Below the pieces are notes generated by a model. That model saw only the letters and a program-made list of their open reading frames with translations, did no database searches and had not been told where the DNA came from. The position numbers were made by a program, and so were the translations under genes. Below are positions 1 to 64,000 of a stretch of 64,000 bases of DNA, one piece after another. The stretch is from Haloplasma contractile (GTDB lineage: Bacteria > Bacillota_I > Bacilli_A > Haloplasmatales > Haloplasmataceae): the NCBI GenBank assembly GCA_016841945.1, contig JAENYC010000018.1, positions 1 to 64,000 of the forward strand. The letters run 5' to 3'. How positions within the stretch are numbered: the first letter of the stretch is position 1; each line of letters starts with the position of its first letter.

Positions 1-1724
1 AAAAGCTCATAAAAAACAAATAAATTACGACAACTTCCTTGACAAACACCGTCCATTTCATAATGTAATAAATTACTTCCGTTAATTTCTACTGTGCTAA
101 TATAAGTAGCACTTTCATAATTTCTAACCTCATTTAATATTGTAGTTTGTATAAATAGCATATCTTGGTAGACTAATGGGTCTAAGTGGTTTTCTGGGTC
201 AAGTATATAATCAAAGATTGGTTCTCCAGATAATTCTTCTATATGACTAAATGTTGATTGATACCAATAATTGCCATTTGTCATATAAAACATATTGTCT
301 GTTTCATCAACGATTAACTCTAATGGAATTAATCCATTACCTTCCATAATCTTATTATAGTAGTGCATACGATAGATGACTTCTTCTAAATCATTGGTAT
401 ATTTCATAAAGCTAAATGCTGGATTGAGTTTTAATTTTACTTCATCAGTTTTTAATTCAAAATCTAGATTAGCCTTGAAACTATCTACATTTAATAATGT
501 TTCAATTGCTTGAGATATCTCTTCAGAAGTTAGTGGTGATTCTTCCGTCAGGATATTTAAATATTCATCATAATTTACTTCGTTATTTACATTTTCAGGT
601 TGATTTGGAAAGTTGAGGTCTGCAATTGGTAATCCCTCAAGTGCTTCTTGTGGGACGATTATTTCATTTAATTGATTTACATCATGAATGTTTAGAGTAA
701 ATACGATTTTCTCTACATAATCAAGTATTGTTACAATGTCAATTTCTTCAGGAAGTATCGATTCTATAAATGAGACAAAAATGTTATTGTCTAAAATTTT
801 CATCATATCAATCTCAATACGTCCGATGTCATAAGTGCTTTGGTCAAGGTAAATATCAATTGTGAAAGTTTTAAATAGTTCAAAAAGATTTTCTATATTA
901 TTATATTGTAGATAACCTTCAAAACTTTCAAATGATGATTCACTATTTTGGTCATTCATATATTCAAATATTTCTTTTAAGACCTGGTAGACATTGTATC
1001 TTACCTCATAATGGTCAAGAGTTCGATTATCTTCTGTAACTTCATCAATGTAGGAAACGTCAATAAAGTTTACCATCCCATTTAAGATAATAAATTGAAT
1101 CTGTTCTAAGTCTGTCTTTATATCGCCATCTTCTGCGTTTTCTAGGTCGAAGATATAATCAAATACTGGTTCTCCTATCAATAATTCTAATTCATCAAAA
1201 GTACCCTTATACCAATTTTCAGTATTATTAATGTAGAGTGTTTCAACTCTTTCATCAACAATTAGTTCAAATGCTTCTAAACCAAATGCATTCATTACCT
1301 CATTGTGATAGGACATACGATATACTTCTTTGTTTGAGTTGTTGGTATATTTTTGTATCAAGTATAATGGGTCTATTGATAGTTGAAATTCATCTGTTTT
1401 TGCTTCAAATTGATAATTTATTTCATAGCTCGTTGCATTGATTAGTTCTTGTATTTTGTCTTGTATTAATTGACTTGTTGGGTCAAGTGGTTCTTCAGTA
1501 GTAGTGGTAGTTTGTTGTTCTGTCGTGGTAGTAGTCGTCTGTTGTCCAGTCGTTGTCGTTATGTCATCTGTTGTTGAGGTACTCTGTTCATCTGTTGTTG
1601 TTTGGTCTTCTGTGGTGATTGTGAGTTCTTCATCAAGTGTTGTTAATATGTCTTGATTAATTAATTCACAAGAAGTAAGTGTCAAACCTATTACAGCTAA
1701 AAAAATAAATATTAATTTTCTCAT
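1..1724 (-). CDS. Surface lipoprotein with Thr-rich linker and duplicated domain (3' end outside window)
   Basis: This reading frame is open from ATG 1724 down to the window edge, about 574 codons without a stop. The start is preceded by AAGGAGGGAG. Residues 1-19 form a lipoprotein signal peptide with lipobox LTSC, so Cys19 should be lipidated. Residues about 36-77 are a Thr/Gln/Glu-rich linker. Two copies of a roughly 300-residue domain follow: the segment starting near residue 86 recurs about 316 residues later, near 402, with shared patterns such as KYTN, YRM, ELIVDE and GEPxFDYI. The second copy runs off the window. The layout resembles Bacillota lipoproteins of unknown function anchored outside the membrane. 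I do not recognise the domain, so no substrate is proposed. The lipoprotein call is firm; the function is unknown. Confidence 0.85.
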   Translation of the reverse strand, partial: MRKLIFIFLAVIGLTLTSCELINQDILTTLDEELTITTEDQTTTDEQSTSTTDDITTTTGQQTTTTTTEQQTTTTTEEPLDPTSQLIQDKIQELINATSYEINYQFEAKTDEFQLSIDPLYLIQKYTNNSNKEVYRMSYHNEVMNAFGLEAFELIVDERVETLYINNTENWYKGTFDELELLIGEPVFDYIFDLENAEDGDIKTDLEQIQFIILNGMVNFIDVSYIDEVTEDNRTLDHYEVRYNVYQVLKEIFEYMNDQNSESSFESFEGYLQYNNIENLFELFKTFTIDIYLDQSTYDIGRIEIDMMKILDNNIFVSFIESILPEEIDIVTILDYVEKIVFTLNIHDVNQLNEIIVPQEALEGLPIADLNFPNQPENVNNEVNYDEYLNILTEESPLTSEEISQAIETLLNVDSFKANLDFELKTDEVKLKLNPAFSFMKYTNDLEEVIYRMHYYNKIMEGNGLIPLELIVDETDNMFYMTNGNYWYQSTFSHIEELSGEPIFDYILDPENHLDPLVYQDMLFIQTTILNEVRNYESATYISTVEINGSNLLHYEMDGVCQGSCRNLFVFYEL

Positions 1725-1907
1725 GAACTCCCTCCTTAATTTTTTATAAAATCAAATTACATGCATTGAATATATAATTTGATTTATTAAATTATATCAT
1801 GATTTACAAACTTATACCATTAAATTATTAAAATATGAGTAAAAAAAATAATTAAACAAATTATCTGATGAACAGATATTTTAAGGCATCAAATGATTAA
1901 AATATAA

Positions 1908-1960
1908 TATACCCTATAGGCAACACTTTCTTTTTCAAAGTGTCTACTCTATAGGGTATA
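1908..1960 (-). terminator. Nested inverted repeat, probable terminator of the ABC-F gene
   Basis: TATACCCTATAG at 1908-1919 pairs perfectly with CTATAGGGTATA at 1949-1960, and an inner CACTTT/AAAGTG stem lies between them. It starts about 30 bases past the ABC-F stop. Read on the minus strand, an A/T-rich but not pure T tract follows. Confidence 0.6.
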
Positions 1961-1991
1961 GATTAGATGTCTTTTCTTTATGATTTAAACT

Positions 1992-3866
1992 TTATTCAAT
2001 TTCTTCAAGTAATTCAGTCCAAGAATGTAATTTTTTATCTAATAATTGTTGTTTATTATTTATATTATCATGAACTTCCTGTGCTTTTTGATAATCTAGA
2101 TATACTTCTTCTGTTTGTTGATAGTTCTTTAGTGATTGTATTTCCTTTTCTAAATCGTGTATTTCTTTTTCTAAAGTTTTAATTTGCTTTTGTTTTTTTC
2201 TTTGTTCATTTTTTTGTCTTTTTTGGTGTTCATAATCATTTGCGTTATTTTCTTTTTCTTTTTGTATTATTTCTTGTGATTCTTTTCTTTTCTCGAGATA
2301 GTAATTGTAGTTACCAATGTACTCAATTAATTCGTTATCCGTAATCTCAATGATTCTTGAGGCTACTTTATTAATAAAGAAACGATCATGGGATACAAAT
2401 AGAATGGTACCTTCGAAATTAATTAATGCGGATTCTAAGACTTCACGACTTAATATATCAAGATGATTTGTTACCTCATCTAAAATTAAGAAATTTGCTT
2501 TTTCAAGTGTTAATTTTGATAAGGCTAATCGTACTTTTTCGCCTCCAGATAGTTCATTTACAGATTTATAGACATCATCACCTGTGAATAAGAAAGCACC
2601 AAGAATACCTCTAACATCTTTTTCTAACATCATTCGATTCTCATCCCATAGTTCATCTAATACGGTTTTACTAGATGTTAACATCGCAAGGTCTTGATCA
2701 AAATAAGCTATGTTGACACCTGCACCATATTTAATGTTTCCATCAAGTGGTGAAACAGTTTTATTTATTGTTTTTAGAAGTGTTGATTTTCCTATTCCAT
2801 TAGGTCCTAAGATACCCACTTTTTCACCTTTTGTGATGAGAAAATCAATATGTTTAAGAAAAGCATTTTCATAGCCAATGGCAAGATCCGTTGCTTGTAA
2901 GACGATATTTCCTGTATTTTTTGAAAAATCAAATTCAACTTTTATGTTCTTATTATCAACTTGTGGATTGTCTAATACTTTTAATTTTTCTAATTTCTTT
3001 CGTCTTGCTTGGGCACGTTTTGTTGTAGAGGCTCTTACGATATTTTTATTGATAAATTCTTGTTCTTTTTGAATCATTTTTTGTTGAAGGTCATATTGTT
3101 TTTTTAAGTGATTATATCGCTCATTTTTTTGTGTTAGATAACGGTCATAATTTCCTTTATATAAGAAACCTTGATTATATTCTATTTCATAGACTGTATT
3201 TGCCACTTGATTTAAAAAATAACGGTCATGTGAAATAATCATAATTGCATGTCGATATGCTTTTAGAAAGTTTTCTAGAAACTCAACCGTTTCAAGGTCT
3301 AAATGATTGGTTGGCTCATCTAGTATTAAAACATCTGGTTCTTGTAGTAATAATTTTGCAAGTGCTAATCTTGTCCGTTCACCACCACTTAAATGATTGA
3401 CTTTATGATGATAGTATTCTTTAAATCCAAACTTGTTTAAAAGCATGTCAATTTGATACTCATATGTGTATCCACCAATTTCTTCATATGTCTCAAGCAT
3501 TTTCGTATACTTATTTAATAATTCTTGGCTGTCATCTTCTTTTATTAAAAGAGCTAATTCATCTAGTTTTTGTTTTAAATTTATTTGTTGGTGAAAAACA
3601 GAACGCATTTCATCTATGACTGTTTTTTCAGAATCAATGAGACTTTCTTGCGAAAAGTATCCTAATTTTATATTTGATGAAATAGAGATATTCCCTTTGT
3701 CGTACCCTTCTAAACCACAAATGATTTTCACTAATGTTGATTTACCGGCACCGTTTCTGCCAACGATTGCCATTTTATCATGTGTGTTTAAGGTGAGTTG
3801 AATATTCTCTAGAATGGTTGTAACACCAAATGATTTTGTTAAATGATTGACTGTAATTAAGTTCAT
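1992..3866 (-). CDS. ABC-F family ATPase (YdiF-like), ribosome-associated
   Basis: A soluble ATPase of about 624 residues with two ABC cassettes and no membrane segments, typical of ABC-F proteins that act at the ribosomal E site. The first cassette has Walker A GRNGAGKST at residues 36-44, signature LSGGE and Walker B ending LDEPTNHLD. The second has GPNGIGKST near 350, LSGGE and LDEVTNHLD, with Val in place of the usual Pro. The linker is charged, and a Lys/Glu-rich coiled-coil tail fills the last 90 residues. I chose ATG 3866, behind AGGGTGAT; the upstream GTG at 3875 lies inside that ribosome site. It sits divergent from rex, and ydiF also lies near rex and groESL in Bacillus. It could be a housekeeping translation factor or give mild antibiotic protection; the sequence does not decide. 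Confidence 0.9.
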   Translation of the reverse strand: MNLITVNHLTKSFGVTTILENIQLTLNTHDKMAIVGRNGAGKSTLVKIICGLEGYDKGNISISSNIKLGYFSQESLIDSEKTVIDEMRSVFHQQINLKQKLDELALLIKEDDSQELLNKYTKMLETYEEIGGYTYEYQIDMLLNKFGFKEYYHHKVNHLSGGERTRLALAKLLLQEPDVLILDEPTNHLDLETVEFLENFLKAYRHAIMIISHDRYFLNQVANTVYEIEYNQGFLYKGNYDRYLTQKNERYNHLKKQYDLQQKMIQKEQEFINKNIVRASTTKRAQARRKKLEKLKVLDNPQVDNKNIKVEFDFSKNTGNIVLQATDLAIGYENAFLKHIDFLITKGEKVGILGPNGIGKSTLLKTINKTVSPLDGNIKYGAGVNIAYFDQDLAMLTSSKTVLDELWDENRMMLEKDVRGILGAFLFTGDDVYKSVNELSGGEKVRLALSKLTLEKANFLILDEVTNHLDILSREVLESALINFEGTILFVSHDRFFINKVASRIIEITDNELIEYIGNYNYYLEKRKESQEIIQKEKENNANDYEHQKRQKNEQRKKQKQIKTLEKEIHDLEKEIQSLKNYQQTEEVYLDYQKAQEVHDNINNKQQLLDKKLHSWTELLEEIE

Positions 3867-3990
3867 TTTTATCACCCTAACTATTTTAGCATATTTTTAT
3901 GTGATTTAAAAATAATAGTTAATAATTAATTGAATTAGTAAATTTTATTTACTTTTAAATTAATTAATGATATATTAATAATAATAAACA

Positions 3991-4008
3991 ATGTGAAAAA
4001 ATTCTTAA
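3991..4008 (+). promoter_or_regulatory. Possible Rex operator before rex
   Basis: ATGTGAA-AAAA-TTCTTAA matches 11 of the 14 defined positions of the Firmicute Rex box TTGTGAA-N4-TTCACAA. It lies just ahead of the ribosome site of rex and could mediate autoregulation. The right half is weak. Confidence 0.4.
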
Positions 4009-4021
4009 TGGTGGTGATATT

Positions 4022-4666
4022 GTGTATAAAATCCCAAAAGCAACTGTGAAAAGATTACCTTTTTATAGACGCTGTTTTGAAAGTTTACATGAACAAGGTA
4101 TACAAAGAATTTTATCGTCTCAACTTGGCGATATGTTAAAAATTGATCCTGCGACAATACGCCGTGATTTTTCTTATATTGGAGAATTAGGTAGACAGGG
4201 TTTTGGTTATGAAGTAAACAAAGTTTTACTCGCATTAAATGATTTTCTAGATTTAAATAATGTGGAGCAATGTGTTTTAATAGGTGTAGGTAATTTAGGT
4301 CGCGCATTCTTGCAGTATAATGTGATGAAGTCTCAACAACAACATAATTTAAATCCGATTAAAATATTGTATGCATTTGATGTTGCTGAGGAAATTGTTG
4401 GGAAATCATACAGTGGTATTCAAGTGTTACATATCGATAAACTAGAAGAGATTATAAGAGAGAACAAAGTAAAAATAGCTGTTTTATCAGTTCCTCCAAA
4501 AAGTGCTAATGAAATTGCTGAAAGACTAGAAGGTAGCGGTATTAAAGGAATATTTAATTTTTCATCAATTAGTTTAAATGTGTCAAGAAATGTTTATGTA
4601 TATGATGTTGATTTGTTAAATGAATTACAATCGTTTTTATTTTTCGTGAAAAATAAATATGAGTAA
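4022..4666 (+). CDS. rex: Redox-sensing transcriptional repressor Rex
   Basis: Rex is a homodimer that reads the NADH/NAD+ ratio and represses fermentation and respiration genes when NAD+ is high. The protein is 214 residues, the usual length. Residues 1-80 form the winged-helix DNA-binding domain, with LPFYRR near the start and the recognition segment around IDPATIRRDF. A Rossmann fold follows with the NADH-binding loop GVGNLGRA at 88-95. The start is GTG 4022 behind GGTGGTGAT. A possible Rex box lies directly upstream. It is monocistronic, flanked by the divergent ABC-F gene and a downstream hairpin. The position before groESL matches the Bacillus order. Confidence 0.95.
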   Translation: MYKIPKATVKRLPFYRRCFESLHEQGIQRILSSQLGDMLKIDPATIRRDFSYIGELGRQGFGYEVNKVLLALNDFLDLNNVEQCVLIGVGNLGRAFLQYNVMKSQQQHNLNPIKILYAFDVAEEIVGKSYSGIQVLHIDKLEEIIRENKVKIAVLSVPPKSANEIAERLEGSGIKGIFNFSSISLNVSRNVYVYDVDLLNELQSFLFFVKNKYE

Positions 4667-4683
4667 TTTCTTATTAAAATATT

Positions 4684-4720
4684 AAAAGGTTGTTTTATAA
4701 TTTATAAAATGACCTTTTTT
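4684..4720 (+). terminator. Terminator after rex
   Basis: AAAAGGT with TTTTATAA pairs with TTATAAAA and ACCTTTT, with a small internal mismatch, and a run of six T follows. It separates rex from the heat-shock promoter. Confidence 0.75.
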
Positions 4721-4763
4721 ACATTTAATGGAAAAAAAATAGTAAAAAATGTATAAAAAATAC

Positions 4764-4791
4764 TTGCAAAAATATAATATATATGTATAAT
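4764..4791 (+). promoter_or_regulatory. Vegetative promoter of groES-groEL
   Basis: TTGCAA at 4764-4769 and TATAAT at 4786-4791 with a 16-base spacer form a SigA-type promoter. The CIRCE dyad begins 12 bases beyond the -10 box, the expected place for HrcA repression. Confidence 0.8.
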
Positions 4792-4802
4792 AATATATGT
4801 GA

Positions 4803-4829
4803 TTAGCACTCATTATATATGACTGCTAA
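4803..4829 (+). promoter_or_regulatory. CIRCE operator (HrcA binding site)
   Basis: TTAGCACTC, nine spacer bases, then GACTGCTAA. This is the CIRCE inverted repeat TTAGCACTC-N9-GAGTGCTAA with a single mismatch in the right half. HrcA, whose gene is not in this window, should repress groESL here and release it on heat shock. Confidence 0.92.
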
Positions 4830-4882
4830 CAAGTTATCGAATATGGTACAAACCAAATATAATAAAGGAGGGTATTATACAA

Positions 4883-5167
4883 ATGATTAAACCTTTAGGA
4901 CAAAGAATATTGTTAGAAAAGTTTGAAGTTGAAAAGAAAACATTAGGCGGTATAATTTTGCCAGACAATGTAAATGATGAGAAAAATTTTGCGAAGGTTG
5001 TTGCAATCGGAACTGGTAAACGCTTAGAAAATGGAGAAAGAGAAGCGTTTGATGTGAAGGTTGGCGACAAAGTAATTTATTCGCAATACGCAGCAACTGA
5101 AACCAAAATAGATGGTAAAAAATATTTGGTTGTTGATGAAAAAGATGTTTTAGCTATTATAGAATAA
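4883..5167 (+). CDS. groES: Co-chaperonin GroES
   Basis: GroES caps the GroEL folding chamber as a heptamer in the cytoplasm. The protein is 94 residues, the standard size. It opens with IKPLGQRILLEK, contains the mobile loop KKTLGGIILPDN near residues 18-29 that docks on GroEL, and has the YSQYA segment before the last strands. ATG 4883 follows AAAGGAGGG. It is the first gene of a two-gene operon with groEL 18 bases downstream, controlled by the promoter and CIRCE dyad upstream. Nothing is unusual. Confidence 0.97.
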   Translation: MIKPLGQRILLEKFEVEKKTLGGIILPDNVNDEKNFAKVVAIGTGKRLENGEREAFDVKVGDKVIYSQYAATETKIDGKKYLVVDEKDVLAIIE

Positions 5168-5185
5168 TTGAAAGGAGAGATATAG

Positions 5186-6811
<1,626 letters not shown>

Positions 6812-6818
6812 TATAATA

Positions 6819-6857
6819 AGAGGCTGTAACATTAATGAGGTTACAAGCCTCTTTTTT
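6819..6857 (+). terminator. Terminator of groESL
   Basis: AGAGGC with GTAAC pairs with GTTAC and GCCTCT around a short loop, followed by T6. It is the expected Rho-independent end of the groESL transcript. Confidence 0.9.
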
Positions 6858-7040
6858 GTTTATATTTAAGTGAATCAAATGCTACTTTTTATAAAAGTGC
6901 CCGTATAAAATAAAATGATCTTGTTATAAATAACAATTAATTTCAGAAACATGCATAGTATAAAGGTTATCAGCTGAAGTTATTCTTTATAATTCCTTAT
7001 AAAAAGTATGTTTTTTTGTCTATATACCTTAAATTAATGG

Positions 7041-7155
7041 TATAATATATGGTGATAAAAATATTTAACAAAAAAAATTGTAAATATTAGAAAAATACAA
7101 AAATTCAGGCAGCCGTTAGATTATTGTTAAATATTCTATTCGGCTGTCTTTTATT
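7041..7155 (+). ncRNA. Candidate small RNA or attenuator with pseudoknot potential
   Basis: The 430 bases between groEL and the next gene have no plausible ORF but do hold RNA signals. TATAAT at 7041-7046 is followed about 65 bases later by a GC-rich hairpin, AGGCAGCCG (7107-7115) with CGGCTGTCT (7141-7149), ending in a T-rich tract. AATATTTAACAA (7060-7071) is perfectly complementary to TTGTTAAATATT (7124-7135) in the loop of that hairpin. It can also pair with TTGTAAATATT (7078-7088). This suggests a terminated RNA of about 100 nt with alternative folds. No known RNA family is recognised. The -35 box is poor (TTGTCT at 7016-7021, 19-base spacer). AT-richness makes chance pairing possible. 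Confidence 0.4.
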
Positions 7156-7252
7156 TTATAGATAAAAATAAAAATTCTTTTATTCATATGATTTAGCAGA
7201 TAGATTAGAAATAATTACAGATAAATACGTATTCTTCTTTTAATATATTTGA

Positions 7253-7258
7253 TATAAT
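7253..7258 (+). promoter_or_regulatory. -10 box of the small membrane protein gene
   Basis: TATAAT within TTGATATAAT, 29 bases before the ATG at 7288. The surrounding bases from about 7217 to 7287 resemble 8377-8441 upstream of the broken paralogue, so the promoter was duplicated with the gene. No clear -35 box is seen. Confidence 0.5.
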
Positions 7259-7287
7259 ATTAAAGTGGGTAAGAAGGAGAAATAGTA

Positions 7288-7797
7288 ATGAAAATATTTC
7301 CTGAGTATAAATATCAATTAAAATTTAATATATCACCTGAAGAATTTATTAACATTATGTATGAAAATAAGTATATATTAGATCAAAAAAGTAATAATGA
7401 TAGGGATAAATCAAAATTATTTACTGGATATTTTAATGAGATGAGTTTTGAATTGAAACATGAAATTGAAGGAATGAATTCAGGTAATCCCAAAATCAAG
7501 GGAACTGTAAAAGAAAGTGAATATGGTTGTAATGTAGAATTAACATTTTCATTATTTCCTGAAGTTAAGGTTATCTTATCACTAATACTATTATTCTTAA
7601 CTATCTCTTTTATTGTTACTTTTATAATTTTTATATTTGAATTATTTCATAATAAGCTTAATTTTACTTTTGTGGGTCCTTTTATACCTTTAGTTATAAT
7701 TCAAGTTTTTATCCGTGTATTAATGGATGGTCAAATTACTAATTCAATTGCAGATATAAAAGAAATAATTAATAAAAAAGGTCATTTTAATAGTTAA
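7288..7797 (+). CDS. Unknown small membrane protein, two transmembrane helices
   Basis: I do not recognise this 169-residue protein. The first 90 residues are soluble and polar, with the segment ELKHEIEGMNSGNPKIKGTV. Two hydrophobic helices follow at about 93-117 and 127-147, then a short charged tail, DIKEIINKKGH. ATG 7288 follows AAGAAGGAG and its own -10 box. A degraded paralogue lies 650 bases downstream (8442-8860) with the same conserved MNSxNPKIxG core, so the gene was duplicated and one copy decayed. The surroundings are an accessory patch of broken genes. By context it might be an immunity-type membrane protein, but nothing in the sequence proves this. Confidence 0.65.
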   Translation: MKIFPEYKYQLKFNISPEEFINIMYENKYILDQKSNNDRDKSKLFTGYFNEMSFELKHEIEGMNSGNPKIKGTVKESEYGCNVELTFSLFPEVKVILSLILLFLTISFIVTFIIFIFELFHNKLNFTFVGPFIPLVIIQVFIRVLMDGQITNSIADIKEIINKKGHFNS

Positions 7798-7979
7798 ATT
7801 TATTCAATGTAATAAAAATTATCCTAAAGGCATTATGTAGATAATCAAATAATATGTCCTATTTGAAATTCTACTTAACAACACTAATAAGTGACAATAT
7901 AGGATCTAATTCTTCTTGTTTTGATAAAAAAAAGAAGATAAATTAAAATATAACTTGACAAATATAAAAAGGAGAAAAA

Positions 7980-8196
7980 ATGAAAAAAAATAAACTAAAT
8001 AGCAAAGAAGCAATTTATTTTATTTTATTCAATTCAATCACTGCTTCTTTAGTCAGCACATATATTTTACAATTTCATAGAGAATATTTTTTTAAAAAGG
8101 CCTATATTACTTGTAATTGTGTGTTTTATTATTATTTTAATTATTTTACTAATAGATTACATTTTATTAATTACTTTTAATAAAAAGAAAAAATAA
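7980..8196 (+). pseudogene. Frameshifted small two-helix membrane protein gene
   Basis: ATG 7980 has a good ribosome site (AAAAGGAGAAAA), and TTGACA lies about 26 bases upstream of it. Frame 1 gives MKKNKLNSKEAIYFILF and a first hydrophobic helix, then degenerates after a T7-A5 run at 8087-8098. From that run on, the +1 frame reads RPILLVIVCFIIILIILLID and ends NKKKK-stop at 8196, a convincing second helix with a positive tail. The intact product would be about 72 residues. The homopolymer is either a frameshift mutation, a programmed slip, or a sequencing error. No family is recognised. Confidence 0.55.
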
Positions 8197-8209
8197 CAAC
8201 TTAATTTGA

Positions 8210-8347
8210 TGGGATACATCATCAGGTGGTTCTATTGGCCAAGGTCTTACATTTGGCGCTGATGTTAATATTTATATCGCAGAAGATTTTGATAAAGTTT
8301 ATATAGGTGAAACAGTAAGTTTTGGATTGGGAGTTAAATTCCTGTGA
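8210..8347 (+). pseudogene. Gene scrap encoding a Gly-rich beta C-terminal tail
   Basis: This 45-codon open stretch has no start codon and an in-frame stop immediately upstream. It reads SSGGSIGQGLTFGADVNIY and then a second strand-like segment, VSFGLGVKF-Leu, before TGA. The alternating Gly/hydrophobic pattern looks like the last strands of a secreted or RHS-like protein, but no family can be fixed from so little. Base composition is less AT-rich than its neighbours. It is most likely the 3' remnant of a larger lost gene. Confidence 0.45.
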
Positions 8348-8408
8348 CTGGTGAGTTTTACCAAAAGGTATCGTACACAGATACAGTATCTTCCTTAAAT
8401 ATATATGA

Positions 8409-8414
8409 TATAAT
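8409..8414 (+). promoter_or_regulatory. -10 box of the broken paralogue
   Basis: TATAAT within ATGATATAAT, 27 bases before the start codon at 8442. The context is similar to 7217-7287 before the intact paralogue, indicating a duplication that included the promoter. Confidence 0.45.
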
Positions 8415-8441
8415 TTTTAAGTAGTAAGGGAGAGGTTATAT

Positions 8442-8860
8442 ATGAAATTTCCAAAATTATTTATAGGTATTATTAATGATTATTCTTTTACAATGAAACA
8501 TAATATAAGTCATATGAATTCCTGTAATCCTAAAATCGAAGGTGTCGTAAAGAAAGATTCTAAAGGTAGTGTTTTAGAAATTAGTTTTTGTTTAGATAAT
8601 AGAGTAAAATTATTTCTAATATTGTTTAGTTGCCTTATAATCATGTCTCATATAATAGTTCTTATATTATTTAGTTTTTAATTAAATTATATATTAATTT
8701 ATGTTCAATAATAAGTATATTTTTATTATTTATATTTATTAGACTGATATTTCATTATCTATTAGATTATGAAATAAACTATTCGTTAGAAGATATTAAA
8801 ATCTTACTTAGAAAAGAAGAGGATAAAAAAAGGTATAACTTATCTTTCCATTTGTTATAG
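8442..8860 (+). pseudogene. Degraded paralogue of the 7288 membrane protein
   Basis: ATG 8442 follows AAGGGAGAGG. The first 79 codons match residues about 46-120 of the protein at 7288: KLFxGxxNxxSFxxKH, then MNSxNPKIxG and the first transmembrane helix. A stop at 8679-8681 interrupts it. From about 8687 another frame continues the homology with a second hydrophobic helix and YLLDYEINYSLEDIKILL, corresponding to VLMDGQITNSIADIKEII near the end of the intact copy, and stops at 8858-8860. The N-terminal 45 residues are missing. The gene is therefore truncated and frameshifted, a clear decaying duplicate. Confidence 0.7.
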
Positions 8861-9113
8861 TCTTATTTGTTGGATGTCCAAATATAAAAAGCTATGCTGA
8901 CATTTCAAACCTTTTGTAGACTTTGATAATATAAAGTTTAATTAACGATGCAAACTCGAAAGCAATATTTAAATATGCATAAATTTCACTATAATGACCT
9001 GCTTAAGAAAAACATTTAACCGAGCTTCTTTTATGAATTATTCGGTAATAAATAGATTAATCTGTTTAATATCAGATATTTCTTTAAGAGCTATCTTTCA
9101 ATCTATATATATG
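8861..9113. other. Intergenic remnant, no gene seen
   Basis: About 250 bases between the broken paralogue and the convergent terminator hold no ORF with a start and ribosome site on either strand, and no strong hairpin. It is probably decayed accessory DNA. Confidence 0.5.
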
Positions 9114-9148
9114 AAAAAGCCCACAATGTTAATAATTGTGGGCTTTTT
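9114..9148. terminator. Bidirectional terminator after lit
   Basis: AAAAAGCCCACAAT (9114-9127) pairs with ATTGTGGGCTTTTT (9135-9148), with T tracts on both strands. It ends the minus-strand lit gene and closes the accessory patch. Confidence 0.9.
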
Positions 9149-9192
9149 AGATAAATGTAATTAAGTTTTGTTAAACATTTGATTACAGTTTT

Positions 9193-9849
9193 CTATGAGG
9201 TTGTTGAATTTATATATTTATTTAAAAAATAGCGATATAAGAAGTTTAATAAAAAGCTTTCTATTGTAATAATGATTAGTATTAAAAGCGCTGAATGCAT
9301 AAAGAATCGTTGTGGAAGTAATGTGATAATGGGGTCTGTTTCTGGGTTAAATAACCAGTAATCATTTCTAAAGGTGATATTATGAAATAAGGTAAATACC
9401 GCATTAAAATTAATAAGGAGTGGAATAAAAAGAAGAACTGGAATACCTAATAAGAAGAATGAGCTATATTGAAAGAACTGATATTCTTTTTTCTTAAATA
9501 AATAAAAGATTCCTATTATAGATAGTAAAAGTAAGACAACTAAAAAATAATCGATTTTAATAAAGATATTTTTAACATCTTCAAAATGAATTCTTCCTTT
9601 TTCACTCATAGGTAGAGTTGGAAATTCTAAGGGTTTGTCATTGAATGTACTTAAATAATCAATGAGTACATCATAGTTTTCGATGATTTCTGATTTGTTC
9701 ATTTGTGTTGTTTCTGAAATCTTTAAATAATTGACATCAAAATAATATAGGGGTCTAAAATTGAGGGTTATTTTTACTGCTGATAAGAGTAAAAATAACG
9801 CGATAACAATACTTGTTAAAATGGTAATTATTTTTAGAGATTTATTCAT
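9193..9849 (-). CDS. lit: Lipoprotein intramolecular transacylase Lit (TIGR01906/DUF1461)
   Basis: Lit moves an acyl chain from the diacylglyceryl-Cys sn-2 position to the N-terminal amine of lipoproteins, making lyso-form lipoproteins in low-GC Gram-positives. The protein is 218-219 residues with about four membrane helices (near 8-28, 102-118, 130-148 and 185-205). It shows the family's two hallmark histidines, in GRIHFEDVK (His89) and LFHNITFRNDYW (His157, counted from the first ATG). The segment WLFNPETDPIITLLPQRFF then matches the family block before the last helix. ATG 9849 is better spaced from AAGGAG than ATG 9852. It stands alone with its own terminator. Lit occurs sporadically in Bacillota, often in accessory DNA, which fits the neighbouring patch. 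Confidence 0.82.
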   Translation of the reverse strand: MNKSLKIITILTSIVIALFLLLSAVKITLNFRPLYYFDVNYLKISETTQMNKSEIIENYDVLIDYLSTFNDKPLEFPTLPMSEKGRIHFEDVKNIFIKIDYFLVVLLLLSIIGIFYLFKKKEYQFFQYSSFFLLGIPVLLFIPLLINFNAVFTLFHNITFRNDYWLFNPETDPIITLLPQRFFMHSALLILIIITIESFLLNFLYRYFLNKYINSTTS

Positions 9850-9964
9850 CATTAACTCCTTATTTGTTTATATTATTCATATTTTAACAACATCCAATTT
9901 AATTGTCAATTTAATAAAATAAAGAAAACTGTTAATATATGGTTTATGATATGGTAAATCCTGT

Positions 9965-9980
9965 TATAATTTGCTATAAT
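9965..9980 (+). promoter_or_regulatory. Extended -10 promoter of the CvpA-like operon
   Basis: Two overlapping candidates, TGTTATAAT and TTGCTATAAT (TATAAT at 9965-9970 and 9975-9980), lie 35-50 bases ahead of the ATG at 10015. TG-N-TATAAT is the extended -10 form. -35 boxes are weak. Confidence 0.55.
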
Positions 9981-10014
9981 AAATTTAATTAGATGAAGCA
10001 AGGGGGGATACCTT

Positions 10015-11706
10015 ATGTATGATTTAGTGCTTTATTTTGATGTATTAGTTTTACTCATTATGATAGCGATGATTGTGATTGGTTATATTTCAGGTGCCAC
10101 AGTTGAAATCATTAAATTAGTGAAAATTTATATTCCTTTTATCGTCGTCTTTTATCTGGGTGGTCCGATTTCTAGATTTGTTTATAGTTCACCACAATTT
10201 AACAATATCATTAGTAAAATTGAATTTATACAAAACATGCCATATTTTAATACCTTTGTCATGTTTTTATCTACTTTTATCGCCTTCTTTGGTACTTATT
10301 TTATCATCGGATTAATGATTAAATTTATACAGAAGAGATTACAATCTGAAATTGTAAACTATCGACTAGGGAAGTTTAATCATCAATTAGGTAGTATCAT
10401 TGCGCTAGTGAGATTTTATGTAATTATTTCTATTTTAATTTTACCATTCTTTTTATTAGGTTTTACATCTTATCAGGATATCTCAACAAGTGTTGTTTTA
10501 AACTATCCACCACCTTATACACAAGTGGGTCGATTGGTCCATTCTTCACAACCTGTTTTAAATGCTTCAAATTCACTCACTAATTTTATGGAAGTCGTTG
10601 ATGTTAATAATTTGAAAAAGCATTATACTGAGATTACTGATTTAGAAACAACTCTTAATAATTATGAAACTCAAATAGAAGGTGCTTGTACTTATACAGT
10701 TGGCACTGAAACCTATCCATATTTAGTGGCTTATGTTAATGATCCAGAATCATGCCCTAATGAAGAATTAGAGGAAATATTACCGTATAAAGGCCTTATA
10801 TTGTGGGTTAATAATCAAAACATTGATTTAACCAATCTGACCAATGATGAACTCATTGAAGATTTTAATAATTCCTTTGATGAAATCATGAATCATACAG
10901 ATGATGCTGATATGAGAAATGTTTTAGAAGTTGCACATAGTAAGTCAGAAATATATTTAGTCATAAACAATTGGTTAAAACATACATTAGAGGAAGACTA
11001 TAGTTTAACTGACTTGTTAAGTGATGCTAATATTGAATTAATCATTAATCAACTGATTATTGATCGTAATAGTGATAGCAGTGGCTTGTTTTATGATCTA
11101 AATCAGTTAGATGATCCTGAAATTGATGGGAAAATCAATTCTATTCAAACCTTTCTAACGAACTATAATGAAAAGTATGAACCTAAAATGGCAACATTGC
11201 CGGATAATTTACCTTTTAAATATAAATTAATCGCATCAACTTTACAAGATTTTAATTTCATGCCGACATTAGAGAGAACCCCATTAATGGCGATGTATGT
11301 GATTGATTCTTTCGAATTGTTAGCGGAATCTGGTTTTGAAATGATGGAAGGAGAATCTTTGTATCATACGCTCATTAAGATATTAATTCCGTTATATATT
11401 TTAGAACCTAATGAAACATTTACAACACAGGATATGGAAAATATCCTGATGAAGATTGATGATGCTTTTGACAGTGTTATTATCACAGATGATTTCTTTA
11501 TTGAGTTGATGTACGCCTTAACAGATGATTCGGAAGGTGAATCTTATTTAGAATATTTAATCTCTACTGATACTAGTTTAATGGAAGAAGGCGTGGTATC
11601 AGTCTTAGAAAGTTACTTTACCAATAAATATTCAAGTGATGACCATGAAAAAGTTCAATTGATTAATGATGCTTTTAGTAGAGTAGGTGGTGAAGATAAT
11701 GGCTAA
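10015..11706 (+). CDS. CvpA-like membrane protein with large extramembrane domain
   Basis: The N-terminal 170 residues carry four hydrophobic helices (about 5-25, 35-53, 78-105 and 122-152) with GYISGATVEIIK after the first helix, a pattern like the CvpA/colicin V production family. The remaining 390 residues are acidic and soluble, rich in Asn, Asp and Leu, with a Cys pair in GACTY and ESCPNEE (near 224 and 242) that could form a disulfide outside the cell. ATG 10015 follows AAGGGGGG. The stop overlaps the next gene by eight bases, so the two are translationally coupled. CvpA-only proteins are about 170 residues, so the long C-terminal domain is unusual. Function unknown. Confidence 0.6.
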   Translation: MYDLVLYFDVLVLLIMIAMIVIGYISGATVEIIKLVKIYIPFIVVFYLGGPISRFVYSSPQFNNIISKIEFIQNMPYFNTFVMFLSTFIAFFGTYFIIGLMIKFIQKRLQSEIVNYRLGKFNHQLGSIIALVRFYVIISILILPFFLLGFTSYQDISTSVVLNYPPPYTQVGRLVHSSQPVLNASNSLTNFMEVVDVNNLKKHYTEITDLETTLNNYETQIEGACTYTVGTETYPYLVAYVNDPESCPNEELEEILPYKGLILWVNNQNIDLTNLTNDELIEDFNNSFDEIMNHTDDADMRNVLEVAHSKSEIYLVINNWLKHTLEEDYSLTDLLSDANIELIINQLIIDRNSDSSGLFYDLNQLDDPEIDGKINSIQTFLTNYNEKYEPKMATLPDNLPFKYKLIASTLQDFNFMPTLERTPLMAMYVIDSFELLAESGFEMMEGESLYHTLIKILIPLYILEPNETFTTQDMENILMKIDDAFDSVIITDDFFIELMYALTDDSEGESYLEYLISTDTSLMEEGVVSVLESYFTNKYSSDDHEKVQLINDAFSRVGGEDNG

Positions 11707-12601
11707 AAAGAAAATTGATCCAAATGATATTTTAGCACAAACTGCGATTAGTAAAAAACTAAAAGTATATACTGATTTTAGTCCTTATTTTTCTAAAGAT
11801 ACGCAGGTTGAGATTTCAACCATCGAACAGGTACAGTTTTATCATAAAAAACTATATGGTTCTAGAGTGATAGGTGAATTAGTTAAAGATAAAAATATTC
11901 GTAGAGGTAAAAGAAAAAGAATATTAAAGGCCTTAGTTAAGTTTTGGGATAAAGATTTTAAAGAAAATATAGAAACTCAAAAGAATATCATGATAGAAAA
12001 AACAACCAATTTAAGAAGAAAAAGAGTAAAAAGAATTGGTCATCTGTTTTCTACATTATTTTCTATTATTTGTGTTCTAGCAATCTTTTTTAGTCAACAA
12101 AAATTAGTAGATAATAAATATTTTGTTGATGCAAAATTCATTGGTAAGTATCTCAGTCAGTTTTATACGATGTTAGATGAACCGTTATATTATAGTTTAT
12201 TAGTTTCGTTAGTATATTTATCCTTGGTTGCGGTGTTATACATTATTTGTTTAAGAACTTATTTTAATATACTAAGAAAAGTTGGAACGAATGCGGAACG
12301 TTTTATCACTGATGAATTTAAGAAAATAAATACAAGTTTTTCTCAACAACAGACTAAAATACGATCACATTTACTTAAGTCAACAAGAAGACTTTATAAA
12401 AAGAACTATAAAATTAAAAAGATATTTGACCCTAATACAGTGTTAGGTAAGTTAGATGGGTATTCAAAACATGTTGAAGAAAAAGTGCTTCGTTTTAGAA
12501 AAAAATATCATTGGTTATTATTCCTTCATTTCTTATTAAAGGTCAGTGTATTAGGATTAACTGTTTATATTGGATATAATTATTATAATCTTTATTTTTA
12601 A
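11699..12601 (+). CDS. Unknown basic membrane protein coupled to the CvpA-like gene
   Basis: Not recognised. The 300-residue protein starts at ATG 11699, behind TAGGTGGTGA, and overlaps the preceding stop as ATGGCTAA; an upstream GTG at 11687 is less well placed. Residues 1-115 are soluble and rich in Lys/Arg (for example RRGKRKRILKALVK). Two membrane helices lie near 120-135 and 160-182, then a charged segment, and a third helix near 275-292 close to the C-terminus. The coupling suggests that it works with the CvpA-like membrane protein. It is followed by a strong terminator. No enzyme motif is visible. Confidence 0.55.
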   Translation: MAKKKIDPNDILAQTAISKKLKVYTDFSPYFSKDTQVEISTIEQVQFYHKKLYGSRVIGELVKDKNIRRGKRKRILKALVKFWDKDFKENIETQKNIMIEKTTNLRRKRVKRIGHLFSTLFSIICVLAIFFSQQKLVDNKYFVDAKFIGKYLSQFYTMLDEPLYYSLLVSLVYLSLVAVLYIICLRTYFNILRKVGTNAERFITDEFKKINTSFSQQQTKIRSHLLKSTRRLYKKNYKIKKIFDPNTVLGKLDGYSKHVEEKVLRFRKKYHWLLFLHFLLKVSVLGLTVYIGYNYYNLYF

Positions 12602-12611
12602 ATTGTGATAA

Positions 12612-12650
12612 AAATAGGATAAATCCATTGAGGTGGATTTCCTATTTTTT
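12612..12650 (+). terminator. Terminator after the CvpA-like operon
   Basis: AATAGGA with AATCCA pairs with TGGATT and TCCTATT around a short loop, followed by a run of T. Confidence 0.88.
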
Positions 12651-12702
12651 ATTGAAATGTTTGATAATAAAATATTGAGATAGAATAATAAAAGGTGATT
12701 TC

Positions 12703-13356
12703 ATGAAGAAAATAAAGATGGATGATGTTTTATTAAAAATTGTGCCTTTATTTAATATAGGTGCTGTCTCATTTCAATCCAGTGTTCGAAAAACTAAAGT
12801 ATTAGATGATTTAATTAGGGATATACAAGAAGAGATAAGAAATAATTATCAATTGAGTGATGTACTTGAAATTCCTAATATAAAAGCTGCACGTGATGGA
12901 TATAAGCGTTTAGGAAAAGACCCTAGTCGATATCGTCTAGCCGTTGAATCCTTGTTTCGAAGAATAGTGAAAGGAAATGATTTATATCGTATCAATGATG
13001 TTGTTGATATAGGAAATATTTTATCATTAAAAACCATGCGTTCAGTGGCTGTACTTGATGAAGATAAGATTGAAGGACAGATTACAATCAGAATAGGAAA
13101 CGATGAGCCCTATGAGGGAATAGGACGAGGAAACATCAATATAGAAAACATACCAGTTTATTGTGATTTGAAAGGACCATTTGGCTCACCAACAAGTGAT
13201 ACTAAAAGAACAGCGATTACAGAGGATACGAAAAATGTGTTTCTTTTCATTATTTCTTTTAATGGAAAAAAAGAATTGATGAAAGATATTAATTTATGTG
13301 TTAATTTATATAAAGACTATGCATTAGCCAAAGAATTTTCAACCAAAATAATTTAA
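12703..13356 (+). CDS. Free-standing B3/B4 domain protein (possible tRNA trans-editing factor)
   Basis: The 217-residue protein resembles the B3/B4 editing-type domain of phenylalanyl-tRNA synthetase beta chain in its free-standing form (COG3382-like). Recognisable pieces are [20 protein letters not shown] near residue 60, [20 protein letters not shown] near 87 and the late [11 protein letters not shown] near 165. Free-standing relatives may hydrolyse mischarged tRNA or bind amino acids; the substrate is not known. ATG 12703 follows AAGGTGAT. The glutaminyl-tRNA synthetase gene starts 16 bases past its stop, so the two should be cotranscribed, which supports a role around aminoacyl-tRNA quality. 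The family call is good; the activity is inference. Confidence 0.78.
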
Positions 13357-13372
13357 TAATGGAGGCGATAAA

Positions 13373-15031
13373 ATGGAGAAAACCTATGAATCGAATTTTA
13401 TCTCAAATGAAATAGAAACAGATTTAAAAGAAGGAAAATATAAAGAAGTTGTGACTCGATTTCCTCCTGAACCAAATGGTTATTTACATATTGGACATCT
13501 TAGAGCGATTTCATTAAACTTTGAAATGGCTAAGATATATAATGGTAAAACAAATTTAAGATTTGATGATACCAATCCCACTAAAGAGGATATTGAATAT
13601 GTTAATGCGATAAAAGAGGATATTGAATGGTTAGGATATAAATGGGAAAATTTATACTGGGCATCAAGTTATTTTGATGAACTATATGAAAGGGCTGTTT
13701 TATTAATAAGAAAAGGGTTAGCTTATGTAGATGATCAAAATGCAGAAGAAATAAGTCGAACAAGAGGGACTTTAACAGAACCAGGTATAGAATCTCCTTA
13801 TAGAAATCGTTCTATTGAAGAAAATTTAGACTTATTTGAGAGAATGAAAAACAAAGAATTTCCTGAAGGTTCTAAAGTTCTACGGGCTAAAATTGATATG
13901 AAAAGCCCAAATATTAATTTACGTGATCCTGTTTTATATCGGATAACCTATGCTAAACATCATAATACAGGTGATAAGTGGTGTATATATCCGATGTATG
14001 ATTATGCGCATCCAATATCTGATGCGATTGAAGGTATTACCCATTCACTATGTTCACTTGAATTTGAAGACCATAGGCCATTATATGATTGGTTTGTAAG
14101 AGAATGTGAGATGAATAATTCACCAAGACAAATTGAATTTGGTAAGCTTCTTTTATCAAATACGATATTGTCAAAAAGAAATTTACGAAAACTTGTTGAA
14201 GATAAGATTGTAAAGGGATGGGATGATCCAAGACTGGCGACTTTTTGTGGGTTAAGAAGAAGAGGATTTACAAGTGATGCATTAAAAGAATTTGTTTTTG
14301 ATACCAGTGTATCAAAATCAAATGGAACTGTAGATTATCGACAACTAGAATACTATATTCGTGATCATTTAAAACTTACAACACCGCGAACAATGGCAGT
14401 TGTAAATCCCTTAAAAGTGGTGATTACCAATTATCCTGAAGGAAAAGTAGAATATTTAGAAGAACCCATTAATAAAGAAGTAGAAGATATGGGAATAAGA
14501 AAAATTCCATTCTCAAGAGAAATATATATTGAACGAGAAGATTTTATGGAAAATCCAATCCCTAAATACTACAGACTTTACCCAGGAAATGAAGTCAGAT
14601 TATTTTATGCCTACTTCATAAAATGTACAGATGTGATTAAAAATGAAGATGGCTCTATTAAAGAAATACATGCCACTTATGACCCAAAGACCAAATCAGG
14701 CACTGGTTTTAAAGGTCGTAAAGTAAAAGGTACCATTCATTGGGTTGATGCAAGTCATAATATGCCATGTGAAATGAGATTATATGATCATCTAACAATA
14801 GAAAATGATGAGACAAAGGATTTACCTGTATTTGATAAACTCAATCCCAAAAGTCTTGAAGTTTATCAAGGCTATATAGAAGAAGCACTAAAAGAGGTAA
14901 AACCATATGATCGTTTTCAATTTACAAGGAATGGTTATTTCATGGTAGACCCTAAAGATACTGATGATGATAAAATAGTATTTAATCGTATTGTACCATT
15001 AAAGAGTTCATTTAAAATTAATAAGAAATAA
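13373..15031 (+). CDS. glnS: Glutaminyl-tRNA synthetase
   Basis: GlnRS charges tRNA(Gln) directly with glutamine in the cytoplasm. The 552-residue protein has the class I HIGH motif inside [12 protein letters not shown] (near residue 33) and a KMSKS-type motif LSKRNLRKL near 264. It ends with the anticodon-binding beta barrels, including [15 protein letters not shown], a GlnRS-specific signature. ATG 13373 follows GGAGGCGAT. Many Bacilli lack GlnRS and make Gln-tRNA(Gln) through GluRS and GatCAB, so its presence points to horizontal gain or a lineage like Deinococcus, gamma-proteobacteria or some Firmicutes. It is second in an operon with the B3/B4 protein and is followed by a terminator. Confidence 0.94.
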
Positions 15032-15041
15032 TGAATAGATA

Positions 15042-15079
15042 AATACCTTATAAAGCAGATGTTTATAGGGTATTTTTTT
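15042..15079 (+). terminator. Terminator after glnS
   Basis: AATACC with TTATAAA pairs with TTTATA and GGGTATT, followed by T7. Confidence 0.85.
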
Positions 15080-15152
15080 ATGAAAAACTAAAATGATAAA
15101 CACAAGAGATAAATTTGATGATATAATGAATATAAATTAGAAAAGGAGAAAT

Positions 15153-15737
15153 ATGTACGTATTACTGTACATGTATTTTGTAAATATGATATATTTAATT
15201 GGTGGTACCGCAAAATCAGGAAAAACTTATCTTGCGAAAAAAATATTAGAAGAAAATAATATAAGTTATTTTTCAACAGATTATTTGATGATTGCGTTAA
15301 GTCAGATTGAAGCATTAGATATAAGTGTAGATACTGAGGATGATCGTTCTGTTGCTAAAAAATTATCACCTTATCTTCAATCGATGATTGAAGCGATGGT
15401 TTACAATCGCATAGATTACTTAATCGAAGGTGTGCATATCACACCAAGTTTAGTATATACATTGATAAAAAAGTATCCAGATAAAATTAAGGCTTGTTTT
15501 TTAGGATATACAGAACTGTCATATCAAGAAAAGAAAGCCGATCTTATTAATCATCAGTCTAGGATGGAGAATTGTTGGTATAAACACTATAGCGATGAAA
15601 ATATGAATCAACTTGCATCATTTTTAATTGATTACAGTAAAGCGTTGAAGAATGAATGTCAAGCCCTAGACTTAACCTATATTGAAGTAAAGGATATTAC
15701 AAAACAAGTTTATGGTATGATAGATGATTTAATTTAA
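15153..15737 (+). CDS. P-loop NTPase, small-molecule kinase-like
   Basis: A 194-residue single-domain P-loop protein. The Walker A motif GGTAKSGKT lies at residues 17-25 after the strand MIYLI. A kinase-like helix follows, then the strand YFSTDYLM, which could position a catalytic Asp, and later DYLIEGVHITP near 90, typical of 2-phosphoglycerate kinase-like and adenylylsulfate-kinase-like families. The substrate cannot be told. ATG 15153 lies four bases past AAAAGGAG; the internal ATG 15189 would remove a weak hydrophobic leader. It is alone between terminators, convergent with mscS, whose terminator it shares. Confidence 0.65.
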   Translation: MYVLLYMYFVNMIYLIGGTAKSGKTYLAKKILEENNISYFSTDYLMIALSQIEALDISVDTEDDRSVAKKLSPYLQSMIEAMVYNRIDYLIEGVHITPSLVYTLIKKYPDKIKACFLGYTELSYQEKKADLINHQSRMENCWYKHYSDENMNQLASFLIDYSKALKNECQALDLTYIEVKDITKQVYGMIDDLI

Positions 15738-15747
15738 AATATGATAG

Positions 15748-15777
15748 AAAAAAGGCTATCTTATGACAGCCTTTTTT
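15748..15777. terminator. Bidirectional terminator between P-loop gene and mscS
   Basis: AAAAAAGGCT (15748-15757) pairs with AGCCTTTTTT (15768-15777). It overlaps the last codons of mscS on the minus strand and serves both convergent genes. Confidence 0.88.
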
Positions 15778-16615
15778 CACCTTTTATTTTGATTTGATTC
15801 ATGCCGATATTTATGTTTTCATCTTTAAAAGCTTTCATGAGTTCTTGACGCAAATAACGTTGTACAGCCCAATGGGTTTCTTTAACTGTTTGACACATGA
15901 TTCTGACTTCGTATCCTAGTTTATGTAATTCATTGATACCTAAAATATTAGGTTCAGTTAAAATATTAATATTTTGTTCCTTTGATTTTATAAGTGATGC
16001 TTTGATAACTTTTAAAGTTTGATCTAAATCAGAATCATAATCAATTATGACATCTACAAGTGCTTTTCCATCATCTAATGAATAATTGATGATATGACCA
16101 ATTTTAGAATTTGGGATGATATGAACCTCACCCGTAAAACTTTTTATTTTTATATTTCGAAGTCCGATATCAATGATATTACCTTCTACATCATCAACAT
16201 CTACATAATCACCGACTGAGAGATTATCTTCAAATACATTAAAAAAACCTTCAAGGAAATCTTTAAGTAAGTTTTGACTTCCAACAGCAACTACAACTCC
16301 TAATATACCAGCGCCTGCTAAGATGGTTTGAATATCAACCCCTACTGTTGATAGGATGATTAAAAGAGAGACAAAATAAACAAAATAGCGCCATAAACTT
16401 AAAATGATTTTTTCCAACGTTTTTTGTCTTCTTCTAATTATAGCGGTGTGTTTTAGTCGTATTGATTTTAATGATAAAGAAAAGACTCTTCTAATAATAA
16501 GTGATACAATATAATAAATAATAATAGAACCAATGATGATAAATAGTACTTTAATTGATCTATACATGATTTCATTATAATCTATTTTTATGTCAAAATA
16601 TTCTTTTAAGTTCAT
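15761..16615 (-). CDS. Small-conductance mechanosensitive channel, MscS family
   Basis: MscS channels open on membrane tension and release solutes during osmotic downshock. The 284-residue protein has three N-terminal helices (about 19-40, 70-92 and 93-125). The pore-lining third helix is GAGILGVVVAVGSQNLLKDFLEGFF, with the Gly/Ala pattern and the kink expected of MscS TM3. The beta domain follows, with VGDYVDVDDVEGNI, then the alpha/beta vestibule. ATG 16615 follows AGAAAGGAAGAAAG. It is monocistronic, divergent from pcrA. It is nearest to the YkuT/YnaI-sized short form; no extra domain is present. Confidence 0.93.
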   Translation of the reverse strand: MNLKEYFDIKIDYNEIMYRSIKVLFIIIGSIIIYYIVSLIIRRVFSLSLKSIRLKHTAIIRRRQKTLEKIILSLWRYFVYFVSLLIILSTVGVDIQTILAGAGILGVVVAVGSQNLLKDFLEGFFNVFEDNLSVGDYVDVDDVEGNIIDIGLRNIKIKSFTGEVHIIPNSKIGHIINYSLDDGKALVDVIIDYDSDLDQTLKVIKASLIKSKEQNINILTEPNILGINELHKLGYEVRIMCQTVKETHWAVQRYLRQELMKAFKDENINIGMNQIKIKGEKRLS

Positions 16616-16756
16616 AACTTTCTTCCTTTCTTATTTATTATTATTAGGAAATTTGTTATAATTATGAAGTTAAATAAATAAGAAAAATAATATAATATGT
16701 AGTATTACAAACAAATGTTTGATATAATAAAGAAAACATGGGAAAAGGTGATAAGC

Positions 16757-18955
16757 ATGAATCCTATTTTACAAGATTTAAATCCGGAACAAATAAAAGC
16801 AGTGAAACATTTAAATGGTCCAATGCTTGTTGTGGCTGGCGCTGGCAGTGGGAAAACCAAAGTATTAACCCATCGTATTGCGTATTTAATAAAAGAGAAA
16901 GAAATTTCAGAAAACAGCATATTAGCCATCACTTTTACAAATAAAGCCGCAAAAGAGATGAAAGACCGTGTTATCTCCTTAGTTGGAAAAAAGGGAAAAG
17001 ATATGCATATCTCCACTTTTCATTCTTTCTGTGTCTATGTTTTAAGGCAGGATATTGATATATTAGGATATCATCATAATTTTGTGATATATGATAGTGG
17101 TGATACACTAAGCGCTATTAGAGAAGTATTAAAAGACTTAAATATAGATTCTAAACATTACCCACCTAAGAGAATTGCAGGTACAATATCAAATGTTAAA
17201 AATGAATATATCTTTCCCGAACAATTTAAAAAATATGTTAAAGATGATTATACTGATGTTGTCAATCGTGTTTATAAGAAGTATCAAGAATTACTAAGAA
17301 AAGCCAATGCTTTAGATTTTGATGATTTAATCATGTTAACACTTCGTCTATTTGAAAGAGATGAAGAAATTCTACAATTTTATCAACAGAAATTTCAATA
17401 TATCTTAGTGGATGAATATCAAGATACAAATCTTTCTCAGTTTAAACTTGTGAAGTATATGGCAGAAAGACATCACAATATCTTTGTGGTGGGGGATTCA
17501 GACCAATCGATATATAGTTGGCGAGGCGCTGATATCAGAAATATTTTAGAATTTGAAAAAGATTTTTTTACAGATAAGAATGAAGTAAAAGTCATTTATC
17601 TTGAACAAAATTATCGGTCTTATCAAAATATATTAGATGCAGCGAATTGTGTTATTAAAAACAATTATTCAAGAGATAAATATGTGAAAAAGTTATGGAG
17701 TGCTAAAAAAGATGAAAGTAAATCCATTGTTTATTATAGAGCTGTTTCAAGTGATGTAGAAACAGAATATATTGTACAAAAGATAATTGAAAGATGTGAT
17801 AAGGATCACTATCAATTAAGAGATATTGCGATATTATATCGGACTAACGCAATGAGTTTAGCACTCGAAAAAGTATTGAATAAATATAAAATTGATTATG
17901 AAATTGTAGGCAATGTATCCTTTTTTGAAAGAAGGGAAATTAAAGACTTAGGGGCTTATTTGCGACTTATTGTTAATCCCGATGACAATATATCTTTTAT
18001 ACGGATAGTAAATATGCCAAGAAGAGGGATAGGAAATCAAACCTTAGAAAAATTAAAGCGATACGCATCTCTAAATGATTTATCATTATTTAAAGCTGCA
18101 AAAAAAATTGATGTTTTATCAAATAGAGCAAAAACAAGTCTATTACAATTTGTTGAAATGATAGAATATCTTCAAAGTCAACTTGCTGATATTGATATGA
18201 TTGAGTTTATCGAGTTAGTTTTGAATAAGTCAACTTATTTTAGAATGTTAGAGTTAGAAAACACAGAGGAAGCATTAGGACGAATGGAAAACTTAAATGA
18301 GTTTAAAACCTTAATACTAGATGTAGAAGAGGATTTAAATGAATTAGGTTTAATGAATGAAGATCTTAGTGCCTATGATAAACTATGTCTAATTATTAAT
18401 AACATCGCTTTATCATCAGATAAAAAACACAAGAAAGATAATGCGGTAAAACTCATGACTATACATGCCGCAAAGGGATTAGAATTTCCTATCGTATTTA
18501 TCTATGGTGTTGAAGAAAACATCTTTCCATTAGGTGGTGTTGACTTATCATCTGATGATTTAGAAGAAGAAAGACGTCTTATGTATGTGGCTATCACTCG
18601 TGCTAAAGATGAATTATTTATCTCTAATTCAGAAGTGCGTAAGATATATGGTAGTTATCGTGCGAACCCTGAATCTCGTTTTATTCGTGAAATTGATAAA
18701 GACTTATTGAACTACCAAGGTGTAAGAAAACTAAAGAAAATGGAGACGAAAAGACCCACCTTTTCAATAAAAAAACAAGAAAAAAATAATGACAACGAAA
18801 AACAAGTTAAAAGTGGTACTAAAATCATTCATTCTCGATTTGGAGAAGGAGTTGTGGTGAATGTCAAAAAGGACATTTGTACCATCGCTTTTAATGCAGG
18901 GCATGGCATAAAGAAATTAGATATCAATCATCCCGCAATAACTATTGTAAAATAG
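16757..18955 (+). CDS. pcrA: ATP-dependent DNA helicase PcrA/UvrD
   Basis: PcrA is a 3'-5' superfamily 1A helicase for repair and replication restart. The start at ATG 16757 is behind AAGGTGAT and gives MNPILQDLNPEQ, the usual N-terminus and a length of 732; the ATG at 16715 has no ribosome site. Motifs in order are Gln motif LNPEQIKAV, Walker A GAGSGKT near 33, motif Ia TFTNKAAKEM, DEYQDTN near 218, GDSDQSIYSWRGAD near 245, motif V TIHAAKGLEFPIVF near 570 and motif VI VAITRAKDEL near 613. The C-terminal 40 residues form the RNA-polymerase-binding Tudor-like tail (FGEGVVVNV). It is followed by a terminator. Confidence 0.96.
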   Translation: MNPILQDLNPEQIKAVKHLNGPMLVVAGAGSGKTKVLTHRIAYLIKEKEISENSILAITFTNKAAKEMKDRVISLVGKKGKDMHISTFHSFCVYVLRQDIDILGYHHNFVIYDSGDTLSAIREVLKDLNIDSKHYPPKRIAGTISNVKNEYIFPEQFKKYVKDDYTDVVNRVYKKYQELLRKANALDFDDLIMLTLRLFERDEEILQFYQQKFQYILVDEYQDTNLSQFKLVKYMAERHHNIFVVGDSDQSIYSWRGADIRNILEFEKDFFTDKNEVKVIYLEQNYRSYQNILDAANCVIKNNYSRDKYVKKLWSAKKDESKSIVYYRAVSSDVETEYIVQKIIERCDKDHYQLRDIAILYRTNAMSLALEKVLNKYKIDYEIVGNVSFFERREIKDLGAYLRLIVNPDDNISFIRIVNMPRRGIGNQTLEKLKRYASLNDLSLFKAAKKIDVLSNRAKTSLLQFVEMIEYLQSQLADIDMIEFIELVLNKSTYFRMLELENTEEALGRMENLNEFKTLILDVEEDLNELGLMNEDLSAYDKLCLIINNIALSSDKKHKKDNAVKLMTIHAAKGLEFPIVFIYGVEENIFPLGGVDLSSDDLEEERRLMYVAITRAKDELFISNSEVRKIYGSYRANPESRFIREIDKDLLNYQGVRKLKKMETKRPTFSIKKQEKNNDNEKQVKSGTKIIHSRFGEGVVVNVKKDICTIAFNAGHGIKKLDINHPAITIVK

Positions 18956-18980
18956 TGTTTCTTAAGAAATACTATTTTTT
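18951..18980 (+). terminator. Terminator after pcrA
   Basis: AATAGTGTTTCTT (18951-18963) pairs with AAGAAATACTATT (18964-18976) with one G-T wobble, followed by T tract. It overlaps the pcrA stop codon. Confidence 0.85.
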
Positions 18981-18996
18981 TTATAAAATTACTTGA

Positions 18997-19038
18997 TGTA
19001 ATAGAGTAATTATGGTATTCTATAATTACTCTATCACA
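18997..19038 (+). promoter_or_regulatory. Perfect dyad operator, probably PadR autoregulatory site
   Basis: ATAGAGTAATTAT (19001-19013), eight spacer bases, then ATAATTACTCTAT (19022-19034): a 13-bp perfect inverted repeat. After one mismatch the outer TGT/ACA bases also pair. A TATAAT at 19021-19026 lies inside the right arm, so binding would block the polymerase. The PadR start is 25 bases downstream. Confidence 0.75.
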
Positions 19039-19062
19039 TATAATAATATGGAGGTGATATAT

Positions 19063-19398
19063 TTGATCAGTCGTGAGGTGATACGTGGTTTTATTGATAG
19101 TATTATTTTACAAGTATTACTAAATAAAGACAATTATGGTTATCAAATATCACAAGAAATAGAAGAAAAAACAAAAGGAGATTATTCTATAAAAGAAGCA
19201 ACTTTATATGCCTCATTTAAACGATTAGAAACAAAATCTTTGATAAAATCATATATGGGTAAGGTGACCCATGGAAGAGAAAGGAAGTATTATCATATCA
19301 CAAATTTAGGTAAAGAGTTTTTAAAAGAAAAAAAGTTGGAATGGGATAAAACTAAAAAAGTGGTTGATTTATTTTTAAGGGAGGATTTTAATGAGTGA
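19063..19398 (+). CDS. PadR family transcriptional regulator
   Basis: A 111-residue winged-helix regulator with the PadR pattern: IRGFIDSIILQVLLNKDNYGYQI at the start, then a Tyr-rich wing and GRERKYYHITNLGKEFL near residue 70, and a C-terminal dimerisation helix. I chose TTG 19063, which lies four bases after GGAGGTGAT; an ATG at 19012 would put the start inside the operator. The stop overlaps the next gene by eight bases. The dyad upstream suggests autoregulation. PadR genes of this type usually pair with a membrane protein carrying the HAAS domain, as here. The inducing signal is unknown. Confidence 0.88.
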   Translation: MISREVIRGFIDSIILQVLLNKDNYGYQISQEIEEKTKGDYSIKEATLYASFKRLETKSLIKSYMGKVTHGRERKYYHITNLGKEFLKEKKLEWDKTKKVVDLFLREDFNE

Positions 19399-20338
19399 TT
19401 TACAAACTTTTTTGAATCTAAAGTTTAAAGCTTTACCGAATACAAAAGAGATAAGACAAATAAAAAAAGAAATGTATTATGATTTGCTTGAGAAAGTAGA
19501 TGGTTTACTTCAATGCGGATATAGCTTAAATGATGCGAATAAAAAAGTGATGGAAAATTTTGGGGATTTAAATGAAATCATAGAAGCCTATGGGTTAGAA
19601 GATAGTAAAAAGATATTATGGATTGAAAATATCAGTATAAAATTAATTTTATTTGCGAATATTTTACCAATCTTGTTGTTTGTTATTTTTATTGTTGATA
19701 TATCTAATATTTTCCGATTTAATGGTATTTTCTATAGAATAAATGATAGAATTAATTTAAGTCGTCCATATACAGCAGAAAAGATATATAATATAGTATT
19801 GTATTTACTGAATATTTTTTACATGATTGTAGGATGGTTTGGATTTATATTATATAAAAAACACAAAAAATTAGTATCGATATTATTTATATCTTTAGGA
19901 GTCATTGTGCTTATTCATGGTTCTATTATAGGACTATTATATTTAATAGCAGGTTTGCTTTATTTTACAAATTTATATTCATGGTTTATCAAAATATCCT
20001 TAATGATAAATTATATCTTCTTATTCATCTATTTATTTAGACCTCATGTATTTATAAAAATAATAAATTTTGTTCCACATTATCATTATGGTGTATTGAT
20101 TAATAATAAATATGCATTATTAGTAAATATATTTTGTGTATGTTATATGTTGACATTATTATTATTAACTACTTTTCTGATTACTAAGAAAGGTCATCAA
20201 CTCATAGATCATGGATTTTATTTAATGATAATGATTCTAATTATCCATATCATGATAGGAAGAAATTATTTTCTTTTCTTAGGCATACCGTTGTTAATTA
20301 TATTCATCTTATTAAAAATACAGAAAAGATATAGTTGA
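19391..20338 (+). CDS. HAAS-domain integral membrane protein, PadR partner
   Basis: The first 75 residues form a HAAS-type (DUF1700-like) helical domain, with the helices TKEIRQIKKEMYYDLLEK and SLNDANKKVMENFGDLNEII. The rest, to residue 315, is highly hydrophobic with about six to seven helices and no catalytic motif. ATG 19391 overlaps the PadR stop, behind AAGGGAGGAT, so both are translationally coupled. HAAS domains link PadR regulation to membrane components such as envelope stress or ABC-type permeases. The membrane region here is not one I recognise, so the job is unknown. Confidence 0.72.
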   Translation: MSDLQTFLNLKFKALPNTKEIRQIKKEMYYDLLEKVDGLLQCGYSLNDANKKVMENFGDLNEIIEAYGLEDSKKILWIENISIKLILFANILPILLFVIFIVDISNIFRFNGIFYRINDRINLSRPYTAEKIYNIVLYLLNIFYMIVGWFGFILYKKHKKLVSILFISLGVIVLIHGSIIGLLYLIAGLLYFTNLYSWFIKISLMINYIFLFIYLFRPHVFIKIINFVPHYHYGVLINNKYALLVNIFCVCYMLTLLLLTTFLITKKGHQLIDHGFYLMIMILIIHIMIGRNYFLFLGIPLLIIFILLKIQKRYS

Positions 20339-20352
20339 GGAAGGTATAAAAC

Positions 20353-20381
20353 TTTACAACTTATGGAAATTAACGTATAAT
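20353..20381 (+). promoter_or_regulatory. Promoter of the TPP riboswitch-thiT transcript
   Basis: TTTACA at 20353-20358 and TATAAT at 20376-20381 are separated by 17 bases. The riboswitch begins about 15 bases later. Confidence 0.82.
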
Positions 20382-20395
20382 AGTGATGTACAATT

Positions 20396-20492
20396 TCATA
20401 TGAAGGGGAGCTATAAAAAGCTGAGAGGTTATTTAGTTAACGACCCGTTGAACCTGGTCTAGATAATGCTAGCGTAGGGAAAACAAGTATGA
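20396..20492 (+). ncRNA. TPP riboswitch (THI element)
   Basis: The conserved cores are present: AGCTGAGAGG near 20419 and ACCCGTTGAACCTGGTCTAG near 20443, then GATAATGCTAGCGTAGGGAA near 20462. TCATA (20396-20400) can pair with TATGA (20488-20492) as the closing P1 stem. A terminator follows at once, so TPP binding should stop transcription before thiT. Confidence 0.95.
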
Positions 20493-20500
20493 CTTTTTTA

Positions 20501-20527
20501 AACCTCTTGTTTTCAAGAGGTTTTTAT
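20501..20527 (+). terminator. Riboswitch-controlled terminator before thiT
   Basis: AACCTCTTG (20501-20509) pairs perfectly with CAAGAGGTT (20514-20522) around TTTT, followed by T5. It is the expression platform of the TPP riboswitch. Confidence 0.9.
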
Positions 20528-20581
20528 AATAAAGTCTAGGGTTAATAGCTTCCTTAAAAAGAATTTTAAGGAGGAGAAGAT

Positions 20582-21196
20582 ATGAAAAAAAATCGTACAG
20601 TATTAGTTATTGCTGAAATTTCAATTTTAGCAGCATTTTCTTTAGCTTTGGATTATATTGCCGGACTAACAACAGGATCAATTTATCCTAATGGTGGTTC
20701 AATAAGTATCGCAATGGTACCTATTATGGTCATTTCATTTAGAAGAGGGATTTTAGCAGGTTTAACGACTGGTTTAATTGTAGGAATTATACAAGTAATG
20801 TGGAATGGTCATGTTCTACAATTTTTTCAATTTATCTTAGATTATCCAGTACCTTATACTGTAGTTGGTCTTGCTAGTTTATTTAGTTATTTTAATAAAA
20901 GAAAAATTACCAGTACGACATTAATTCTTGGCGCTATTTTCGCAGGATTTATGAGATATTTATCTCATTATCTAGCAGGTGTTATATTTTGGGGCGAATA
21001 TGCTCTTGAAGAATTTAATTTGTTTGGAGAAGTTCAGCTAACTGGATTTAATATTTATACTTGGTCAGTATTTTACAATGGACTATATATGATACCAACT
21101 ATCATCGTAAGTGTAGTGGTTTTGTTTGTTTTGTTTAAATATTCTAAACAGTTATTTGTTGTAGAAAAATACAATCAAGGAACATTAGAAGTATAA
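20582..21196 (+). CDS. thiT: Thiamine transporter ThiT (ECF S component)
   Basis: ThiT is the membrane S component that binds thiamine and works with the shared EcfA-EcfA'-EcfT module, which is not in this window. The 204-residue protein has about six helices. It has the ThiT signature NGGSISIAMVPIMVISFRRG near residue 36 and later QFFQFILDYPVPYTVVG near 84, in the region that binds thiamine in known ThiT structures. ATG 20582 follows AAGGAGGAGA. Its transcript begins with the TPP riboswitch and terminator, so it is switched off when TPP is abundant. ThiN at 52032 completes a salvage route. Confidence 0.95.
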   Translation: MKKNRTVLVIAEISILAAFSLALDYIAGLTTGSIYPNGGSISIAMVPIMVISFRRGILAGLTTGLIVGIIQVMWNGHVLQFFQFILDYPVPYTVVGLASLFSYFNKRKITSTTLILGAIFAGFMRYLSHYLAGVIFWGEYALEEFNLFGEVQLTGFNIYTWSVFYNGLYMIPTIIVSVVVLFVLFKYSKQLFVVEKYNQGTLEV

Positions 21197-21202
21197 TCTT
21201 TG

Positions 21203-21224
21203 AGACCCAATTGGGTCTTTTTTT
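21203..21224 (+). terminator. Terminator after thiT
   Basis: AGACCCAA-TTGGGTCT is a self-complementary hairpin with AATT as the likely loop, followed by T7. Confidence 0.88.
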
Positions 21225-21230
21225 CTATTA

Positions 21231-21259
21231 TTGACTTTTCTTATAAAAGTGAATATAAT
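21231..21259 (+). promoter_or_regulatory. Promoter of the methyltransferase-rsmI unit
   Basis: TTGACT (21231-21236) and TATAAT (21254-21259), spacer 17 bases, 47 bases before the ATG at 21306. Confidence 0.8.
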
Positions 21260-21305
21260 TTAACTATAGGTTATAATTAGGGATTAAAAAAATAAGGGGG
21301 AGAAA

Positions 21306-21932
21306 ATGGGAAGAAAACGAGTTGTAAAAATAAAATTCAAAAAATTGTATGATGTTAAAATAAAGTTATTAAAAAACATCATAAAAAATGATGAGATTGA
21401 TGATAGAATCATGAATCATATTAGTTATTCTGATAAAAAAATATTAGATGTGCATTGTAAGACAGGTTTAATGACAATTAAGATTGCGAAGGAAAGACCA
21501 TATGCAGAGGTGATTGGGTTGGCTCAACATCATTATTTACCTATTGCCAAAAGAAGAAAAAGACAACATTTTGTGAAAAATATTGAATTTATGCATCTAT
21601 CAAATTTAACCATTCATGAAAAGTATTTTGATATTATTACTTTATTCTTTGTATTAAATGAATTAGAAGTAGATAGAATTAAGCAATTATTATTAAAGAT
21701 AAAGTCTATTCTCAAAGAGAATAAGAAATTACTGATTGTAGATTTTACAAAAGGTAAAAATAGGATTACAAATTTTGTCTTAAAGGTATATCATTTAATA
21801 TTTGGTCATAAAAATATGAATAAATTTTTATCCATAAATTTATGTGAATTATTAAAACATCTTGGTTACCATAATATAACAAAAGAAGAATATAATGGAT
21901 TTAAATTAATAAGTTCATTTAATCCGGGTTAA
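21306..21932 (+). CDS. SAM-dependent methyltransferase-like protein, divergent motif I
   Basis: A 208-residue class I methyltransferase fold. A basic N-terminus (RKRVVKIKFKK) leads to motif I, ILDVHCKTGLMTIKIAK near 46, then VIGLAQ as the motif II strand, FDIITLFFVLNEL near 103 as motif IV and LKENKKLLIVDF near 137 as the post-motif strand. Motif I lacks two of the usual glycines (DVHCKTG in place of DxGxGxG), so SAM binding may be altered or lost. The last 60 residues match ubiE-like lids only loosely. ATG 21306 follows AAGGGGGAG. rsmI begins 33 bases downstream. The substrate is unknown. Confidence 0.65.
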   Translation: MGRKRVVKIKFKKLYDVKIKLLKNIIKNDEIDDRIMNHISYSDKKILDVHCKTGLMTIKIAKERPYAEVIGLAQHHYLPIAKRRKRQHFVKNIEFMHLSNLTIHEKYFDIITLFFVLNELEVDRIKQLLLKIKSILKENKKLLIVDFTKGKNRITNFVLKVYHLIFGHKNMNKFLSINLCELLKHLGYHNITKEEYNGFKLISSFNPG

Positions 21933-21965
21933 TATATATAATAAGTAATTGAATAGGTGATTTAA

Positions 21966-22823
21966 ATGTATATCCAAAGAAGTTTTGAAAAAGACAATGC
22001 CAAGTTATATTTAGTGGCAACACCGATTGGAAATCTCGGTGATATTTCATTTCGAGCGTTAGAGATTTTAAAGAAGGTTGACTATATCGCTTGTGAAGAT
22101 ACACGCGTGACGATTAAGTTATTAAATTATTATGATATAAAGAAACCTCTTATCAGTTATCATGATCATAATAAGTATGAAGCGGGTGTTGGTATCATCA
22201 ATAAGATAAGAGAGGGACATTGCGTTGCACTGGTCAGCGATGCAGGGACACCTTGTATTTCAGACCCTGGTTATGAAGTTGTTCGCTCAGCCATTGAAAA
22301 TGAAATTGACGTGGTTCCTATTCCTGGTGCTAGTGCATTAACGAGTGCAATTATTTGTTCAGGTCTAGCACCACAACCCTTTACTTTTTTTGGATTTTTA
22401 GAACATAAAAAACAAAAAAAGAGAAAACAAATAGAAGAAATTAAATATCATCCTTATACTATGATATTTTATGAATCATCTCATCGTTTTAAAGAGACGA
22501 TTCAACTAATGAGTGAGATATTTGAGGAAAGAAGTTGTGCGATTGTTAGGGAGATATCAAAAAAATTTGAAGAAGTATATAGAGGGTTGATTAATGATGT
22601 AAATGCTTATTATGAAGAGATAAAAGGAGAAATTGTGATTGTAGTAGAAGCCAATACCCATCCTCAACATCCTGATAATTCACTCCTTGAGATGGATGTT
22701 ATTGAACACGTGAATTATTATATGGAAATTGGTTTGTCAAAAAATGATGCGATTAGACAAGTTGCATTAGAAAGAAAAGTAGCCAAAAGAGATGTGTATA
22801 ATGCTTATCATCAACAGAATTAA
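21966..22823 (+). CDS. rsmI: 16S rRNA (cytidine1402-2'-O)-methyltransferase RsmI
   Basis: RsmI adds the 2'-O-methyl group of Cm1402 in the ribosomal decoding centre. The 285-residue tetrapyrrole-methylase-fold protein has LYLVATPIGNLGDIS near residue 13, IACEDTR near 42, ALVSDAGTPCISDPG near 89 and the GASALTSAI SAM-binding region near 119, with the FYESSHR segment later. ATG 21966 follows AGGTGAT. It forms an operon with the upstream methyltransferase-like gene and ends at a hairpin. It is of usual length with no anomalies. Confidence 0.95.
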   Translation: MYIQRSFEKDNAKLYLVATPIGNLGDISFRALEILKKVDYIACEDTRVTIKLLNYYDIKKPLISYHDHNKYEAGVGIINKIREGHCVALVSDAGTPCISDPGYEVVRSAIENEIDVVPIPGASALTSAIICSGLAPQPFTFFGFLEHKKQKKRKQIEEIKYHPYTMIFYESSHRFKETIQLMSEIFEERSCAIVREISKKFEEVYRGLINDVNAYYEEIKGEIVIVVEANTHPQHPDNSLLEMDVIEHVNYYMEIGLSKNDAIRQVALERKVAKRDVYNAYHQQN

Positions 22824-22832
22824 AAAAACGTT

Positions 22833-22874
22833 AAAGGTATTATAATCAAGTAGAATGATTATAGTACTTTTTTA
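22833..22874 (+). terminator. Terminator after rsmI
   Basis: AAAGGTATTATAATCA (22833-22848) pairs with TGATTATAGTACTTT (22856-22870) with wobble and one mismatch, followed by T6. Confidence 0.7.
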
Positions 22875-22946
22875 ATTTTAAATATTAATCAACAACATTA
22901 TTGAAAAGAATCGAATCATAATTTTAGTTTGTTATTCTATATGTGC

Positions 22947-22952
22947 TATAAT
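22947..22952 (+). promoter_or_regulatory. Extended -10 promoter of the SSS transporter
   Basis: TG-C-TATAAT, an extended -10 element, 31 bases before the ATG at 22983. The same GTGCTATAAT string occurs before the agmatine operon. The -35 box is weak. Confidence 0.55.
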
Positions 22953-22982
22953 TTATGTGAATAAATAAAAATAAGGAGTGAA

Positions 22983-24452
22983 ATGATGGAGAATACGATA
23001 TCACTGATTATTATAGGGCTCTTTTTAGTATTTATTATTATAGTAGGGGTAATCGCTAGTAAAAAGACAAAAGAAGCTGATTCATACATAGTTGCAAATC
23101 GTAATTCTAATTATTTCTTAATTGTTGGGACATTATTTGCGACGTTTTGGGGTGGCGGAACTGTATTAGGTGGCAGTGGTGCTGCATTCAATGACGGTAT
23201 AATGGGTGTAATCGAAGACCCATTTGCGGCAGGACTGGCGCTTATTTTAGTTGGAGTTTTCTTTGTAAAAACACTGCGTAGATTAAACTTAAATTCAATT
23301 GGTGAATTGTATGCAAGACGGTTTTCAAAAAATGTTTCATATTGTGCATCTGCACTGATGATTCCTACATACATCATTTTGACAAGTGTTCAATTACTTG
23401 CAATTGGTAAAATTGCTAATGTGATTTTTGGTGTTAATTTTATGTTAGCCTTTTTAATCGGTACCGCAGTCGTTTTAATATATACTGTTTTAGGTGGAAT
23501 TTTAGCGGTTGTTTGGACCGATGCAATACAGATGATAATTATCTTTGTGGGGTTAATTGTCATTTCAATTATTGGTATTCGTTATGTTGGTGGTATTGAT
23601 GTCATTGCATCTAACACACCAGACCATTTTTGGGACTTTTTTCCAAATGATACAAATCAAGTCACGTGGATTGCCTATCTTGCCATGTGGGTAGGAATGG
23701 CCTTAGGTAACATTCCATCACCGGATATTGCACAGCGTGCATTTATCGCAAAAGATGAAAAAACAGCTCAAAAAGGGATGATAAGTGCAGGTTTATTATA
23801 TTGGACTGTTGGTTTAATCCCGATATTTATTTCATTGATTGTCATTACAATGATTAATACAAATGCACTTGATTCTACGATAATAAGTAGAATTAATGAA
23901 GATAGTGAACTTTTGATTCCACTTCTAGCCAAAAAATTACTTGGACCAGTTGGTTTGGGTGTATTTGTTGGTAGTTTAATCGCTGCTGTCTTATCAAGTG
24001 CTTCAACCAGTTTATTTGCAACAGCTGTTATCATGTCTAACGATATTTATAAACCATTCTTTATGAAAGAAAAGAATGATAAAAAACTAATTTTAGTCAC
24101 ACGTTTTAGTGTTATCATTATTGGTGTTTTAGCTGTTTTAATTGGCATTATGTCAAATAATTTATATGATCTAACGATATTTGCTTTCACATTGTTATTT
24201 GGTATATTATTCTTCCCATTTATCTTTGCACTAAAATCAAAACGCGTTAATTCATATGGCGTGTTAGCTGGTATGATTGCTGGTTTACTCGTGAACTTAG
24301 TTGGTGCAATTGCGCAACAAACGGTTATTCCAGAACCATGGGAATTCTATACACTTGTACCAGCGCTTGTAAATCTAGTCATGATTTTAGTTGTATCATA
24401 TTTCACTAAAAATATGAATCAAGCGACACCACTTGAGGATTTATATAATTAA
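22983..24452 (+). CDS. Sodium:solute symporter family transporter
   Basis: A 489-residue membrane protein of the SSS family with about 13 helices. Family marks include the first unwound helix, the FATFWGGGTVLGGSGAAF region near 52, GELYARRF near 103, YTVLGGILAVVWTDAIQ near 166, and SSASTSLFATAVIMSNDIY near 339, where the second sodium-binding serines are expected. Such proteins import sugars, amino acids, carboxylates or solutes with Na+; the substrate is not readable here. ATG 22983 or 22986 follows AAGGAGTG. It has its own extended -10 promoter and a terminator shared with the zinc-ribbon gene. It lies beside the agmatine operon but convergent to its regulator-like gene. Confidence 0.88.
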   Translation: MMENTISLIIIGLFLVFIIIVGVIASKKTKEADSYIVANRNSNYFLIVGTLFATFWGGGTVLGGSGAAFNDGIMGVIEDPFAAGLALILVGVFFVKTLRRLNLNSIGELYARRFSKNVSYCASALMIPTYIILTSVQLLAIGKIANVIFGVNFMLAFLIGTAVVLIYTVLGGILAVVWTDAIQMIIIFVGLIVISIIGIRYVGGIDVIASNTPDHFWDFFPNDTNQVTWIAYLAMWVGMALGNIPSPDIAQRAFIAKDEKTAQKGMISAGLLYWTVGLIPIFISLIVITMINTNALDSTIISRINEDSELLIPLLAKKLLGPVGLGVFVGSLIAAVLSSASTSLFATAVIMSNDIYKPFFMKEKNDKKLILVTRFSVIIIGVLAVLIGIMSNNLYDLTIFAFTLLFGILFFPFIFALKSKRVNSYGVLAGMIAGLLVNLVGAIAQQTVIPEPWEFYTLVPALVNLVMILVVSYFTKNMNQATPLEDLYN

Positions 24453-24458
24453 GTCTAT

Positions 24459-24490
24459 AAAAAAATGACAGAATTTTCTGTCATTTTTTT
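24459..24490. terminator. Bidirectional terminator, symporter and zinc-ribbon gene
   Basis: AAAAAATGACAGAA pairs with TTCTGTCATTTTTT around a two- to four-base loop. It overlaps the last codons of the minus-strand gene. Confidence 0.88.
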
Positions 24491-25209
24491 ACTGGTGTAG
24501 AAAGAATTGTTAATATGTAATCTATAATTTCATCCATTGAATTTTGATAAATTAAATCAAATAAATTTGTATATAATGAAAGATGAGATGCTTTAATTCC
24601 ATAAAATGATTTTAAATAAGATTTTAATTCCTCACTGTATTTAAGAATTTTATTATCATCAGAATCGTTAATTGCGGTTAGTTTCAAATTGGGATAGTAT
24701 GTTTTATTTTGAAATTTTATTAATGCTTTATTTGATATTGCTTTAGAAACAAAGTAATCACTATCATAGAAAAAAGCGATATTCATTTTATCATTATATT
24801 CAAAATAATATAAGGTAATTTCTTGATGATTGAAAAATAAAGATGTATCCTCTTTTGGATTATGGTAATAGTCTTGTAAGATTTGGTCAAACTGATTATG
24901 CTGTTGTAATAGTTTTAATAATTTTTGTCGTATGTTACAAAGTGATGTGATGGAAATATTTGTTTCTTTTGATAGTTCTTTTAATGATGTGCGATTGACA
25001 GTACATTCTATAATTGTTTCCCATATCGCATTTGATAGTTTAGTAGAATCAAGAATTGTTTTTGAATAGCTTGTAAATGTCAATCCACAATCAAGGCATA
25101 TAAAACGTTGTCTGTTTTTATACTTACCATTTTTATTTAAAATTTCCGATTGACAATTTGGACAAACGACATTCCATAAATCGACTAATTCTTCTTTTAA
25201 TATTTTCAT
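24481..25209 (-). CDS. Transposase-like zinc-ribbon/HTH protein, no DDE core
   Basis: Residues 16-48 form an InsA-type zinc ribbon, CPNCQSE to CLDCGLTFT, with four cysteines, as at the N-terminus of IS1595/ISXO2-type transposases. A helix-turn-helix follows near 73-97 (LKELSKETNISITSLCNIRQKL). The remaining 140 residues show no recognisable DDE nuclease pattern. There are no flanking inverted repeats, and the gene is intact, with ribosome site TAGGTGAT at ATG 25209. It therefore looks like a domesticated transposase N-terminus used as a DNA-binding regulator. It is divergent from the agmatine deiminase operon, a common position for a local regulator. That role is inferred from position only. 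Confidence 0.68.
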   Translation of the reverse strand: MKILKEELVDLWNVVCPNCQSEILNKNGKYKNRQRFICLDCGLTFTSYSKTILDSTKLSNAIWETIIECTVNRTSLKELSKETNISITSLCNIRQKLLKLLQQHNQFDQILQDYYHNPKEDTSLFFNHQEITLYYFEYNDKMNIAFFYDSDYFVSKAISNKALIKFQNKTYYPNLKLTAINDSDDNKILKYSEELKSYLKSFYGIKASHLSLYTNLFDLIYQNSMDEIIDYILTILSTPVKK

Positions 25210-25327
25210 ATGATCACCTAAATTATATTATAACACATCAACAAATTTCTTGAAAAGATATCCATACCTAATCAACAATATTACTAAAAAGGTTTTGTTA
25301 ATCACTTTCATTGTTTTTGAACAGTGC

Positions 25328-25333
25328 TATAAT
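25328..25333 (+). promoter_or_regulatory. Extended -10 promoter of the agmatine operon
   Basis: TG-C-TATAAT with TATAAT at 25328-25333, 43 bases before the ATG of arcC. TTTCAT at 25306-25311 is a weak -35. Confidence 0.6.
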
Positions 25334-25337
25334 AAAA

Positions 25338-25352
25338 TTAAGAGCGCTCACA
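25338..25352 (+). promoter_or_regulatory. Possible CcpA cre site in the agmatine operon leader
   Basis: TTAAGAGCGCTCACA matches seven of the nine fixed positions of WTGNAANCGNWNNCW around a GAGCGCTC palindrome, just downstream of the -10 box. Catabolite repression of agmatine operons is known in lactic acid bacteria. Confidence 0.4.
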
Positions 25353-25375
25353 AATACATAAACAGGAGGATTTAT

Positions 25376-26281
25376 ATGAAAGTAGTTATTGCACTTGGTG
25401 GAAATGCACTTGGCAATTCTCCTCAAAAGCAGTTAGAGTTGGTAAAAGAAACAGTAAAACCAATTGCTGATTTGGTTTGTGATGGAAACGAAGTAATAAT
25501 AGCCCATGGGAATGGTCCACAAGTTGGGATGATTAATCGTCAAATGATGAATGAAAAAATGCCATTTCCAGAGTGTGGCGCAATGAGTCAAGGATATATT
25601 GGATATCACTTACAAAATGCACTGAAAAATGAATTGAACGCTCGTCGTATCAATAAAGAGGTCGTCACATTAGTCACACAAGTATTAGTTGATGAAAATG
25701 ATGAAGGATTCATCCATCCGACAAAACCTATTGGAGAATTTTATAATAAAGAGGAAGCAGATAATCTAAGAAAAACATATGGATATACGATGATAGAGGA
25801 TGCAAATAGAGGTTATCGTAGAACGGTAGCTAGTCCAAAACCAATCGATATTATTGAGAAAAATGTGATTGAACAGTTAATTGAAAAAGATACAATCGTT
25901 ATAACTGTGGGGGGTGGCGGAATTCCAGTCATCTTAAAAGATGAAAAATTACAGGGTGTTCCTGCAGTTATTGATAAAGATTTTGCATCAGCGAAACTCG
26001 CTGAATTGATTGATGCAGATGCATTATGTATTTTAACTGCTGTTGAACACGTTTCGCTCAATTTCGGTAAACCAAATCAAATTGATTTAAAAAATGTATC
26101 AGTTTCTGAATTGACTACGTTTATTGAAGAAGGACATTTTGCTAAGGGGTCTATGTTACCAAAAGTTGAAGCGGCTCTATCATTTGTTAGAGGTCAAAAA
26201 GAGAAATTTGCAGTTATTGCATCTCTTGAAAAAGCTAAAGAAGCATTACAATTACAAAGCGGTACAATCATAAAAAATTAA
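25376..26281 (+). CDS. arcC: Carbamate kinase
   Basis: Carbamate kinase uses carbamoyl phosphate and ADP to make ATP, CO2 and ammonia, the energy-yielding last step of agmatine catabolism. The 301-residue protein opens MKVVIALGGNALG and has the phosphate-binding AHGNGPQVG near 45, RRTVASPKP near 151 and the VGGGGIPVI nucleotide-site loop near 180. I chose ATG 25376 behind AGGAGGAT; the longer in-frame ORF upstream spans the promoter and is not real. It is first in the operon here, whereas in lactic acid bacteria it usually follows aguA. A possible cre site lies in its leader. Confidence 0.95.
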   Translation: MKVVIALGGNALGNSPQKQLELVKETVKPIADLVCDGNEVIIAHGNGPQVGMINRQMMNEKMPFPECGAMSQGYIGYHLQNALKNELNARRINKEVVTLVTQVLVDENDEGFIHPTKPIGEFYNKEEADNLRKTYGYTMIEDANRGYRRTVASPKPIDIIEKNVIEQLIEKDTIVITVGGGGIPVILKDEKLQGVPAVIDKDFASAKLAELIDADALCILTAVEHVSLNFGKPNQIDLKNVSVSELTTFIEEGHFAKGSMLPKVEAALSFVRGQKEKFAVIASLEKAKEALQLQSGTIIKN

Positions 26282-26298
26282 TTTAAGAGGAGGATATC

Positions 26299-27345
26299 AT
26301 GAAAAAACCTAGTTCTAGCGCAACAAATTTAAACAAGGAAAATTTAAAACATTTCTTAAACACACAGGATTTTACTAAAAAGGAATTACAAGATATTTTG
26401 GATTTAATGAAAATGCTAAAAGAAGCAAGGAGAGACAATGCGATTCCACAACTATTTAAAGGTAAAAGTGTTGCGATGATTTTTGAGCAACCATCAACAA
26501 GAACACGCGTTTCTTTTGAAACTGCAGCTACATTACTCGGTGGTCATGCACTGTTTTTATCACCACGTGATATACATCTAGGTGCTAAAGAAAGTTTAGA
26601 AGATACCTCAAGAGTACTATCGCGTATGGTAGATATCATGATGGCTCGTGTTGATGACCATAAGACAGTTGCGGATTTAGCAAAATATGCAAGTGTTCCA
26701 GTGATTAATGGATTATGTGACTGGTTACATCCAACACAAATTATGGCAGACATTTTTACCATGATGGAACATATACCAGAAGGTAAAAAACTAGAAGACC
26801 TCACAGTCGCATTTGTTGGGGACGCCACTAATGTTAATAGTTCTTTAATGTTTGCTTGTACACAGTTTGGTATGCATTATAAACATATTGGACCTGAAAA
26901 ATATTTAGCACCAAAGAAGTGGCAAGATATAGCGCGTGATAACTGTAAAAAATCTGGTGGTAAACTAACCATAACGGAGGATATAAATGAAGTAAAAGGT
27001 TGTGACATTATCGTAGCGGATAGTTTCTACTGGTTCGGTCAAGAAGCTGAAAAAGAAGAAAGACTAACTACTTTTATCCCTAAATACGTTGTGACAAAAG
27101 AAATGATGGATTTAGCAGGAGAAAATGCAATCTTCATGCATTGTTTACCAGCGAATGATCAGCGTGAAGTGACAAGAGAGGTTATGGAAGGAGAAAGAAG
27201 TGTTATCTTTGATGAAGCTGAAAATCGCTTAACCGCTCAAATGGCATTATTAGTTTATTTTACACATCAACATCATGTTGAACCAAGTGAAGAAACAATA
27301 AAATATCATGAAGTGAAAATAAATGATTTCTTGAAAAAACTATAA
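26299..27345 (+). CDS. ptcA: Putrescine carbamoyltransferase
   Basis: This enzyme phosphorolyses N-carbamoylputrescine into putrescine and carbamoyl phosphate. The 348-residue protein has the transcarbamoylase motifs STRTR near 58 (carbamoyl-phosphate site), HPTQIMAD near 145 and HCLPAND near 280, and a C-terminal extension after the FTHQHHVEP segment that fits PTCase's extra helix. By sequence alone ornithine carbamoyltransferase is close. The operon with agmatine deiminase, with no arginine deiminase gene, decides for putrescine. ATG 26299 follows AAGAGGAGGAT, 17 bases after arcC. Confidence 0.9.
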
Positions 27346-27358
27346 AGGAGGGAGTTTA

Positions 27359-28465
27359 ATGGCAAAACGATTGAGTTCAACGCCTAAGCAGGATGGTTTT
27401 CGTATGCCAGGAGAATTCGAAGAACATGCTAAAACATGGATGTTTTGGCCAGAGCGTACGGATAATTGGAGATTAGGTGCAAAACCAGCACAAAAAGCAT
27501 TTGTAGAAGTAGCAACAGCAATCAGTAAGTTTGAACCTGTTACAATGTGTGTATCAAACAATCAATATTCAAATGCTCGTGAAATGTTACCCGATCATAT
27601 AAGAGTCGTTGAAATATCAAATGATGACTCATGGGCACGAGATATGGGGCCTTCATTTGTTGTCAATGATAAAGGGGTAGTACGTGGTGTTGATTGGGAG
27701 TTCAATGCTTGGGGTGGTCTTGTAGATGGATTGTATTTCCCTTGGGATAAAGATGATCAAGCTGCAGAAAAAATTTGTGAAATTGAAAATATTGACAGTT
27801 ATAGATCCCAAGGATTTGTATTAGAAGGTGGAAGTATCCATGTCGATGGAGAAGGAACATGTATTGTAACCGAAGCATGTTTACTATCTGAGGGACGTAA
27901 TCCTGATTTAAGTAAAGAAGAAATTGAAGATAAATTGAAAACATACCTCAATGTTGAAAAGGTAATATGGTTAAAAAATGGAATCTATTTAGATGAAACA
28001 AATGAACATGTGGATAATATTATTCAGATAGCTCGTCCTGGAGTTGTATTACTCGCTTGGACTGATGATAAAAATGATCCACAATATGAGTTATCAAAAA
28101 GTGCTTATGACGTATTGAAACATGAAACGGATGCAAAAGGACGTCATTTTGAAATACATAAAGTACATATTCCTAGCAATGTATTAATTACCAAAGAAGA
28201 AAGTGAAGGTGTTGATAAAGTGGATGGTACGCTCCCAAGACAAGAGGGAGACCGTCTAGCAGCATCATATGTTAATTTTTACATTGTGAATGGCGGCGTC
28301 ATTTTTCCTAAATTTGGAGATGAAATCCATGATCAATTAGCAGAAGAAGTTCTAAATAAAGTCTTTCCTGAGAGAGATGTTGTTGGCGTATATGCAAGAG
28401 AGATATTATTAGGTGGAGGAAATATTCATTGTATAACGCAACAACAGCCTCAAGGTAAAAAATAA
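27359..28465 (+). CDS. aguA: Agmatine deiminase
   Basis: AguA hydrolyses agmatine to N-carbamoylputrescine and ammonia. The 368-residue guanidino-modifying protein has [20 protein letters not shown] at residues 14-33, the substrate loop [10 protein letters not shown] near 89, the WGG-rich pocket near 117, the [14 protein letters not shown] His/Glu segment near 153 and the catalytic Cys358 in [11 protein letters not shown]. All parts of the family are intact. ATG 27359 follows AAAGGAGGGAG. It lies between ptcA and the antiporter and defines the operon as agmatine catabolism. It raises cytoplasmic pH by releasing ammonia. Confidence 0.97.
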
Positions 28466-28484
28466 AAAAAGAGAAGGAGATAAT

Positions 28485-29837
28485 ATGAAGAAGAAAAAAG
28501 TTAGTCTAATGAAAATGGTGTTATTTACTGTATGTGGTATCTTAGTTCTTGATACCTTTGTAGCACCTGCAGCGATTGGTGTGTCATCTATTACTATATG
28601 GATTATTACTGCTGTTCTTTTCTTTATCCCTTATGGGTTAATTAATGCAGAGCTTGGTGCAGCATATCCAGAAGATGGCGGAATATTTGCTTGGGTAAAA
28701 CGTGCATTTGGTGACTTAAATGCAACTCTTGTAGGATGGTTCTATTGGGTAAACGTTGCATTTTGGATGCCTGCAGTATTTGTTGCCTTTTCATGGTGGT
28801 TTACACTAGCATATGCACCTAGTTTGCCTGTATTTTGGTCAGCAGCAATTGCAGTTGCACTATGTTGGTTAGTTGTCTATGTTGGGATTCGTGGTATTCA
28901 CGTAAGTGTACTAGTCACTAGTATCGCTGCTGTATTAAAAGTTGGCGTCTTAATTATTTTTGGTGTTTTAGGTATCATATATGGTATTCAAAATGGATTA
29001 GCCAATGATTTCAGTATTGGTTCATTCGTACCATCTTTTTCTGATACTTTAGTATTCGCCCCAGCAATCGTTTACAATTTACTTGGATTTGAGCTTATCA
29101 GTTCAGTATCTAGTGAATTAGATGAACCTGGTAAGAATATACCAAAAATGACTATTATGGCTGGTGTTATGATTGCCGCATTATATGTATTTGGTACATT
29201 TGGCGTTTTAGCTGCAACTCCAGCTGAAAATGTTGACCCACTAGATGGTTTCTTCTATGCACTTGAAGAGTTAACAACTGTCTTTGGTGGATTTGGACCA
29301 GTTGCCTTTAAAATCATCATTGCTTTATCATTATTTACATTGATTTCAAATATGGTATCTTGGACACTTGGTGGTGTAGAGGTATTAGCGGCAGCTGATC
29401 TAGAGAAAAAATCTCCACTACTTGCACACAAAAATAAAAAATATGGAACTTCAGATTATTCATATATTTTAATGGGTGTAATCGCAACTTTCTTAATCGT
29501 TCTTAATTTCTTATTAAGTGGCGATGCAAATAATGTATTCTGGACGATTTTATCATTCAGTTTCGTTGTATTCTTATTACCATATTTATGGTTATTCCCA
29601 GCATATGTTAAATTACGTTTAACCGATGATACAACACGTCCTTATACGGTACCTGGTGGAAAAGCGGGTATGTTCATATCAGCTATATTAGGTGAAATAT
29701 TCATCGCAGCATCAGTATACTTCTTATTCACAGAAGGAGATTTATTATATTATTTAACACTTATTATTGGTACCTTATTAACTACTGTTTATGGTCTATT
29801 TATTTATTTCCAAGGTAAAAAACGTGAATTAGAATAA
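28485..29837 (+). CDS. aguD: Agmatine/putrescine antiporter (APC family)
   Basis: An amino acid-polyamine-organocation transporter of 450 residues with 12 predicted helices. The first helix contains GILVLDTFVAPAAIGVSSI, the APC substrate loop, and the second YPEDGGIFAWVKRAFG near 64, both classic APC marks. Position at the end of the arcC-ptcA-aguA operon says that it exchanges external agmatine for putrescine. ATG 28485 follows GAGAAGGAGAT. The operon ends in a strong terminator just downstream. The substrate call rests on context; a general amino acid antiporter would look similar. Confidence 0.85.
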   Translation: MKKKKVSLMKMVLFTVCGILVLDTFVAPAAIGVSSITIWIITAVLFFIPYGLINAELGAAYPEDGGIFAWVKRAFGDLNATLVGWFYWVNVAFWMPAVFVAFSWWFTLAYAPSLPVFWSAAIAVALCWLVVYVGIRGIHVSVLVTSIAAVLKVGVLIIFGVLGIIYGIQNGLANDFSIGSFVPSFSDTLVFAPAIVYNLLGFELISSVSSELDEPGKNIPKMTIMAGVMIAALYVFGTFGVLAATPAENVDPLDGFFYALEELTTVFGGFGPVAFKIIIALSLFTLISNMVSWTLGGVEVLAAADLEKKSPLLAHKNKKYGTSDYSYILMGVIATFLIVLNFLLSGDANNVFWTILSFSFVVFLLPYLWLFPAYVKLRLTDDTTRPYTVPGGKAGMFISAILGEIFIAASVYFLFTEGDLLYYLTLIIGTLLTTVYGLFIYFQGKKRELE

Positions 29838-29858
29838 TAAAGACTTCCTAGATTATTT

Positions 29859-29890
29859 AAAAAAGCCTGATTTTAAAATCAGGCTTTTTA
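29859..29890 (+). terminator. Terminator of the agmatine operon
   Basis: AAAAAAGCCTGATTTT pairs perfectly with AAAATCAGGCTTTTT, a strong A-tract/T-tract hairpin. Confidence 0.92.
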
Positions 29891-29977
29891 GTTATTAAAT
29901 ATAAAATATTTTTACTTTTTATATTGAATTTATGTTAAAATGGATTTGTAGATATTTAATAGTTTGGAGAGATAAAT

Positions 29978-31033
29978 ATGAACCAATATTGTGATACCTA
30001 TATTAAGATAAGTAAAGATGCTATAGTTCATAATGCAAGGTTTTTTAAAGAAAAAAGCAATAAAAAATTGATTGCGGTGATTAAAAGCAACGCTTATGGT
30101 CATGGATTAATTGATGTGGCAAATATTCTAAAAGATGAAGCCGATATCTTTGCTGTTGCCTCATTAGATAGTGCGATTACTTTAAGACAATCTGGCATTA
30201 CCTTACCCATACTTGTATTAAATCCTTTAAGTCCTCAATATGTGAAAAATGCAGTGGAATATGACATTATGATAACAGTTAGTAATCTGAAAGATGTTAT
30301 GAATATTGAAAGTATATATAAAGGAAAAGAAAGCATTCAGGTTCATCTAAAGGTTGATTCAGGAATGAACAGAATGGGGCTTAAAACAATAAAAGAGTAT
30401 AAGGAAGTTTTATCATTTATAGATAAAAGTTATGTTGTAGAAGCAGTAGGTGTTTATACACATTTTCATACAGCTGATGATAAAACATATAGTAAAAAAC
30501 AACAAGAAGAGTTTAAAGCAATCTATGAATCCTATCCTTACCCATTTAAATATATTCATTTATGCAGTACAGGTGCTACATTAAATGATTTAGATATAGA
30601 AGCATCAACCCACGTTAGAGTGGGACTTGGATTATATGGAATTTGTGATAGTAAAGAGGTCAAACCCGCATTATCTATGTATTCCAAGATCATGTTAAAA
30701 AAAGAAGTGTATCCTAATGAAATTGTTGGATATAATGCCAATTTTAAGGCAGAAAAAAACACATGGATTGGAGTATTACCATGTGGCTATTCTGATGGTA
30801 TTATAAGAAAAAATGTAGGGAGAAAGGTATATGTTGATGGGCATTATTGTGAGGTTATCGGGTCTGTCTGTATGAACTCAATGATGATAAAACTCCCACA
30901 TAAAGAGGTATCTGAAACAGTAGAGCTCATAGGACCCCACGTTACTGCTATAGAAATAGCAACATATTTAGAAACTATTTCATATGAAGTGACAACGATT
31001 CTTCCACCGCATATTAAAAGAATCTTCGTCTAA
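29978..31033 (+). CDS. alr: Alanine racemase
   Basis: Alr is a PLP enzyme that interconverts L- and D-alanine for peptidoglycan. The 351-residue protein has the PLP lysine Lys36 in IAVIKSNAYGHG, the pyridine-binding Arg region THVRVGLGLYGI near 210, the second-base Tyr in VGYNANFKAE near 247 and SVCMNSMMI near 295, the alr CMD-like motif with Asn for Asp. The length is about 20-30 residues short of the usual 370-390. ATG 29978 follows GGAGAG. It is convergent with mnmM, one base away, with no terminator between them. The serine/other racemase subfamily cannot be excluded, but alanine is likeliest. Confidence 0.88.
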   Translation: MNQYCDTYIKISKDAIVHNARFFKEKSNKKLIAVIKSNAYGHGLIDVANILKDEADIFAVASLDSAITLRQSGITLPILVLNPLSPQYVKNAVEYDIMITVSNLKDVMNIESIYKGKESIQVHLKVDSGMNRMGLKTIKEYKEVLSFIDKSYVVEAVGVYTHFHTADDKTYSKKQQEEFKAIYESYPYPFKYIHLCSTGATLNDLDIEASTHVRVGLGLYGICDSKEVKPALSMYSKIMLKKEVYPNEIVGYNANFKAEKNTWIGVLPCGYSDGIIRKNVGRKVYVDGHYCEVIGSVCMNSMMIKLPHKEVSETVELIGPHVTAIEIATYLETISYEVTTILPPHIKRIFV

Positions 31034-31034
31034 A

Positions 31035-31607
31035 TTACTTTGTTTTTTCAATCGCAATCACAAATGGTGCATGGTTAATTTGATTGATAAACTGATATAA
31101 TAATACTTGATATTGTTTTTGATTGAGGCATTTGACATAATTCAATAACGCCTCTTTTTCTAGCTTTCCTTCAGGATGTCCTGAATAAACCACTAAAACA
31201 ATGATACCATTTGGCTTTAAGAGGGTTAGGATATCTTCAATGGCCCTTATTGTGGTCTCCTTTGTGGTGGTAATGGTTTTATCTCCTTTAGGGAGATAAC
31301 CTAAATTAAAAATAGCACTAGCTATTTTTCCATGATAATTAATTGGAATTTTTTCTTTGACATTTTCATGGCCCATTTTATAAAGTGTTACATTACGACA
31401 ATAATTATTTTCTAATAATTTTCTTGTATTAGAGATGGCTTTATCCTGAATATCAAAACCAAAAACATGACCCTTATCTTTTACAAGTTGTGAAAGAAAT
31501 AAGGTATCTAAACCATTTCCTACTGTTGCATCAATTGTGATATCTCCTTCTTGTGTTGTTGTTTTAATAAGTGTTTTTGAATAAGTTAAAATTCTTTCAA
31601 GATTCAT
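31035..31607 (-). CDS. mnmM: tRNA 5-aminomethyl-2-thiouridine methyltransferase MnmM (YtqB)
   Basis: MnmM methylates the nm5 group at the wobble uridine of tRNA, the last step to mnm5s2U in Gram-positives. The 190-residue Rossmann-fold protein has motif I TIDATVGNGLDTLFLSQLV near 25, then GFDIQDKAI as the SAM-ribose strand, FNLGYLPKGDKT near 99, the NxGY-type active motif of the YtqB family, and VVYSGHPEGKLEK near 138. It overlaps mnmL by 11 bases, the same ytqA-ytqB pairing as in Bacillus. Start is ATG 31607. The assignment follows from family and pairing. Confidence 0.85.
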   Translation of the reverse strand: MNLERILTYSKTLIKTTTQEGDITIDATVGNGLDTLFLSQLVKDKGHVFGFDIQDKAISNTRKLLENNYCRNVTLYKMGHENVKEKIPINYHGKIASAIFNLGYLPKGDKTITTTKETTIRAIEDILTLLKPNGIIVLVVYSGHPEGKLEKEALLNYVKCLNQKQYQVLLYQFINQINHAPFVIAIEKTK

Positions 31608-32523
31608 GATAGCACCGTCCTTGATAAGTGTTTCTTACCTTTAATTCATGATCAATCGCATTTAATACTTCCCATTTTTTTAAACTCCAAAGTGGTGCAA
31701 TTAAATCCTTTCTCACCGCATCTCCGGTTAATCGATGAATCACAACATTTGGTGGAATAAGTTCTAGTTGTTTGACAACGGTATCAACATAAGCATCTTT
31801 AGATAGGATAGGGAAGGGGTGTTTTAGATAGTCTTCCCCCATTTTTGTGTGCTTGATCACATGAAGTAAATGAATTTTTATTCCCTGTATATCAAGCTTT
31901 ACGAGTTCTTTCACCGTTTCTAACATATCTTTTTGGGTTTCATAGGGAAGACCATTAATGATATGAACGATGGTTTCGATATTTTTGTTTCTTAATTTAT
32001 TTACCCCATCTACAAATGTTTGAAAGTCGTGTCCCCTATTAATTAATTTTGCCGTCTTTTCATGAATGGTCTGCAATCCTATTTCTAAAAATAAATTGGT
32101 CTTTTGGTTTAATTCTTCTAGATAATTTAAGACATCATTTTCTAAGCAATCTGGTCTTGTAGATATAGATAGTCCGATAATATCAGGATGATAATTTAAC
32201 ACTTTCTCAAATTTTTCTTTTAATTCTTTAACTGGTGCATAAGTGTTTGTATTGGCTTGAAAATATGCAATGTATTTAGCGTCTTTCCATTTTTTATGCA
32301 TCATTTCTTTTATTGTGTCAAATTGAGTTAATAAATCATTATTTATCTTACCTGCAAAATCACCACTCCCAAGTGGTGAACAATATGTACATCCACCATA
32401 TCCTGCTTTACCTGTTTTATTTGGACAGGTAAAATTAGCATTTAATGAAACTTTAAATACTTTTTGTTGAAATCTATTCTTAAAATATTCACTTAAACTA
32501 TAGTATCTTTTTTGTTTATACAT
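31597..32523 (-). CDS. mnmL: Radical SAM protein MnmL (YtqA, TIGR01212)
   Basis: MnmL is the radical SAM enzyme proposed to turn cmnm5(s2)U into nm5(s2)U, which MnmM then methylates. The protein of about 308 residues has the family N-terminus YYSLSEYFKNRFQQKVFKVSLN, the cysteine cluster TCPNKTGKAGYGGCTYCS near residue 32 that binds the 4Fe-4S cluster and SAM, and later LSISTRPDCLE near 122 and EIGLQTIHE near 150. I chose ATG 32523 behind GGTGATGAGG; ATG 32535 and 32529 upstream are in frame. It overlaps mnmM by 11 bases, so both should be made together. The partner gene supports the call. Confidence 0.85.
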   Translation of the reverse strand: MYKQKRYYSLSEYFKNRFQQKVFKVSLNANFTCPNKTGKAGYGGCTYCSPLGSGDFAGKINNDLLTQFDTIKEMMHKKWKDAKYIAYFQANTNTYAPVKELKEKFEKVLNYHPDIIGLSISTRPDCLENDVLNYLEELNQKTNLFLEIGLQTIHEKTAKLINRGHDFQTFVDGVNKLRNKNIETIVHIINGLPYETQKDMLETVKELVKLDIQGIKIHLLHVIKHTKMGEDYLKHPFPILSKDAYVDTVVKQLELIPPNVVIHRLTGDAVRKDLIAPLWSLKKWEVLNAIDHELKVRNTYQGRCYHES

Positions 32524-32643
32524 CCTCATCACCATCTTTATTCTACCACAAAATGAATTATTTTGTTTATTTTTCTAAAATACTGTTTAAAATATAGTAA
32601 AAATTAGTTAAAATAGTAATAGTAATGTTAGAGGTGGTACTTT

Positions 32644-33465
32644 ATGATTGAAAAATTAAATAATATATTATTTCATCCATCTACTTTGTATGAATATAGA
32701 AAAACCCATTTGTTCAAAGTTATTTTATATTTATTGATATTATCTTTTTTCTCTATTTTAGTTCCTATTATTGATAGAATAAAGGAACCAGAACTTAAAA
32801 TGAATGATAAAGAATATATCGAAGAATTAACAGGTTTTAGTTTTGATGTGAGTGAAAATTTACCAGATTGTAGATTAGATGATCATGTCTATTCTTGTAC
32901 AGAAAGTGAATCAAGAGAAATTGGAACGGTTTTAGGAAGGTTTAAAATCTTATCAGATGTAGAGGATACAGAAAGAACAACTGATTTGGATTATTATATC
33001 AAATTAACAGAAGAAGGAATTATCATAGATAGTATAGGTTTTAGAACTCTAATTCCATATGATAAATTACCAAGTAAGTGGCAATCTTTTGATTTTGAAG
33101 AAATAAAAACATCGGATAATCCTAGTGATGAATTATATCGGTTATTTATCGGTGGTTTTAATCAAATCTTAGTGAAATTCACACCAATTATCATTGCTTT
33201 TAATGTATTCATTATATTTATCGTTAAAACGCTTGAAATATTACTCTATAGTTTGTTGTTTTATTTATTTTATAGAAGATTTGAATTTAAATACAGAGAA
33301 TTATTTAAAATAACTGTGTTTGCTCAAAGTTTACCAGTGGTACTTGCACTTATATTTGATTTACTTCAATTTAATATCTTTAGTTCATTCTTCTCTACGA
33401 TGTTAACCTTTATCTATGTCTATATCGCCGTGATGCAAAAAATACCTCGGGATAGAGAGTTTTAA
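32644..33465 (+). CDS. DUF1189-like integral membrane protein
   Basis: The 273-residue protein has a cytoplasmic start (FHPSTLYEYRKTHLFK), a helix at about 25-43, a soluble loop of about 120 residues with a Cys pair (near 77 and 86) and an acidic composition, and then three or four helices at about 180-260. This topology and N-terminus match the DUF1189 family of Bacillota, whose members are of unknown function (one is linked to maltose utilisation). ATG 32644 follows AGAGGTGGT. It is alone, before the leuS T-box. No motif suggests an enzyme. Confidence 0.6.
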   Translation: MIEKLNNILFHPSTLYEYRKTHLFKVILYLLILSFFSILVPIIDRIKEPELKMNDKEYIEELTGFSFDVSENLPDCRLDDHVYSCTESESREIGTVLGRFKILSDVEDTERTTDLDYYIKLTEEGIIIDSIGFRTLIPYDKLPSKWQSFDFEEIKTSDNPSDELYRLFIGGFNQILVKFTPIIIAFNVFIIFIVKTLEILLYSLLFYLFYRRFEFKYRELFKITVFAQSLPVVLALIFDLLQFNIFSSFFSTMLTFIYVYIAVMQKIPRDREF

Positions 33466-33483
33466 ATTATTTTTAAAATATTA

Positions 33484-33512
33484 TTGCATAATTTGTTCAA
33501 TAATAATATAAT
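33484..33512 (+). promoter_or_regulatory. Promoter of the leuS T-box transcript
   Basis: TTGCAT (33484-33489) and TATAAT (33507-33512), spacer 17 bases; the T-box leader begins about 20 bases further on. Confidence 0.75.
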
Positions 33513-33530
33513 ATAAAATATATAAACGTT

Positions 33531-33752
33531 GAAAAGGAGTAGTAGCAATTCTCTTTCGCTTATAGAGACTGACTGGTTGGTGGAAAGTCAGGGAAAGCAT
33601 TGTGAACTAGCCTTGGAGTTATGTATGCGAACTGATAGTAGTGTATATCGAAACCTTGCGTTAAAAGGTATAAGTGGTGAGATTTTATAAATCTTACAAC
33701 TAGGGTGGTACCACGTTAATCCGCGTCCTTAGATATTAAGGGCGCTTTTTTT
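33531..33752 (+). ncRNA. T-box leader, leucine-specific (specifier CTA)
   Basis: A T-box riboswitch senses uncharged tRNA. Stem I starts near AGTAGTAG. The specifier is CTA (33607-33609) in GTGAACTAGCC, a leucine codon. AGGGTGGTACCACG at 33702-33715 is the conserved T-box that pairs with the tRNA acceptor end as antiterminator. The terminator GCGTCCTT/AAGGGCGC (33723-33745) with T7 follows. leuS starts 26 bases later, so the specifier and the gene agree. Confidence 0.95.
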
Positions 33753-33777
33753 ATTAAATATTATAGGAGGTAAAAAG

Positions 33778-36216
33778 ATGGCTTATCATCATCGAAAAAT
33801 TGAAAAAAAATGGCAAGATTATTGGCTAAAAAACAAGACGTTTAAAACAAAAGACGTTCCTAATAAGGAGAAGTTCTATTGTTTAGATATGTTTCCATAT
33901 CCATCAGGTGCAGGTCTTCATGTTGGGCATCCAGAAAGTTATACTGCAACTGATATCATATCACGTATGAAGAGAATGCAGGGATATAATGTACTACATC
34001 CGATGGGGTGGGATGCATTTGGATTACCTGCAGAACAATTTGCGATTAAAACAGGGAATGACCCAAGAATATTCACCAATCAAAACATTGATAATTTTAG
34101 ACGACAAATTCAATCGCTTGGATTAAGTTATGATTGGGATAAAGAGTTAAATACAACAGATCCCAATTATTTTAAAACAACCCAATATATTTTCACACTT
34201 TTATTTAAAAAAGGACTCGCAGAGATGAGAGATGTTGATGTCAATTGGTGCAGTGAATTAGGAACGGTATTAGCTAATGAAGAAGTGATTAATGAAAATG
34301 GTAAAATGGTCTCTGAAGTAGGCGGTTTCCCTGTTGTTAAAAAACCGATGAAACAATGGGTATTAAAGATTACTGAATACGCTGAACGGTTATTAGAAGA
34401 TTTAGAGGAACTAGATTGGCCAAATGGTATAAAGGAAATGCAGCGGAACTGGATAGGAAAAAGTGAAGGGGCTAAGATCAATTTTAAAATTGATAAACAC
34501 GATTTAAATATTGAGGTATTCACAACAAGACCAGATACATTATTTGGTTCAACCTATATGGTTTTATCACCAGAACATCCTTTTGTGAAAGAGATTACAA
34601 TACCTGAAAATAAGAAAGCAGTAGAAGACTATATCGCTATCGCAAAAGCTAAAACAGATTTAGAAAGAACTGAACTTAATAAAGAAAAAACCGGTGTCTT
34701 TACTGGTTGTTATGCCATTCATCCCATCACAAAAAACAAAATGCCAATTTGGATAGGTGATTATGTACTAATAAGTTATGGAACTGGCGCTGTTATGGCA
34801 GTACCAGGACATGATGAAAGGGATTATGAATTTGCGAAGAAATATCAGCTTCCTATCGTACAAGTGGTTGAAGGTGATATTTCACAAGAAGCATATGTCG
34901 GAGATGGTAAACATTTGAATTCCGATTTTATAAATGGACTTTATAATGAAGAAGCAAAGGCGAAGATGATTGCCTATTTAGAGGCACATGATTTAGGAGA
35001 AAAAACAACTAATTATAAACTTCGAGATTGGCTTTTTAGTCGTCAACGTTATTGGGGAGAACCATTTCCAGTTATTCATTGGGAAGATGGTACCATTACA
35101 GTATTAGAGGAAGATGAATTGCCACTTACTTTACCACAGTTAAAGGATTTTAAACCATCAAAAACCGGTAAAAGCCCACTTTCTAAGGCAAAAGATTGGC
35201 TAGAAGTGACAAGGGAAGATGGTGTAAAAGGACGCAGAGAAACCAATACAATGCCACAATGGGCAGGCAGTTGTTGGTATTATATTGGCTATATCTTAAA
35301 TCAAGGGAATCATTCATTTCTTCCACTTAATAGTCAAGAAGCAAAATCATTATTAGATAAATGGTTACCAGTTGATTTATACATCGGAGGTGCAGAACAC
35401 GCTGTTCTTCATTTGCTTTATGCAAGATTTTGGCATAAAGTACTCTATGATTGTGGAATTGTTAAATATAAAGAACCATTTATAAGGTTATTTAACCAAG
35501 GAATGATCTTAGGTGAAAATAATGAGAAGATGAGTAAATCCAGAGGAAATGTCGTAAATCCTGATGAGATTGTGACCTCACATGGTGCAGATTGTTTGCG
35601 GTTGTATGAAATGTTTATGGGACCACTTGATGCTTCTAAGCCATGGAGTACAACAGGTCTAGATGGTGCTAGACGTTTCTTAGAAAGGGTATGGCGACTA
35701 TTTGTTACAGAAGAGGATACCTTATCAGAGCATGTTCGTGATGAAGTAAGTGATGAATTAGAACGGGTGTATCATCAAACCGTTAAAAAAGTAACAGAGG
35801 ATTATGAGAAATTAAACTTTAATACAGCTATTTCACAAATGATGGTATTTATAAATGCCGCTTACAAAGCACCATTTTTACCACGGCAATATGCTTTAGG
35901 ATTTATTAAACTACTAAATCCAATTGCACCACATATCACAGAAGAAATATGGTCCATTTTAGGTCATCAAGAAACCATTGGGTATGAAGATTGGCCATTA
36001 TATGATGAAGACAAATTGATCGCTGATACGGTTGAAATTGCAATTCAGGTGAATGGTAAATTACGTGACCGCATTCATATCAAACCCGATAGTAACGAAG
36101 ATGATGTAAAAAAAGAAGCATTAACACAAGAAAACGTAGTAAAGCATACAGAAAACAAAGAAATTATTAAAATTATTTATGTGAAAAATAAAATTGTTAA
36201 TATTGTGGCCAAATAA
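33778..36216 (+). CDS. leuS: Leucyl-tRNA synthetase
   Basis: LeuRS charges tRNA(Leu). The 812-residue bacterial-type protein has the HIGH motif in [16 protein letters not shown] near 40, the CP1 editing domain with [14 protein letters not shown] near 243, its [15 protein letters not shown] editing signature near 338, then [10 protein letters not shown] near 582 and the C-terminal domain. ATG 33778 follows TAGGAGGT. Transcription is controlled by the leucine T-box directly upstream. It ends at a hairpin before the convergent murE. Nothing is missing. Confidence 0.98.
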
Positions 36217-36218
36217 TT

Positions 36219-36247
36219 AAAAAGCACACTTTTAAGTGTGTTTTTTC
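36219..36247. terminator. Bidirectional terminator between leuS and murE
   Basis: AAAAGCACACTT pairs with AAGTGTGTTTTT, with one G-T wobble, followed by T on both strands. It touches the murE stop. Confidence 0.82.
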
Positions 36248-37731
36248 TACATATTGGCAATACTATATGTGAATGGTTGCTGATATTGTCTATTGAGATA
36301 GTTTTCAACAATTTTAATGTCATTATGTTCAACAATGTAACCATTGAATATTTCATAATTTTCATTACCTTTACCAGTTATCACCACGATATCATCAGGA
36401 TTTGCGATTTCAAGTGCTTTTTGTATCGCCTTTTTACGATTAGGAATGATACTGACTTTAAATACATCGTTAATTCCTTTGTAAATATCATGAATAATAT
36501 CTAATGTATCTTCACTTTTGGGGTCTTCACTTGTTAAAATAATGATAGATGCATGTTGATTTGCTACTTCTCCCATTAGTGGTCGTTTGGATTTATCCCG
36601 TTCGCCAGCGCATCCAAATACAAGGATTAAATTTTTTCTTTTGACATAATCTATATTTGTTAATAAACTATTTAAAGCGTTTGGTGTATGTGCAAAATCA
36701 ACGATAACAGTGTAAGGTTGTCCAGCAACAACAGAATGCATTCTTCCATCTATTTCATGAAGAAAGTGAAGTTTAGGTATTATTTCATTTATATCATATC
36801 CTAATACATGTAAACTAATAAGTGCAGCCACCGAATTATATACATTATAATCTCCAAATAGATTTAAATGAATGTTTTGATAATTTTGATCCTTTGTTAA
36901 TAAATCAAATGTTGTATCTCTAAATGAGGTGTTGATGTTTCCTATTTGAAAATCACAATCAACTGATTTTCCGTAGGTGATGACCTTAGCTTTTGTTTCC
37001 TTGATAATTCTTTTCGCGTAAGGACTATCAAGATTAATAATGGCGGTACTATCCTTATCAAGCATTTGAAATAATCTGAGTTTTGATAAGAAGTAATTTT
37101 CAATCGTTTTGTGATAATCTAAATGTTCATGGGTCAAATTAGTGAATATAGCCACTTTAAATTTGATATGGTCAACACGATGCAGGTCTAAACCTTGACT
37201 AGAGACCTCAAGGGTTGCATAGGGAATACCTTCTCCGACAATTTGAGTTAAATATTTGTTAAGCATAATTGGTTTAGGGGTTGTCAGTGGATTATTTTGG
37301 TGATATTGATTGAGTAAGAATCCGTTTGTGCCAATGTAGGCACAGGATTTAAAATGATCTATCAATTGTTTAATCACAAGTGCTGTTGTCGTTTTACCAT
37401 CTGTTCCTGTGATACCTATTAAGTTTAGTGATTTTGATGGATGTCTGAAAAAATTTCCACTAATTAAAGGTAGGGATGTTAACGTGTTTGAAACAATCAC
37501 ATAGGGAATATCAGTTTCAATTTGTTTACTAGCGACAATTAAACTTGGTTTAATAGATAAATCTTGAACTAAATCATGACCATCAAATTTATTCCCTTTA
37601 ATACAAATAAAACACGAATTCATTTTAATATCATTTGTGTTTTCGGTTAAGTATTCTATGTTAATAAAATCATGATATTGCTCACTTTTATAGAGTATTT
37701 TGACATCTCTTAAAACATCCTTGCTAAGCAT
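36247..37731 (-). CDS. murE: UDP-MurNAc-tripeptide ligase MurE
   Basis: MurE adds the third amino acid to UDP-MurNAc-L-Ala-D-Glu in the cytoplasm. The 494-residue protein has the ATP-binding GITGTDGKTTTA near 108, the TTPKP substrate loop near 149, LEVSSQGL near 178, FTNLTHEHLDYH near 196, and DGRMHSV near 329 at the ligase C-terminal domain. The specificity motif is SEDPKSED near 406, with Lys where meso-DAP-adding enzymes have DNPR, so the residue added is uncertain and need not be meso-DAP. ATG 37731 follows GGAGGGAG. It stands alone, away from a dcw cluster. With alr it argues for a cell wall. Confidence 0.92.
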   Translation of the reverse strand: MLSKDVLRDVKILYKSEQYHDFINIEYLTENTNDIKMNSCFICIKGNKFDGHDLVQDLSIKPSLIVASKQIETDIPYVIVSNTLTSLPLISGNFFRHPSKSLNLIGITGTDGKTTTALVIKQLIDHFKSCAYIGTNGFLLNQYHQNNPLTTPKPIMLNKYLTQIVGEGIPYATLEVSSQGLDLHRVDHIKFKVAIFTNLTHEHLDYHKTIENYFLSKLRLFQMLDKDSTAIINLDSPYAKRIIKETKAKVITYGKSVDCDFQIGNINTSFRDTTFDLLTKDQNYQNIHLNLFGDYNVYNSVAALISLHVLGYDINEIIPKLHFLHEIDGRMHSVVAGQPYTVIVDFAHTPNALNSLLTNIDYVKRKNLILVFGCAGERDKSKRPLMGEVANQHASIIILTSEDPKSEDTLDIIHDIYKGINDVFKVSIIPNRKKAIQKALEIANPDDIVVITGKGNENYEIFNGYIVEHNDIKIVENYLNRQYQQPFTYSIANM

Positions 37732-37834
37732 TTTTCTCCCTCCGATTTCTCTTCCTCTACTATTTATTATGTTGCCTTATGTCGAAATTAAAAGTCAGAT
37801 GATTAAAATTTAATTGACAATTTTTTTATCAACA

Positions 37835-37866
37835 TATAAAAAAATAAGTGAATGAATCACTTATTT
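37835..37866 (-). terminator. Terminator of rqcH
   Basis: AAATAAGTGA pairs with TCACTTATTT around ATGA; on the minus strand seven T follow the stem. It begins at the rqcH stop codon. Confidence 0.8.
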
Positions 37867-39569
37867 TATTGGTAAGATTTGGAATTTTTTAAAGCATGGA
37901 TAAAGTCTTCGTCAGGGTCTATATATATTGTTTTTTGATTATCGTAGGTTACAAAACCAAATTTACTACCTGGTACTTTTCTAATATTTTTAACTAATGT
38001 ATAATCAACGGGAACACTTGATGATAATCTTCCTTTTGAATAATATGCGGCAAGTTGTGCGGCAGTACGAATGATTGTTTCTGTTAACTCTTCATGATAA
38101 CGAATGATGACATGGGCACCAGGCATATCTTTTACATGCATAAAGTAATCGGTTTTATGTGCTAATTTATGAGTAATGTATTCATTTTGTAAATTGTTTT
38201 TTCCAACATATATGATGGCACCGTCAATCTCATAAGCTTCATACTGTGGTTTATGCTTCTTTTTTTTCTTTTTTGAAATATTACGTTTTAAATAATGTGC
38301 TTCTTCTAATTCCTGTCTTATTTCAAGTGCATCATTTAAAGAGGCACTTTTAATTTGTTCTTGTAATACTTCAAAATAATTAATTTCTTCTTTCGTTAAT
38401 TTCATGTGCTTTTTTAAATGACCCATTGCTTTTTTTGCTTTTTGATATTTATGATAATATTTTTTAGCGTTTTCAATTGGGGTCTTTAATGGATCTAATT
38501 CTATCGTCACTTCTTGATTGTTTTCATAAGATGTCGCTTTTAAAGATGTCATACCTTTTTTTAGATGGTATGAGTTGGCGATAATTAAATCACCATATAC
38601 TTTATAATTCAGTGCTTCTTTTGCTAATACTAAATCTGTATTTAAATTATTTAATTTATTTTTATTTTTTTCAAGTTCATTTTTAATATACTTCTCTAAA
38701 TCTTGTGTTTGTTGTTTAATGCGCTCTTCTTTATCCTTATTAAAATAATAGCGGTCAAGCATATCACCTAATGATGAAAAAGTCTTAATCGTTCCCTTTA
38801 TATGTTTTAAAGGAATAAGATAAAAATAAGTTTTTTTAGGCGTATAGATGATAGAAGGATTAAAATGATGTTCTAGGCGGTCTATAAAATCATTATAGGA
38901 TTGATATAAACCTTCATTATTTAAAATAGTATCAAATATTAATTCTTTTGCGCATAACGGACTAACCCCTTCAAAGTATTGCACAAGTTGTTTACTGAGA
39001 TTTGTATCATCATATAAAAAATTTGAAAAATGTTCTTTTTTTGCCAAAAAGAAATTTACTTTATCATGTGTTGGAGGATGGATATATGTCGCACCAGGTT
39101 GAAGGGTTCTGAAACTATTTAAAAATGGTGAGATATGTTTAAGAGAATCAATGATGATATTCGTCTTTTGATTTACAAGTATTATATTAGAATGTTTTCC
39201 CATTACTTCAACAATGAAGATTTTAATGTCTTTGTCACCCATTTCATTAAAGTGTTCAATATAAAATTTCACAATTCGGTCATTGTCTTTTTGTTCGATT
39301 TTTGTGATTCTACCACCTTCTAAATGTTTACGTAGAAGCATACAAAACATCGGAGGCTCTTTTGGATAAGGATAATTTTCTTTTGTGATATGACATCTTG
39401 CATAATTAGGATGAATTGAACATAATAATTTATGGGTTTGTTGATGACCTCTTATCAGGAATATCAGTTCATAATTTGAAATTTGGTAAATTTTATTAAT
39501 TCGTCCATAATGGAGTTGTTCATTTAGTTCATTTACTATATAGTGGGTGAATACGCCATCAAAAGCCAT
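37866..39569 (-). CDS. rqcH: Ribosome quality control protein RqcH (NFACT family)
   Basis: RqcH binds stalled 50S subunits and adds C-terminal alanine tails to nascent chains. The 567-residue protein begins MAFDGVFTHYIVNEL, has the NFACT-N catalytic-type segment with NDR (Asp-Arg pair in EQKDNDRIVKF near 97), a helix-hairpin region, two long coiled coils around residues 290-330 and 380-430, and the NFACT-R domain with the DYFMHVKDMPGAHVII signature near 474. It was once called a fibronectin-binding protein. ATG 39569 is preceded by AAAGAGTG. It is divergent from gmk; Bacillus yloA lies in the same neighbourhood. Confidence 0.93.
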   Translation of the reverse strand: MAFDGVFTHYIVNELNEQLHYGRINKIYQISNYELIFLIRGHQQTHKLLCSIHPNYARCHITKENYPYPKEPPMFCMLLRKHLEGGRITKIEQKDNDRIVKFYIEHFNEMGDKDIKIFIVEVMGKHSNIILVNQKTNIIIDSLKHISPFLNSFRTLQPGATYIHPPTHDKVNFFLAKKEHFSNFLYDDTNLSKQLVQYFEGVSPLCAKELIFDTILNNEGLYQSYNDFIDRLEHHFNPSIIYTPKKTYFYLIPLKHIKGTIKTFSSLGDMLDRYYFNKDKEERIKQQTQDLEKYIKNELEKNKNKLNNLNTDLVLAKEALNYKVYGDLIIANSYHLKKGMTSLKATSYENNQEVTIELDPLKTPIENAKKYYHKYQKAKKAMGHLKKHMKLTKEEINYFEVLQEQIKSASLNDALEIRQELEEAHYLKRNISKKKKKKHKPQYEAYEIDGAIIYVGKNNLQNEYITHKLAHKTDYFMHVKDMPGAHVIIRYHEELTETIIRTAAQLAAYYSKGRLSSSVPVDYTLVKNIRKVPGSKFGFVTYDNQKTIYIDPDEDFIHALKNSKSYQ

Positions 39570-39756
39570 ATTAAATCACTCTTTCTTTTTTTACTATAAT
39601 ATCTTATTTTAACATGTTTTTTAACGAAAATTCAAAGTAAAAGTCGTTGAATTTTAAAAAACTAGAAAAAAATAAGATAAAGTACTTAAAAAAGTCATTA
39701 AAAAATGTTATCATTATATAATAAAAATAAACATGATGTGCAATCTGAAGGGAAGA

Positions 39757-40383
39757 ATGGCTATGAAGCTTAATGAAAGAGGATTGTTAGTTGTCATATC
39801 AGGACCATCCGGAGTGGGGAAAGGGACGGTTAGAAAAGCACTGTTTGATAGAGAAAATCATAACCTTGAGTATTCTGTATCAATGACAACAAGACCTCCT
39901 CGAATAGGAGAAACTGATGGAATAGATTACTTTTTTGTATCAAAGAAACAATTTGAACAACGAATTAAAAATGAAAAGTTATTAGAATATGCTGAATTTG
40001 TAGGAAACTATTATGGAACACCGATTGATTATGTTGAAGAACGTTTAGACAAAGGAAAAGAAGTCGTTCTAGAAATCGAAGTACAAGGTGCCATGCAAGT
40101 CCGAGAACGAATGCCAGATGCTGTCTTTATCTTTATTGCACCACCTTCAAGACAGGCACTACGAGACAGAATAACTAAACGTGCAACCGAACCAGAAAGG
40201 ATTATTAATAAGCGAATGCAAAAAGCAGAGCGTGAATTTGGGATGGCGCATAAATACGATTATATTGTTGTAAATGATACAGTTGAAAATGCAGCGGATA
40301 GAATCATGGCCATTATTCGTGCAGAACATGCTAAAACAGAAAGATCGATTCATAAATATATGAAAATTTTGGAGGTTGAATAA
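39757..40383 (+). CDS. gmk: Guanylate kinase
   Basis: Gmk phosphorylates GMP and dGMP with ATP. From ATG 39757 the protein is 208 residues. It has the P-loop [10 protein letters not shown] near 16, then [22 protein letters not shown] near 44 with the GMP-binding Arg and Tyr, and RITKRATEP near 137 as the lid. The start is uncertain: ATG 39757 and 39763 both follow GAAGGGAAG, while ATG 39733 has no ribosome site. It is translationally close to rpoZ, which begins two bases after its stop, the gmk-rpoZ-priA order of Bacillus. No anomalies. Confidence 0.96.
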
Positions 40384-40384
40384 T

Positions 40385-40576
40385 TTGAGATATCCATCTA
40401 TTGACAGATTATTAAAGATTGTTGACTCTAAGTACAAATTAGCTTTATTATCATCAAAAAGAGCGAAAGCAATTGAACAAGGGTCACCCGTTCAATTAGA
40501 AAAACATGAATGCGAAAAACCAGTGGGTATCGCATTAGAAGAGATTATTGAAGATAAATTAAACATTAAGTATTAA
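40385..40576 (+). CDS. rpoZ: RNA polymerase omega subunit
   Basis: Omega binds beta' and helps RNA polymerase assembly. The 63-residue protein has YPSIDRLLKIVDSKYKLALLSSKRAKAI at the start, the omega signature with the SKRAKAI helix, and a short acidic tail. I chose TTG 40385, nine bases after GGAGG; TTG 40376 abuts that ribosome site. It follows gmk directly and precedes priA after a hairpin. It is shorter than the proteobacterial form, as usual for Bacillota. Confidence 0.9.
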   Translation: MRYPSIDRLLKIVDSKYKLALLSSKRAKAIEQGSPVQLEKHECEKPVGIALEEIIEDKLNIKY

Positions 40577-40606
40577 AATCTTGAAAGTGTTTTTCAAGGT
40601 TTTTTT
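40575..40606 (+). terminator. Terminator or attenuator between rpoZ and priA
   Basis: CTTGAAA (40580-40586) pairs with TTTCAAG (40592-40598), followed by T7 (after GG). priA starts 22 bases later without an obvious promoter, so some readthrough is likely. Confidence 0.65.
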
Positions 40607-40627
40607 ATCGATAAGGGGGTTTTTTAA

Positions 40628-42982
40628 TTGATTGCTGATGTGATTGTAGATGTTAAAGTAAAGAATGTTAATAGACCGTTTAGTTATCAGGTTCCAACTT
40701 GTTTTGAAGCTGTTATAGAGAAAGGCATGCGCGTAAAGGTACCTTTTGGACACCGTGAAGTATTAGGCTTTGTGGTGAAGTTAAAACCTGATACCCAATA
40801 TCAAAATGAATTAAAACCCATTATAAAATTATTGGATATTGTACCATCTTTAACTGATGAGTTGTTAGAAGTGGCTGATAAGATGAGTAGAGAAACCTCT
40901 AGTTTTTTAATTAATTGTATACAAGCTATGTTACCAACTGCGATAAAAGTGAAATATGTCAAAAAATTGAAAAAATTAAAAAAAGATGTTGATGAGAGAT
41001 TAAATCACTACTTTAATGGAAATAAGGAGATTTTATTTGATGATGTTTTAGATAAAGATTATCAGGTAGTAAAAAAAGCCATTCAAAATCAAGAAGTAGA
41101 TATTGTATATGAGTTAAAAGATAAATTAAACATCAAATATGAATCCTATCTATCATTGATTGAAGAGAAAAAAGTATCAGGTAATAAACAAAAAATCGTG
41201 ATAGAGTATTTAAAAGAAAAGGATAACGTTAAAAAACAAGTTTTAATGAAAACCTTAAACGTGTCTCATCAAACAATTAAATCCCTTATCAATAAAGGGA
41301 TAATAGATGAGACAAATGAAGAAGTCTATCGAGATCCCTATATTTTAGAAGAAGAAAGTGATGCTTCAAGCCATCTATTAAATGATGAGCAACAAGTCGC
41401 CTATTCTAAAATAGTTGAAAGTATCAATCAACAAACTGAAGATATCTTTTTGCTTCATGGTGTAACAGGTTCTGGTAAAACAGAGGTGTATTTAAGGGCG
41501 ATTGAAGATGTTATCGCATTAGGTAAGGAAGCCATCATGTTGGTACCCGAAATCTCTTTAACACCACAAATCGTCCGTTTATTTAAATTACGGTTTGGAC
41601 AAGCTGTTGCCGTCTTGCATAGTGGATTATCATTAGGAGAAAAATATGATGAATGGAGAAGGATACGTAAGCAAGAGGTTAAAGTAGTCGTTGGTGCACG
41701 TTCTGCCATATTTGCACCGTTTACAAATATCGGTGTGATTATTATTGATGAAGAACATGAATCAACTTATAAACAGGATGAAATGCCTAAATATCATGCG
41801 ATAGAAATTGCTAAAATACGGGCGAAAAAATATCAAGCAACAATTGTATTAGGGAGTGCTACACCTTCATTAGAATCTTACGCAAGAGCTATAAAGAAGG
41901 TTTATACCTTGTTAGAGTTAAAAAAACGTGCAACTTCAAAGGAAATGCCTAAAACCACAATTGTGAATATGACTGATGAGTTTAAAACGGGGAATTTAGG
42001 CATTATATCTAAAACACTAAATGATGCTATCATTGATAGATTATCTAAGAATGAACAAATCATATTATTGCTAAATAGAAGAGGTTATAGTAATTTTTTG
42101 ATGTGTAGGAGTTGTGGCTATACAATCAGTTGTAAACATTGTGATATTTCTCTTACCTATCATAAATCATTAAATCGCTTGAAATGTCATTACTGTGGTT
42201 ATGAAGAAGTCGCAACTAATATATGTCCACAATGTAGAAAACCGTATTTAAAGGGATTTGGTTATGGCACACAAAAAGTGGAGGATATACTGATTAAACA
42301 ATATCCCAATGCGCGAATCATTAGAATGGACAAAGATATGACCTCTAATAAAGGAGACCATGAACGGTTATTATCTGCATTTAGAAATAAAGAAGCTGAT
42401 ATTTTATTAGGAACACAGATGATTGCGAAGGGTTTAGATTTTGAAGATGTTACCCTTGTTGGTGTATTATCTGCAGATACAATTTTAAAACTACCGGATT
42501 ATAAATCAAGTGAAAAGACTTTTCAACTGTTAACGCAAGTATCAGGACGAGCAGGAAGACATAAAGAAAATAGTGATGTCATCATTCAAACTTATAATCC
42601 AAATCATAATGCAGTTGTACTTGCTGCACTCAATCATTATAAAGCTTTTTTTAATCAAGAAATGAAAACGAGAAGAATGGGAAAATATAGTCCATACTAC
42701 TATATGACACAAATCGTAATTTCTGATGAAATATTTCAAGAAGCATTAAAAGAAGCACAGTCTATTTTGAATTACTTAAAAAAACATCTATCTAATGAAT
42801 GTATTTTACTAGGGCCAGTTATTCCACAAATAAAGCGTTTAAATAACTTGTATAAAGCACAAATAATAATAAAATATAAAAAAGAACCTGAACTTGAAAG
42901 CGTATTAGAAACAATTATTGTATCATACCAAAATAAAAAGGCTGACGTTATCGTTGACCGTTATCCTAACTTTTTATTGTAA
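40628..42982 (+). CDS. priA: Primosomal helicase PriA
   Basis: PriA restarts stalled replication forks as a 3'-5' helicase and loader. The 784-residue protein has the N-terminal 3'-DNA-binding domain (SYQVPTCFEAVIEKGMRVKVPFG), Walker A HGVTGSGKTEVYLRAI near 277, DEEH near 375, the GSATPSLES motif near 413, a zinc cluster of eight cysteines between CRSCGY and CPQCRK (near 495-540) and the helicase motif GTQMIAKGLDFEDVT near 594. TTG 40628 is behind AAGGGGG; no ATG is closer. It belongs to the gmk-rpoZ-priA-fmt block; coaBC and def, present in Bacillus, are missing from this block. Confidence 0.95.
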   Translation: MIADVIVDVKVKNVNRPFSYQVPTCFEAVIEKGMRVKVPFGHREVLGFVVKLKPDTQYQNELKPIIKLLDIVPSLTDELLEVADKMSRETSSFLINCIQAMLPTAIKVKYVKKLKKLKKDVDERLNHYFNGNKEILFDDVLDKDYQVVKKAIQNQEVDIVYELKDKLNIKYESYLSLIEEKKVSGNKQKIVIEYLKEKDNVKKQVLMKTLNVSHQTIKSLINKGIIDETNEEVYRDPYILEEESDASSHLLNDEQQVAYSKIVESINQQTEDIFLLHGVTGSGKTEVYLRAIEDVIALGKEAIMLVPEISLTPQIVRLFKLRFGQAVAVLHSGLSLGEKYDEWRRIRKQEVKVVVGARSAIFAPFTNIGVIIIDEEHESTYKQDEMPKYHAIEIAKIRAKKYQATIVLGSATPSLESYARAIKKVYTLLELKKRATSKEMPKTTIVNMTDEFKTGNLGIISKTLNDAIIDRLSKNEQIILLLNRRGYSNFLMCRSCGYTISCKHCDISLTYHKSLNRLKCHYCGYEEVATNICPQCRKPYLKGFGYGTQKVEDILIKQYPNARIIRMDKDMTSNKGDHERLLSAFRNKEADILLGTQMIAKGLDFEDVTLVGVLSADTILKLPDYKSSEKTFQLLTQVSGRAGRHKENSDVIIQTYNPNHNAVVLAALNHYKAFFNQEMKTRRMGKYSPYYYMTQIVISDEIFQEALKEAQSILNYLKKHLSNECILLGPVIPQIKRLNNLYKAQIIIKYKKEPELESVLETIIVSYQNKKADVIVDRYPNFLL

Positions 42983-42994
42983 AGGAGGATGTTT

Positions 42995-43921
42995 ATGAGA
43001 ATTGTTTTTATGGGAACACCTGATTTTTCAATCAATGTGTTGCAAGCATTGATTGATAGTGAATATGAAGTCGTCGGTGTTGTCACACAACCGGATAGAC
43101 ATGTAGGGAGAAAAAAAGTATTAACACCTCCCCCTGTTAAAAAACTTGCACAAAAATATCATATACCAGTCTTTCAACCGGAAAAGATAAAAAAAGATTA
43201 TGAACAAGTCATAAAATGGAATCCTGATATTATCATAACATGTGCTTATGGACAAATTATTCCGAAAGTATTGCTTGATTATCCTGAGTATAAAGCGATA
43301 AATGTTCATGCTTCACTACTTCCAAAATATCGAGGTGGTGCACCGATTCATCAAGCCATCATTGATGGCTGTCATAAAACAGGTATGACGATAATGTATA
43401 TGGATGAAAAGATGGATGAAGGTGATATTATCAGTCAAGAAGAAGTTATAATTGAGAATACTGATAATGTTGGAACGTTACATGATAAATTAAGCATAGT
43501 TGGTGCAAAGTTATTAATCAAAACCATGCCTAGTATATTTAATAAAACCAATCAAAGCATAAAACAAAATGATATTGAAGCAACATATGCTTATAATATA
43601 AAACCTAGAGATGAAAAAATTGATTGGACAAAGGATAATGAATCCATCTATAATCAAGTGCGAGGACTAAATCCCTGGCCAGGCGCTTATACATTAATAG
43701 ATGAGAAACGTATTAAGATTTATGAGTGTGAAATGATAAATGACCCATCCAAAGCACAACCTGGTGAGATAATAGAACTTTTGAAAGATGGTCTTGTTGT
43801 TTCTACAGGTCATAAATGTATAAAACTAATAAAGGTACAATTAGCAGGTAAAAAAGTGCAATTAATGGAAGAACTATTAAATGGGAATCATCCTTTTAAA
43901 AAAGGAAAAAGGTTTAAATAA
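42995..43921 (+). CDS. fmt: Methionyl-tRNA formyltransferase
   Basis: Fmt formylates initiator Met-tRNA with 10-formyltetrahydrofolate. The 308-residue protein starts MRIVFMGTPDFS, with the folate-site HASLLPKYRGGAPIHQAI near 107 containing the catalytic Asn/His region, then the KIDWTKDNESIYNQVRGLNPWPGA C-terminal domain near 204. I chose ATG 42995, six bases past AAAGGAGG; ATG 42989 touches the ribosome site. It follows priA by 12 bases and precedes a cyclophilin gene. The def gene usually found beside fmt is not here. Confidence 0.95.
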   Translation: MRIVFMGTPDFSINVLQALIDSEYEVVGVVTQPDRHVGRKKVLTPPPVKKLAQKYHIPVFQPEKIKKDYEQVIKWNPDIIITCAYGQIIPKVLLDYPEYKAINVHASLLPKYRGGAPIHQAIIDGCHKTGMTIMYMDEKMDEGDIISQEEVIIENTDNVGTLHDKLSIVGAKLLIKTMPSIFNKTNQSIKQNDIEATYAYNIKPRDEKIDWTKDNESIYNQVRGLNPWPGAYTLIDEKRIKIYECEMINDPSKAQPGEIIELLKDGLVVSTGHKCIKLIKVQLAGKKVQLMEELLNGNHPFKKGKRFK

Positions 43922-43942
43922 AATCAAATGAAGGTGATAAAA

Positions 43943-44464
43943 ATGAAGAATCCTATTGTAACAATAAAGATGAGTTCAGAAAAAGAGATTAAAATTGAAT
44001 TGTATCCTGATAAGGCAATGAATACGGTGAAGAATTTTATGTCTTTAATCAACAAGAATTTTTATGATGGATTAATCTTTCATCGTGTAATTGAAGGCTT
44101 TATGATTCAAGGTGGATGTCCACAAGGTAGCGGGACAGGAGGACCAGGTTATCGAATCAAAGGAGAATTTAGTTCAAATGGTTTTAAGAATGATTTAAAA
44201 CATACAAAAGGCGTAATCTCTATGGCAAGAGCACAACATCCTGATTCTGCTGGCAGTCAATTTTTCATCATGCATGAAACATCTCCACATTTAGATGGGG
44301 CTTATGCAGCATTTGGTAAAGTGATTGAAGGAATAGAGGTAGTAGATGAGATTGCCAAAACAAAAACAGATGCTTCTGATAGACCACTAAAACCACAAGT
44401 GATGACGTCAGTTCATGTTGATACATTTGGAAAAAAATATGAAGAACCAAATGTGATGAATTAA
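43943..44464 (+). CDS. Peptidyl-prolyl cis-trans isomerase, cyclophilin type
   Basis: A single-domain cytoplasmic cyclophilin of 173 residues that speeds proline isomerisation. The family block FHRVIEGFMIQGGCPQGSGTGGPGY near 46 contains the catalytic Arg in FHR, then SMARAQHPDSAGSQFFI near 92, and DGAYAAFGKV near 116. ATG 43943 follows AAGGTGAT; the ATG at 43928 lies before that site. It has no signal peptide. It is likely cotranscribed with fmt and is followed by a terminator. Confidence 0.93.
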   Translation: MKNPIVTIKMSSEKEIKIELYPDKAMNTVKNFMSLINKNFYDGLIFHRVIEGFMIQGGCPQGSGTGGPGYRIKGEFSSNGFKNDLKHTKGVISMARAQHPDSAGSQFFIMHETSPHLDGAYAAFGKVIEGIEVVDEIAKTKTDASDRPLKPQVMTSVHVDTFGKKYEEPNVMN

Positions 44465-44486
44465 GGGACATTTGTCTCTTTTTTTA
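44464..44486 (+). terminator. Terminator after the cyclophilin gene
   Basis: AGGGACA pairs with TGTCTCT around a minimal loop, followed by a run of T. Confidence 0.75.
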
Positions 44487-44542
44487 GTCTATATATTTTT
44501 GGTAAATAATGTTATAATAAGATACTGAAGAGGTGAAAAAAT

Positions 44543-45055
44543 ATGCATCAAACAATTCCATATTATAAGTTTTCCGAATCATTTATGATGAAAATGCCAA
44601 AAGGTATTTTCTTGACAGTAAAAAATGAAAAAAAGGTTAATACCATGACCATAGGATGGGGACATATTGGATTTATTTGGGGTAAACCAACATTTGTGGC
44701 TTATGTAAGAAAAACAAGATGTACTTATTCCCTTTTAGAAAAAGCAAATGAGTTTACCGTTAGTGTCCCACTTAATCATGATTTAAGTGATGAATTAACC
44801 TATTGTGGATTAAAATCAGGTAGAGATGTTGATAAAATAAAAGATTGTCATCTCACTTTGGTTGATGGAAGAAAATTAAAAACTCCTATTATAGGGGAAT
44901 GTGACCTTCATTATGAATGTAAAGTGGTTTGTAAACAAGCATTACTTGAAAATCATTTAGATAAGGAGTTAAAAAATAAATACTATGATGAAAATGATTA
45001 TCACATTATGTATTTTGGTGAAATAGTGGATAGTTATTTATATAATAAAGAATAG
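44543..45055 (+). CDS. Flavin reductase-like FMN-binding protein
   Basis: A 170-residue split-barrel protein of the flavin reductase/NAD(P)H:FMN family (DIM6/NTAB type). The segment VNTMTIGWGHIGFIWGKPTFVAYVRKTRCTYSLLEKANEFTVSVPL near 30-77 is the FMN-binding core. YCGLKSGRDVDK near 92 is a family mark. Such proteins reduce or bind free flavins or act on small quinones; the donor and acceptor are unknown. ATG 44543 follows AGAGGTGA. It is followed by yitT after a 17-base gap. Confidence 0.83.
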   Translation: MHQTIPYYKFSESFMMKMPKGIFLTVKNEKKVNTMTIGWGHIGFIWGKPTFVAYVRKTRCTYSLLEKANEFTVSVPLNHDLSDELTYCGLKSGRDVDKIKDCHLTLVDGRKLKTPIIGECDLHYECKVVCKQALLENHLDKELKNKYYDENDYHIMYFGEIVDSYLYNKE

Positions 45056-45072
45056 ATCATGAGGTGATATTA

Positions 45073-45987
45073 ATGAAAAGTTTTATACAACGAATATTAA
45101 AATATAAGGATAGGCATAAACTTACAAATATCATCATCACCCTTATCGGTGCAATTCTTTATACAATCGGAATTAAATGGTTTATTATTCCAGCTAATCT
45201 AAAAACGGGTGGTTTTACAGGGATTGCACAAATTATATATGAACTATTTCAACCAATATTACCTGATACCATTCAATACGATGTTGGCGTCAGTATCATT
45301 TGGTTTATCTTAAATATTCCTGTTTTCTACTTAGGATTTAAGACATTAGGAAGACGTTTTTCATTTTTAAGTTTTCTATCAGTTATTGCTGGAATGCTGG
45401 CACTTGCACTTGTTCCTTTACCAAAGGTTTTAGTAATAGAAGGATTTTCGAAGGATCTTATGTTAAGTGCTATTGTCGGTGGTGTCATCACTGGTATTGG
45501 AATTGGCATCACTTTAAAAGTAGGTTCATCTACAGGTGGAATGGATATTATCAGTCAATATTTATCGTACAAAAGGGATGGCTCTTTTGGGAAATATTCC
45601 TTTATTATCAATGTTTTAATTATTATGATTGTTGCTTTTACAGATTCTTGGCGTTTTGCTTTATACACAATTATTAATTTATTTATCTCAATGATTGTCA
45701 TTGATAAAATACATACGCGTCATCATAAATTGACGCTAATGATTGTGACGGATATGAAAGATGACTTAATCAAAGCACTTCATAAACGCATATATCGTGG
45801 AATTACCGTAATACCTGTTATGGGTGCTTATTCACGGCGTGACAAGTCAATTTTATTAATGGTGGTATCGAGTTATGAACTATATAATGTGATGTCAACT
45901 ATTAAAGAAATAGATGAAAAAGCATTTACGAATGTTTTAAAGAGTCAAACCGTTTTTGGTAATTTTGCGAAGCAAAAAATTGGTTAG
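45073..45987 (+). CDS. YitT family membrane protein (DUF161 + DUF2179)
   Basis: A 304-residue protein with five to six helices in the first 200 residues (for example TNIIITLIGAILYTIGIKWFI) and a cytoplasmic DUF2179 domain at the end, from VTDMKDDLIKALHKRIYRGITVIPV. KVGSSTGGMDIIS near 153 and GGFTGIAQIIYEL near 44 are family marks. The function is unknown; YitT members are suspected transporters. I chose ATG 45073 behind GAGGTGAT; the GTG at 45064 lies in that ribosome site. It is upstream of cse60 and may share its transcript. Confidence 0.85.
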   Translation: MKSFIQRILKYKDRHKLTNIIITLIGAILYTIGIKWFIIPANLKTGGFTGIAQIIYELFQPILPDTIQYDVGVSIIWFILNIPVFYLGFKTLGRRFSFLSFLSVIAGMLALALVPLPKVLVIEGFSKDLMLSAIVGGVITGIGIGITLKVGSSTGGMDIISQYLSYKRDGSFGKYSFIINVLIIMIVAFTDSWRFALYTIINLFISMIVIDKIHTRHHKLTLMIVTDMKDDLIKALHKRIYRGITVIPVMGAYSRRDKSILLMVVSSYELYNVMSTIKEIDEKAFTNVLKSQTVFGNFAKQKIG

Positions 45988-45998
45988 GGGTGTTATAT

Positions 45999-46196
45999 AT
46001 GATTCAAGTGAAAGTTTTTGATGAAGAACATGAAAAAGATCTTGAAGATAATGTAAATGAGTTTTTAGAAACAATAGATGAAGAAGATTTAATCGATATT
46101 AAGTATCAACTCAGTACTTTGTATGATTATAAAGAACAAATTTATTGTTATTCAGCATTAATTATTTATAAAAAGAATGATGAAGAGGATGACTAG
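45999..46196 (+). CDS. Cse60-like sporulation-associated small protein
   Basis: A 65-residue acidic protein. IQVKVFDEEHEKDLEDNVNEFL, then DIKYQL and QIYCYSALIIY, match the Cse60 family, a sigma-E-transcribed sporulation protein of Bacillus with unknown biochemical role. ATG 45999 follows TTAGGGG; the GTG at 45990 overlaps it. It sits 11 bases after yitT and 2 bases before the Nif3-like gene. The match is from memory of the family pattern, so moderately sure. With spoVM it supports a sporulating ancestry. Confidence 0.72.
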   Translation: MIQVKVFDEEHEKDLEDNVNEFLETIDEEDLIDIKYQLSTLYDYKEQIYCYSALIIYKKNDEEDD

Positions 46197-46198
46197 TA

Positions 46199-46954
46199 AT
46201 GAAGACAAAAGATTTTGAATTAATTGCGCAATCTTTTTTTCCTAATGAGACGCTTGAGTTTTTTAATGATGGGACGCAATTTGGTTTCAATAATATGGTT
46301 GATAAAGAAATCAAAAAGATAGGATATAGTGTTAATTTAACGATGGATATCATTAATCAAGCAAAAGATGCCTCGGTTGATTTAATTTTAACCCATCATA
46401 ATGTCTGGGAGGACCATTTTGAAATGCGTGAAGATTGCCTTAAGGCTTTAAGAGAAAATCAGTTAATACATTATTTTAACCATCTTCCACTTGATAGTAT
46501 GCCTTTTGGTCCAACAGGAAGCTTCGCACAAGCATTAGGTGTAAAACCCATTGAAAAGATATCATCATTTGAAGGGTTTTATTTTGGCATAGTTGGTGAA
46601 TTTAAATCGCCAATTTCCTTAACACAACTAAAAGAAAAAGTTGAAAAAGTACTAGATCATAAGGTGAGAATATGGAAACATCACGACCGCTTAATTAAAA
46701 GAGTGGGAATTGTTTCTGGAAGTGGAAAAGATTTAGAGTCTTTACATGATGCTGTCTCTTTACAATGTGATGCCTATATTACTGGAGAAAAAAAATTAAG
46801 TGCTCTCTTATACTCGAAGCATATGGGTTTAAATTACATTTTGGGAAGTCATACCTTCACAGAATTAGGTGGTATGAAAACATATGTTAATTTAATTAAA
46901 GATAAAATGGATGAAACAGAATTTATACAATTAAACGATGAGTTCATTGAATAG
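46199..46954 (+). CDS. Nif3/YqfO-like dinuclear metal protein
   Basis: A 251-residue Nif3-like protein, related to the GTP cyclohydrolase I type 2 family. Metal-ligand marks are LTHHNVWEDH near 64 and HYFNHLPLDSM near 90, with Asp in the LDSMP step, then the second half ending GSHTFTELGGMKTYV near 221, where the last His and Glu ligands are expected. It lacks the YqfO insert. The biochemical function of this family is unsettled. The ATG at 46199 follows cse60 by two bases, and rsmB starts 11 bases after the end, so the three genes are coupled. Confidence 0.82.
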   Translation: MKTKDFELIAQSFFPNETLEFFNDGTQFGFNNMVDKEIKKIGYSVNLTMDIINQAKDASVDLILTHHNVWEDHFEMREDCLKALRENQLIHYFNHLPLDSMPFGPTGSFAQALGVKPIEKISSFEGFYFGIVGEFKSPISLTQLKEKVEKVLDHKVRIWKHHDRLIKRVGIVSGSGKDLESLHDAVSLQCDAYITGEKKLSALLYSKHMGLNYILGSHTFTELGGMKTYVNLIKDKMDETEFIQLNDEFIE

Positions 46955-46965
46955 GAGTTAAATGG

Positions 46966-48264
46966 ATGAAGATACGAGAGGTTGCACTTCAAATCATTAA
47001 TCAAGTGTTAAATGAAGGTGCATATAGTAATTTATTATTAAATGAAACCATTAATCAAAACGATTTTAATCAAAATGATATCGGACTATTGACAGAACTC
47101 CTCTATGGCACTATTCAGTATAAAATGACTTTGGATTATTATCTATCAAACTATATAGGAGATAAAAAAGTCAGTAAAAATATAAGAAATATATTACGCA
47201 TGGCTGTTTATCAAAAGGTTTATCTTGATAAGATACCAGATCATGCCATTATCAATGAAGCGGTTAATTTAACGAAAAAAAAATACAAAGGATTTGTTAA
47301 TGCGGTGTTAAGGAATGTGATGAGACAAGGAATAAGACCATTGACTGAAATTGAAGATAAAGTTATACGATTGTCAATAGAAACATCTCATCCTTTATGG
47401 CTTGTTAAAATGTGGACTAAACAATACGATTTTGATACAGCGAAAAAAATCTGTATGATTAATAATATTAAACCCTATCAATTTGCTCGCCTAAATCTAT
47501 TTAAAGATAAAAAGGAAAATATCATTAAAAGGATAGAAGAGTTGAAGATAAACTATCATTTGACTAGCATTGATGAAGGAATTTATTTACAAAATGATAA
47601 TATAGCAAACACCCATCTTTATCACAAGGGTTACGTTAATGTGCAAGATTTAAGTTCAATGTATGTTTCAAAGATACTCTCTCCGAAAAAAGGTGAAAGA
47701 ATTATCGATGTCTGTAGTGCGCCAGGTGGTAAAAGCACGCATATTGCTGAGATGATGGGTGATACGGGTGAAGTAATCGCATGTGACATACATGAACATA
47801 AAATTAAACTGATAGAGAATCATTCTAAGCGCTTAGGGTTAAAATGTATTAAACCAATGTTAATAGATGCTAGGAAGTTGACGACTAAGTTTTTAGAAGA
47901 AAGTTTTGACCGAGTATTAGTGGATGCACCTTGTTCTGGACTGGGGGTAATAAGAAGAAAACCAGAAATAAAGTATAATAAAAAACCAAGTGATTTAGAT
48001 GAAATTATTAAGATGCAAAAAGAAATAATTGATGAAGCGATTAAACTAGTAAAAAAAGGCGGTGTTCTTGTTTATAGTACTTGCACCATTAATAAAAAAG
48101 AAAATGAAAAAATGATAGACTATATTTTAGATAAAAATCAAAGATTTGAGTTAAATCCGTTACCTTTCCAAAAACTCAATTTAGGAAACGAAGGATATTG
48201 TCAAATCATTGACCAAATAATGGGAGCTGACATCTTTTTTATCGCATGTATGGTGAAAAAATAA
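46966..48264 (+). CDS. rsmB: 16S rRNA (cytosine967-C5)-methyltransferase RsmB
   Basis: RsmB methylates C967 of 16S rRNA. The 432-residue protein has an N-terminal NusB-like domain (residues about 1-130, with IDGHAIINEAVNLTKK-like DHAIINEAVNLTKK near 88) followed by the Fmu methyltransferase domain: VCSAPGGKSTHIAEMM near 246, motif IV DAPCSGLG near 320 with catalytic Cys, and VYSTCTI near 366. The start ATG 46966 follows ATAGGAGT. It follows fmt in Bacillus, but here five other genes intervene. Confidence 0.95.
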   Translation: MKIREVALQIINQVLNEGAYSNLLLNETINQNDFNQNDIGLLTELLYGTIQYKMTLDYYLSNYIGDKKVSKNIRNILRMAVYQKVYLDKIPDHAIINEAVNLTKKKYKGFVNAVLRNVMRQGIRPLTEIEDKVIRLSIETSHPLWLVKMWTKQYDFDTAKKICMINNIKPYQFARLNLFKDKKENIIKRIEELKINYHLTSIDEGIYLQNDNIANTHLYHKGYVNVQDLSSMYVSKILSPKKGERIIDVCSAPGGKSTHIAEMMGDTGEVIACDIHEHKIKLIENHSKRLGLKCIKPMLIDARKLTTKFLEESFDRVLVDAPCSGLGVIRRKPEIKYNKKPSDLDEIIKMQKEIIDEAIKLVKKGGVLVYSTCTINKKENEKMIDYILDKNQRFELNPLPFQKLNLGNEGYCQIIDQIMGADIFFIACMVKK

Positions 48265-48285
48265 TAAAAATTAACATATTTTATT

Positions 48286-48333
48286 AATAAACCTATTACT
48301 ATATAGTAAATACTATAGAAAGGTAGGTTTATT
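48286..48333 (+). promoter_or_regulatory. Hairpin that can cover the ribosome site of the PH-domain gene
   Basis: AATAAACCTA (48286-48295) pairs perfectly with TAGGTTTATT (48324-48333), which includes part of the Shine-Dalgarno AAAGGTAGG and ends four bases before the ATG at 48337. A smaller ACTATATAGT palindrome lies between. It could be a terminator of rsmB or a translation-control element. Confidence 0.45.
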
Positions 48334-48336
48334 TTT

Positions 48337-48705
48337 ATGGGTATATTTAATAATACAGGAGCAAATGAAGAAAAGATTGAAAAGCAATATGAAAAAATGT
48401 TAGCTGAAGGTGAAGAAGTAATCATTGCTTATCGACTCGTCCGTGATTTAATTGTTTTAACAAACCTACGATTAATGACCATTGATAAACAAGGTGTTAC
48501 AGGTAAGAAAAAACTAATCACGAGTTATCCACTATTTAAATTATGTCGTTATCAAATAGAAAACTCACCTTATTTTGATATTGACAGTGAAGTGAAAATT
48601 TGGTTTGACGGGGTAAATGAACCAGTTAAATTCACATTATCAAAGGGGACAAGTGTATTTGAATTCGATAAATTTTTAAGTACCTATGGTTTAAGATCGA
48701 AATAA
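48337..48705 (+). CDS. Bacterial PH domain protein (YvbH-like)
   Basis: A single bacterial PH domain of 122 residues (Pfam bPH type, DUF1696). It starts with a helix, EEKIEKQYEKMLAEGEEVIIAYRLVRDLIVLTNLRLMTIDK, where the 'LTNLRLM' strand is typical, and ends with the C-terminal helix FEFDKFLSTYGL. Related proteins form membrane-bound oligomers of unknown function. ATG 48337 follows AAAGGTAGG, which may be partly masked by a hairpin. It is in front of a small membrane protein. The role is not known. Confidence 0.8.
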   Translation: MGIFNNTGANEEKIEKQYEKMLAEGEEVIIAYRLVRDLIVLTNLRLMTIDKQGVTGKKKLITSYPLFKLCRYQIENSPYFDIDSEVKIWFDGVNEPVKFTLSKGTSVFEFDKFLSTYGLRSK

Positions 48706-48719
48706 AAGGAGTTCTTTTC

Positions 48720-49067
48720 ATGAAGTTACGTTTTTTACTATTTATTTCAGCACTCATTGGTGCTATATTCAGTTTTTGGTATTTGGTTTATCGACCATTA
48801 CAGTCCAATGAATTAACCAATATCGAACAATATGCAAAACCAATTAATCATGTTCTATTTTTTATTTCTCTATTTTTCATGCTTTTGACATTTTTTATTA
48901 AAAAGAAAACGATGCATTTTATAGGAAAACTATTAATTGTCGTTGGATTATTATACTTAACTTTGATGTTTTCTTTTATCGAGACAAGCTATTATTTTAT
49001 CATTCCATTAATCTTATATATGTTAACAGGTTTTTTAATGTTAGGATATAAGAAAAAGTATGACTAA
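48720..49067 (+). CDS. Unknown small integral membrane protein
   Basis: The 115-residue protein has four predicted helices (about 3-22, 42-60, 66-86 and 90-108), with a small polar loop YRPLQSNELTNIEQYAKP between the first two and a basic end, KKKYD. No family is recognised. ATG 48720 follows AAAGGAG, 15 bases after the PH-domain gene, so both are probably one transcript. A long hairpin follows. Confidence 0.6.
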   Translation: MKLRFLLFISALIGAIFSFWYLVYRPLQSNELTNIEQYAKPINHVLFFISLFFMLLTFFIKKKTMHFIGKLLIVVGLLYLTLMFSFIETSYYFIIPLILYMLTGFLMLGYKKKYD

Positions 49068-49091
49068 GATATAAGCCATCTATTGAAATTA

Positions 49092-49130
49092 AAATCCTTT
49101 TCTTACGGTTATTATGTAAGAAAAGGATTT
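49092..49130 (+). terminator. 15-bp perfect hairpin after the small membrane gene
   Basis: AAATCCTTTTCTTAC pairs perfectly with GTAAGAAAAGGATTT around nine bases. T-tracts are weak (ATTTATTATATAG) but the stem is strong, so a terminator is likely. Confidence 0.72.
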
Positions 49131-49168
49131 ATTATATAGGTAGTACGATTAAATAGGAGGACAATCAT

Positions 49169-49384
49169 ATGAAATTAGAAGTTATTATAGGAAAAAAAGA
49201 AAGTGGTAAAGGTAGAATATTTGAAACGATTAAAGAAGCATCTTTTTATATGAAGTATCATGAACGGTTAGATTCAGGGATTAAAATTGAATCTAAGCCA
49301 AAATATCAGCATGAAATAAAAAGAATGGTCTATCAAAATACACTAGGTGAGAAAAGATATTATATACTTAAAATCATAAATTAA
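49169..49384 (+). CDS. Unknown 71-residue basic protein
   Basis: A small soluble protein rich in Lys and Glu: MKLEVIIGKKESGKGRIF at the start, resembling a strand and a glycine loop, then a helix EASFYMKYHERL and two strands ending RYYILKIIN. ATG 49169 follows AGGAGG, a strong site. It lies alone between a hairpin and rlmN, 47 bases ahead of rlmN. No family is recognised. Codon use and start support a real gene. Confidence 0.55.
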   Translation: MKLEVIIGKKESGKGRIFETIKEASFYMKYHERLDSGIKIESKPKYQHEIKRMVYQNTLGEKRYYILKIIN

Positions 49385-49431
49385 TGTAAATAATCCTAAA
49401 ATGTGATAAAATAATATTAGTTGGTGATGAA

Positions 49432-50499
49432 ATGAGAAATAATATTTATGCTTATACATTAGATGAATTAGAAGATTATTTTATAAAACTTAATGAAAAA
49501 AAGTTTCGCGCAAAACAAGTTTTTGATTGGTTATATCAAAAACGCGTGAATGCTTTTTCTGACATGAATAATTTACCTAAAAATTTAATTGAGAAATTAG
49601 AAGAAAATTTTGATATTAACATATTAACACTTGATATGAAACAAGAATCAAAAGATGGAACCATTAAATTTTTATTTCAAGTAAGGGATGGGCATTATAT
49701 AGAATCAGTATTAATGGCACACCAATATGGATATTCAGTTTGCGTTTCATCACAGATTGGGTGTAAAATGGGATGTACTTTTTGTGCTTCAACCATAGGA
49801 GGGATAGTGAGAGACTTAGATAGTGGTGAAATGGTCAGTCAGGTGGTTGAAATACAAAAGTTATTAGATAAAGATAATAAACGTGTGAGTTCAGTTGTTG
49901 TGATGGGTTCTGGTGAACCATTTGATAATTTCTATCATACGATGAAGTTTATTGATATAATCAATCATGAAAAAACTCTACATATTGGTTCAAGGCACAT
50001 TACCGTTTCTACAAGTGGCGTGGTGCCTAAAATATATGAGTTTGCGGATATGAATTCACAGGTTACACTCGCTATTTCCTTACATGCAACAACTAATGCG
50101 GTGAGAAGTATGATTATGCCAATTAATAGGGCTTATCCGTTGGAACAATTAATAGATGCAGTTAAATATTATAATCAAGTGACAAATAGAAGAGTGAGTT
50201 TTGAATTCGGTTTATTAAATGGTGTTAATGATACTGTTGAAGAAGCTAAACGCTTAGCTAATTTAGTAAAACCTTTATTATGTCACGTCAATGTGATACC
50301 GATTAATGATGTGATGGAAACACATTATGAAAAACCAAAACATATGAAAATTAATCAATTTGTCAAGGTTTTAGAAAAAAATGGTATTAATGTGACAATA
50401 AGACGTGAAAAAGGAACAGATATTGATGCCGCATGCGGACAATTACGAGCTAAAAAAGGAAATTTAAAGAAGAAGGAGAATGTATGCCAAGAGGTTTAA
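49432..50499 (+). CDS. rlmN: 23S rRNA/tRNA m2A methyltransferase RlmN
   Basis: RlmN is the radical SAM enzyme that methylates C2 of A2503 in 23S rRNA and A37 in some tRNAs. The 355-residue protein has the cluster CKMGCTFCAS near residue 111, with GSGEPFDNF near 160 and SLHATTNAVRS near 224. RREKGTDIDAACGQLRAK near the end carries the mechanistic Cys. ATG 49432 follows TTGGTGAT. It overlaps rsgA by 16 bases. In Bacillus, prpC and prkC lie between these two genes; they are absent here. Confidence 0.95.
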   Translation: MRNNIYAYTLDELEDYFIKLNEKKFRAKQVFDWLYQKRVNAFSDMNNLPKNLIEKLEENFDINILTLDMKQESKDGTIKFLFQVRDGHYIESVLMAHQYGYSVCVSSQIGCKMGCTFCASTIGGIVRDLDSGEMVSQVVEIQKLLDKDNKRVSSVVVMGSGEPFDNFYHTMKFIDIINHEKTLHIGSRHITVSTSGVVPKIYEFADMNSQVTLAISLHATTNAVRSMIMPINRAYPLEQLIDAVKYYNQVTNRRVSFEFGLLNGVNDTVEEAKRLANLVKPLLCHVNVIPINDVMETHYEKPKHMKINQFVKVLEKNGINVTIRREKGTDIDAACGQLRAKKGNLKKKENVCQEV

Positions 50500-51371
50500 T
50501 TATTAAAGCATTAAGTGGATTTTATTACGTTGAAGAAGAACAATCTAAGAAGGTTTATAAGTGTCGAGGTCGTGGTGTATTTCGTAATCAAAATATTACA
50601 CCGCTTGTTGGTGATGATGTTACTTTTCAAATAGAGGCAAACGACCAAGGATATGTGACAAAATTAGATAAGAGAAAAAATGTTTTAGTAAGGCCATCTA
50701 TTGCGAATGTTGATCAAGTATTGTTAGTGTTTTCAGTGAAATCACCTGATTTTAATCAAGTATTATTAGACCGATTTCTAGCTGTCATTGAGAGTCGTTT
50801 TATAGAACCAATTATTATATTGTCAAAAATGGATTTGATAAAAGAAAAAGAAATCGAGTCTTTTGTAAACTATTACGCATCAATAGGTTATAAAATTGTT
50901 AAAACGTCAAAATCCGATAAAAGGAGTATTCAAAATGTCTGTGAAATACTAGAAGACAAAATAAGTGTGCTTGCAGGTCAATCAGGTGTTGGGAAATCTT
51001 CATTACTCAATGCGATTAATCCAGCTTTTGAACTGAACACTGATGATATTTCTAAAGCCTTAGGGCGAGGTAAACATACCACAAGACATGTTGAACTATA
51101 TAAGGTTGGAAATGGACTAGTGGCTGATACTCCTGGTTTTAGCAGTTTAGATTTTAGGGAGTTAGAAATAGACGTTCTAGTATTAGCTCAATCATTTGTG
51201 GATTATTTTGAACTTAGTTCTAATTGTAAATATAGAGGTTGTTTACATATTAATGAACCGAAATGTGCTGTAAAAGCAAAATTAAACAATGATTTTGTAT
51301 ATGATAATCGGTATAATAATTATAAAAACTTTCATGAAGAAATTAAAAATCAAAAAGTCATTTATAAATAG
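50484..51371 (+). CDS. rsgA: Ribosome small-subunit GTPase RsgA
   Basis: RsgA matures the 30S subunit. It is a circularly permuted GTPase: an N-terminal OB fold, then G4 ILSKMD near 111 ahead of G1 GQSGVGKSSLL near 166 and G3 DTPGFSS near 211, and a zinc finger with CKYRGCLHINEPKC near 245-260. The length is 295 residues. ATG 50484 follows AAGAAGGAGA and overlaps the end of rlmN, so it is translationally coupled. rpe starts nine bases after its stop. The order rsgA-rpe-thiN is as in Bacillus. Confidence 0.96.
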   Translation: MPRGLIIKALSGFYYVEEEQSKKVYKCRGRGVFRNQNITPLVGDDVTFQIEANDQGYVTKLDKRKNVLVRPSIANVDQVLLVFSVKSPDFNQVLLDRFLAVIESRFIEPIIILSKMDLIKEKEIESFVNYYASIGYKIVKTSKSDKRSIQNVCEILEDKISVLAGQSGVGKSSLLNAINPAFELNTDDISKALGRGKHTTRHVELYKVGNGLVADTPGFSSLDFRELEIDVLVLAQSFVDYFELSSNCKYRGCLHINEPKCAVKAKLNNDFVYDNRYNNYKNFHEEIKNQKVIYK

Positions 51372-51380
51372 GAGGATATT

Positions 51381-52019
51381 ATGTTAGTAGCACCATCAAT
51401 ACTTGCAGCTGATTTTAGTCAATTAAAAAAAGAAATAATAGAAATTTCTAAAGAAGGGGCGGATTATATTCATCTAGATATAATGGATGGACATTTTGTA
51501 CCCAACATATCATTTGGACCTAGTGTTGTAGCGTCTATAAGACCGTATTCTAATCTACCATTTGATGTTCATCTGATGATTGAAAATCCAGACCAATATA
51601 TTACACAATTTATTGATGCAGGAGCAGATATAATAACTGTACATGTTGAAGCTTGTCCGCATCTACATCGAACGCTACAACATATTAAAAGCCATGATAT
51701 TAAAGCAGGTGTTGTTTTAAATCCACATACACCAATTGATAGTATTAAACATGTATTATCAAATTGTGATATGGTTCTTGTGATGTCTGTTAATCCTGGA
51801 TTTGGAGGTCAACAGTTTATAGAATCAACTTTAGACAAAATTAAAACATTGAAGGAATTAAAAGATAAAAGACATTTTCAATATTTAATAGAAGTAGATG
51901 GGGGTATTAATGAAGAAACAGGTCGTTTATGTCGGGAAAATGGGACTGATGTATTAGTGGCTGGTTCTTATGTGTTTAAAAATAAAAATAGGAAAGAAGC
52001 TATCAAATCTCTCAAGTAA
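51381..52019 (+). CDS. rpe: Ribulose-phosphate 3-epimerase
   Basis: Rpe interconverts ribulose 5-phosphate and xylulose 5-phosphate in the pentose phosphate route. The 212-residue TIM barrel has APSILAADF at the start, HLDIMDGHFVPNISFGP near 32 with the metal-binding His and Asp, DVHLMIENP near 61, SVNPGFGGQQF near 138 and EVDGGINEET near 172. ATG 51381 follows AGGAGGAT. It is coupled between rsgA and thiN. Confidence 0.97.
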   Translation: MLVAPSILAADFSQLKKEIIEISKEGADYIHLDIMDGHFVPNISFGPSVVASIRPYSNLPFDVHLMIENPDQYITQFIDAGADIITVHVEACPHLHRTLQHIKSHDIKAGVVLNPHTPIDSIKHVLSNCDMVLVMSVNPGFGGQQFIESTLDKIKTLKELKDKRHFQYLIEVDGGINEETGRLCRENGTDVLVAGSYVFKNKNRKEAIKSLK

Positions 52020-52031
52020 AGGTGTGGTTAG

Positions 52032-52661
52032 ATGATTGTCAATATTATCGCAGGAAGTCCTTTTAACTATGATATTGTAAAAGCCTATCCTGCTGATATC
52101 ACAATCGGTGTTGATTATGGCGCATATCGAGTAATAGAGAATCACGAACAACTTGATGCTGCTTTTGGTGATTTTGATTCTATTACCACCTATCAATTAG
52201 TTAAACTTTTAAATTCGTGTCCAAAAGTCAATAAGTATAAAAAGGAAAAAGATCATACTGATACCGAAATAGCACTTGATTATGCCTTGACGCTTAATCC
52301 AGATGTTATTCAATTATTTGGAGTCACGGGAAAAAGAATTGATCATTTTTTAAGTGTTCTTAATTTGTTTCAAAGAGTTTTTTCAAATGATGTTCAATTA
52401 TTTATTATAGATGAATATAATAAAATATATGTTAAAAAACCAGGCACTTATCATGTGAAGAAATCAAGTTATCAATTTTATTCATTTTTTGCTTATTTTA
52501 ATGATGTGAAAGACTTAACATTAACACACTTTAAATATGAACTAATCAACTATCATTTAAAAGATCAAGATACACGTTGCATTAGTAATGAAATCATAGA
52601 TAAGGAGGGGATTATTTCTTTTAAAGAGGGACTTTTATTAATTGTCGAAAGTCATGATTAA
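52032..52661 (+). CDS. thiN: Thiamine pyrophosphokinase ThiN
   Basis: ThiN transfers pyrophosphate from ATP to thiamine, giving TPP. The 209-residue protein has GVDYGAYRVIE near 28, GDFDSITTYQL near 46, the ATP/Mg pair KEKDHTDTEIALDYAL near 71, and GVTGKRIDHFL near 96. ATG 52032 follows AAGGTGTGG. It lies in the rpe-thiN-spoVM order seen in Bacillus. ThiT, the TPP-riboswitch transporter at 20582, feeds this enzyme. Diverged toward the C-terminus but complete. Confidence 0.93.
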   Translation: MIVNIIAGSPFNYDIVKAYPADITIGVDYGAYRVIENHEQLDAAFGDFDSITTYQLVKLLNSCPKVNKYKKEKDHTDTEIALDYALTLNPDVIQLFGVTGKRIDHFLSVLNLFQRVFSNDVQLFIIDEYNKIYVKKPGTYHVKKSSYQFYSFFAYFNDVKDLTLTHFKYELINYHLKDQDTRCISNEIIDKEGIISFKEGLLLIVESHD

Positions 52662-52726
52662 TAATCATAACTTTGTGGGTTCTTTCATAAAATATACTAC
52701 AGAGTTTAACTAAGGGGGTAATCTTT

Positions 52727-52810
52727 TTGAAATTTTATACCATTAAATTACCAAAATTTTTATCTGTGATTATAACTGCAATTTTACGTTTATTTAAACG
52801 TGATAAATAA
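52727..52810 (+). CDS. spoVM: Stage V sporulation protein SpoVM
   Basis: A 27-codon gene too short for standard gene finding. It reads, from a TTG start, MKFYTIKLPKFL, identical to the first 12 residues of Bacillus subtilis SpoVM, followed by a hydrophobic face and a basic end, LFKRDK. Pro9, needed for membrane curvature sensing, is kept. The ribosome site AAGGGGG lies seven bases upstream. It is exactly between thiN and rpmB, the Bacillus position, and is followed by a terminator. SpoVM is an amphipathic helix that sits on the convex forespore membrane and anchors SpoIVA, the base of the spore coat. Confidence 0.92.
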   Translation: MKFYTIKLPKFLSVIITAILRLFKRDK

Positions 52811-52814
52811 AAAA

Positions 52815-52850
52815 ATATGCTCCAATATAATTTTTGGAGCAATTTTTTTT
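52815..52850 (+). terminator. Terminator after spoVM
   Basis: TGCTCCAA (52818-52825) pairs with TTGGAGCA (52834-52841), followed by T8. Confidence 0.9.
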
Positions 52851-52903
52851 ATAAGGAATAAATATTTTTCCCAAATATAACCGATATTAATAGTGGTGAT
52901 ACT

Positions 52904-53596
52904 ATGAAAATTTGTTATCGAAATATCGGGATTATCCTTATTCACGGTTTTGGTGGGAGTATTAAGGAAGTTGAACCTTTATCTAGTAAATTATCTTTAT
53001 TAGGTTATCATGTAGAAACGCCTAAATTAAAAGGTCATACTGGGATGAGGAAAGATTTAAAAAGTGCAACTTATCTTGATTGGATAGAAGATGTAGAAAA
53101 AGCCTACTTATCATTAAAAACAAAATGTGATGAGATAGTTTTAATTGGTTTTTCTATGGGGGGTCTTTTGTCATTGCAAGTGGCTAATAAATTTAAGGTT
53201 AAAGGTGTGATTACCTTAAATACACCAATATACATCGGAAATATCTATATGATATTAAAGAAAATAATTAAAAATATTAATATATTTAATTTGAATCGGT
53301 TTAAAAGATTGTTAAGACTATTAAAATTATTACCACTAAAAGCTTATATTAACTTCAATCGTTTATTAAAAGACACTAAGAAAATACTACCTAATATTAA
53401 GTGTGACATATTGGTCAATCAAGCAATAGATGATGAAGTAGTCCGTTATAAAAGTGCCCATTATTTACACAATCAAGTTCAAAGTAAAAATAAAAAAATG
53501 ATGTTTTATAAAAAGAGTAACCACCTTATTTTACAAAGTGAAGTAGCCGAAGACGTAATTGTAGATTTAGTCAAATATATTGAGAATTTTAAATAG
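52904..53596 (+). CDS. Alpha/beta hydrolase, carboxylesterase-like
   Basis: A 230-residue alpha/beta hydrolase close in plan to Est30-type carboxylesterases. IILIHGFGGS near 11 is the oxyanion loop, GFSMGGLLS near 83 has the nucleophile Ser, QAIDDEVV near 180 carries the acid, and SNHLILQSE near 209 the His. A basic cap (KKIIKNINIFNLNRFKRLLRLLK) lies at 120-145. ATG 52904 follows TAGTGGTGAT. It is monocistronic, convergent to rpmB. The substrate is unknown, short-chain esters being likely. Confidence 0.82.
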   Translation: MKICYRNIGIILIHGFGGSIKEVEPLSSKLSLLGYHVETPKLKGHTGMRKDLKSATYLDWIEDVEKAYLSLKTKCDEIVLIGFSMGGLLSLQVANKFKVKGVITLNTPIYIGNIYMILKKIIKNINIFNLNRFKRLLRLLKLLPLKAYINFNRLLKDTKKILPNIKCDILVNQAIDDEVVRYKSAHYLHNQVQSKNKKMMFYKKSNHLILQSEVAEDVIVDLVKYIENFK

Positions 53597-53602
53597 ATAC
53601 AA

Positions 53603-53632
53603 AAAAAGGTTCATTTAATTTGAACCTTTTTA
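53603..53632. terminator. Bidirectional terminator, hydrolase and rpmB
   Basis: AAAAAGGTTCA (53603-53613) pairs with TGAACCTTTTT (53621-53631), with T tracts on both strands. Confidence 0.88.
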
Positions 53633-53821
53633 TTAAACACGCTCAACTTTACCTGATTTTAAAGCACGAGCTGAAACATATACTTTTTTTGGTTTCCCAT
53701 CTACTAATATTCGAACTTTATGTAAATTGGCTTTCCATTTTCTTTTAGTAGTGTTTAACGCATGAGAACGTTTGTTTCCACTTGTCGTTTGACGTCCTGT
53801 AACGAAACATTTACGAGCCAT
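53633..53821 (-). CDS. rpmB: 50S ribosomal protein L28
   Basis: A structural protein of the large subunit. The 62-residue basic protein starts [27 protein letters not shown], the L28 signature, and ends with [10 protein letters not shown]. It has a single cysteine, so it is the non-zinc form. ATG 53821 follows AAAGGAGGT. It is on the minus strand between spoVM and asp23, as in Bacillus. Confidence 0.97.
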
Positions 53822-54040
53822 TGTTATACCTCCTTTAGTGGTATTATAACCTTATTTGCCTATCTTAATTTATCATAAAATGAACTTTTTTTCAAGTTTT
53901 TTTAACATAATATAAGCAAAAAGTGTTAAAATGATAAAAGGAATGATGAAAATATGTTGTATTCAATTAGTTTTTATAGTAAAATTTAATAGTAAAAGAA
54001 GAAGTAAATAATTAAAATGCATTGTTAGGAGGCTTTTGGT

Positions 54041-54406
54041 ATGAGTATACATATTGAAAGTGAATTTGGAAGAATTGATGTATCTACTGATGCCATTGCG
54101 CAAATAGCAGGTACAGCAGCGACTCAGTGTTATGGTGTTGTAGGAATGGCGTCGAACAATCAATTGAAAGATGGTTTGGCTGTTATTTTGCGTCGTGAGA
54201 ATTTTGGAAAAGGTGTAGCTATTCGTAGCGAGAATGATATGATAGATATCGATTTGTTTGTTGTATTAGGTTATGGCGTTAAAATATCTGAAGTATCTTT
54301 AGAAATTCAAAAGAAAGTTCGATATGATGTTGAGCAATATTTCGGTAAAAAAGTGAGAAGTGTGAATGTCTTTGTACAGGGAGTACGCGTTATTGACGAA
54401 AATTAG
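54041..54406 (+). CDS. Asp23/Gls24 family protein (YloU)
   Basis: A 121-residue Asp23-type envelope stress protein. IHIESEFGRIDVSTDAIAQIAGTAATQCYGVVGM and DIDLFVVLGYGVKISEVS are the family marks. Members bind the membrane through partners and affect envelope homeostasis or fatty-acid kinase function. ATG 54041 follows TTAGGAGG. It is coupled to fakA with a 12-base gap, the yloU-yloV arrangement of Bacillus. Confidence 0.92.
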   Translation: MSIHIESEFGRIDVSTDAIAQIAGTAATQCYGVVGMASNNQLKDGLAVILRRENFGKGVAIRSENDMIDIDLFVVLGYGVKISEVSLEIQKKVRYDVEQYFGKKVRSVNVFVQGVRVIDEN

Positions 54407-54418
54407 GAGGTAGTTAAG

Positions 54419-56068
54419 ATGTCAACTTTTAAAATTGACGGTACTCTGTTTAAACAAATGATCATAAATGGAGTCGTTAATCTTGATAATAATTCTGATT
54501 ATATAGATGAACTAAATGTTTTCCCTGTACCTGACGGGGACACTGGGACAAACATGAAACTGACGTTAAATGCAGGCACTAAAGAGATTATCAATTTGAA
54601 TTCAAATTCTATAGCCGATGTGGCTAAAAAATTATCTCGAGGTTTATTAATGGGAGCAAGAGGGAATTCTGGCGTGATTCTATCACAGTTATTTAGAGGT
54701 TTTGCAAGTGGTGTAGAAGGCCACGATGTAGCTGATTCAGTCATTTTTGCGAAAGCACTTAAAAAAGGAGTTGAGACTGCTTACAAAGCTGTTATGAAAC
54801 CAGTTGAAGGAACAATTTTAACCGTCTCAAGGGAATCTGCAGATGAAGTAAATAGAATGGCGACTCCAGAAATGTCTTTTAAAGAGCTTTTATCAAGATT
54901 GGTAAACGAATCAAAGCGTTCTCTAAATCGTACGCCTGATTTATTACCTGTGTTAAAAGAAGTTGGAGTTGTAGACTCTGGTGGAGCAGGATTAGTGCTG
55001 ATATACGAGGGGTTTGAAAAAGCGATTAATGGTGAAATTTTAAAAGTAGATAAAAATAAAGAGACCAAACCGGATATCGTGCAAGCAAAATTTAAAGCTG
55101 AAGAAATTACATTTATGTATTGTACTGAGTTTATCGTCCAATTAGATGAAGAAAAGACTAAAACAAATCCATTTACTGAACAAAGACTTTCTAAGTTTTT
55201 GTCTTCTATTGGAGATTCTTTAGTGGTTGTTCAAGATGAAGATATTGTGAAAGTTCATGTTCATACAAATGAACCAGGTGTTGCGTTAAACTTTGCACAA
55301 AAATACGGTGAATTCGCAAAATTAAAAATAGAAAATATGAAAGAACAACATAGTACTATTGTGTCTGAAGCGAGTCATACGATGGAAGATAAGAAAGAAC
55401 CTGAGAAAAAAGAGTATGCGATTATATCCGTCTGCGTAGGAGAAGGTCTTGGAAATATCTTTAAAGAAATGGGATGCGATAAAATCATATCGGGTGGACA
55501 AACGATGAATCCATCTACAGAAGATTTTTTAAAAGCGATTAAAGAGGTTAATGCGAAAAACATTATCATTCTACCGAATAATAGTAATATCATCATGGCT
55601 GCCAATCAAGCTGCTGAGGTGACAGAAGATGTAGAAGTAAAAGTGATTCCAACTAAAACCATCCCACAAGGTTATTCATCTTTATTGATTTTTAATCCAA
55701 CAGTTGATATACAAAGTAATTATGAAGCAATGGTTGAACAGATGCATGAAGTAAAATCTGGTCAAGTAACATATGCAGTTCGAGATACCCAATATAATGG
55801 AATAGAAATAAAGAAAGATGATTATATGGGGATATTTGAAAAAAACATTGTAGTGAGTGACCATAATAGATTAGATGTAACACTTTCATTACTTAGTCAA
55901 ATGGTTGATGAGGAAACTGAAATCGTAACAGTTTTTTACGGTGATGATGTAAACGATGATGAAGTTGAAAGTATCAGTGAATATATAGAATCAAATTATA
56001 AGGATGTTGAGCTAGAAATTCTTGAAGGGAATCAACCTGTTTATTCTTATATTATCGCGATTGAATAA
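54419..56068 (+). CDS. fakA: Fatty acid kinase FakA (YloV)
   Basis: FakA phosphorylates fatty acids bound to a FakB (DegV) partner, giving acyl-phosphate for phospholipid synthesis. The 549-residue protein has the DhaL nucleotide domain with VFPVPDGDTGTNM near 36 (Mg-binding Asp), LSRGLLMGARGNSGVILSQ near 77, VDSGGAGLVLI near 184, and a C-terminal domain with VHVHTNEPG near 279 and SGGQTMNPSTEDFL near 358. ATG 54419 follows TTAGGAGGT. A FakB gene lies at 56274. It is followed by a hairpin terminator. Confidence 0.94.
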   Translation: MSTFKIDGTLFKQMIINGVVNLDNNSDYIDELNVFPVPDGDTGTNMKLTLNAGTKEIINLNSNSIADVAKKLSRGLLMGARGNSGVILSQLFRGFASGVEGHDVADSVIFAKALKKGVETAYKAVMKPVEGTILTVSRESADEVNRMATPEMSFKELLSRLVNESKRSLNRTPDLLPVLKEVGVVDSGGAGLVLIYEGFEKAINGEILKVDKNKETKPDIVQAKFKAEEITFMYCTEFIVQLDEEKTKTNPFTEQRLSKFLSSIGDSLVVVQDEDIVKVHVHTNEPGVALNFAQKYGEFAKLKIENMKEQHSTIVSEASHTMEDKKEPEKKEYAIISVCVGEGLGNIFKEMGCDKIISGGQTMNPSTEDFLKAIKEVNAKNIIILPNNSNIIMAANQAAEVTEDVEVKVIPTKTIPQGYSSLLIFNPTVDIQSNYEAMVEQMHEVKSGQVTYAVRDTQYNGIEIKKDDYMGIFEKNIVVSDHNRLDVTLSLLSQMVDEETEIVTVFYGDDVNDDEVESISEYIESNYKDVELEILEGNQPVYSYIIAIE

Positions 56069-56078
56069 TAAAAAATTT

Positions 56079-56110
56079 AAGAATTACACATATTGTGTAG
56101 TTCTTTTTTA
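56079..56110 (+). terminator. Terminator after fakA
   Basis: AAGAATTACACA pairs with TGTGTAGTTCTT with one G-T wobble, followed by T6. Confidence 0.82.
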
Positions 56111-56177
56111 TAGTACATAAAGTTAAGTAATTAGAGTTTTTGTCAAAAAATAAAAAAAAGAAAAATAGAAAAATAAA

Positions 56178-56205
56178 TTGACATATTTTTAGAATATGTT
56201 AAAAT
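56178..56205 (+). promoter_or_regulatory. Promoter of the degV-acpP unit
   Basis: TTGACA (56178-56183) and TAAAAT (56200-56205), spacer 16 bases. The FabT-like box begins four bases downstream, over the start site. Confidence 0.78.
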
Positions 56206-56208
56206 TAG

Positions 56209-56231
56209 TTTGTAATTCAAAATATTTGATA
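56209..56231 (+). promoter_or_regulatory. FabT-like operator before degV
   Basis: TTTGTAATTCAAAATATTTGATA. It resembles the FabT box (TTTGA-N3-TCAAA) with one mismatch, and shares the 15-mer AATTCAAAATATTTG with the site before accB. It covers the likely start of transcription. Confidence 0.72.
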
Positions 56232-56273
56232 TGCAAAACATTAGAAATACTAACTATTAAGGAGTGCTATAAA

Positions 56274-57128
56274 ATGACAAAAATTGCAATATTAACAGAT
56301 AGTTCATCATCTACTTATAACGTTGATCATCATTATGATAATTTATTTAGTTTAGATATACCTTGTTTTATAGGAGACAATATATTTAAGGATTTTGAAA
56401 AAAATGGTGATGAAGTCTTTTATGAAGCACTACAAAATACCGATATAGTACCTAAAACCAGTCAACCTTCAGTTGGTGAAACCCTATCAATGTATGAAAA
56501 AATTAAAGAATTAGGGTATACACACATTATCTATTTGCCAATATCTAAAGAATTAAGTGGAACATATCAAAATGGACATATCGCAAAAGATATGATAGAG
56601 GGAATAGAAATAAAGATAGTGGATACGAAGATGACAGTTTCTATTTTAGGAAGTATGGTATTTGAAGCTTGTAGGTTATCTCGTCTAGGTGATGATGTTG
56701 ATACGATTATTCAAAAAGTACTAGCTTTACGAGAAGAAACAGGATATTATGTAACGTTAAACAATCTGACTTCCCTTGTCAAAAATGGAAGACTATCTAA
56801 TGCGAAAAGTATTCTCGCTAATTTATTAAAACTAAAACCCGTCATTTCTTTAACGAATGAAGGTAAACTTGTGAGTTTAGAAACCGTTAGAACTTATAAA
56901 GCAGCGATTAAAGAAGTAATTAATAAAGTTGCATTGGAAGTAGATCAGCACAAAGGTGTCATTCATGTTGCTTATACCAATAACACCAATGATTTAGATT
57001 ATGCGTTGCAAATCATTAAAGAACGACTACCCCATATTAAAATTGAAACTTTTACATTACCAGCAACAGTTGTTGCCCATGTAGGGTTAGAAACTTTAGC
57101 AGTGGGGTATGTCAATTATAATATTTAA
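56274..57128 (+). CDS. DegV/FakB fatty acid-binding protein
   Basis: FakB proteins carry one fatty acid for phosphorylation by FakA. The 284-residue DegV fold begins TKIAILTDSSSSTY, then TSQPSVGETLSMYEKIKELGYTHIIYLPIS near 60-90, a lipid-site Ser-rich loop, and ends FTLPATVVAHVGLETLAVGY, the DegV C-terminal mark. I chose ATG 56274 behind TAAGGAGTG; the ORF upstream crosses the promoter and operator. It lies between fakA and acpP and is probably controlled by FabT, which fits a role in using external fatty acids. Confidence 0.9.
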   Translation: MTKIAILTDSSSSTYNVDHHYDNLFSLDIPCFIGDNIFKDFEKNGDEVFYEALQNTDIVPKTSQPSVGETLSMYEKIKELGYTHIIYLPISKELSGTYQNGHIAKDMIEGIEIKIVDTKMTVSILGSMVFEACRLSRLGDDVDTIIQKVLALREETGYYVTLNNLTSLVKNGRLSNAKSILANLLKLKPVISLTNEGKLVSLETVRTYKAAIKEVINKVALEVDQHKGVIHVAYTNNTNDLDYALQIIKERLPHIKIETFTLPATVVAHVGLETLAVGYVNYNI

Positions 57129-57143
57129 AATGGAGGAATGGAA

Positions 57144-57371
57144 ATGTTTTTTGAAAAAGTAAGTGAAATTATTGCGAATGAATTAAGTGTTTCAAAAGAA
57201 GAGATTAAATTAGAGACTCATTTACAAGATGATTTAGGTGCAGATAGTTTAGATGCTGTAGAACTTGTGATGACCATTGAAGAAGAGTTCGATTTATCAA
57301 TACCAGATGATGCTCTTCAAAATTTAAAAACTGTGGGCGATATCGTCCAATATTTAGAAAATAATAAATAA
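57144..57371 (+). CDS. acpP: Acyl carrier protein
   Basis: ACP carries acyl chains on a phosphopantetheine arm. The 75-residue acidic protein has the DSLDAVELVMTIEEEF signature with the attachment Ser35. The start is ATG 57144, seven bases after GGAGG; ATG 57138 is too close. It follows degV by 15 bases and is followed by a terminator. Only one acpP is in the window. It feeds the fab enzymes downstream. Confidence 0.96.
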   Translation: MFFEKVSEIIANELSVSKEEIKLETHLQDDLGADSLDAVELVMTIEEEFDLSIPDDALQNLKTVGDIVQYLENNK

Positions 57372-57375
57372 AAAT

Positions 57376-57404
57376 GTTAGCGATATTTTATCGCTATCAT
57401 TTTT
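57376..57404 (+). terminator. Terminator after acpP
   Basis: TAGCGATA (57378-57385) pairs with TATCGCTA (57389-57396), followed by an interrupted T tract. The acc-fab genes probably start from their own promoter beyond it. Confidence 0.82.
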
Positions 57405-57413
57405 ATCATTTAC

Positions 57414-57433
57414 TTTGAAATTCAAAATATTTG
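57414..57433 (+). promoter_or_regulatory. FabT-like operator before accB
   Basis: TTTGA-AAT-TCAAA (57414-57426) is a perfect match to TTTGA-N3-TCAAA, extended by ATATTTG. The 15-mer AATTCAAAATATTTG recurs at 56214-56228. It lies 17 bases before the accB ATG. Confidence 0.78.
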
Positions 57434-57449
57434 TTAATGGAGGGCATAT

Positions 57450-57857
57450 ATGGATTTTAAACAAATACAAAATATCATCAAAGATTTTGAAAATTCAAAC
57501 ATAACGAATTTAGAAATAGAGATGGAACAATTTAAATTAAAATTAAATAAAAATCAAACGCAGGAGACTTTATCAGTCGCCCCTAAAAAATTAATAGAGA
57601 AAGAAGAAAAAGTTGAAGATACAAGTTTTAAAGTAAAGTCACCGCTTGTTGGAACATTCTACGCAGCGAATTCTCCTGAGGAGTTGCCTTTTGTAGAAGT
57701 GGGACAAAAGGTCAATAAAGGTGATACCCTATGTATAATTGAAGCGATGAAAATCATGAATGAAATAACTGCTCCAATTTCTGGTGTTGTAGAATCCATT
57801 CATATTAATAATGGTGAACCAATTGGTTATGATGAAGTCATCATGTCAATTGTGTAG
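57450..57857 (+). CDS. accB: Biotin carboxyl carrier protein of acetyl-CoA carboxylase
   Basis: BCCP carries biotin between the carboxylase and transferase halves of acetyl-CoA carboxylase. The 135-residue protein has a flexible N-terminal helix, a Lys/Glu linker and a C-terminal biotinyl domain: VKSPLVGTFYAANSPEE near 63, then EAMKIMNEI with biotin Lys101, and GEPIGYDEVIM at the end. ATG 57450 follows AATGGAGGG. It heads the accBCDA-fabT-fabH-fabK-fabD cluster. A FabT-like box lies just upstream. Confidence 0.97.
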   Translation: MDFKQIQNIIKDFENSNITNLEIEMEQFKLKLNKNQTQETLSVAPKKLIEKEEKVEDTSFKVKSPLVGTFYAANSPEELPFVEVGQKVNKGDTLCIIEAMKIMNEITAPISGVVESIHINNGEPIGYDEVIMSIV

Positions 57858-57868
57858 TAGGTGTTTTC

Positions 57869-59233
57869 ATGAAAAATAAAGTATTAATCGCAAATAGAGG
57901 GGAAATTGCCGTTAGAATTATTAGAGCATGTAAAGAATTAGGAACAAGTTGTGTTGCAGTTTATTCAAAAGCAGATATTGATAGTTTGCATGTAAAATTT
58001 GCTGATGAGGCTATTTGTATTGGAAGTGAGAGAAGCACTGATAGTTATTTAAATATCAATCATATCATAAGCGCAGCGATTGCAACCGGTTGTAATGCTA
58101 TCCATCCAGGTTATGGATTTCTATCAGAAAATGAAAAATTTGCTGAGATTGTAGAAAAATGCAACATCAAGTTTATTGGACCACATCATAAAGTGATATC
58201 ACAATGTGGTAATAAATCGATGGCTAGAAAAATAGCGAAAGAAAGCGGTGTTCCAGTTGTAGAAGGATCTGATGGGATTGTAACAGATGCTAAAGAAGGA
58301 ATAAAAATAGCCAATCGTATTGGGTATCCTATATTAATTAAAGCTGCAAGTGGCGGCGGTGGCAAAGGTATTAGTATTGTTAGAGAAAAGAATGAATTTA
58401 AAAAGGTTTTTGAAAGGACAATGATGGAAGCAGAAGCCAATTTTGGCGATAAATCCGTCTATATTGAAAAATATATAGAGAATCCCAGACATATAGAAGT
58501 TCAAATATTAGCGGATCATTTTGGTCATATTATTCATTTAGGTGAACGAGATTGTTCAGTGCAAAGAAGAAATCAAAAAATGATAGAAGAAGCACCGAGT
58601 CCCTTTATTAATGATGATTTAAGAAAGCAAATTGGTGAGGCGGCAATAAAGATAGCAAAACATGTTGGCTATGAAAATGCAGGGACTGTTGAGTTCATTG
58701 TAGACCAAAAAGGAAATTTTTATTTTATTGAAATGAATACAAGGGTACAAGTTGAACATCCTGTTACAGAAATTGTCACTGGTATCGATATTGTAAAAGA
58801 GCAAATTAAAATTGCCTATCAGAAACCATTAACTTATAAACAGGAAGATATACATATAAATGGACATGCAGTCGAATGTCGTATTAATGCAGAAGACCCC
58901 ACTCAAAATTTTCGTCCTAGTCCAGGGCTGATAAAAAATTTAGTCTTACCTGGAGGCAACGGTATTAGACTAGATACACATATCTATAGTCATTATCAAG
59001 TTCCTCCTTACTATGACTCAATGCTTTCAAAAGTGATTGTACATGGTAAAAATAGAAAAGAAGCGATTCGGAAAATGCGCTTAGCACTTGAAGAATTTAT
59101 TATTGATGGAATAAAGACAAATATTGAATTTCAATATCTAATCATGCATAATCCTGATTTTGTTAGAGGAGTATATGATACGAGTTTTATCAGTAAGTTT
59201 ATAGAAACGGGTATAGGTGATAACAATGGATAA
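57869..59233 (+). CDS. accC: Acetyl-CoA carboxylase biotin carboxylase subunit
   Basis: AccC carboxylates biotin on BCCP with ATP and bicarbonate. The 454-residue ATP-grasp protein has IANRGEIAVRIIRACKELG at the start, IHPGYGFLSENEKFAE near 77, the glycine loop KAASGGGGKGI near 159, ERDCSVQRRNQKMIEEAPSP near 227, EMNTRVQVEHPVTE near 285 and ECRINAEDP near 327. ATG 57869 follows GTAGGTGT, 11 bases after accB. Its last eight bases overlap accD as ATGGATAA. Confidence 0.97.
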   Translation: MKNKVLIANRGEIAVRIIRACKELGTSCVAVYSKADIDSLHVKFADEAICIGSERSTDSYLNINHIISAAIATGCNAIHPGYGFLSENEKFAEIVEKCNIKFIGPHHKVISQCGNKSMARKIAKESGVPVVEGSDGIVTDAKEGIKIANRIGYPILIKAASGGGGKGISIVREKNEFKKVFERTMMEAEANFGDKSVYIEKYIENPRHIEVQILADHFGHIIHLGERDCSVQRRNQKMIEEAPSPFINDDLRKQIGEAAIKIAKHVGYENAGTVEFIVDQKGNFYFIEMNTRVQVEHPVTEIVTGIDIVKEQIKIAYQKPLTYKQEDIHINGHAVECRINAEDPTQNFRPSPGLIKNLVLPGGNGIRLDTHIYSHYQVPPYYDSMLSKVIVHGKNRKEAIRKMRLALEEFIIDGIKTNIEFQYLIMHNPDFVRGVYDTSFISKFIETGIGDNNG

Positions 59234-60098
59234 TTTCTTAGAAGATAGAAAATCAAAATTAGAAATCTTTAAGAAAAAAATCAGAAAAAAAAATATTAAA
59301 AATAAAAAAGTTGATATTCCTGACGGATTATTTACAAAATGCAGTGCTTGTCAAGAATTGATATTTAATGAAGACTTATTGAAGAATGATATAGTTTGTC
59401 CAAAGTGTCATCATCATTTTCGAATGAGTGCTCGTGAAAGAATTAAACTTGTTTGCGATAAAAATAGTTTCAAAGAATTATTTAAAAATATTCACACCGT
59501 TAATGTGTTAGAATTTCCTGATTATTTAAAAAAAATTGAAAATTACCAATCCAAAACAAATGAGGTGGATGCATTTATAGGTGGAGAGGCAAAAATCAAT
59601 CGTATAAAAGTAGCCATTGGTGTATTAGATAGTTATTTTATGATGGGGAGTATGGGAAATGTAGTCGGTGAGAAAGTCACTAGATTAATAGAATACGCGA
59701 CTGATAACAATCTACCCCTCGTTATATTTTCAGCATCAGGTGGTGCCAGAATGCAAGAAGGCATTTTTTCTTTAATGCAAATGGCAAAAACAAGTGCTGC
59801 TTTAAAATATCATCATAAAAAAGGATTATTGTATATCAGTGTACTAACTCATCCAACAACAGGTGGTGTAGCGGCTAGTTTTGCAACACTGGGTGATATT
59901 ATAATCGGAGAGAGAAAAGCCTTGATTGGTTTTGCGGGTCAACGTGTTATTAAAGAAACAATCAAAGAAGATTTACCTGAAGGATTTCAAACGGCTGAAT
60001 TTCAATTAGAAAAAGGTTTTGTTGATATAAATGTAGAACGAAAAGAACTGAAAAAAACCATACAAAAAATCTTATACATACACAAAAAGGTGGATTGA
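59226..60098 (+). CDS. accD: Acetyl-CoA carboxylase transferase subunit beta
   Basis: AccD, with AccA, moves the carboxyl group to acetyl-CoA. The 290-residue protein has an N-terminal zinc ribbon with four Cys (KCSACQEL and VCPKCHHHF near 28-55), then the crotonase-fold domain with SASGGARMQEGIFSLMQMAKT near 175 and THPTTGGVAASFATLGD near 211. I chose ATG 59226 behind AGGTGAT, overlapping accC by eight bases; a GTG at 59217 lies in that site. accA follows at once. Confidence 0.96.
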   Translation: MDNFLEDRKSKLEIFKKKIRKKNIKNKKVDIPDGLFTKCSACQELIFNEDLLKNDIVCPKCHHHFRMSARERIKLVCDKNSFKELFKNIHTVNVLEFPDYLKKIENYQSKTNEVDAFIGGEAKINRIKVAIGVLDSYFMMGSMGNVVGEKVTRLIEYATDNNLPLVIFSASGGARMQEGIFSLMQMAKTSAALKYHHKKGLLYISVLTHPTTGGVAASFATLGDIIIGERKALIGFAGQRVIKETIKEDLPEGFQTAEFQLEKGFVDINVERKELKKTIQKILYIHKKVD

Positions 60099-60099
60099 C

Positions 60100-60921
60100 A
60101 TGGAGAGATTAACAGAAGACCAAGTTTGGAATAAAGTCATGCTAGCCCGTCATCCTAAACGACCGACGGCCAAAACGTTAATTGAATACTTAATTAAAGA
60201 TTTTATAGAAATGCATGGAGATAGGCTTTATGGTGATGACCATAGTATAATCGCTGGTATAGGTTTTTTTGGTAAACATCCAGTTACAGTCATTGCACAG
60301 GAGAAAGGAATATCAACAGATGAAAAAATAAAACGAAACTTTGGAATGCCACATCCAGAAGGTTATCGGAAAGCACTTCGTTTGATGAAACAAGCGGAGA
60401 AATTTAATCGACCGGTTATCTTTATCATTGATACACCAGGTGCTTATCCTGGAATTGGTGCTGAAGAACGGGGACAAGCATCAGCGATTAGCCAAAATTT
60501 AAGAGATATGATTGATTTAAAAGTACCACTTATTTCAATTGTATTAAGTGAAGGTGGTAGTGGTGGCGCTCTCGCAATTGGTGTCAGTGATGAAGTATGG
60601 ATGTTTGAAAACGCAATTTATTCCATTCTTTCTCCAGAAGGTTTTGCAACTATCTTGTATAAAGATGTGAAACTAGCTAAGAAATGTGCAGGTATGATGA
60701 AATTAACGAGTGAAGCATTATATCAGTATCAAATCATTGATCATATCATTCCCGAAGTAAGTGAGGGACTACATGAAAACGTAAAATATTCTTTGGATAA
60801 ACTAAAGAAACAATTGATGAATAAAATTAACGCTTTAAAAACAATTGAGCCTAAGGATTTACTCGCATCTCGTTATCAAAAATACCGTCAAATAGGTATC
60901 TATGAAGAAAAAACAAATTAA
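60100..60921 (+). CDS. accA: Acetyl-CoA carboxylase transferase subunit alpha
   Basis: AccA is the alpha half of the carboxyltransferase. The 273-residue protein has VMLARHPKRPTAKTLIEYL near 13, EMHGDRLYGDDHSIIAGIG near 38, FNRPVIFIIDTPGAYPGIGAEERGQASAI near 103 and LSEGGSGGALAIG near 149 with the oxyanion glycines. The first ~50 residues are shorter than in E. coli, as in other Bacilli. It starts one base after accD. It overlaps fabT by 20 bases. Confidence 0.96.
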   Translation: MERLTEDQVWNKVMLARHPKRPTAKTLIEYLIKDFIEMHGDRLYGDDHSIIAGIGFFGKHPVTVIAQEKGISTDEKIKRNFGMPHPEGYRKALRLMKQAEKFNRPVIFIIDTPGAYPGIGAEERGQASAISQNLRDMIDLKVPLISIVLSEGGSGGALAIGVSDEVWMFENAIYSILSPEGFATILYKDVKLAKKCAGMMKLTSEALYQYQIIDHIIPEVSEGLHENVKYSLDKLKKQLMNKINALKTIEPKDLLASRYQKYRQIGIYEEKTN

Positions 60922-61387
60922 TATAAATACAATAGGCGATTTATTTTTTGAACTCCAATCTAAACTACAATTTTTTGAACGAAAATATTTAAAAGAATAT
61001 GGTATTGTAGATGTCACACCAAACGAAGTAAAAGTTTTATATATAATCGGAATTTCAAATATTAAATCAATGAGCGAGATAGCGGATCAATTAAAGGTGA
61101 CCCATGCGACTCTATCTATAACCGTTAATAGCCTAGTAAAAAAAGGATATGTCTTACGTACAAGGCATAAACAAGATAGAAGAGTTATTATATTATATTT
61201 AACCAAAAAAAGTTTAAGTGTGATAAAACATTATGGAATGTTTTATTATGAACTTATTAATCAATTATTTAATAATATAGATGAAGATAAAGCGATTGTA
61301 TTAAATGAGATATTAGAAAAACTCAATCAAATTATCGAAACAAACTTTTATGAAGGAATTGAGAAATATGAAGAAGATAATGAATAA
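60902..61387 (+). CDS. fabT: MarR family regulator FabT
   Basis: FabT represses fatty-acid genes, more tightly with long-chain acyl-ACP bound. The 161-residue MarR-fold protein has NEVKVLYIIGISNIKSMSEIADQLKVTHATLSITVNSLVKKGYVLRTRHKQDRRVIILYL near 40-100: the winged helix with recognition helix THATLSITVNSL and the DRR wing. It lies between accA and fabH, next to fabH as in streptococci, and two TTTGA-N3-TCAAA-like boxes are in the cluster. ATG 60902 overlaps accA by 20 bases. That it is FabT rests on context and boxes. Confidence 0.85.
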   Translation: MKKKQININTIGDLFFELQSKLQFFERKYLKEYGIVDVTPNEVKVLYIIGISNIKSMSEIADQLKVTHATLSITVNSLVKKGYVLRTRHKQDRRVIILYLTKKSLSVIKHYGMFYYELINQLFNNIDEDKAIVLNEILEKLNQIIETNFYEGIEKYEEDNE

Positions 61388-62309
61388 TGTGAAAGTTGTT
61401 TCAACAGGAAGTTATGCACCTAGTAAAATCATGACCAACTATGACTTTGAAAAAATGGTTGATACGAGTGATGAGTGGATTGTCAAACGTACAGGTATTA
61501 AAAAACGTCATTTTTCTACGGGTGAGGAAACATCAGATTTAGCTTATCAAGCAGCCATAAAAGCAATTGAGAAAGTGAACTACGATAAGACTAAAATTGA
61601 TTTATTGATTGTTGCGACTTTTACACCTGATTATAAAAGCCCTGGTGTTTCAAATCTTGTACAAGCTAAACTAGGATTAAGTGAACAAGATATGACTTGT
61701 TTTGATTTGAATTCTGGATGCACAGGTTTTATTTATGCGCTAGATGTGGCCAGTACGATGTTAAACAGTGGAAAATATCAAAGTGCTTTAGTGATTGGTG
61801 CTGAGGTGATTTCTAAAGTGATGGATTTTAATGATCGTAATACTTGTGTATTATTTGGTGATGGTGCTGGATGTGTTATTCTAGAAAATTCGAATGAAGA
61901 GAAAGAAGCATATTTTTATTCAACCAGTCGCGGTGAATTAGAGAAATCGTTGTATGTTAACGATTATGTTCATATGGATGGTAAAAAAGTATATCAATTT
62001 GCTGTTGATGCTGTAAACAAAGCAATAGAGCGCGTATTAAGCGATAGTGATACATCATTAAGTGAGATAAAAAAAATAATTCCTCATCAAGCGAATATTA
62101 GAATTATTAAGAGTGTATGTAAACATCACGATGTAAGTTTAGATGATTTTTTTCTAAATATTGAAGAATATGGAAATACATCAGCAGCATCTATCGCAAT
62201 TGCTTTAGATGAATATATAAGGTGTCAACAAAAAGTAGAAAATGATAAAATCCTACTAGTAGGATTTGGTTCTGGCTTCACTTATGGTGCAGCTTTACTA
62301 ACATTATAG
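61368..62309 (+). CDS. fabH: 3-oxoacyl-ACP synthase III
   Basis: FabH starts fatty acids by condensing acyl-CoA with malonyl-ACP. The thiolase-fold protein of about 313 residues has VDTSDEWIVKRTGIKKRHF near 30, the catalytic Cys in DLNSGCTGFIYALD near 114, PHQANIRI near 238 for the His and NTSAAS near 268 for the Asn, so the triad is complete. The start is ATG 61368, ten bases past AAGGA; ATG 61380 (overlap ATGAATAA with fabT) and ATG 61350 are possible. Branched- or straight-primer choice cannot be told. Confidence 0.95.
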   Translation: MKKIMNNVKVVSTGSYAPSKIMTNYDFEKMVDTSDEWIVKRTGIKKRHFSTGEETSDLAYQAAIKAIEKVNYDKTKIDLLIVATFTPDYKSPGVSNLVQAKLGLSEQDMTCFDLNSGCTGFIYALDVASTMLNSGKYQSALVIGAEVISKVMDFNDRNTCVLFGDGAGCVILENSNEEKEAYFYSTSRGELEKSLYVNDYVHMDGKKVYQFAVDAVNKAIERVLSDSDTSLSEIKKIIPHQANIRIIKSVCKHHDVSLDDFFLNIEEYGNTSAASIAIALDEYIRCQQKVENDKILLVGFGSGFTYGAALLTL

Positions 62310-62318
62310 GAGGAACTT

Positions 62319-63251
62319 ATGAAAAATATTGCTGAGTTACTAAACATTAAATATCCTGTTATTCAAGGAGGAATGGCAAATATAGCGACACATGTTTTAG
62401 CAGCTGCTGTATCTAATGCTGGTGGTTTAGGATTAATTGCTGCAGGCGGTAATGATGTCTTAACTGTACGCGAAGAGATTAGAAAATGTAAACAATTAAC
62501 TGATAAACCATTTGGTGTTAATATCATGTTAATGTCGCCCCATGCAAAAGATCTAGCTCAAATGGTTATAGAAGAAGATGTACAAGTTGTGACAACAGGT
62601 GCTGGAAATCCTGGTCAATACATAAAAAACTGGAAAGATAATGGGATTATCGTGATTCCTGTTGTATCTAGTGTTGCACTTGCAAAACGAGTTGAAAGAG
62701 CGGGTGCTGATGCTGTTGTTACAGAAGGAACAGAAGCTGGTGGACATATTGGAGAGTTAACCACAATGGCACTTGTTCCGCAAGTGACTGATGCTGTTTC
62801 TATTCCTGTCATAGCTGCAGGTGGTATTGCTGATAAAAGACAAGTACTTGCGGCATTTGCGCTTGGTGCAAAAGGTGTGCAAGTAGGAACAGTTCTTTTA
62901 GCAAGTGAAGAATGTCCGATTCATGAAAACTATAAAAATAAGGTTTTAAAAGCGAGTGATTCGGCTACAATTGTGACTGGTAGGGGAACGGGTGCACCAG
63001 TTCGTGTCCTAAAAAATAAAATGGCAAGGGAGTATGTCAAGATGTCAGATAAAGGCGCTACTTTAGAAGAATTAGAAGTACTTACATTAGGTTCATTAAG
63101 ACGTGCTGTATTTGATGGGGATTTAGATCGCGGATCCTTTATGGCAGGCCAAGTAGCAGGTTTAGTCAATGAAATGAGAACGATTAAACAAATATTTGAA
63201 GATTTATTTTTAGATATTAATAACTATAAAAATAATTTAGAAATACTATAG
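62319..63251 (+). CDS. fabK: Enoyl-ACP reductase II (FabK)
   Basis: FabK is the FMN-dependent, triclosan-resistant enoyl reductase typical of streptococci, enterococci and clostridia. The 310-residue TIM barrel has YPVIQGGMANIATHVLAAAVSNAGGLG near 12, KPFGVNIML near 64, EGTEAGGHIGELTTMALVPQV near 135, IAAGGIADKRQVLAAFALGAKGVQ near 168 for FMN phosphate, and the late TGRGTGAPVRVLKN. ATG 62319 follows TAGGAGGA. It lies between fabH and fabD, as in streptococci. Confidence 0.95.
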   Translation: MKNIAELLNIKYPVIQGGMANIATHVLAAAVSNAGGLGLIAAGGNDVLTVREEIRKCKQLTDKPFGVNIMLMSPHAKDLAQMVIEEDVQVVTTGAGNPGQYIKNWKDNGIIVIPVVSSVALAKRVERAGADAVVTEGTEAGGHIGELTTMALVPQVTDAVSIPVIAAGGIADKRQVLAAFALGAKGVQVGTVLLASEECPIHENYKNKVLKASDSATIVTGRGTGAPVRVLKNKMAREYVKMSDKGATLEELEVLTLGSLRRAVFDGDLDRGSFMAGQVAGLVNEMRTIKQIFEDLFLDINNYKNNLEIL

Positions 63252-63261
63252 GTGATGATGG

Positions 63262-64000
63262 ATGAAAAAAGTAGCAGTATTATTTGCCGGTCAAGGCGCT
63301 CAATACACCGGAATGGGAAAAGAATTCTATGATGTTGATGAAGCGGTTAAATCACTATATAAAAAAGCCAGTCAACTACTAGATTTTGATTTAAATGAAA
63401 TTTGTTTTGAAGAAAATGACTATATTCATCAAACAGAGTTTACACAACCCAGCATTTTAGTAACATCGATTAGTATTTATCAAACCCTATTAAAAAAAAC
63501 TAATATAAATCCATCTGTATTAGCGGGTTTTAGTTTAGGAGAATACAGTGCTTTATACGCATCGGGTATTTTTGATTTTGAACAAATCGTTCATTTAATT
63601 AAGAATAGAGCACAGTATATGGAATCTTGTTCAATAAAAAATCCCGGTAAGATGGCAGCGATAATTGGTTTAGATAGACAAATATTAAAAAGTATATGTA
63701 ATGATGTCATGAAAACGCATGGATTAGTCCAAATTGCCAATTATAATTCTCCTAATCAATTGGTTATCGGTGGTTTAGAGTCCGCTGTATTAAATGTGTG
63801 TAAAAAGGCAAAAGAAGAAGGCGCAAGACGTGCAGTGATTTTAAATGTCAGTGGTGGATTTCATACGCCACTCATGAATGAAGCTGCAAATAAAATGTAT
63901 GAAACCATTGTAAAAACGTCATATAAAAGTCCTAAGATTGATATCATAATGAATGTGACAGGTGATTATTTAAATATTGATTCATTACCACAACTAATGA
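63262..64000 (+). CDS. fabD: Malonyl-CoA:ACP transacylase FabD (3' end outside window)
   Basis: FabD loads malonyl groups on ACP. The first 246 codons are present. VAVLFAGQGAQYTGMGKEFYD starts the fold, the nucleophile Ser91 is in AGFSLGEYSAL, and GGFHTPLM near 199 carries the catalytic His201; the NSPNQLVIGG segment near 163 is also typical. ATG 63262 follows GGTGATGATGG, ten bases after fabK. The gene continues past the window edge without a stop. fabG and fabF would be expected next. Confidence 0.95.
   Translation, partial: MKKVAVLFAGQGAQYTGMGKEFYDVDEAVKSLYKKASQLLDFDLNEICFEENDYIHQTEFTQPSILVTSISIYQTLLKKTNINPSVLAGFSLGEYSALYASGIFDFEQIVHLIKNRAQYMESCSIKNPGKMAAIIGLDRQILKSICNDVMKTHGLVQIANYNSPNQLVIGGLESAVLNVCKKAKEEGARRAVILNVSGGFHTPLMNEAANKMYETIVKTSYKSPKIDIIMNVTGDYLNIDSLPQLM

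What the first reader, a model, noticed from the sequence alone, without database searches (positions are those of the whole stretch)
52727..52810. Hidden spoVM gene between thiN and rpmB
A 27-codon reading frame with a TTG start has MKFYTIKLPKFL, the exact N-terminus of Bacillus subtilis SpoVM, and lies in its conserved slot. It is below usual gene-finding limits. With the Cse60-like gene at 45999 it implies that this lineage makes spores or descends from spore formers. The C-terminal half differs from Bacillus (more hydrophobic, ending LFKRDK), so curvature sensing may differ.
Basis: partly seen in the sequence, partly recalled or inferred. Interest (0 to 1): 0.72.

Follow-up and report, generated by a model that had tools for sequence, protein, structure and literature searches.

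The report
SpoVM spore-coat anchor in Haloplasmataceae
The 27-codon frame is a real, ordinary copy of spoVM, the tiny protein that marks where the spore coat is built, and it sits in a bacterial family known from wall-less cells whose genomes all carry core genes for making spores.

Summary
Confirmed. Window 52727-52810 (+) encodes a 27-aa SpoVM with a TTG start. It is the only SpoVM hit in the genome and exceeds the curated cut-offs of Pfam SpoV and NCBIfam SpoVM_broad. The gene is present in the same slot after thiN in all 8 genomes of the order. Shared contig sequence identifies the order as Haloplasmatales, family Haloplasmataceae. One congener was missed by the HMM and found by reading the slot. 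All 8 copies have a mother-cell (SigE)-type promoter with an invariant 14-nt spacer, 32-37 nt before the start codon, and a terminator follows the window copy. SpoIVA, SigE, Spo0A and SASPs are in all 8 genomes. G000 itself also has SpoIIGA, SigG, SigK, a spoIIAA-AB-sigF operon, SpoIVB and a SpoIID-family protein. So this is a functional-looking gene within a broad sporulation programme, not an isolated relic. The C-terminal half does differ from Bacillaceae: GG13-14 becomes S-V/A/S, and the basic residue at 17 is usually lost while one appears at 21. Pro9 and the helix's amphipathic moment are unchanged, so altered curvature sensing is not supported. 'Hidden' is overstated, since NCBI's own model would name it. 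New member of a known family; modest interest.

The parts
52665..52693 (+). SigE-type promoter TCATAAC-N14-CATAAAAT
   Evidence: Only match in the window, 0.04 expected; same architecture 32-37 nt before spoVM in 8/8 Haloplasmataceae
52712..52719 (+). ribosome-binding site AAGGGGGT, 7 nt before the TTG
   Evidence: read directly; GGGGG core kept in all 8 genomes
52727..52810 (+). spoVM, 27 codons, TTG start
   Evidence: Pfam SpoV and NCBIfam SpoVM_broad above cut-off; orthologues in all 8 genomes of the order; pooled pN/pS 0.33
52818..52850 (+). intrinsic terminator (8-bp stem, T-run), ending a single-gene unit
   Evidence: two terminator-like sites (one per strand) found against 0.1 expected; GCTCCAA...TTGGAGC hairpin kept in G005, G001, G006, G007
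52032..52661 (+). thiN (thiamine pyrophosphokinase), upstream neighbour fixing the slot
   Evidence: Pfam TPK_catalytic and TPK_B1_binding; found in all 8 genomes
52904..53596 (+). alpha/beta hydrolase gene between spoVM and rpmB
   Evidence: Pfam Hydrolase_4; motif matches in the slot of G005, G007, G006; none matched in G002, G003, G001
53633..53821 (-). rpmB (L28), downstream marker of the slot
   Evidence: relatives with spoVM on the opposite strand just beyond it

Best explanation
It is the orthologue of SpoVM. [quoted passage not shown] The peptide would insert as an amphipathic helix into the outer forespore membrane, recognise its positive curvature with the help of Pro9, and recruit the SpoIVA ATPase to start the coat basal layer. 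Shown here: the gene, its conservation under purifying selection, the promoter-type sequence, the full-length partner SpoIVA and the rest of the core sporulation regulators. Inferred from B. subtilis: membrane localisation, SpoIVA binding and function. That the organism actually forms spores is inferred.
For: HMM scores above curated cut-offs. Same slot after thiN in 8/8 genomes. Positions named as functionally important for B. subtilis in PMC5607322 are kept: P9, I6, I15, and K2 (R2 in two Haloplasmataceae variants). pN/pS 0.33. Promoter KMATA-N14-CATANNNT in 8/8; spoIVA has a parallel one, GAATA..-N14-AATATAAT, in 7/7. spoVM and spoIVA are both SigE-controlled in B. subtilis (PMC517825). Full-length SpoIVA with ATPase, middle and C-terminal domains. 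Spo0A, SigE, SigG, SigK, SpoIIGA, SpoIVB, a spoIIAA-AB-sigF-like operon (read from sequence), SASPs.
Against: No expression or spore data. C. difficile spoVM is largely dispensable (PMC5607322), so the importance of the gene may differ. spoIVA's -10 (AATATAAT) differs from spoVM's (CATAANAT), so reading of both by one sigma factor is likely but not proven. SpoIIGA is divergent (110.5 bits, cut-off 209.55) and SpoIVB falls just under its cut-off.
Confidence: 0.93

Rival explanations
1. A relic: spoVM is kept by inheritance in a lineage that no longer sporulates.
For: The order is known from wall-less contractile cells, and no report of spores in it was found in the held library. PMC10868615 warns that genomes with many spore genes may not sporulate.
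Against: Purifying selection on the frame, an intact promoter in 8/8 genomes, SpoIVA, SigE, Spo0A and several SASPs in all 8.
Confidence: 0.05
2. A functional SpoVM whose membrane-curvature preference has shifted, through loss of GG13-14 and movement of the basic residue from 17 to 21.
For: Position-specific differences between families; mean helix hydrophobicity 0.86 against 0.65 +/- 0.09 in Bacillaceae.
Against: Pro9 is invariant, amphipathic moment 0.63 against 0.62 +/- 0.03, hydrophobicity within the Bacillaceae range 0.49-0.91. G003/G004 in the same family keep R17. Ser13 and a non-basic residue 17 are also found in other Bacilli lineages, so the GG/R17 form may be the Bacillaceae speciality.
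Confidence: 0.1
3. A chance short open frame.
For: Short ORFs are abundant in this AT-rich window.
Against: Profile E-values, synteny in 8 genomes, pN/pS and promoter as above.
Confidence: 0.001

Closest known systems
SpoVM of Bacillus subtilis / Bacillaceae (Pfam PF08183, NCBIfam NF033436 and NF011327)
   Same: N-terminal (M)(K/R)FYTIKLP(K/R), Pro9, length 26-28, position next to rpmB, one copy per genome, amphipathic C-terminal helix
   Different: GG13-14 replaced by S-(V/A/S), basic residue 17 usually lost, basic residue at 21 gained, ends FKRDK; scores below the narrower model NF011327 (42.7 against 55) but above the broad one
   Same: Ser13, Ile15, no basic residue 17, same promoter architecture with 14-nt spacer
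   Different: W11, mostly N21, ends FKKH or FKKK
SpoVM of Clostridioides difficile (PMC5607322)
   Same: Pro9 and key residues conserved across Bacilli and Clostridia according to that paper
   Different: Not compared residue by residue here

Membership tests
SpoVM | match to curated family models | tested here: met
   PF08183 35.9 bits (cut-off 20.6), NF033436 45.0 (cut-off 31); NF011327, the narrower model, not reached (42.7 of 55)
SpoVM | Pro9, invariant across homologues and needed for curvature recognition | tested here: met
   P9 in all Haloplasmataceae copies; role from PMC5607322
SpoVM | conserved chromosomal slot (thiN - spoVM - rpmB) | tested here: met
   a hydrolase gene is inserted before rpmB in this genome
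SpoVM | SigE-dependent transcription | tested here: inconclusive
   promoter-type sequence in 8/8, with SigE encoded in the genome; no transcript data
SpoVM | amphipathic membrane-binding helix | tested here: met
   computed moment 0.63, Bacillaceae 0.62 +/- 0.03; membrane binding itself not tested
SpoVM | genome encodes the partner SpoIVA | tested here: met
   TIGR02836 680.8 bits, three Pfam domains; all 8 genomes
SpoVM | binds SpoIVA and positively curved membrane, needed for spores | not testable with these tools
   needs experiment

The most novel reading that the evidence does not exclude
In this family, known from wall-less shape-changing cells, SpoVM has been retuned (basic residue moved about one helical turn, GG pair replaced) so that it senses a different membrane curvature, or relies on a different SpoIVA contact, than in Bacillaceae.
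Probability: 0.1. Interest if true: 0.5.

Novelty: new member of a known kind. Interest (0 to 1): 0.27.

Why it matters
NCBI still files Haloplasmatales under Mollicutes, and the family is known from wall-less contractile cells. A conserved spoVM under a SigE-type promoter, in genomes with the core spore programme and transpeptidase-domain proteins, predicts that these bacteria sporulate. That is directly testable in culture. It also gives a natural set of SpoVM variants showing that the Bacillaceae GG13-14 and basic residue 17 are not universal.

Tried and rejected
Chance ORF: rejected by profile scores and synteny. Absence in the congener G005: an HMM miss, not a loss; the slot holds LKFYIIKLPKFLSVIVTSILRLFKRDK. 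SigK instead of SigE for the promoter: the shared part of the -35 is ATA, while the trailing AC is not conserved, so SigE fits better (inference). Strict CATA-type promoter for spoIVA: absent; a looser -10 gave a conserved site in 7/7. Canonical KMATA-N13..15-CATANNNT before Bacillaceae spoVM: 0 of 77, so that promoter form is not universal. Structure prediction not attempted: the peptide is shorter than the 30-aa minimum.

Full report
Observation. The frame at 52727-52810 (+) reads MKFYTIKLPKFLSVIITAILRLFKRDK from a TTG start, with AAGGGGGT 7 nt upstream. It scores 35.9 bits against Pfam SpoV (cut-off 20.6) and 45.0 against NCBIfam SpoVM_broad (cut-off 31). It is the only hit in the 3.43-Mb genome. 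It does not reach the narrower NCBIfam model NF011327 (42.7 of 55).

Where it comes from. The order has 8 genomes held. Contig C60 of G001 is 28,097 bases long, like CALFRW010000060.1, titled 'uncultured Haloplasmataceae bacterium', and locus L006 from it lies letter for letter inside L077 from that record. The window's order is therefore Haloplasmatales and its family Haloplasmataceae. Six full-length MreB proteins in G000 (five clustered on C65, one on C24) fit what I recall of Haloplasma (several mreB genes; from memory). The species is not established.

Conservation. The PF08183 search finds spoVM in 7 of 8 genomes. The eighth, the congener G005, was an HMM miss, probably caused by T5I: reading the slot gives LKFYIIKLPKFLSVIVTSILRLFKRDK after thiN. 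So the gene is in 8 of 8, always after thiN. Start codons are TTG in four genomes and ATG in four. Pooled pN/pS is 0.33, showing selection on the peptide. In 79 loci of other organisms fetched by rpmB alone, nearly all Bacillaceae by record title, 77 carry spoVM just beyond rpmB by the first pattern and one more, L050, has it with a non-standard first codon. Halolactibacillus halophilus (L084) has none; from memory, that genus is non-sporulating, which would make it a natural negative control.

Transcription. TCATAAC-N14-CATAAAAT at 52665-52693 is the only match of its pattern in the window, 0.04 expected. All 8 Haloplasmataceae spoVM genes have a KMATA..-N14-CATA...T site ending 32-37 nt before the start codon, against 3.8% of background windows. 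The 5 genes of family f11 in the same class have a similar site with the same spacer. The strict TCATA form occurs 7 times in 333 kb of strand-bases of this family's DNA, each time before spoVM (most of those loci were fetched because they hold spoVM). spoIVA has GAATA..-N14-AATATAAT in 7 of 7 genomes, background 1.9%. In B. subtilis both genes are switched on by SigE (PMC517825). A terminator follows at 52818-52850, so spoVM looks like a single-gene unit.

The programme around it. Present in all 8 genomes: SpoIVA, a SigE-like factor and a SigK-like factor each, Spo0A, alpha/beta SASPs, transpeptidase-domain proteins. SpoIID-family proteins are in 7 of 8, though that family is not spore-specific. 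In G000, NCBIfam names SigG, SigE and SigK (PRK models), Spo0A and SpoIVA above cut-off; SpoIIGA (110.5 of 209.55) and SpoIVB (301.1 of 305.25) are below their cut-offs but lie next to the expected partners, sigE and spo0A. An operon that reads as spoIIAA-spoIIAB-sigF followed by spoVAC-AD-AE-AF-like genes is on C10 (read by eye, not scanned).

Comparison with Bacillaceae SpoVM. Pro9, Ile6, Tyr4, Phe3, Lys7 and Leu8 are invariant in the Haloplasmataceae set. PMC5607322 names Pro9 as the only fully conserved residue, needed for curvature recognition, and K2, I6, I15 as functionally important. Family differences: GG13-14 becomes S-V/A/S; basic residue 17 becomes T/V (R kept in G003/G004); 21 becomes R/K. 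Helix hydrophobicity is 0.86 against 0.65 +/- 0.09 (range 0.49-0.91), amphipathic moment 0.63 against 0.62 +/- 0.03. 'Curvature sensing may differ' is a permissible guess without support. Other class members also lack GG and basic 17, so the Bacillaceae form may be the derived one; I did not test polarity on a tree.

What is known already. PMC10868615 treats Haloplasmatales among orders with vertically inherited sporulation and peptidoglycan genes, and NCBIfam holds a broad SpoVM model. No held paper mentions both SpoVM and Haloplasma. The finding is therefore a well-confirmed new member of a known family. It strengthens a testable prediction that this family sporulates.

Noticed in passing
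window 36247-37731 (-) and 29978-31033 (+): MurE (DAP-type model, 476 bits) and alanine racemase are present, and transpeptidase-domain proteins occur in all 8 genomes, although a paper reports murEF absent from Haloplasma contractile (PMC7301438). The peptidoglycan may serve the spore cortex.
   Followed up: partly
G000 C65:99162-106437 and C24:33448: Six full-length MreB proteins, five in one cluster; similar clusters in relatives, but genus g4 (G003, G004) shows no full-length MreB.
   Followed up: no
window 45999-46196: Cse60 homologue (PF10957, 95.2 bits).
   Followed up: partly
G000 C53:16291-16587 and C7:1042-1341: Two further Spo0A C-terminal-domain proteins besides Spo0A; all 7 relatives also have at least one extra.
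   Followed up: no
L163, L167-L171 (family f16 of the class): Small genomes (1.1-2.1 Mb) with SpoVM of the form M(K/R)FYVIKLP..., -10 CATATA and in several a TAGTCTAAA block instead of the usual -35.
   Followed up: no
Bacillaceae loci L016-L095: None of 77 Bacillaceae spoVM genes shows the canonical KMATA-N13..15-CATANNNT promoter within 130 nt, unlike Haloplasmataceae and family f11.
   Followed up: no
window 52904-53596: Alpha/beta hydrolase gene inserted between spoVM and rpmB; motifs seen in the slot of four of seven Haloplasmataceae genomes checked.
   Followed up: partly
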